From positions 1-24,049 of the IMG/VR virus record IMGVR_UViG_3300009034_000208: a stretch of 24,049 nt of DNA; one strand, 5' to 3'. The notes under the pieces were generated by a model. The model ran no database searches and was not told where the DNA came from. It saw only the letters and a program-made list of their open reading frames with translations. This document shows, in pieces, positions 1 through 24,049 of this stretch. How positions within the stretch are numbered: position 1 is the stretch's first letter; each line of letters starts with the position of its first letter. Made by a program: the position numbers and the translations under genes. This stretch comes from a virus.

Positions 1-84
1 GAGAAAGAAATGTTTTATTTGTGTGAAGAGCATTATCAACAGAATAGGGATGCGCGGTTGTTGAGGAGGACAAAAAAACTATGA
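1..84 (+). CDS. 3' end of a small unknown gene (partial)
   Basis: The first 84 bases are open in frame 1 and end in TGA. The 27 visible residues are charged and include a Cys/His pair (FYLCEEHYQQN) followed by a basic tail (LLRRTKKL). The start lies outside the window. Its stop overlaps the next start codon as ATGA, and a GAGGAGG ribosome binding site for the next gene sits inside it, so it looks like the upstream member of the same plus-strand operon. No family is recognised. Confidence 0.55.
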   Translation, partial: EKEMFYLCEEHYQQNRDARLLRRTKKL

Positions 85-218
85 AGTGGTTGTGTAGAAT
101 AGGCATTCACAAATGGGTTGTCGCAAAGTGTCAGTATGGTGAGGGTTTTAGCGGGAGCCCTGATGTAGAGTGTTCGCGTTGCGGGAAACATGTTTGTAAT
201 TTTAAAGGAGCGAGTTAA
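81..218 (+). CDS. 45-aa zinc-ribbon-like small protein
   Basis: ATG at 81 overlaps the upstream stop (ATGA) and follows GAGGAGG at 63-69 with good spacing. The 45-residue product has cysteines and histidines arranged like a miniature zinc site: C5 and H10 in LCRIGIHKW, C31 and C34 in ECSRCGKH, plus H37 and C39. Very short phage proteins with an opening Cys-x4-His-Lys-Trp and a later CxxC (for example the DUF1660 type) look similar; that likeness is from memory. A metal-binding accessory role is inferred and no enzymatic function is suggested. It is the second gene of a plus-strand run of tiny genes. Confidence 0.7.
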   Translation: MKWLCRIGIHKWVVAKCQYGEGFSGSPDVECSRCGKHVCNFKGAS

Positions 219-237
219 AGGGGAGGTGGAGGACTGA

Positions 238-444
238 ATGACTTTCAAAGAGCTACATGATAAGCTGGTGGCTTTCGACACTGAACTGGGCGGTTACATG
301 AAACAGTTATGCGAGGCTTACCCATTGCAGACCCGTCCAGCAGGGATTCGGAGGGCGTTGGAAGCGGGGGAGCGTGCGCGTTTGAGTTTACACGACACTA
401 TCGAATGGTTGACATCAGCGTTTAAGAGGGAGGTGGAGGGTTGA
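238..444 (+). CDS. 68-aa helical unknown protein
   Basis: ATG at 238 follows an extended purine-rich ribosome binding site (GGGGAGGTGGAGG at 219-233 region). The 68-residue product is predicted helical, with alternating charged and hydrophobic residues and a short Pro/Arg turn near the middle (QTRPAGIRR). It has no cysteine motif and no membrane segment. The stop TGA at 442-444 overlaps the TTG start of the next gene, so the two are probably translationally coupled. No family is recognised. A regulatory or structural accessory role in the early or accessory operon is possible but not shown. Confidence 0.7.
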   Translation: MTFKELHDKLVAFDTELGGYMKQLCEAYPLQTRPAGIRRALEAGERARLSLHDTIEWLTSAFKREVEG

Positions 445-545
445 CAGAATTCGTGGTAATTAAAGCTTTAGTGATAATCATTATTTTGCTACTGATTCTT
501 CTTGGCGTAACATGGTATTTGCTAATTCAAGAATGGAGTAATTAA
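441..545 (+). CDS. 34-aa single-span membrane peptide
   Basis: TTG at 441 overlaps the preceding TGA and sits just behind a GGGAGGTGGAGGG ribosome binding site. The 34-residue product is almost entirely one hydrophobic helix (residues 5-29, including the run VIIIILLLILLGV) ending in a polar tail (QEWSN). Tiny single-span proteins are common in viral accessory operons. The role, such as membrane remodelling or regulation of a partner, is unknown. Support comes from the coupling, the strong ribosome binding site and the clean membrane-helix composition rather than from any recognised family. Confidence 0.6.
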   Translation: MTEFVVIKALVIIIILLLILLGVTWYLLIQEWSN

Positions 546-558
546 GAAGGGGGGAGGG

Positions 559-777
559 TTGAAAATTTTCAAAAGAAAGAAACAAGAAGAAAAAACTTTT
601 GCGTTCCATACGCTTAGTGGGAAAAAGGTAATTGCACCATCACCACACTATTCTTGTGAAGGCTACAAGCTGGTTTTTGAATTGAAGGAAAAACATACTG
701 GTCAAGATTTTGAACTTGTTGTTTGTGATATTTGTGGTCGCTTGTCGTTGCGAAAGAAGAAAAGGGGGGAGGGTTGA
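559..777 (+). CDS. 72-aa basic protein with CxxC
   Basis: The frame begins at TTG 559 directly behind GGGGGGAGGG, the same element that precedes the next gene. No ATG lies in frame near the start. The 72-residue product starts with a strongly basic stretch (FKRKKQEEK), has a mixed beta-rich middle, and carries one CDIC motif near the C-terminus followed by a basic tail (LRKKKRGEG). C33 (HYSCEG) and the CxxC could form a partial metal site. Its stop TGA is immediately followed by the ATG of the next gene. The family is unknown. It could be a small nucleic-acid-binding protein, judged only from charge. Confidence 0.65.
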   Translation: MKIFKRKKQEEKTFAFHTLSGKKVIAPSPHYSCEGYKLVFELKEKHTGQDFELVVCDICGRLSLRKKKRGEG

Positions 778-1056
778 ATGGGAGAACTGCAAAAAAGAAT
801 AGAAAAGACTTTCAAAGAAGATTTCGGTTTTGAACTCACGGGAGATTGTGTAGGTGGTTTAGATTTGGTTCTCAAAGTTGTTGAGGAGGCGAAAAAAGAA
901 TTTCCAGGTTATGATGTTGGAACAGCGTTAGAAGATGCAAACACAGAGGAAGATGTATTAGTAAAACTAACTCCTTTAGATGAGATTATAGAGAAGATGA
1001 GATTGTGGTTTGAGAAGTGGTTCGGCAAGGCTGACGCTGACAAGGAAAAACAGTGA
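778..1056 (+). CDS. 92-aa acidic helical protein, last gene of the plus-strand operon
   Basis: ATG at 778 abuts the preceding stop and follows GGGGGGAGGGTTGA. The 92-residue product is acidic and mostly helical (GELQKRIEKTFKEDFGF at the start, IIEKMRLWFEKWFG near the end). It has one cysteine and no membrane segment or recognised motif. It closes the plus-strand series and ends 11 bp before the stop of the oppositely oriented late array, so the two transcription units converge here. No hairpin or T-tract terminator is visible in the 11-bp gap. The function is unknown. Confidence 0.75.
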   Translation: MGELQKRIEKTFKEDFGFELTGDCVGGLDLVLKVVEEAKKEFPGYDVGTALEDANTEEDVLVKLTPLDEIIEKMRLWFEKWFGKADADKEKQ

Positions 1057-1067
1057 CGAAAACGGTT

Positions 1068-2699
1068 CTACTTAACCATCAGCACGCCCTTTCCGATTTG
1101 CCGTTGCGTCCTAAACTCTCGCACCAAAACTTCTCTTGTCGTAGAAGCGGGTGGACTTCGCAGGTTGCCCGTATCAACCGCTACTAGATGGCTTGTGTAG
1201 TCTGCGTCTCCCACAATAGCGTGTTCAACCGTTACAACATCGAAACTGGCTGCGCTCAAGCCTTCAGCGGGGATTGTTATGCTTAAGCGGTCTCCAATGA
1301 AAAGGTTGCTGTTGCCCTTCACCACCATATCAAGCCTTACTGGAGCGTCCTTCAACTGGTAAAGAAGTGCTTCCGCCCTTTTCTCACAGTCTGAGTTGCT
1401 ACGTAAAGCCTCGTCGATAACCGTCATTTCTCCGATGTCGTAGCTTGCTTGGCTAACAGCATCCTCTACTGTTCCAGACGAGTAGTTTCTACTGTTGAAG
1501 AAAAGGTTGTCAACCTGTAGTGAATCGCCCGCTGAATCAGTTAAGTCAAACTTGATTATCTTCACGTTTTCCCAATCAAAAGCTGTAGCGTTAAATACGT
1601 TGTGACTCCACTGGTTACTGTGTTTTCTTCCAGCGGGAAACGTTACTAAAGTGTACTCTCCGTCAGAAAGCCGTGTGGTGCGTTCAACACTGCTTCCCAC
1701 CGAATCTTCCAGTATAAGAGCTAAATGATCGAAGCCAGCTGCCGCTTTAACTTGCGCGGTTATGCTAGGGTAATGGTTAGCGTTAATGTAAGTGTCAGCA
1801 TCCAACGTTAAATCGAGTTCTGTACCCGCGCCACCCGAAGTTTTACAGCACCATGAACCCGTTGCTTCGTCAGCGTCTTTGCTGATGGTTTCTCCAGCAT
1901 GACCTACACTCCACGTTCCATCGGCGTGAACTAAAGTGTTGCCAACCAACGTTACATCTTCAGTTAACGTGTCATGGTCTGAAGGGTTAGCCAGTTCAGG
2001 AGCACCGTAAACGTAAATTTTGTTTCTAACGCTTTCTTTGTCCCGTAGAACGCTGTAGGTGCTGATGTTCGTTCCTATCGTGAACGTTTCCACACCACTT
2101 GTTCTTATGGGCCTGCTCTTCCACACAAGGTTATCATCAATATCAACGTAAAAGTCCTTTTTTATCTGCGTCCCCGCATCGTACCAGTAGTCACTCAAAG
2201 CTCTAAGAACGTTGAAGTAAGTTTCGTAACGGTCAACGTCAATAGTCATGGTCACATCGGTTGTGTCCGCTTCAATCTCGCCCACCCCCAACCCCAAGTC
2301 GTTAGCCAACTCAGTGACGATAACGCTTGCATCAATCGCAGTCCACGTTTTCATGCTTTTAAGTCTACGCTGAAGAATTTCGCCTTGATTCCTTCCCCTA
2401 AACGTTGTTTGATAACCCAATTGTTTAGACATAACGCCTCTAATCTGGTAGATTTTCCCAACAGTGAACGGGTTAGTGGGTAATGTTTTTTCGCCGAACC
2501 AGATTTTCACGCTATCGTTAAGAACAATATCGTCATACGAGTAGTTTCCACCTTTCTTCGCTGGCACTGTAAAAGCAAATGTTCCAATATTGCTTGTTAA
2601 CGTTTCCTTCGCCCTTACAACTGGCACATCAGCGGTAATCGTGTGGATGAGGGTTGGCGTGGAATCGTAAACTTCAATCTTGTACACTGGACGAGTCAT
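1068..2699 (-). CDS. Tail hub / baseplate protein with inserted beta-sandwich domain
   Basis: The 543-residue product fits the hub family of long and short phage tails. It has an N-terminal beta domain (residues 1-100, beginning YKIEVYDSTPTLIHTI), a mixed domain (100-200), the strand motif NKIYVYGA at 226-233, and a C-terminal domain with the typical order RAEALLYQL, then a G-D turn (LFIGDRLSI, 466-474), then a 'VEHAIVG...YTSHLVAV' strand pair. Between about 250 and 405 is an insertion with the features of a carbohydrate-binding jelly roll (GSWCCKTSGG, DWENVKIIKFDLTD, LQVDNLFFNS). In the virion it would sit at the tail tip and contact the host surface. It is the last gene of the minus-strand array and starts one base after the upstream stop. 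Hub assignment is by pattern recognition; the ligand is unknown. Confidence 0.7.
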   Translation of the reverse strand: MTRPVYKIEVYDSTPTLIHTITADVPVVRAKETLTSNIGTFAFTVPAKKGGNYSYDDIVLNDSVKIWFGEKTLPTNPFTVGKIYQIRGVMSKQLGYQTTFRGRNQGEILQRRLKSMKTWTAIDASVIVTELANDLGLGVGEIEADTTDVTMTIDVDRYETYFNVLRALSDYWYDAGTQIKKDFYVDIDDNLVWKSRPIRTSGVETFTIGTNISTYSVLRDKESVRNKIYVYGAPELANPSDHDTLTEDVTLVGNTLVHADGTWSVGHAGETISKDADEATGSWCCKTSGGAGTELDLTLDADTYINANHYPSITAQVKAAAGFDHLALILEDSVGSSVERTTRLSDGEYTLVTFPAGRKHSNQWSHNVFNATAFDWENVKIIKFDLTDSAGDSLQVDNLFFNSRNYSSGTVEDAVSQASYDIGEMTVIDEALRSNSDCEKRAEALLYQLKDAPVRLDMVVKGNSNLFIGDRLSITIPAEGLSAASFDVVTVEHAIVGDADYTSHLVAVDTGNLRSPPASTTREVLVREFRTQRQIGKGVLMVK

Positions 2700-3005
2700 T
2701 TATCCCAAGTCCATCACAAAATCGCCAGCATCCAAAGCCAACGTAGCGAAACCGACACCCGCCAACGCCCACCCGATAGGTCCAGCAGCAGCGTGAAAAG
2801 CTATTGCAGCCAAGCGAGCTTGATTCATAAGCATGATTGCCCGTTGCAGTTTCATCATATAATCATCAATTTGTTTAGGAAGCAACCCTGTTCTGCGAAG
2901 CAACCCTGCCACTCGGTACGCAATCGTTTGAATCTTCCGCAAATCCTCTGCTGCCTTTTCAACGTTCACTTCAAGGCTGAAGCTTACAATAGCGTCTTCA
3001 CTCAA
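2700..3005 (-). CDS. 101-aa hydrophobic protein in the tape-measure position
   Basis: A TTG start at 3005 overlaps the upstream stop by 8 bp and follows GGAGGG with 7-base spacing. The 101-residue product opens with a strand (SFSLEVNVEKAAEDL) like the start of many tape-measure proteins, continues with amphipathic helices (residues 16-65), and has a Gly/Ala-rich hydrophobic segment (65-91, including AAAGPIGWALAGVGF). It lies between a gp10-like gene and the hub gene, where tape-measure genes normally sit. If it is the tape measure it is far shorter than the usual several hundred residues, implying a very short tail. It could instead be a membrane-active ejection protein. The role is inferred from position and composition. 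Confidence 0.6.
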   Translation of the reverse strand: MSEDAIVSFSLEVNVEKAAEDLRKIQTIAYRVAGLLRRTGLLPKQIDDYMMKLQRAIMLMNQARLAAIAFHAAAGPIGWALAGVGFATLALDAGDFVMDLG

Positions 3006-3399
3006 CCGTCACGCCCTCCAACTCTTTAATTTGCTCCAAACAACATCGCCTAATGATTGCTTCGGCTTGCGGTCTAACATCATTCCATGCGGGTCTCATG
3101 TAAGGATGCTTGCGTTCTACTATGCCTGCGTAATCCACGAGTCGTCCAGTTCGAGGATTTATAATGTAGCCGCCCGCTCTCACTCTAACTTGTCTCCAAT
3201 GCATGGTTTGTCCACCCCGTTCCACCCTTATCGAGTCTCTGAGACTGCCAGTGTCAACTCGAACATGAACCTGCGCCAGTCCCGCCATCAAATGAGCTAG
3301 TTCAAGAATGGCTTCGCCTGCGCCTTCAAGAAGCTTGTTGGGGATTGCGGCAACGTCCTGTTTCACCGTTCCCTTCCCAAAGTCTATTTGAATGCTCAT
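2998..3399 (-). CDS. HK97 gp10-like tail-completion / neck protein
   Basis: The 133-residue product shows the hallmark of the HK97 gp10-like family: the segment VRVDTGSLRDSI (residues 46-57) followed by an aromatic strand region and DYAGIVERKHPYMRPAW (89-105). These proteins join head and tail or complete the tail tube. The start is ATG at 3399, overlapping the upstream TGA as ATGA; a longer frame upstream has a weaker start. The next gene overlaps its end by 8 bp. The length is normal for the family. Confidence 0.8.
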   Translation of the reverse strand: MSIQIDFGKGTVKQDVAAIPNKLLEGAGEAILELAHLMAGLAQVHVRVDTGSLRDSIRVERGGQTMHWRQVRVRAGGYIINPRTGRLVDYAGIVERKHPYMRPAWNDVRPQAEAIIRRCCLEQIKELEGVTVE

Positions 3400-4229
3400 T
3401 TGCCGTACCACGCTGAACCCGTAAACCCTGAAGCGTCGCCCACATCATACTCTTCAAGAACAAGAACATACCTTAACTGGTCTCCTTGACCTTTGATCTG
3501 CCGGAAATGAAAGCCTGTGGGGTCAGCCATAACTTTGAAGTTGCCTGCGTCACTCGTGAACCACTGGAAATAACGGTCATACAACACTTGTTTAAGAAAC
3601 TCTCCAAAATTCACGCTTGTGCTGGCATAGTCTGATGCCCAATTCTTCGCTGCACGCATGGGGCCTTCAATAGTAATGATTGTGTTGGCTCTGCCTAAAT
3701 GTTGAGTAACGTCTGTATCGCTTCCCGGGATGGGTAGAATTGCCTTTTTTACTCGTGGGTTCACGTTTAAACTATCGAAGTTGTGGAATGTTTGTGTGCC
3801 TTTATAGATGCTCCAGAAATCGTAGTAAACGTTTCCTGTGGCAGAAGTAGCGTAGAGTCGGACTTTGCTAACGGTTTTAGATGCTGATTGAGTCCAATTA
3901 GCGGTTGTCCAGTCGGTGCTTTGAGACTCCGCCATCACCACTTCCGTTGTAGCGTCGTCAAACACATACTCAATCTTAGCCTTGATGCTACTGCTACTTG
4001 TCTTGTACTTCACCATGCCTTTCGTGTAGATTGTGCCGTCTACATCGGTGATGTCGATTTCGTAATAGACAATCTTGTTTCCAACTGCCGCTGAAACCAA
4101 AATGTTGAAGATTGTGCCGTTGTCCACCGTTAAAGTGGCTGAACACCCGTCTTCCGTTTCGCTGTAGCTTGAAGAATCGCCTAAGTCGTCTTGCGCTCCA
4201 ACGCCGTAGGTTATGGTGGGAAGAGTCAT
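3396..4229 (-). CDS. Baseplate/tail protein with N-terminal beta-sandwich
   Basis: This 277-residue protein starts at ATG 4229, which overlaps the stop of a 41-aa gene as ATGA; TTG at 4235 is an alternative. Residues about 27-143 look like a carbohydrate-binding jelly roll (strands with YYEIDITDVDG, VRLYATSATGNVYYDFWSIY). The C-terminal half (159-277) contains VKKAILPIPGSDTDVTQHLG and ITIEGP, a pattern seen in small baseplate or DNA-circularisation-type tail proteins, and later FLKQVLYDRYFQWF. It precedes the gp10-like, tape-measure-like and hub genes, consistent with a tail role. The assignment is inference from motif style and gene order. Confidence 0.55.
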   Translation of the reverse strand: MTLPTITYGVGAQDDLGDSSSYSETEDGCSATLTVDNGTIFNILVSAAVGNKIVYYEIDITDVDGTIYTKGMVKYKTSSSSIKAKIEYVFDDATTEVVMAESQSTDWTTANWTQSASKTVSKVRLYATSATGNVYYDFWSIYKGTQTFHNFDSLNVNPRVKKAILPIPGSDTDVTQHLGRANTIITIEGPMRAAKNWASDYASTSVNFGEFLKQVLYDRYFQWFTSDAGNFKVMADPTGFHFRQIKGQGDQLRYVLVLEEYDVGDASGFTGSAWYGK

Positions 4230-4351
4230 GGGCAATAATCCTTTCCTTCATGTAGAGATACAAACAATTCAGTTAGAAGCCAATAGTCATAGTTTGAAGA
4301 GGTTAACAGAAACAATTTGTAAAGAAGATTACATTTCGAGCAAACTCTCAA
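4226..4351 (-). CDS. 41-aa cysteine-pair protein
   Basis: This short gene is supported by coupling on both sides. TTG at 4351-4349 overlaps the upstream TGA (4350-4348) and follows GAGGGAT with 8-base spacing. Its own TGA (4228-4226) overlaps the next ATG as ATGA. The 41-residue product begins MRVCSKCNLLYK and ends DYCP, so C4, C7 and C40 could bind a metal. The middle is hydrophobic and aromatic (FLLTSSNYDYWLLTELFVSL). It fills a stretch that would otherwise be a 110-bp gap. No family is recognised. Confidence 0.5.
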   Translation of the reverse strand: MRVCSKCNLLYKLFLLTSSNYDYWLLTELFVSLHEGKDYCP

Positions 4352-5160
4352 GTTGAAACATCCCTCGTGTAACTCAACATTTCTTCTAAATGGAACAGTT
4401 GCATACCGCCCAAATCAACGGGGCGATGTCGCCGTTGCGTTTCAAGATTCCGTTGACTGCCCTCTGGATATTCTTGGCAGATGTAGCGAAGTTCCTTATG
4501 CATCTTGTTCGCCAAAGCATCGCCACTGCAACCCGTGCTGTTTATGGCGAAAATGTGGATGGGAACATGTTCCTCATAGTCTCGGATAATCTGGTCGCCA
4601 TCACGCAAGGCGGTGCTGTTCGGGTGTTCAAGAATGTAGATGCCTTCAAGGTTTTTGGTTCCTCTGAACTCGAACTCCATCGAGTAAGGTGGGTCGCTGA
4701 ACATCACGGCGAAGTCCGCTTGCGTTGAATCATCATCCTTCGTGATCTGTGTTGCTCTTAGTTTTTGATCCATCCAGTATTTCGTTCTGTAACGAGCGTC
4801 GCTTCCCCTGCTTTTAATCCATGTGGTAGTGCCGAACTCAGCTTGCCACATTGAAAGCTTGCCTAACCGAGACTTGTAGTAAGCATGACTGTCAAGCCAA
4901 TTAACCTTCTCGACCGTTTCTACTTCCCAGTAATCGCTGAAAGCGTCAAGAATCTGGTCGCCCGCAACTACCACACTTGCGCTATAACCCATCGTGTATA
5001 TGCTCGGCTTAACGCCAACTTCAAGGGCGAGTCTTGTTGCACCTCCTGGAACAATGGGCATGTCGATTGTAGAAGGAGTAAAAACTTTCAGGCACCAACC
5101 ATTCCAACTATCTCTTGCGCCTAAACTTAATGCTCTACGAGTCACGCTTGGGTCTCTCAT
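4348..5160 (-). CDS. Putative tail/neck protein, family not recognised
   Basis: The 270-residue product starts at ATG 5160, overlapping the upstream TGA as ATGA; GTG at 5166 is also in frame. Its N-terminal third is beta-rich with GGATRLALEV, the middle is aromatic and charged (SDYWEVETVEKVNWLDSHAYYKSR), and the C-terminal third, with EEHVPIHIFAINST and HKELRYICQEYP, resembles the strand-helix pattern of small tail-terminator proteins. No catalytic motif, signal peptide or membrane segment is present. It lies between the surface-protein module and the tail module. A structural tail role is inferred from position. Homology would need profile searches. Confidence 0.6.
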   Translation of the reverse strand: MRDPSVTRRALSLGARDSWNGWCLKVFTPSTIDMPIVPGGATRLALEVGVKPSIYTMGYSASVVVAGDQILDAFSDYWEVETVEKVNWLDSHAYYKSRLGKLSMWQAEFGTTTWIKSRGSDARYRTKYWMDQKLRATQITKDDDSTQADFAVMFSDPPYSMEFEFRGTKNLEGIYILEHPNSTALRDGDQIIRDYEEHVPIHIFAINSTGCSGDALANKMHKELRYICQEYPEGSQRNLETQRRHRPVDLGGMQLFHLEEMLSYTRDVST

Positions 5161-7271
5161 CGCCACTCAACCGTTATTTCGCTTGTACCCTCCACCTCAA
5201 AAGTGTAGTCTAAGCCAATCCAGAACCAGTCCGTTGCCCCCGACACATCATAGTAGCTGGGCGTGAACCGTTCCCGCGTCTGGATGAGAGCAACTGAAGC
5301 TGCGGTCATGTTTAAAAACATGATTCGAGACGAGGATGAATAGCTTGTGAACACCGTTAAGATTTGTCCGGTGGCTTCGCTGATGTACGGGTCGTTGCTG
5401 CCTGAAGTGTAAATTACGCCGATGTAACCCGTGTGGCTTTCAGTTACAGTATGGTAAACTAGGAAGTGAGTGCCATTCCAACTGAAGCTTCCGTTAAAGT
5501 TTTTAACCCAACGCGGCTGATAACCTGTTGGAAGGTCAATGATGAAAAGGTATTCTTGGTTGTACGTTAAATTGGCGAACTCGTAGTGTCCACTCGTGTC
5601 TGTCGGGTATGTACCGTTTACCAGTATGCCTGAAAGCGAATCAACAAATGTTGTTAGAGCTTTATCTCCATTATCATCTTCAGTTGGTTCTTCCTCTTCT
5701 CCTTCAACATCAATGATTACGGGTGTTCCCTCTCCAATTCTAACATCGTCCACTCGGTAGTTGTCATGTAAAACCGTTTTCCCGTCGCTTTGAGCACCGT
5801 AAACATTCGCGTATGCCAGAACCATGCTGAGTGGAGCGAGGGAACTATAGTCGCCAAGTGTTTGACACATTAAAACGTCGTCAACCCATACTGTGAAGTT
5901 GCCGTTAGCCGTCACGTTCACGTAGAACTCAACGGAATACCACGTTTGCGGGTTGATGGTTGCCAGCGTATAGTTTTGAGGTGGATTCCCTCCGCTTGTA
6001 TGTCGTATACACCAGTAATAATTAGCGTCCATACGGTAAATGCCAACGCTCGCAATGTAAGTTGCTCCCGTAGTATCTATTCTTGTACACATGACCCGTG
6101 TGTTATTGGAGTCAGGTAATTCTGAATACCAAACATGACTTCTTATGAAAACTTCCGATCTGTTTTGTACAAGCGAATGGACTCGTGACGTGCTTCCTGT
6201 TGAACCGTCCACCGTGAAATTCGCTGAGTAAACACCTGAATATTGCTCTGTTGAAGTGATTGAAGGTTCAAGGCCTCCATCATGCCAGTCTATACCGTCC
6301 CAATCTGAAAAAGTTCCGCTTTCAAAAGTAAATTCCACGCTTTCCCATGCCACGGTTACTCCGCCTACCCCATAAGAGCTTGGAACTCTCTCAGTTGACC
6401 AAACAATGTCGTCAATTAGGATTCGATTATCCTTACTATCATCATCATCATATAGTCCAAGTTTAAAGTTAGGATAACCGTCTCTGGTACTGCTTGCCCA
6501 ACGGCAATTCTGGCTTGACCATTCTGAATAACCTCTCGGGTCCGCACAAGTGAAACCTAATTCCGTCCATGTTGTTTTTTCAAAAATCAAATCATCATTA
6601 ACCCACGCTCTTATGATACTATCGGTTCCCTCGGTTATTTTAACGTAATGTTGAAGTTGCGTCCAAACACCACTAAGTTCATCATCCGCATAGAGTCCTG
6701 TATCAACGGTGAATCCATCACTCCCGTCCGTTGGAAAATCACGCCATGAATATCGGTATCGAAGTTCTCGGCTGGTTCCAGTTTTCATACGAAATGATCC
6801 TCCAGTCCTATAAGACCATGAACTTTCACCTGAAGGACCAAACCACATACTCCAACCGCCAAAGGTCGTTCCCCATCCGTCTGAGTCGCTAGTGGTCCAA
6901 GGGTCTTCTGCTGGAAAATAAATCCAATAACTTAAATAAAATTCCAGGTATTTCGTATCGAAATCATCTTGGTACTTCCAAATTCTCGCCCTTCTCGATG
7001 CGTCGGAGGAACCGTCTGGAGCCACGTAGAACGTTATTGATCTGTTTGCTGTTCTTTTAGGAGAAGTAACTGTTTGTATGTAACCGCCAGAGCCTCCAGC
7101 CACTTGCACCCAATCGAAAGGAGGCTCCAGTTCTCCTGATTCTGCGCCGTACTCAAAAATGATAGTGTCTTCTCCAAACACGGCTTGCGCTGGATATACT
7201 GAAAAGTTGAAGGTGAAGAATAAACTTAGAACCAACAGGAGAAGCAGGGGAACACTGTGTTTGCGCTTCAA
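5157..7271 (-). CDS. Secreted concanavalin-like (LamG-type) two-domain protein
   Basis: TTG at 7271 with GGAG nine bases upstream gives a 704-residue protein. Residues 1-30 form a classical signal peptide ending in AQA. Residues about 35-295 look like a concanavalin/polysaccharide-lyase-type jelly roll (LEFYLSYWIYFP, WTQLQHYVKI, RILIDDIVWS). Residues about 305-540 form a second LamG-like domain (FTFESGTFSDWDG, WYSVEFYVNV, GNFTVWVDDVLM, YRVDDVRIGEG). An acidic linker (EGEEEEPTEDDNGD) leads to a C-terminal beta region. There are many N-x-S/T sequons. It should be exported and bind, or possibly cleave, surface polysaccharide; no catalytic residues can be assigned by eye. No C-terminal membrane anchor is seen. 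Its position within the late array suggests a virion-associated or host-surface role. Confidence 0.75.
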   Translation of the reverse strand: MKRKHSVPLLLLLVLSLFFTFNFSVYPAQAVFGEDTIIFEYGAESGELEPPFDWVQVAGGSGGYIQTVTSPKRTANRSITFYVAPDGSSDASRRARIWKYQDDFDTKYLEFYLSYWIYFPAEDPWTTSDSDGWGTTFGGWSMWFGPSGESSWSYRTGGSFRMKTGTSRELRYRYSWRDFPTDGSDGFTVDTGLYADDELSGVWTQLQHYVKITEGTDSIIRAWVNDDLIFEKTTWTELGFTCADPRGYSEWSSQNCRWASSTRDGYPNFKLGLYDDDDSKDNRILIDDIVWSTERVPSSYGVGGVTVAWESVEFTFESGTFSDWDGIDWHDGGLEPSITSTEQYSGVYSANFTVDGSTGSTSRVHSLVQNRSEVFIRSHVWYSELPDSNNTRVMCTRIDTTGATYIASVGIYRMDANYYWCIRHTSGGNPPQNYTLATINPQTWYSVEFYVNVTANGNFTVWVDDVLMCQTLGDYSSLAPLSMVLAYANVYGAQSDGKTVLHDNYRVDDVRIGEGTPVIIDVEGEEEEPTEDDNGDKALTTFVDSLSGILVNGTYPTDTSGHYEFANLTYNQEYLFIIDLPTGYQPRWVKNFNGSFSWNGTHFLVYHTVTESHTGYIGVIYTSGSNDPYISEATGQILTVFTSYSSSSRIMFLNMTAASVALIQTRERFTPSYYDVSGATDWFWIGLDYTFEVEGTSEITVEWR

Positions 7272-7282
7272 AATTTAGTCTC

Positions 7283-9112
7283 CTATGGGAGAAGCATTGC
7301 TCTCCAAGCGAAGTCCCAGTTGCTTGCGCCAGGATCGTTTTCAACGTTCACTTTAAAGTGTGTAATGTTGATGTTGTCAACCCAAATCGTGTGTACATTG
7401 TTTGTGGGGTCTTCAGTTCCTAATACCGTGAAGTACTGGGCTGTCGGAGTCACGTCTAAACCATGCGCCACATCAACGTCTGTTGAGCCGTTGGGTATGC
7501 TACTGGTTCCACTGTTTTCTGTTGCGTAGCCCTCATTGAAATGAATGGTGTCGGTTATAGGAGTTTCCGCGAGAAGCATGACAGTTCCGTTGTAAGCATC
7601 GCTAGTTAAAATGTTGCTTGTCACGATGTTGTTGTCACAGTCTGTTCCGATGTACACTTGGTAACGGTCATTATTGGTGATTGTGTTGCCGTCTATCGTA
7701 TTGTCGTCTGCGTCAAACATCAAGGTTACGCCGTCACTGGAGTTTGTGTTGTATAAGTCACTGTCTTGAATGAAGTTGTGGCCTAAAGTGTTGCCGCTTC
7801 CTGAAGCCATGAAGGTTGTTTCGTTTCTACCATCAATGTACACGCCTGAATCCACGCTTTCGCGTATTGTGTTGCCTGTCAACGTGTTGCCCGTTCCAGA
7901 CAGGTAGATTCCGTGACTGTTGCTTTCTTCAATGGTGTTGCCTGTTATCGTGTTGTGCGCTCCGCCCATATAGATTCCGTACCGCGTGTTGGTCTCCAAA
8001 ACGTTTCCTGTGAACGTGTTTTCTTGCGCTGCAGCCCGTTGCGTTGCGTTACAGAAGATGCCGTCAACCAGACAATAGTAAATGAAGTTTTCAGCAATAA
8101 CATTATTGTCAACGTCGTTTAACGTTCCACTGCCGTTCATGTAAATTCCGTAGCCGATTCGTTCTATCCAGTTGTTGATTATGTGAACGTTGTGGACTCG
8201 TTGCATGTAGATTGCGGAGACAGTGCCGTTGTCTGTTCCAACAAAGCGAATGTTAGAAACTACAACGCCTTGATAGTCGCTCGGATGCACGTTCACGCCT
8301 ACTATCTCAACAAGATTAATCGTCCAGTCACTCGTTGTCACTACCGTGCTTTTTCCTTCTCCGAACAGACTAACTTTATCGTTTAATTGAAACGGTGAAT
8401 CTAAAGTGTAATTGTGTCCACCTGCCAAAACTATTTTTCCGCCAACCGTCGACTCGTCTCTTGCACTTTCATAAACCGCCGTCACGTTTGTTCCAGAATA
8501 GTCGATGGCCCCTGTCGTGCCGTTCTTCGCAAAGTAGAAACTGCCTTCTCTAAAGATTGTGTAGCTTGCGCTTTCCGCTTGGCTCCTATCCTCCACGAAC
8601 CCGACGAGAACTCCACTGTCCCACCGTTTAAAATCAAAATTGTGATAATCCTCTAAAGAAGCGGTTGCGCCGCTGTCAATGGTTACAGAGATGCCCGCAG
8701 CCCCGTTAGCTAACACAAGTCTTATCTTATCCTTCAAAGTCACAGCGGCGTTGTAAGTGCCTAACGAGTGAGGAGCCTTCACGTAAATTGTTCCTCCAAT
8801 CGCTGTTTGATTGTTGATTGCAAATTGAATCGCATCATCATCGCTCGTGCCTAAATACTCGCCTGTACTACCAGTAACCATGAACGTACTCATGTTCCGG
8901 CAGGCGTAGTGAGTGCTGTTGTACTCCCACACCACATAGGATGCTTCACTCCATGCTTCCAACGGGTCTTCAAGAGTTTCCGCTTCAATCACTTTAACTA
9001 CATTCGTCAAATGATAGATGGTTATGGATTGGGCTATTAATACGCCTATTGTTATTAAAAGCACTAAACCCCAGACTTTCAGTAGTTTCGGGAATCTTCT
9101 TTTTCCAAACAT
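7283..9112 (-). CDS. Membrane-anchored parallel beta-helix protein
   Basis: With ATG 9112 (one base after the upstream stop) the product is 609 residues; TTG 9136 is an alternative behind weaker signals. Residues 1-10 are basic and 12-34 form one transmembrane helix, giving a signal-anchor topology. Two copies of an entry module follow (SYVVWEYNSTHYA at 58-70 and SYTIFREGSFYFA at 183-195). Residues about 230-520 form a right-handed beta-helix of pectate-lyase type with repeated N-x-I-x-x-N rungs (TGNVLETNTRYGIYMGGA, TGNTIEESNSHGIYL). The C-terminal 70 residues carry DVAHGLDVTP and end FAWRAMLL, a domain shared with the neighbouring 119-aa protein. Sequons are abundant. It probably recognises or displays glycans at a membrane. 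Catalytic pectate-lyase residues are not evident. Confidence 0.78.
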   Translation of the reverse strand: MFGKRRFPKLLKVWGLVLLITIGVLIAQSITIYHLTNVVKVIEAETLEDPLEAWSEASYVVWEYNSTHYACRNMSTFMVTGSTGEYLGTSDDDAIQFAINNQTAIGGTIYVKAPHSLGTYNAAVTLKDKIRLVLANGAAGISVTIDSGATASLEDYHNFDFKRWDSGVLVGFVEDRSQAESASYTIFREGSFYFAKNGTTGAIDYSGTNVTAVYESARDESTVGGKIVLAGGHNYTLDSPFQLNDKVSLFGEGKSTVVTTSDWTINLVEIVGVNVHPSDYQGVVVSNIRFVGTDNGTVSAIYMQRVHNVHIINNWIERIGYGIYMNGSGTLNDVDNNVIAENFIYYCLVDGIFCNATQRAAAQENTFTGNVLETNTRYGIYMGGAHNTITGNTIEESNSHGIYLSGTGNTLTGNTIRESVDSGVYIDGRNETTFMASGSGNTLGHNFIQDSDLYNTNSSDGVTLMFDADDNTIDGNTITNNDRYQVYIGTDCDNNIVTSNILTSDAYNGTVMLLAETPITDTIHFNEGYATENSGTSSIPNGSTDVDVAHGLDVTPTAQYFTVLGTEDPTNNVHTIWVDNINITHFKVNVENDPGASNWDFAWRAMLLP

Positions 9113-9113
9113 T

Positions 9114-9473
9114 TTAAAGAGCCGCCCTCCAACCAACAGTTAACTTACCCACTTTGTTATGGTAAACCGTGATGTTCGTAGCATCAGCGTTGTAACTGCA
9201 AACATAAGGCTGCAAAGCTTTAGGAGTAATTGCAACCCACGCAGGCGTGCCGCCAAGCCCATGCGCGATGGTGCCTCCGCTACTCACGGTTGCTTCGCCA
9301 CCTGATCCACCGCCAGGTGAGCTTCCCGTAACCGTTAAGTCACCAGCGATTGCCAAGTCACCTGCAATGTTCTGCGCTCCCGTGTCAGTTTGGCTCATCA
9401 TATCAGTTCTAAACTGGTTCAGTCGCGTATGCGTTATTTTCTCGCCGTCTGTCCAAGCGTCTGGACGTGCCAT
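9114..9473 (-). CDS. 119-aa fibre-like protein with AHGL domain
   Basis: ATG at 9473 follows AGGTGA with 9-base spacing. Residues 1-30 (DAWTDGEKITHTRLNQFRTD) resemble the anchoring ends of phage tail fibres (W-T-x-G-E-x-I ... R-L-N). Then come two near-identical strand turns (NIAGDLAIAGDLTVTG), a glycine-rich linker (GGGSGGE), and a C-terminal domain with TIAHGLGGTPAWVAIT and a final VGWRAAL. The last domain matches the C-terminus of the membrane-anchored beta-helix protein downstream. It is likely a small fibre or adaptor on the virion. The function is inferred from domain style. Confidence 0.68.
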   Translation of the reverse strand: MARPDAWTDGEKITHTRLNQFRTDMMSQTDTGAQNIAGDLAIAGDLTVTGSSPGGGSGGEATVSSGGTIAHGLGGTPAWVAITPKALQPYVCSYNADATNITVYHNKVGKLTVGWRAAL

Positions 9474-9562
9474 ACAATTTCACCTTTTTATTCTAAACGA
9501 TAGAACCGTCAATTTTTTTTAAGGATAGAAAAATCTCAGTGTCTACGCTTTCTATGCGCTTT

Positions 9563-9588
9563 ATCGCATGCATGCATATGCATGCGAT
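9563..9588 (-). terminator. Perfect 11-bp hairpin just after the beta-helix gene
   Basis: An inverted repeat with 11-bp arms (ATCGCATGCAT / ATGCATGCGAT) and a 4-base loop begins one base after the stop of the beta-helix gene at 9590. Flanking GCG/CGC could extend it beyond a small internal loop. It occupies part of the 116-bp gap before the next gene. It may act as a transcription terminator or an mRNA-stabilising or processing structure. No T-tract follows on the minus strand, so a classical intrinsic terminator is not certain. Confidence 0.5.
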
Positions 9589-9589
9589 T

Positions 9590-11221
9590 TTACGCACCTA
9601 ACACATAGTCAATAATCAGTCGCACATACTCGCCTGCGCCTCCACTTCCATCTTGATAGAAGGTTATAGTGTCACCAGCAGTGAAGTCGCTTTTAGCAAG
9701 TGTTAACGCTACACGCTTCCAAATGTTTCCTGTCCCCGATGACACGCTTGTTACATAGTAGTTTCGATCTGCAGCTCCATCTCTGCCATAGCCAACTTCT
9801 ATATTTGTGTCGTTAGCTACGGCGGTTTCGTAAAGCAGTGTTGCACGGGCAATAAACACTTCTTCAGTGAAGGTGGCGACTCCCTTGGTGGTTGCGCCGT
9901 TAATTTGAACGGCATCGCTTACTACCCGTCCATCATAGGTGTTGTGGGTTCCTACGAAAGCGTGAGAGGCTGTGCCGTTGCCAGCGCAACGGTTGTTACT
10001 GTAACTGTTATAGTCAGTGCTGTCTAACTCTCTGATGCCATAATCTTGATCGTAGCAAACGTTACCGGTAATACTATTGTGTAGGGTCAACGCTCCTTCA
10101 AGATGAATGCCTGAACCTGTACCGTCCTGTCCGTTTTTGATGCATGTGTTCCCTGAAACAGCGTTATATTGTGCGCCTCCCAACAGTTTGATGCCGTGAA
10201 CAGCGTTGTTCGTACAGACGTTTCCAGCTACAGTGTTATAGTGTGTAAGGTGGTCTCCAGTTCCTATTGACGTGCCAAGCATGATTCCGTCGCCTGTGCA
10301 TCCAGCAACGAAATTGCCGACAATCGCGTTGTAATGCGCTTTATGACGCAATTCAATGCCTGATGTGTTTCCTCCATACTCGATGACATTGCCCGTTATC
10401 GTGTTATACCAAGGGTCAGTGTCACCTATACCATCAATTTGAATGCTAGCGGCTTCCGTGTCGTCATCTGCTTTAAACCAGTTACCTCCAACCGTGCAGT
10501 AACTCGCTCCGTACAAGGCGAGAGTATCATTCACGAAGTGATTGTTCCGAATGATACAGCCCGTAGCAGCATTGTAGAATGCTATTCCTCGGTCAGCATT
10601 GTTATCAAAGTAGTTGTTTATCACCTTCGTTCTCGCACCGTTCACCAATATGCCATCGCTTGACCCTGCGGAGCCACAATCTGTGATGCGACAGTTTGCC
10701 ACAAGATTGTCGCTGCTACCAATGTCCAAACGAATGTTGTGTCTGTCTCCAGACGTGATGTGCATATTAATGATTGAACTGAATGTGGTAGTGTCAAACT
10801 CTATGTTACTGTAATTACCCGCGTTGTTCGCTCGGTTGCCATCCAAAACACCGCCTACCATCTCAATCATGGTTTTATTCGTCGCATGAAATATATTGCA
10901 GAAACTTGAGTCTGTTGCTGTAATCTTACCATCCAGTTCAAAGATTGTGTAAGATGGCAAATTGAGAGTACTACCAGTTACGAAGTTCCCTTTCAACAAC
11001 ACTTTTTCTTTCCAAGTTCTACCACTCGTTAAAGCATCCAAAGCCGCTTGAATCACCGTCGCCGCGTCTGTTCCACTATATTCTGTTCCACTAGCAACAT
11101 TACATTCCGCACGGTAAGTGCTTCCATCCTTCCAAACCGTGTAGCTTGAGGGAATGCTCTCGCTTAACCGTCGCATGCGTGTTAAACTGTTAATTCGTTC
11201 GCCAACCGTCCAAGCCAACAT
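9590..11221 (-). CDS. Parallel beta-helix spike/fibre protein
   Basis: The 543-residue product starts at ATG 11221, overlapping the upstream stop region (TAAATG). Residues 1-20 (LAWTVGERINSLTRMRRL) form a short anchor like that of the 119-aa fibre protein. The entry module SYTVWKDGSTYRA (26-38) and DAATVIQAALDAL (52-64) leads into a right-handed beta-helix (about 90-420) with rungs such as NCRITDCGSAGSSDGILV and ITGNVIEYGGNTSGIEL. The C-terminal 100 residues form a separate beta domain (VATFTEEVFIARATLLYET, DTITFYQDG) likely to cap or trimerise the helix. No signal peptide or membrane helix is present, unlike the protein at 7283-9112. It fits a virion spike or receptor-binding protein. Enzyme activity against polysaccharide is possible but unproven. 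Confidence 0.8.
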   Translation of the reverse strand: MLAWTVGERINSLTRMRRLSESIPSSYTVWKDGSTYRAECNVASGTEYSGTDAATVIQAALDALTSGRTWKEKVLLKGNFVTGSTLNLPSYTIFELDGKITATDSSFCNIFHATNKTMIEMVGGVLDGNRANNAGNYSNIEFDTTTFSSIINMHITSGDRHNIRLDIGSSDNLVANCRITDCGSAGSSDGILVNGARTKVINNYFDNNADRGIAFYNAATGCIIRNNHFVNDTLALYGASYCTVGGNWFKADDDTEAASIQIDGIGDTDPWYNTITGNVIEYGGNTSGIELRHKAHYNAIVGNFVAGCTGDGIMLGTSIGTGDHLTHYNTVAGNVCTNNAVHGIKLLGGAQYNAVSGNTCIKNGQDGTGSGIHLEGALTLHNSITGNVCYDQDYGIRELDSTDYNSYSNNRCAGNGTASHAFVGTHNTYDGRVVSDAVQINGATTKGVATFTEEVFIARATLLYETAVANDTNIEVGYGRDGAADRNYYVTSVSSGTGNIWKRVALTLAKSDFTAGDTITFYQDGSGGAGEYVRLIIDYVLGA

Positions 11222-11455
11222 TTACACCCTTTTCAATTTAGCTTTAACATCATCAAACAACCATGTGTACACTCCGACACGGAAGAAACGTTCAGCGTCG
11301 TCAGCGACAACTTCAACAGTTCTATCGCCAACACACATCTCAGCGGACCCACCAATCTTCTTCAACGCTGGAAGAACCTTGTTGTCCCAGTCGCAGATGT
11401 AAACGTCACAACGACAATAGCCTGCGCGTGCAAAACCCACATGCGCTCTTTCCAT
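11222..11455 (-). CDS. 77-aa unknown virion-module protein
   Basis: ATG at 11455 follows AGGAGA with good spacing, 15 bases after the upstream gene. The 77-residue product contains a Cys cluster (GYCRCDVYICDW, residues 13-24), a fourth Cys (EMCVGD) and an alternating strand-helix pattern (RTVEVVADDAERFFRVGVYTW). The overall look is a small alpha/beta fold. The stop is contiguous with the next ATG (TAAATG). No family is recognised. Position between a connector-like gene and a spike suggests a head-tail joining or spike-attachment role, which is an inference only. Confidence 0.65.
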   Translation of the reverse strand: MERAHVGFARAGYCRCDVYICDWDNKVLPALKKIGGSAEMCVGDRTVEVVADDAERFFRVGVYTWLFDDVKAKLKRV

Positions 11456-11470
11456 TCTAAATTCTCCTGT

Positions 11471-11851
11471 TTAATATTCTATGCCCGAAGTGTCTTCTCC
11501 AACAGCGAAGTCAACGGTTTTCAACCTCTTCGCTATCTTCTCCACTGCCAACATGATAGTTGGGTTAGCCAGCAACTCAACCGACGACACGCTCATTGGA
11601 CCTAGCCCTGCGGTTTCGCGGGTTTGAAAGAACTCGTGGTAAATTGTTCTTGCAAGATGGAATACTCCGCCCCGCTGTTTGCTTGTTAGCGTCACAGTTT
11701 TTGATCCTGCTAATCCTGTCATGTTTGTGATTGCTTCTGCACCGTAAAGGTTCAACGTGTCTATGGCTAAGTCAATCACGTACTCCATGTTCGTGGTTGA
11801 GTCTGTGATGTTCATCACGTCTATGAAATTCTGCGCGGTTACACTTGCCAT
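11471..11851 (-). CDS. Putative head-tail connector protein
   Basis: The 126-residue product has the build of gp6/gp15-type adaptor proteins: a helical N-terminal half (AQNFIDVMNI, MEYVIDLAIDTLNLYG) followed by a helix pair (GGVFHLARTIYHEFF) and a C-terminal helix (AVEKIAKRLKTV). Adaptors bind the portal ring and bridge to the neck. The start is ATG 11851, three bases after the stop of a 41-aa gene. Gene order, downstream of the capsid genes and upstream of the tail genes, fits. Homology is not proven by eye. Confidence 0.55.
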   Translation of the reverse strand: MASVTAQNFIDVMNITDSTTNMEYVIDLAIDTLNLYGAEAITNMTGLAGSKTVTLTSKQRGGVFHLARTIYHEFFQTRETAGLGPMSVSSVELLANPTIMLAVEKIAKRLKTVDFAVGEDTSGIEY

Positions 11852-11853
11852 TT

Positions 11854-11979
11854 CTAATCAGCCATCCATTCGAGAAAATGTTTTAAATATTGAATGTTAT
11901 ACAAGATTTTTCGGAAGTCCAAAATAACCTCTGGTTCATGATTTATTATCCAATAGTAAAGAATGGTGAATGGTTTCAT
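11854..11979 (-). CDS. 41-aa small unknown protein
   Basis: ATG at 11979 follows AAAGGTGAAAAA, a good ribosome binding site, and the stop TAG lies three bases before the next ATG, so the gene fits tightly into the array. The 41-residue product is hydrophobic and aromatic (MKPFTILYYWIINHEPEVI ... YLKHFLEWMAD), probably two amphipathic helices. Tiny open reading frames just before connector genes are frequent in tailed viruses. No function is recognised. Confidence 0.55.
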   Translation of the reverse strand: MKPFTILYYWIINHEPEVILDFRKILYNIQYLKHFLEWMAD

Positions 11980-12049
11980 TTTTTCACCTTTTTTCGGCGA
12001 GTTAACAACGTTTTTCTTGCATGAACTTTCTTTCTGCGGTGACTCACAA

Positions 12050-12892
12050 CTATGTCCCCACAGTCACGACTCCACCATTATTCCATAAAGTGCTTGTTCC
12101 ATCTGCGGGGTCAGCAACAGGCATGTTAGGAGCTTTAATGACACCAACATTTTTAATTTCCTTATTTGCGAGCATGGTGATGTCGCCAGCACGAGGAACG
12201 TCAACCCTTCCATTAATAAAATCTAAGCAAACTCTCTGAGCCGTATCATAACTCTTAAGATACAAATGAGAAATATTAGTAACATGCGTCTGAATATAAC
12301 CCGCAGGAATAAACTGCATACCTTCCGCCTTAGAAATAAACGCTATATACGCTTGATACCATCTATAACTATCATGCCCTAAATAACCTCTACGAGTAAC
12401 AGTCGGTCTAATTCCCCCGCTGTTATGTGCGCTAAAAGCAAAAGTGTGCCAGCCATCAGCAAAATCAACTGCGCCCGTGAAGCCTCTTGAGCCGTCTTTT
12501 AGAACAGCGTTAGGATAACCAGCGTCGGCAAGCTGGCGGGCAACACCGTCAACAGGCACATATTGAGTATGATCGTCATCCGCTAACCCCGTCACTGAAC
12601 CGTGATCTATGTCTCCGCTTGCCGTTGGCGTGTGATGTTGATTAGCCGTCACGTTAGTCAGTTGGTCATGGTTAGTTATGCCTCTTGCTCCACTGCCCCC
12701 CGCCTTCACAACGATGGACTTGCGAGTTCTCTCAACGATTTCTTCAACATGCAAACTGTCAACCGTGTCCGCGTCCAAACCGCTGCCTTCGCCTTGAGGC
12801 AACAGTTCCAACAGCCTTCTCGCTTCCGCTTCCAACTTCTTAGCAGTATGCAACGCAATGAGAAGTTTGCTACGTTCAACTTCCTGAGCCAT
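12050..12892 (-). CDS. Fibre/collar-like virion protein
   Basis: The 280-residue product begins with a helix (residues 1-32, SKLLIALHTAKKLEAEARRL) and then carries motifs common in phage fibres and collars: LDADTVDSLH (39-48), NHDQLTNVTANQHH (74-87) and DHGSVTGLADDDHTQYV (96-112). The C-terminal half (140-280) is beta-rich with WHTFAFSAHNSGG and a TLWNNGGVV end. The initial helix may bind a virion partner and the rest project outward. It starts two bases after the preceding stop. The ligand is unknown. Confidence 0.7.
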   Translation of the reverse strand: MAQEVERSKLLIALHTAKKLEAEARRLLELLPQGEGSGLDADTVDSLHVEEIVERTRKSIVVKAGGSGARGITNHDQLTNVTANQHHTPTASGDIDHGSVTGLADDDHTQYVPVDGVARQLADAGYPNAVLKDGSRGFTGAVDFADGWHTFAFSAHNSGGIRPTVTRRGYLGHDSYRWYQAYIAFISKAEGMQFIPAGYIQTHVTNISHLYLKSYDTAQRVCLDFINGRVDVPRAGDITMLANKEIKNVGVIKAPNMPVADPADGTSTLWNNGGVVTVGT

Positions 12893-12893
12893 G

Positions 12894-13346
12894 CTATTCT
12901 TCCCTTAAAAGTTTGGGTGAATTCAGTAATTGAAACAGTTCTGGACTCATCTCACTCAAAAACCAAGTGAAACACCATGACCTTTCCTTCCTTACCTCTG
13001 GCTGCTTCAGGAACTTCACGGTTTCATCACTAATCACCAGCATCGCCGTCATAAGCCAAACAGCGTAGTAACTGTCTTCCTCTGCAATGTAAATGAGGAT
13101 GTCGCGTAAACTGTTGGTTAACTTGAGGAAATTGTGGTCTTTCTCTCCTTTCAACGCTTTCGTTTCAGCTTCTACGCGCTTGATTAAACGCTTGAAAATG
13201 CTGTCAACTAACACCGTTGATGGCTTGGTTAACGGACGTTTCCGCGAGTTTATGAACCTATCGATTTGCGGTAGAACACGGTTGATAGCTTCTTTCACGA
13301 GTTTAAGTTTTATGTCTCGACGTAGTATTTGCATGTTTTTTCTCAT
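12894..13346 (-). CDS. 150-aa helical protein of unknown function
   Basis: The 150-residue product is basic in its N-terminal half (QILRRDIKLKLVKEAI, FINSRKRPLTKPS, FKRLIKRVEAETKALKGE) and more hydrophobic in the C-terminal half (IYIAEEDSYYAVWLMTAMLV). No signal peptide, zinc motif or recognised family is visible. ATG at 13346 lies four bases after the upstream stop; ATG at 13334 is a second option. Its place among small genes between capsid and connector genes suggests a head-completion or DNA-associated role, without direct support. Confidence 0.7.
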   Translation of the reverse strand: MRKNMQILRRDIKLKLVKEAINRVLPQIDRFINSRKRPLTKPSTVLVDSIFKRLIKRVEAETKALKGEKDHNFLKLTNSLRDILIYIAEEDSYYAVWLMTAMLVISDETVKFLKQPEVRKERSWCFTWFLSEMSPELFQLLNSPKLLREE

Positions 13347-13350
13347 CCTG

Positions 13351-13695
13351 CTAAAATGTGGGGTAGTTGGCGAAGAACTCGCAGAAATTCAGCAATGGCT
13401 TCTCCATTCTTCGCCAACGCCCAACAATCTTGTCTAACGCCACGATAATGCTGCATCGTAGCATCGTGAAGTGACCACGCGGGTCGATTCGTAAGGTTCG
13501 CCATTTAGTGTGAACGGTTCCTGACATCGTGAATTTGTGGACACTCCACGGTAGCGTGTACGTAATCCAATGAGGCGGTTCAGTCCATTTGCCATAAAAT
13601 CTACGTCTTGCTCTACAAATAAAGCAGGTAGAATGGAACCTATGAAGGTTACTGGGGCAACCACGAAGTTTGCCTGCGCACCACAGTTTCAGCAT
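13351..13695 (-). CDS. 114-aa basic cysteine-rich protein
   Basis: The ATG at 13695 overlaps the upstream stop (TAATG), and the frame is preferred over an overlapping 76-codon frame because of that coupling. The 114-residue product has C6, C13, C24 and C27 (KLWCAGKLRGC, STCFICRAR) in a zinc-ribbon-like arrangement, then many Trp, Arg and His residues (RFYGKWTEPPHWITYTL, HTKWRTLRIDPRGHF). The basic, aromatic composition suggests nucleic-acid or protein binding. No family is recognised. Confidence 0.65.
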   Translation of the reverse strand: MLKLWCAGKLRGCPSNLHRFHSTCFICRARRRFYGKWTEPPHWITYTLPWSVHKFTMSGTVHTKWRTLRIDPRGHFTMLRCSIIVALDKIVGRWRRMEKPLLNFCEFFANYPTF

Positions 13696-13961
13696 TAAGT
13701 CCGTTTCCTTCTCCGTTTTGTTGGAGCTTTAGTTTCAGTTAGTTTCGAAGCTTCAGTTTCATCATCCATCACTTCTGCTTGTAGTGAAAAACCAGCTCTT
13801 TCCGCTTCCAAATCTACTATCTCTTCTTTAGGCTTCACTGGTTTAACCCCAACCTTCTCGTAAAGGTCAGCTTCAAACATGCTTTCAGGAATCTCAATAA
13901 TGTTGCCTCTAACGTACTTTTCACTACCGAGTTGTAACACACTGCATCCTACAACTTTCAC
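13695..13961 (-). CDS. Small post-capsid protein with apparent 5' frameshift
   Basis: The open frame from GTG 13961 encodes 88 residues: a beta N-terminus (KVVGCSVLQLGSEKYVRG), a charged middle and a very basic end (TKRRRKRT). GTG 13961 has no ribosome binding site. A strong one (GGAGGTGA, 13988-13995) serves ATG 13986-13984 instead, in a different frame that stops after 20 codons. Removing one base from the A6 run at 13970-13975 would join ATG 13986 to this frame, giving a 96-aa protein starting MNETKTVKVKVVGCSV, which reads as a natural strand. So the true gene is probably 13695-13986, with an indel in the genome or the assembly. The role is unknown; its place right after the capsid gene suggests head completion. 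Confidence 0.6.
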   Translation of the reverse strand: MKVVGCSVLQLGSEKYVRGNIIEIPESMFEADLYEKVGVKPVKPKEEIVDLEAERAGFSLQAEVMDDETEASKLTETKAPTKRRRKRT

Positions 13962-13969
13962 TTTGACCG

Positions 13970-13995
13970 TTTTTTGTTTCGTTCATGTCACCTCC
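13970..13995 (-). other. Ribosome binding site, ATG and A6 run marking a probable frameshift
   Basis: On the minus strand GGAGGTGA (13995-13988) is followed by C, ATG (13986-13984) and, after three codons, a homopolymer of six A (13975-13970). The initiation signals are the best in the neighbourhood but lead into a 20-codon dead end, while the long frame is reached by a shift of one base within or near the A run. Confidence 0.6.
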
Positions 13996-14009
13996 GTAAA
14001 TTGGAAAAT

Positions 14010-14049
14010 AAAAAAAAGGGAAGGTTAATGGCGAAAGACCTAATCTTCC
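14010..14049 (-). terminator. Hairpin plus T8 tract after the capsid gene
   Basis: Two bases past the major capsid stop, the minus strand has GGAAG-A-TTA ... TAA-C-CTTCC, able to form a stem with one A-C mismatch, followed by C and eight T (complement of A 14010-14017). T tracts terminate archaeal transcription. A partial terminator here would raise capsid mRNA relative to the genes that follow. Confidence 0.55.
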
Positions 14050-14051
14050 AC

Positions 14052-14933
14052 CTAAGTTAAAGCGTTTATTTCAACAACTGCGTTACTACGTTTTATAACG
14101 GGAACAACGGCTTCCCAAACTTTGCCTTTATAGTTCATGTTAGATTCTTGCTGCAGGTAGTTAGTGATGTCTGCACCCACGATTAGTTCAAAGTTGCCTG
14201 GTTGCACGTCAACGAGTAGAACCCTGTCTGTTCCGCCATCGCTTGCGTACAGGTTGTCGCTGACCAGAATGTTCTCTACGCCTCCAATAAGTTCTCCTAC
14301 CGCTTGGAAACCCCACTTTTCAGTGTTGCTGATCAAAGCTTCTATTTGTCCGTACCACGTGCTGTTCAAGATGAGCTTGTAGGGACCATAGTATCCTGCG
14401 GCTCTAAGTAGTTGCTTGGCTGTTGCAATGTACGTGAGGTAGTTTGCGCTCCAGTCGCCTCCCACCGTTGATTGCTTGTTTGTGCCAGTTGCTAAACCTA
14501 GAATGCCAAGTGCAGGCCAACCAGTGTATTCTCCAGAGAGAATGAGTTTGTCCTCTTCCTCCGCCACTTGCCTAGCCGCGTTTTCTGCGTGTTGAGTGTT
14601 CAAGTCTTCCCCAGTGTTTCTTCGCATCAACACATCTCTCCAGTGAAGGGTGTAATCTTTGCTTATGATGGGGATATTCGCTGATCCTTCAGTTAGGTCC
14701 ACGAGGTCTTCGCTTGCTTCTTCGCCTGTCATGCTTATTGTTGCTTGTCCCATGTCGTTTTCAGTGTAGTAAGTGTATTTTCGGAAGCCAGCGTGAGCTA
14801 ATGACCGGATAGGCATGAGTTGCCTTCCGATGAGCATTGGCCTGACGGTTTTGGTGATGGCTGTTTCCACATTGTTGATTTCGTAGTCCGTTAAGGTTCC
14901 AGTGGCTAAACCGACTCGTCTAAGGTTCTGCAT
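14052..14933 (-). CDS. Major capsid protein, HK97 fold, encapsulin-like
   Basis: The 293-residue product has the length and motif order of encapsulin-type HK97 shells. Residues 87-105 (IPIISKDYTLHWRDVLMRR), 119-134 (AARQVAEEEDKLILSG), 183-190 (GPYKLILN) and 248-256 (FELIVGADI) match, in order and spacing, the corresponding segments of family 1 encapsulins as remembered (for example ...RKVAEFEDEVIFRG and GPYTLVIN in the Thermotoga protein). It lies directly after the decoration gene and downstream of protease, scaffold, portal and terminase genes, so it is a viral capsid subunit rather than a free encapsulin. The N-terminus is short, with no delta domain, consistent with a separate scaffold. 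The start is ATG 14933. Confidence 0.88.
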   Translation of the reverse strand: MQNLRRVGLATGTLTDYEINNVETAITKTVRPMLIGRQLMPIRSLAHAGFRKYTYYTENDMGQATISMTGEEASEDLVDLTEGSANIPIISKDYTLHWRDVLMRRNTGEDLNTQHAENAARQVAEEEDKLILSGEYTGWPALGILGLATGTNKQSTVGGDWSANYLTYIATAKQLLRAAGYYGPYKLILNSTWYGQIEALISNTEKWGFQAVGELIGGVENILVSDNLYASDGGTDRVLLVDVQPGNFELIVGADITNYLQQESNMNYKGKVWEAVVPVIKRSNAVVEINALT

Positions 14934-14946
14934 GGTTCAAGTCACC

Positions 14947-15420
14947 TTAAATTGTCAGTTTAACGAGAATCCAGTCACACGTACCTGAAGCAGCCGAAGC
15001 TTGCAATGCATATCCTATATCCGCTAAAGCCGTGGTGTATGCTTGTATCATTCCAGTGGCTGTTGATTCCACTCTTTCGCCTATCGTTATGGTTTCGCCG
15101 CTTAAGAGTAGAAGTTTAACTATTATGTCACCGCGTAAAACGCGAATTTGGTCGCCAGCTGTGAAGGTTGTTGTTGGTGCGCCACTCACCGTTTCGTTGG
15201 CTTGCATATCAGTAAGTTTTTTGTCTGATGGAACATCTGCAACACCTAATACTTCAAGTGACGCTGCGCCAGCACATGCTTTACAATCCCACTCATTTGT
15301 GTCCCTAACTACCAGTCTTCCTGGTGCGAAGTTGGTGACTGTTAGAACTTCCAGTTCTTGCGTTAACGGTGTTCCAGCGTACAGGATAGCGTTGGATGGT
15401 TGAATTAGTCCTTGAGGCAC
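14947..15420 (-). CDS. Capsid decoration / cement protein
   Basis: GTG at 15420 overlaps the upstream TAG by one base. The 157-residue product is beta-rich, with FAPGRLVVRDTNEWDCKAC (about residues 31-49), LEVLGVADV, FTAGDQIRVLRGDIIVKLLL and TIGERVESTATGMIQAY. This is the layout of DUF2190/Gp24-like cement proteins, which stud the outside of HK97-type capsids. The single gene immediately before the major capsid gene is the usual place for such a protein. Cysteines at CKAC and near the C-terminus (GTCDW) might bind metal or form a bond. Confidence 0.72.
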   Translation of the reverse strand: MPQGLIQPSNAILYAGTPLTQELEVLTVTNFAPGRLVVRDTNEWDCKACAGAASLEVLGVADVPSDKKLTDMQANETVSGAPTTTFTAGDQIRVLRGDIIVKLLLLSGETITIGERVESTATGMIQAYTTALADIGYALQASAASGTCDWILVKLTI

Positions 15421-15830
15421 TAGAATTCACCGCCTTTAGCGAGGATTTCCTTTCTGGTAAGCCCGTATAATGAGCCTACCGTTAAGTTTCCTTGCTGTTC
15501 ACTGTCGCCTGCTGCGCGGATGTTCTTGTATGTACTCTGCACTCCTTTGGCTTTTGCGAGTGTAGCGTCAATCTGCTGCAACTCTTGAATTGATTTATTG
15601 TCTAGTTCTATTTTGCTAAAACCGTCGCTTTTAGCTTGGATATGTACCATTAAGTCAGTTCGCAGTTCGCCCTCAATCACCTTGTTAGCTTCCGTGAGTT
15701 GACGCTTCAACAGTTTGTTCTCAGCGTCCTTCTGTAAGTACCGTGTCTTGAACTCTGAAGCTCTAAGTGTAGCATTCGCTAGTTGTGATGCCACTGTCTC
15801 ATTCGCCGTTGTTGTTGGTTTTTTTGTCAT
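15420..15830 (-). CDS. 136-aa coiled-coil head-module protein
   Basis: ATG at 15830 follows GAGGAT. The 136-residue product is strongly helical: residues 10-60 (ASEFKTRYLQKDAENKLLKRQ) are predicted coiled coil, a second helix spans about 75-100 (IQELQQIDATLAKAKG), and a conserved-looking tail follows (GNLTVGSLYGLTRKEIL). It sits between protease/scaffold and decoration genes. It might help capsid assembly as a second scaffold or as a minor head protein. No family is recognised with certainty. Confidence 0.65.
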   Translation of the reverse strand: MTKKPTTTANETVASQLANATLRASEFKTRYLQKDAENKLLKRQLTEANKVIEGELRTDLMVHIQAKSDGFSKIELDNKSIQELQQIDATLAKAKGVQSTYKNIRAAGDSEQQGNLTVGSLYGLTRKEILAKGGEF

Positions 15831-15837
15831 GATAAAT

Positions 15838-15971
15838 CCTCATTATTTTTTGTTTTGCAGTTTGCTTTAGCCACGCCTGCGTTGAGCGTGAACAACCGAC
15901 TTGGTTAACCTACCTTGTTGCCCAGTAGGGAAAGCACTAACCTGGCCTTCGAAGGGTCAAAAAGATGACTG
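15838..15971. other. 134-bp intergenic region with small inverted repeats
   Basis: This is one of the longest non-coding gaps in the array. It has several short inverted repeats: CACGC/GCGTG, AACC/GGTT around GACTT, CCTAC/GTAGG, and the palindrome CCTTCGAAGG. On the plus strand, TGGCC-TTCGAAG-GGTCA resembles a tRNA T arm, but no matching acceptor, D or anticodon arms fit. On the minus strand an A-rich stretch precedes the 15830 start and might hold a promoter. Nothing firm is identified. Confidence 0.3.
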
Positions 15972-16175
15972 TTAATCTTCCCAGCAGACGATGGCGAGAG
16001 CTAAGGGTGTTGCGGTTGCGTGGTAGCTTTGAAGCATACAGATGGAAACGTGAGATTTAGCGCGGTCATGTGCATCAAGAATGTCGTTAACTCGTTTTGA
16101 CAGGGTAGTCGCTGCGCTTGCCTCATCGTCGCCGTGTGCTACAGTGCCAGTTACAATATCTGTTCCTTGAGCCAT
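15972..16175 (-). CDS. 67-aa small head-module protein
   Basis: ATG at 16175 follows AGGTGA with suitable spacing, ten bases after the protease stop. The 67-residue product has an N-terminal segment rich in Gly, Thr and Ala (QGTDIVTGTVAHGDDEASAA), one helix (TTLSKRVNDILDAHDRAKSH) and a hydrophobic end (ATPLALAIVCWED). No motif identifies a family. The coupling and the ribosome binding site support it as a real gene. Confidence 0.6.
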   Translation of the reverse strand: MAQGTDIVTGTVAHGDDEASAATTLSKRVNDILDAHDRAKSHVSICMLQSYHATATPLALAIVCWED

Positions 16176-16185
16176 AGCCAGTCAC

Positions 16186-16821
16186 CTACAGGGGATGTCT
16201 GCGGTTTGTTTTGCGTTCTAAGATGTCTTTTTCACGTTTCATCTTCAGCAGTTCTTGGCTTTCGTTGATCAGGTCTGTTGCTTCTTGATGTTCACCCGCC
16301 AGTTCAGCATTACACCATTCAGTTGCTTCTTCCTCAGTTAAGCCTTCGTCTTTCTTGTTCTGCACGCACTTCTCCATCAGTGAAGGCTCGTCGTCTTGGT
16401 CTGTCTCTGCTGGTTTACATTGGCTTTCAGCTTCTTCCCTCGACAATCCTGCCTGCATTTTAGTTGCTACACAACTATCAAAGTCTTCTTGGTCTCCTTC
16501 TGCCACTGGATGTTCTGCTCTACATTCTGCTTCAGCGTCTTCTCTGGATACTCCATCGCTCATTTTAGCGTTGACACACTTCTCGTAAGCTGTTAGCTCT
16601 GGTTCTCCACCTGTCTCTTCTTGGTCAAGCTGTTCCGCTACGGGTCCAGGCTCATCCGCCGGTTCTGTTCCGGCCTGGCACAACGCTTCCGCTTGTCCGC
16701 GAGTGATGGGTGGTGTAGCCTCTGCTCCCTCAGCCATACGTTCAGCAACGCACTTTTCAAATTCAGCTTTGATTTCCTCGGGGTTTTTTGCATGTCCATA
16801 ATCTGCTTTTGTTTTTTTCAT
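16186..16821 (-). CDS. Nested scaffold protein from an internal in-frame start
   Basis: Within the protease gene, ATG 16821-16819 (M245) is preceded by AAAGGAGG with a 7-base spacer, one of the strongest ribosome binding sites in the window. It begins a 211-residue product (KKTKADYGHAKNPEEI...) that contains four of the five paired-cysteine repeats and the helical C-terminus, and none of the protease domain. Lambda and several other phages make scaffold this way from the 3' part of the protease gene in the same frame. The product would outnumber the full-length protease. Confidence 0.65.
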   Translation of the reverse strand: MKKTKADYGHAKNPEEIKAEFEKCVAERMAEGAEATPPITRGQAEALCQAGTEPADEPGPVAEQLDQEETGGEPELTAYEKCVNAKMSDGVSREDAEAECRAEHPVAEGDQEDFDSCVATKMQAGLSREEAESQCKPAETDQDDEPSLMEKCVQNKKDEGLTEEEATEWCNAELAGEHQEATDLINESQELLKMKREKDILERKTNRRHPL

Positions 16822-17553
16822 GTTTTTTCCTCCTTTAACTGTGTTATCTTCCGCTGGGGTTTTCCCAGTAGTTTGTTTGTGTAACCAAGCGCAAAACGCG
16901 TCTGGGTCACTTTTATCTTGGTTCTTGCTTACGCAATCAGCAAAGTCCTTATAGTCTGCGAAGGGGTCTAAAGCGATTCTCCGCGCTATTTTGATTGCTG
17001 TGTCAACTCCAATTCCGCAAGCGGGGGCAGGACATCTTCCTTTCAAGACTCCCGTAGCTACATGGTCAAGAAGCATGTCACGCATGATGTAATCGTAAGC
17101 ATGTTTGTTGCCCGTGAGTGGGTCTTTCCAGATACCTGGTTCCGTTTCAGGTTGATAATAGAAGCCAATGCTCACGTCTAATGCTTCACCTATTTTTGTT
17201 GATGCTTTACGAACCTTCTCAAGGAATTCGGGTGAGGTAAACTCTTTATCAAAAGTTAATTGTGCTCGAACTTTACCATTATCCATGAATATGTTTTGTA
17301 CGCCACCTTGAACGTCTTGTTGGCTCATTATTACCATGCTATCTGGGTGGTCGTGAATGATTAGTTTTGCGCCTGCATACTTCAAACGGCGAGACATTTT
17401 ATGTAGTTCTCTTCTACATTTTAATGCTCTGCCATCGGGGTATGGGTAAACTCCCTCTTTAGATATAACAGCGTTAACAGTTAGTTGTTTGTCACTGTCT
17501 TTAACGATTTGTACGCTGTCAAGTTTCACGTTGTCATACGCTATTTTCTTCAT
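16186..17553 (-). CDS. Prohead protease (DUF2213-like) fused to Cys-repeat scaffold
   Basis: The 455-residue product starts at ATG 17553. Residues 1-200 match the DUF2213 prohead protease pattern: IIHDHPDSM (65-73), EALDVSIGFYY (123-133, likely nucleophile S128), YDYIMRDMLLDHVATGV (153-169) and GRCPAPACGIG. H69, S128 and H164 are candidate catalytic residues by analogy. Residues 200-455 are acidic and carry five paired-cysteine units: C207/C221, C268/C292, C326/C344, C361/C379 and C396/C414. The last three have a 35-residue period and 18-residue spacing. The C-terminal half is the probable scaffold, removed when the capsid matures. An internal start at 16821 would make it separately. The gene lies just upstream of the decoration and capsid module. 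Confidence 0.82.
   Translation of the reverse strand: MKKIAYDNVKLDSVQIVKDSDKQLTVNAVISKEGVYPYPDGRALKCRRELHKMSRRLKYAGAKLIIHDHPDSMVIMSQQDVQGGVQNIFMDNGKVRAQLTFDKEFTSPEFLEKVRKASTKIGEALDVSIGFYYQPETEPGIWKDPLTGNKHAYDYIMRDMLLDHVATGVLKGRCPAPACGIGVDTAIKIARRIALDPFADYKDFADCVSKNQDKSDPDAFCAWLHKQTTGKTPAEDNTVKGGKNMKKTKADYGHAKNPEEIKAEFEKCVAERMAEGAEATPPITRGQAEALCQAGTEPADEPGPVAEQLDQEETGGEPELTAYEKCVNAKMSDGVSREDAEAECRAEHPVAEGDQEDFDSCVATKMQAGLSREEAESQCKPAETDQDDEPSLMEKCVQNKKDEGLTEEEATEWCNAELAGEHQEATDLINESQELLKMKREKDILERKTNRRHPL
16819..16836 (-). promoter_or_regulatory. Internal ribosome binding site and start for the scaffold
   Basis: AAAGGAGG (16836-16829), seven bases, then ATG (16821-16819), all inside the open protease frame. 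The strength and exact spacing are unlikely to be needed for coding, because the stretch encodes a linker (TVKGGKN). Confidence 0.7.
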
Positions 17554-17589
17554 TTTTTCTCAACTTTCCAGTTGTAATCTTTAGCATTT

Positions 17590-19335
17590 TTATGGGTCTA
17601 AATCTTCGCCCCAAGCAGACACAGTATCATCGTCTTTCACGTTGCCGCCCCAGAGAGTTCCTGTTCCAGCATCAGTTACATCTGTGGTGCAAGCTCTAAA
17701 GTCGTTGCCATTAACGAAAGTCTTGTCACAATCGGCGTTTTCAATCCAAAGTCCTGTCGCACAATTATACAAATAATTATTAAGAATTGAGTTGTTGTCA
17801 GCACTATACATATGTATTCCCGTTCTGTTTGTTATTGTGGTGTTGTAGATGTAATTACCATTTGCAAAATTATGGTCTGCTCCTGTAGCGAAATATATCC
17901 CATCCTTAGCAGATGCGGTATCCATCACGTAATTGTTTAATACAGCACAAAAATCGGCATCACTTATCACTATCTGGTCATCTGTTGACCCTTCTACCCG
18001 ATTGCCATCTACAACAGCATTATTGGACTGGTAAATCAGTATTCCACGATTCTGCGTTCCAATAACAGTATTATTCACACAAACCGATTTACTGCCCAGA
18101 TAAACGAAGATACCGTCATCCGCTGATCCTTCGACTCGACATTCACTGATTAAGGTGTTTAATGCGTTTACAACGTAAATACCTACGTCACCAGCATTCA
18201 AAATTGTTAATTTGCTGAGAGTGATGTTTGAGTTAGAACTATCAACAACCCATACTCCGTCATCCACAGTATTTTCAATTATGACGCTATCTATGGTTAA
18301 ATCAGTGGCGTTGCTATCTATCATGATGCCATACGCGTTGCAATCGTTAAGAACACCATTTGAGACTGTTGCTCTCTCGACATATGTATCAATAAGTAGA
18401 CCAGATTGACCGCCAGACCCACAATTATTAATGTGAAAACCTGTCAAAACCGTATCTAAACATTTATGGGTTGCATCTGTTCCTTCAAGGTGTATACCAG
18501 TTAATGTTGCATCTTTTCCAGTTAACCCAGAGAAAACGTTCCCCCGACAGGTTTGATGCCAAGCCTGTAATCCGAAATTTTCATCAGAGGATGTGTCCCC
18601 CACAATATTGCTTGCTACACAGTAAGTGGTATCCTTGAAATAAAGATTATTCCCAACTACTCTTACACCAGAATTTTTGGTTACACAGTTAGAAACGATA
18701 GAGAAATCAACAGTTCCCGATGCATTTCCATACAAGGATATGTTTGATTGTCCAGACGTGTCCACAAGACATGATGATATGATGTCTCCTGTTGATGGTC
18801 CCTTGACGAAAATGCCTTCGTCCCACGTATCGTAAACGTAACAATTTTCTATGGTAGCATAATCTGCGTTAGCGTCAACCTCAATGCCCTTTGGATAACC
18901 ACCAGTTTGCCCTGCACGATTGCCATCCACTTGCAAATTTCTAATTGAACAGTAGTCAGCAGTACTTCTTATAACGCTGTCGTTTACTCCATTATCTATC
19001 GTAAGAATAGTGTTCCAACTTTCTCCGTCTATAACAATTTTGGCGTTAGAAACCTCAGGAGTGGCTGATAAAGAATAAAGACCATCTTTAATGAATATTT
19101 TTCCTCCACTCGACAAAACATCTATCGCCGCCTGTATCACCGTCGCTGCATCTGCTCCATCAACTCCACCAACATCATCAGAACCGCCGTAATCCATTTT
19201 TGATGTTGATCCATTAATCGCTTCGTAAACACTTCCAGTTTTACGTATGATATAAGAAGCGAGTTTGTCAGGTTCGTAGAGTCCTTGTCCTTCATCAATG
19301 TAAGGACATGTCCAATATGAAGGCATAGGTGACAT
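17590..19335 (-). CDS. Parallel beta-helix protein inside the head module
   Basis: The 581-residue product starts at ATG 19335 after AAAGGAG, which overlaps the upstream stop. An N-terminal tail (residues 1-26) precedes the entry module SYIIRKTGSVYEA (27-39) and DAATVIQAAIDVL (62-74). Residues about 90-550 are a long right-handed beta-helix with repeated rungs (TIENCYVYDTWDEGIFV, ISECRVEGSADDGIFV, VVDGNRVEGSTDDQIVI). The rungs resemble pectate-lyase-3/NosD-type repeats. It lies between the minor head protein and the protease, an unusual place for a spike, so it may be a head-bound fibre or a recently inserted gene. It has no signal peptide. A glycan-binding or degrading role is inferred. Confidence 0.8.
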   Translation of the reverse strand: MSPMPSYWTCPYIDEGQGLYEPDKLASYIIRKTGSVYEAINGSTSKMDYGGSDDVGGVDGADAATVIQAAIDVLSSGGKIFIKDGLYSLSATPEVSNAKIVIDGESWNTILTIDNGVNDSVIRSTADYCSIRNLQVDGNRAGQTGGYPKGIEVDANADYATIENCYVYDTWDEGIFVKGPSTGDIISSCLVDTSGQSNISLYGNASGTVDFSIVSNCVTKNSGVRVVGNNLYFKDTTYCVASNIVGDTSSDENFGLQAWHQTCRGNVFSGLTGKDATLTGIHLEGTDATHKCLDTVLTGFHINNCGSGGQSGLLIDTYVERATVSNGVLNDCNAYGIMIDSNATDLTIDSVIIENTVDDGVWVVDSSNSNITLSKLTILNAGDVGIYVVNALNTLISECRVEGSADDGIFVYLGSKSVCVNNTVIGTQNRGILIYQSNNAVVDGNRVEGSTDDQIVISDADFCAVLNNYVMDTASAKDGIYFATGADHNFANGNYIYNTTITNRTGIHMYSADNNSILNNYLYNCATGLWIENADCDKTFVNGNDFRACTTDVTDAGTGTLWGGNVKDDDTVSAWGEDLDP

Positions 19336-19339
19336 TTTT

Positions 19340-19732
19340 TTACTCCTTTTTCACTTCCTCAAGCAGTCTCACTAAATAGCATCGGCAGTTCGGGTGAACA
19401 TTCGCCCTAATCGTGCCGTAATCCATGATTTCAAGATAGGGAAACAAACCGCGCAGTCGATCGCCATGATAGTCTTCATGATAGTCCTCGTGTTCAGCGT
19501 GGCGACGGCACAACTCGCAAGTCCTTTCATCCACGACTTCTTGGAACAACCAAATGTCCATGTGGCTGAAGTAGGTGATTGCTGGACGTTGCGGTTCAGG
19601 AATGCGTTTCAGCGCACCTAAAGCAACTACTGCTCTAGTGCTTATGACTGCGTTTACGCAACTCCGTGACCGCTGTGCTTCCATCTCCGAGAGGCTTAAC
19701 GTTGTAGGTTTCTCCTTTATCAAACTGTTCAA
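19340..19732 (-). CDS. MuF-like minor head protein, short form
   Basis: The 130-residue product contains the C-terminal metal-binding module of phage Mu F / SPP1 gp7-type minor head proteins: ERTCELCRRH (C72, C75), GLFPYLEIMDYGTIRANVHPNCRCYL (starting at G95; H113, C116, C118). Full-length members are usually well over 200 residues; here the N-terminal helical part is almost absent. A short tandem duplication (HEDYHEDYHGD) lies beside the metal site. The frame opens at TTG 19732, overlapping the portal gene by 98 bp, but the true start is unclear (TTG 19723 or ATG 19684 are also in frame). The protein likely sits inside the procapsid near the portal. Confidence 0.75.
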   Translation of the reverse strand: MNSLIKEKPTTLSLSEMEAQRSRSCVNAVISTRAVVALGALKRIPEPQRPAITYFSHMDIWLFQEVVDERTCELCRRHAEHEDYHEDYHGDRLRGLFPYLEIMDYGTIRANVHPNCRCYLVRLLEEVKKE

Positions 19733-21032
19733 AACTCGATTTGCCTAAGACCTCGTTTCCACCCTGTTCTTCGCTGAGGTCTTCAAGGTCAGGGTCAATG
19801 GCTTTCCTCACCTCGTTCCGCGTCATGTATTGTCCTTTAATTTGCCATGCTTGCGCTTCCATCAATTCAATCTCAGCTTTCTTCTCCTCCGTGAGTTCTA
19901 TACCGCTTTGCCATTTGAACATGAACTCTTCATGATCGCTTGTGGGACTGTAGACATCCCGTATCACGTTGATTAGTTTTCGTATGCCACTTTCATACCC
20001 GCTCTGAGCGTCACTAACCACACCATAGTATTCTTGTTGGTTGACTTCTGAACCCGTCAACGCTCCCGCTTGTACCCCGCGCAATATGGCTAATGGGATG
20101 CCTGTTCCGCAACTGATGTTCTCCATAATGGGCAAGTAATAGTTCATCGGGTCCAACGCTCTGCCCGCTGCACCCTTAAACTCTATCACTTGATCCTCGT
20201 TGTGAGCGAAGTATGTTCTTGCTGAAAGGTTGCTGAATGAGCCAGCGTCCATGTAACTGTCGATGTCAGCTTGTTCCGCGCCAGTGAATGTTATGTCGGG
20301 GATGCCGCTGCCGTACCGGAACATGGTTTGCCCCATGCCCCACCTGATGTTTCTTAGAGTTACGATGTCGTCCCACACTGGATCAAGAACACTTAATCCC
20401 TGCCATTCTTCCCTGCTACTAGAATATGTTCTTCTCGTTGCAAAATGGATCACTCGGCTGTAGTGAACTCGCAGGTAAGCTGCTATGCCTGGCTGTTTAA
20501 TGTGGTATATCTGGGGTAATCCGTAACGCGGGTCAGTCTTGTCTTTAACTGTTATGACTTTAGGTATTTGTGGAGGACCGTAGGCTTTGATTTCTCTGAG
20601 GGCTGTGGGTTCAGTTACTTCTTGCGAAAGGTCTTTCGTCTTATCCTCATAACCAAGCACAAGGATTGAGTAGCCGTAAGCCCGTTCAAACACGCTCATC
20701 AACGTGAACTCGCGTTTCGCTTTAAGCCGGGTTAGTTCCGTTTGAATGTCCTTGTCAAACTGTTTACTCTTCTCTTCATCCTCTTCGCCTTCATGAGCCA
20801 GTTCAAACCAGTTGTCGAAAATGTCATGGGCAACCGTGAACACTGCCCTGTGCGCTACGGGTTCCCTTGTGATGGCGAAGGTTCTGAAGTTGTCGGTGAT
20901 GTCTGCGCCGTATTCGCCTCCAGCCCCGCCCGTTCCACTACGTGGTATGAGGAGTCCTGTGCCTGTGTCGGCAACGTCTGCCGTGCCTATTTTCTTTCCG
21001 CGTCCCAAGAAACGTTTTATTCCATCAAACAT
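19635..21032 (-). CDS. Portal protein (DUF1073-type)
   Basis: The 465-residue product is the dodecameric vertex protein through which DNA is packaged. The start is ATG 21032, since GGAAGGA lies 10 bases upstream; a TTG 18 bases earlier is less likely. Family features are LSVLDPVWDDIVTLRNI, the glycine-rich GMGQTMFRYGSGIPDI, and NISCGTGIPLAILRGVQAGALTG, followed by the helical stretch ending in QYMTRNEVRKAI. An N-terminal Gly-rich segment (SGTGGAGGEYG) precedes the clip/wing core. It follows the large terminase in the usual order, but a plus-strand gene separates the two. Its end overlaps the minor head gene. Confidence 0.88.
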   Translation of the reverse strand: MFDGIKRFLGRGKKIGTADVADTGTGLLIPRSGTGGAGGEYGADITDNFRTFAITREPVAHRAVFTVAHDIFDNWFELAHEGEEDEEKSKQFDKDIQTELTRLKAKREFTLMSVFERAYGYSILVLGYEDKTKDLSQEVTEPTALREIKAYGPPQIPKVITVKDKTDPRYGLPQIYHIKQPGIAAYLRVHYSRVIHFATRRTYSSSREEWQGLSVLDPVWDDIVTLRNIRWGMGQTMFRYGSGIPDITFTGAEQADIDSYMDAGSFSNLSARTYFAHNEDQVIEFKGAAGRALDPMNYYLPIMENISCGTGIPLAILRGVQAGALTGSEVNQQEYYGVVSDAQSGYESGIRKLINVIRDVYSPTSDHEEFMFKWQSGIELTEEKKAEIELMEAQAWQIKGQYMTRNEVRKAIDPDLEDLSEEQGGNEVLGKSSFEQFDKGETYNVKPLGDGSTAVTELRKRSHKH

Positions 21033-21040
21033 TTTATATA
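21032..21040 (+). promoter_or_regulatory. TATA box for the plus-strand 53-aa gene
   Basis: On the plus strand TTTTATATA lies 36-44 bases before ATG 21076. An archaeal TATA box about 26 bases before transcription start would place initiation near 21064 and leave a leader of about 10 bases. An A/C-rich stretch upstream (CATCAAAC) may be the BRE. The sequence overlaps the portal start region. Confidence 0.5.
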
Positions 21041-21075
21041 GTCCTTCCAACGATTAAAGTAATGAAGTGATTAAG

Positions 21076-21237
21076 ATGACAACTCTTATTTCTACATACT
21101 TTACTAAAGAAGAACTTGACTTTATTGAGAGTGCATTATTCATTTTCAAAGATGAGTTTGTGTCAAACCCCACAGAGTTGGAGCAGTTGGAAAAACTCTA
21201 TACGAAAGTCAAGAAGCTTCAAGGCGAAGTTCAATAA
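21076..21237 (+). CDS. 53-aa plus-strand gene inside the packaging module
   Basis: A 53-codon frame runs opposite to all its neighbours, filling the gap between portal and large terminase. ATG 21076 is preceded by AAGTGATT (weak ribosome binding site) and by a TATA-like TTTTATATA; a T6 tract follows the stop. The product is hydrophobic near the start (TTLISTYFT), then helical (KEELDFIESALFIFKDEF, ELEQLEKLYTKVKKLQG), acidic overall, and without cysteines. The self-contained promoter, gene and terminator point to an independent unit. It could be a small regulator or anti-host factor expressed at another time than the late genes. No family is recognised. Confidence 0.6.
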   Translation: MTTLISTYFTKEELDFIESALFIFKDEFVSNPTELEQLEKLYTKVKKLQGEVQ

Positions 21238-21238
21238 G

Positions 21239-21244
21239 TTTTTT
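21239..21244 (+). terminator. T6 tract ending the plus-strand gene
   Basis: Six T follow the plus-strand TAA by one base and overlap the terminase stop codon on the other strand. Archaeal RNA polymerase terminates at such tracts, so this may end the small antisense transcript. Confidence 0.4.
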
Positions 21245-22514
21245 ATCGTGTCCAAGCCGTTTTCACGGGGCCACTCTTCCAAGCCAATGTTCCTTTACCC
21301 TTATAACCCATCAAAGCGTAGCGGGTCGCATCCATTGCATGATCGTTCTCTTTCCGTTCCGCATCATACACCATTACCTCGTGAATCCAGTTGACGCAAG
21401 TGGACTTCACATAGATGCGGGGTCGCCCATCCTCTTGAACGTGAAACCTGCCGCCGAACTCGTGGATGCCGTCTTCACGTTTGCTCTCGTCAGGTTTAGC
21501 CCTTAACCGTGCTTTCTTGAATGCGTCGATAACTTGTGGTTCACTGCAGTCACAGATGAAAGTGCCTTTCTTCCCCACTCCCTCCATGAACATGGCTTCT
21601 TTAATGAGAACTTCAGTTTGAACGCGGTTCTGGTAGAACTCATCGAGGATGTACGCTCTACCATCTCCGTCGAAGCCAACTTTAACGATTGCACTAGGGT
21701 TTGTCCAACCGAAATCCACACCGTAAATGACGGTTCTGATGATGCTTGTGTCAATACGTTTCAACTCATGTATTGTGCTGTCAAAGTCGAAGCTTCCCAT
21801 GCCAGCGGGCGCGAACTTGCCTTCTATAAACCTTTTAGCGAGGCTACCATGATGACTTGCAACTATTTCTTCTTTGTACCTATTGGATGTGTGAGGATTA
21901 TCCCAGAGTCCCCATCTATAGACTTTAGATAATGGATTCCGTGTTTCAGGGTCTTCAAAGAACTCGTACAGCCTATCACCAGGCAACAGTGCAGGCGGGG
22001 TTGTTGTGATCCATGCGCCCTGCTTCTCCGGTGGGAACCGTCCCGTGCCCCTTAATCTGCGTAGTATTACTTCCCATGCTTTGTCAAAGTACCTTACATA
22101 TTGCGCCTCGTCCACATGGATGAAGTCTATGTTTGGGCCTTCCGCCATATTCGGTTCTTCTAAGCTCCCGAACCATAGGATGCTGTTGTTCTTGAATAGG
22201 ATGCAGTTGTCTCCGCGTTTGAACTCTGTGACTATGGGGTTAGCGTCTAATGGTGCGCCTAAAATCTTAGGATGCTCAAGCGTGGGGATGAGAGTTCTCC
22301 TAACCATCTTGTATGTTGGCTCAAACACGTAGCCGACTATGCCGTCGTTTTCTAAGCACCAACTAACATCCTCGAACACGCCTGCAATTGTTTTTCCCGA
22401 TCCTACTCCAGCGAAGATGGCACGGTACGGCACTTTGTAACGGTCATTATGGAAAGCTTGTTGTTCGCCAGCATCAGGATAGTAGCGAAGAGTAACTTCA
22501 GCTTGCTGGCTCAT
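21243..22514 (-). CDS. terL: Terminase large subunit
   Basis: The 423-residue product is the ATP-driven DNA packaging motor. Walker A is GVGSGKT (36-42), Walker B is IDFIHVDEA (129-137) with D135/E136, and the coupling motif is WITTTPP (168-174). The C-terminal nuclease has YGVDFGW (D267), FICDCSEPQ (D322) and NDHAMDATRYAL (D391/D395), the usual acidic metal ligands. The length is typical. It starts at ATG 22514, overlapping the small subunit by 17 bp. All key residues are present, so it should be active. The portal follows after a short plus-strand gene. Confidence 0.95.
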   Translation of the reverse strand: MSQQAEVTLRYYPDAGEQQAFHNDRYKVPYRAIFAGVGSGKTIAGVFEDVSWCLENDGIVGYVFEPTYKMVRRTLIPTLEHPKILGAPLDANPIVTEFKRGDNCILFKNNSILWFGSLEEPNMAEGPNIDFIHVDEAQYVRYFDKAWEVILRRLRGTGRFPPEKQGAWITTTPPALLPGDRLYEFFEDPETRNPLSKVYRWGLWDNPHTSNRYKEEIVASHHGSLAKRFIEGKFAPAGMGSFDFDSTIHELKRIDTSIIRTVIYGVDFGWTNPSAIVKVGFDGDGRAYILDEFYQNRVQTEVLIKEAMFMEGVGKKGTFICDCSEPQVIDAFKKARLRAKPDESKREDGIHEFGGRFHVQEDGRPRIYVKSTCVNWIHEVMVYDAERKENDHAMDATRYALMGYKGKGTLAWKSGPVKTAWTR

Positions 22515-22851
22515 CCTCTGGTGGCTTCCACATTTTAACTATGATGTGACGGGTTGTAACGTCAATCTTCTCTTCTAACTTCATCTTTCGAGTTAATGTG
22601 TGACCTAACAGTTTGGTGAGTTGCTTGTATGTTTCAACGGGGTCTTTTTTGCTAACGATGAGGTGATGGCGTAGCCATTCTTCTTTTATCCAAATTTCGA
22701 AGAGTCCACTTTCAAACCACGCCATCATGTCTCGGTCAATCGTCTTTTCAGTAACACTACACATATCGCCTATTTGGCCTCTGCTCAGTCCAGCTAGTAA
22801 GCCTTTCTTGATTGTTCTTAGGCGTTTGAGGGTGTGTGTGGAGAGGGACAT
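22498..22851 (-). CDS. terS: Terminase small subunit (HTH)
   Basis: The 117-residue product has an N-terminal helix-turn-helix (about residues 14-48: KKGLLAGLSRGQIGDMCSVT, then KTIDRDMMAWFESGLF) like small terminase subunits that bind the packaging site, and a helical middle (YKQLTKLLGHTLTRKMKLEEK) that could drive oligomerisation. It overlaps the large subunit gene by 17 bp, so the two are likely translationally coupled. The call rests on the fold pattern and position. Confidence 0.75.
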   Translation of the reverse strand: MSLSTHTLKRLRTIKKGLLAGLSRGQIGDMCSVTEKTIDRDMMAWFESGLFEIWIKEEWLRHHLIVSKKDPVETYKQLTKLLGHTLTRKMKLEEKIDVTTRHIIVKMWKPPEDEPAS

Positions 22852-22861
22852 TTTTGGGACA

Positions 22862-23101
22862 TCATCCTTGATTGTAAACGTTTACGTCTGCCGTTGTTCC
22901 AACGCATGTGGGGCAGTAAGTTGTTGTGAGGGTGTTTCCGCTCACATCAGTATACGTGTAAGGATAGAAGGTTGATGCTAAACATCGTGCTGTTGTTAAT
23001 GGAGGATAGAAGGGTTTTGGAGGGTCTATTTTAGCAAGTATCTTATCTATGATGCTCCTTGCGAACAGTAACAGTTGTTTTAAATGTTTCATGTTTGTCA
23101 C
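22862..23101 (-). CDS. 79-aa protein with amphipathic N-terminus and CxxC
   Basis: GTG at 23101 overlaps the preceding TGA. The 79-residue product begins with an amphipathic helix (KHLKQLLLFARSIIDKILAK) that could lie on a membrane or bind a partner, then a Pro/aromatic linker, and ends with C40 and the CPTC pair (C63, C66). A three-Cys site could bind metal or form disulfides. It is ten bases before the terminase small subunit. No family is recognised. Confidence 0.65.
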   Translation of the reverse strand: MTNMKHLKQLLLFARSIIDKILAKIDPPKPFYPPLTTARCLASTFYPYTYTDVSGNTLTTTYCPTCVGTTADVNVYNQG

Positions 23102-23238
23102 AGTTTATCACTTGGATGCTCTTCACATTCGAATCCGCCGTTGAACAGCCGCGTTGTTTTGTGGCCGCTTGCGTAAGCCATCAAGCCAAGCATAACTAGC
23201 ATTCCCAAGAATATGCCTGCAACGAAATGTTCTATCAT
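23098..23238 (-). CDS. 46-aa single-span membrane protein
   Basis: ATG at 23238 overlaps the upstream TGA as ATGA, favoured over a longer frame starting further upstream. One hydrophobic helix (residues 5-22, FVAGIFLGMLVMLGLMAY) is followed by a polar tail (SGHKTTRLFNGGFECEEHP). It is sandwiched between two other small genes in a coupled series. The role is unknown. Small membrane proteins next to terminase genes are sometimes lysis or membrane-regulating proteins. Confidence 0.65.
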   Translation of the reverse strand: MIEHFVAGIFLGMLVMLGLMAYASGHKTTRLFNGGFECEEHPSDKL

Positions 23239-23423
23239 GGTGTCCACCCGAACCCGCCTACTGCCATCAATGTTGCGAATGCAGTGAGGATTGTGAAGCA
23301 GAACCATAAGAGAACACGTTCTTCCGGCGGTTCGTCTTTCATGTTCTGGGCGATGAACAAGCTGATTGTGGAGGAAGCTGTTATAGTGAGTATGGTGATT
23401 AGAGATGCTAAAGCATTTACCAT
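23235..23423 (-). CDS. 62-aa two-span membrane protein, holin-like
   Basis: ATG at 23423 starts a 62-residue protein with two hydrophobic helices (about 3-24, LASLITILTITASSTISLFI, and 38-58, LLWFCFTILTAFATLMAVGG) joined by an acidic loop (KDEPPEERV). This small two-helix hairpin is a holin-like shape, but archaeal lysis genes are poorly known and the call is only structural. Its stop overlaps the next start (ATGA). Confidence 0.65.
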   Translation of the reverse strand: MVNALASLITILTITASSTISLFIAQNMKDEPPEERVLLWFCFTILTAFATLMAVGGFGWTP

Positions 23424-23543
23424 TTTATTTCAACTCATCGGTGTTTGGCTTTCTCGGTTCTCAACAAGGCTTATTCTCTTGAAGGTAAAGTCGGTGCAGT
23501 TAGTTTTGCCTTTTTGGTGTGGAACCGGAAAATTAGCCCACCC

Positions 23544-23963
23544 TTATGATTGTTCAGCTAAGATGTACGTGTTCCAATTGTACGTTCCACTCGAAGCATC
23601 ATAGGGAACGGTTAAGTCAAGGTCACCCGATAGTGTTTCGGTGATGTTGCACCAATCGCCGTTTTTTGTCCACGTTAAAGCCCAACCGCTTGGAAGGTTC
23701 TCACATGTCACGGTGACGGTGGCGTTAGTGTCGCCTGTGTTCTGCACTGTAAGATTAGCGGTTATGGTTTCGTCTGGATACACGTAGCCCCAATCCAATT
23801 CCGTACCGTTAGTCCATGCCACATCATCAATGTAAATATCTATAGTAGCTGATGGAACGCTGGCGGTGCTGGGAACAACGAACATTTGTCCTACTGGGTA
23901 ACTCACGGCTACGCCTACGATTAATGCGAGTACGGAAGCGAATGCTAAAGTGCGTTTCTTCAA
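23544..23963 (-). CDS. Secreted beta-domain protein with sequons
   Basis: TTG at 23963 follows GGGGAGGTGA. Residues 1-22 form a signal peptide or anchor (KKRTLAFASVLALIVGVAV). The mature part is a NEW3/CARDB-like beta domain (DWGYVYPDETITANLTVQNT, residues 57-76; ENLPSGWALTWTK) typical of exported archaeal proteins. Four sequons (N52, N70, N80, N106) suggest glycosylation. Two cysteines (C87, C105) may form a bond. It likely sits on the cell surface or virion. A 120-bp gap with no clear promoter separates it from the next gene. Confidence 0.75.
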   Translation of the reverse strand: MKKRTLAFASVLALIVGVAVSYPVGQMFVVPSTASVPSATIDIYIDDVAWTNGTELDWGYVYPDETITANLTVQNTGDTNATVTVTCENLPSGWALTWTKNGDWCNITETLSGDLDLTVPYDASSGTYNWNTYILAEQS

Positions 23964-23976
23964 GTTTTCACCTCCC

Positions 23977-24049
23977 CTACGCTACTCGCGTGGTTTCGTG
24001 AATTTTCAGTTTCAAATCGCCAATCAACTCGTGTAACTCGGTGATTTTA
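23977..24049 (-). CDS. 3' end of an unknown upstream gene (partial)
   Basis: The last 24 codons before TAG at 23979-23977 read KITELHELIGDLKLKIHETT followed by RVA, a plausible helical C-terminus. Only 13 bases, including the next ribosome binding site, separate it from the following TTG start, as elsewhere in the array. The rest lies outside the window. Confidence 0.5.
   Translation of the reverse strand, partial: KITELHELIGDLKLKIHETTRVA

Follow-up and report, generated by a model that had tools for sequence, protein, structure and literature searches.

Why should a small gene stand between the portal and large terminase (terL) genes of a tailed virus and be read against both of them? The question arises in the window, by which we mean the whole stretch of 24,049 nucleotides that was analysed, a 24-kb virus record whose late genes lie on the minus strand. 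The portal start codon ends at 21035 and the terL stop lies at 21243, leaving a 207-bp gap (21036-21242) that is nearly filled by a plus-strand open reading frame (ORF) of 53 codons, whose strand is opposite to that of all late genes and whose stop is 6 bp from that of terL. The ORF, its strand and its place between portal and terL are as given in the preliminary description of this DNA. The features referred to below are the following.

14052-14933, minus strand: major capsid protein, a late gene
19635-21035, minus strand: portal gene (Pfam PF06381 Phage_portal_3, E 6.8e-38; PHROG 146, E 8.4e-42)
21033-21040, plus strand: TATA-box-like TTTATATA, a putative promoter of archaeal type that overlaps the start codon and leader of portal
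21064-21071, plus strand: Shine-Dalgarno-like GAAGTGAT, predicted from the sequence, 4 nt before the ATG
21076-21237, plus strand: 53-codon ORF, MTTLISTYFTKEELDFIESALFIFKDEFVSNPTELEQLEKLYTKVKKLQGEVQ (ATG 21076, TAA 21235-21237), with a gene-like codon score and a helical hairpin model
21239-21244, plus strand: T6 tract, a weak candidate for an archaeal-type terminator, overlapping the terL stop codon
21243-22514, minus strand: terL (Pfam PF03237 Terminase_6N, E 3.6e-8; PHROG 2, E 1.2e-34)

It could be argued that there is no gene here, and that the ORF is spurious and lies in a short leader or spacer between genes, what remained when another cargo gene was lost. When the 207-bp gap was resampled with a first-order Markov model, an ATG-initiated ORF of at least 53 residues was obtained on the plus strand in 0.5% of the cases and on either strand in 1.3%. 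Chance ORFs of such length are uncommon in such a gap, even if the figure of up to 3.7% found for any start codon on either strand of this A+T-rich sequence leaves some room for a spurious ORF. In contrast, codon usage speaks for a gene. Under a codon model trained on the window's other genes, with the 53-codon ORF excluded, the ORF scored 0.108 nats per codon (compare 0.134±0.089 for true genes with −0.172±0.122 for off-frame segments), a gene-typical value reached by only 0.5% of the off-frame segments, and its codon usage fits that of the virus's real genes. A GTG at position 21067 offers an alternative start and would lengthen the ORF to 56 codons; since this GTG sits within the Shine-Dalgarno-like GAAGTGAT, we consider the ATG at 21076 the likelier start.

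The ORF also appears to possess start signals of its own. The TATA box put forward in the preliminary description was found at 21033-21040, ~36 bp upstream of the ATG, and is the only exact copy of TTTATATA on either strand of the window. In halovirus HF2 the TATA box starts ~26 bp before the measured start site (PMC8707807), and if this spacing is applied to TTTATATA, transcription would begin near 21059, with a leader containing the Shine-Dalgarno-like box. With this fitting spacing, a promoter proper to the ORF is plausible. A bacterial sigma-70 promoter was also considered and discarded, as the locus has no such site. The TATA-like box falls in the A+T-rich spacer that separates the ribosome site of portal from its start codon, and may have arisen there by chance; at up to one mismatch, it was absent in antisense orientation from the portal starts of 38 relatives, a few of these start positions being approximate. 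A unique TATA box properly spaced from a Shine-Dalgarno-like box is nevertheless a second point against a spurious ORF.

At the other end of the ORF, the T6 tract had been taken for a dedicated terminator, a role that the sequence does not support. The window contains 20 tracts of at least six T on the plus strand, and in the nearest record, L002, which lacks the 53-codon gene, the terL 3′ end is identical (...ACACGATAAAAA) and five of the T6 bases are kept; the tract is thus partly ancestral terL sequence. No terminator-like hairpin was found at the ORF 3′ end, the predicted RNA fold there was not unusual (z 0.38), and an Rfam search of the insert gave no match. An inverted repeat (21035-21051/21186-21202) is also present in the gap, probably by chance.

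These results bear on another explanation, in which the insert would act as an RNA or promoter element, convergent on the terL 3′ end and divergent from the portal start, and would tune the late genes by antisense or interference, the peptide being incidental. The geometry suits this idea, as the TATA box lies over the start codon and leader of portal while the two stops almost meet. Moreover, a late-operon cargo, the ant moron of P22, is reported to modulate read-through into the gene that follows it (PMC2629481). However, the empty Rfam search, the ordinary fold of the 3′ end and the coding signal in the ORF all run against it, and we regard it as quite improbable.

We looked at the same junction in relatives of the virus, which are IMG/VR records designated by L numbers and provided roughly 45 terL-portal junctions. 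The 53-codon gene and its DNA were absent from all the relatives seen. In L002, whose terL and portal are 83% and 79% identical to those of the window, the gap holds an unrelated, co-directional zinc-ribbon gene, and in L082 a different co-directional small ORF. In L004-L007, L009 and L084 terL and portal touch or are about a dozen bases apart, and terL adjoins portal without cargo in many more distant records too. Where the junction is filled, it mostly contains a co-directional zinc-ribbon gene (L083, L085-L092, L105 and L188-L192), often with further small genes alongside; this gene, with its paired cysteine motifs, is conserved at the junction and had no library match above the cut-off. 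Because the junction is either empty or variably filled, we regard it as a cargo site, and the 53-codon gene, replaced in relatives by nothing or by other small genes, looks like an interchangeable accessory gene and not a core one. Its location between hallmark genes would be in keeping with a fixed core gene of the group that is merely on the other strand, but its absence from every relative seen, including L002 with its zinc-ribbon gene, makes that reading extremely improbable. The G+C content of the ORF is 35%, against ~46% for the late genes around, a difference of the kind expected of a moron. The moron-type insertion suggested in the preliminary description is thus borne out, as regards insertion and strand, by the presence/absence comparison that it had proposed and by this lower G+C.

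Reversed genes are found at only three of the roughly 45 junctions (the window, L090 and L201), and all three are different. Those of the relatives are as follows.

L090, 1472-1777: reversed gene of 101 aa, behind the zinc-ribbon gene (chance-ORF P 0.0044)
L201, 1904-2275: reversed gene of 123 aa, between terL and portal (chance-ORF P 0.0008)

Each of them is open in its own frame only, and a Shine-Dalgarno box, GAGGTGAT, precedes both start codons. The codon score of the L201 gene (−0.019) is the best of the six frames and is not strong under the window's model. This gene has an AbrB-like look, an identity that we do not claim, since library searches were empty and its structure was poorly modelled (pLDDT 41). 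The L090 reversed protein resembles the product of the window plus-strand gene 778-1056 (19/60 identical, pairwise E 5e-6), as does that of a co-directional cargo gene of L188 (pairwise E 5e-5); one protein family may therefore occupy the junction in both orientations, single-pair E-values being weak evidence.

The predicted product of the 53-codon ORF has no homologues in Pfam, PHROGs, NCBIfam, PDB sequences, phages, plasmids, viral contigs or the 71 related records, which would be expected of a spurious ORF. The best PHROG match, phrog_37459 (0.012), was rejected because it covers 15 residues only. A degenerate DNA pattern for FTKEELDxIE retrieved 31 contigs, all with other, mostly longer proteins; it was set aside as a convergent helix-start motif. 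Single-sequence AlphaFold2 modelled the protein as a two-helix hairpin with a mean pLDDT of 81, which argues in turn against a spurious ORF. Structure searches with this model gave no E below 0.001, and no function follows from the fold, because simple helical hairpins match widely. With codon score, start signals and model on the other side, we consider a spurious ORF unlikely; the product is likely to be a small ORFan protein with an accessory or regulatory role.

We thus favour, as the probable explanation, a moron-type accessory gene, that is, a reversed small gene with its own TATA and Shine-Dalgarno signals acquired at the terL-portal cargo junction. A group of probably archaeal tailed viruses would swap small cargo genes at this place, and in the window virus a small protein gene would have been acquired in reverse orientation. 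Its transcription would be independent of the late programme, driven by the TATA box at 21033-21040 and giving a leader ~15-17 nt long, and translation would yield the predicted two-helix protein. This protein might be a small regulator or inhibitor that binds a partner from the host or the virus, and a small accessory protein acting on such a partner is the function we consider most likely. The least certain step is a dampening of terL or portal expression by convergent transcription. A broader proposal, in which the junction would be a dedicated cargo site whose reversed, independently promoted genes, the 53-codon ORFan among them, form new classes of regulator or counter-defence genes and adjust the expression of the packaging genes as well, through convergent transcription, seems doubtful to us.

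Morons of lambdoid phages are extra genes found between genes that are adjacent in relatives, with their own start signals and a differing base composition. The 53-codon gene is like them in position, in its apparent start signals and in composition; it differs in being reversed, in its probably archaeal (TATA) promoter type and in its non-specific terminator candidate. Among documented systems, the ant moron of P22-like phages comes closest. It lies between genes 16 and 9 of a morphogenetic cluster, likewise at a position with variable cargo, where related phages have different small gene sets or none, and it may affect the flow of late transcription (PMC2629481). The P22 cargo is a multigene immunity region whose function is known; the window virus, which is unrelated, has a single 53-codon ORFan between terL and portal.

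An archaeal host is probable for this tailed virus, since terL and portal have archaeal viruses (HJTV-4, ANMV-1) as their best named tblastn matches, although these are distantly related. The major capsid protein matches were mixed, no link to a host was found, and a terL scan of genome contigs, which gave distant bacterial relatives only, did not identify the host. Identity to the named haloarchaeal and Bathyarchaeia tailed viruses (Caudoviricetes; HJTV-4, ANMV-1 and Fuxivirus) is only ~21-27%. In Fuxivirus, terL and portal have adjacent gene numbers (PMC10848311), and the portions consulted on the three viruses describe no reversed terL-portal gene, unlike the window virus. The present findings carry the moron or cargo-site idea into a group of tailed viruses that is uncultured and probably archaeal, in which the terL-portal junction is a simple handle for collecting small accessory genes, a frequent seat of anti-host and counter-defence functions; the importance of the 53-codon ORFan itself is modest.

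Some further observations were made on these genomes. The L082 terL (3-1301) has no tblastn similarity to the window terL, yet the last residues of the two are almost identical (WKSGPVRTAWTR), as would be expected if the terminase had been swapped and its C-terminal tail kept. In the window, the top Pfam score of the major capsid protein is Linocin_M18 (encapsulin, E 2.8e-27), and three long repeat proteins (7283-9136, 9590-11221 and 17590-19335) have, as judged by eye, a parallel beta-helix (pectate-lyase-like) look.
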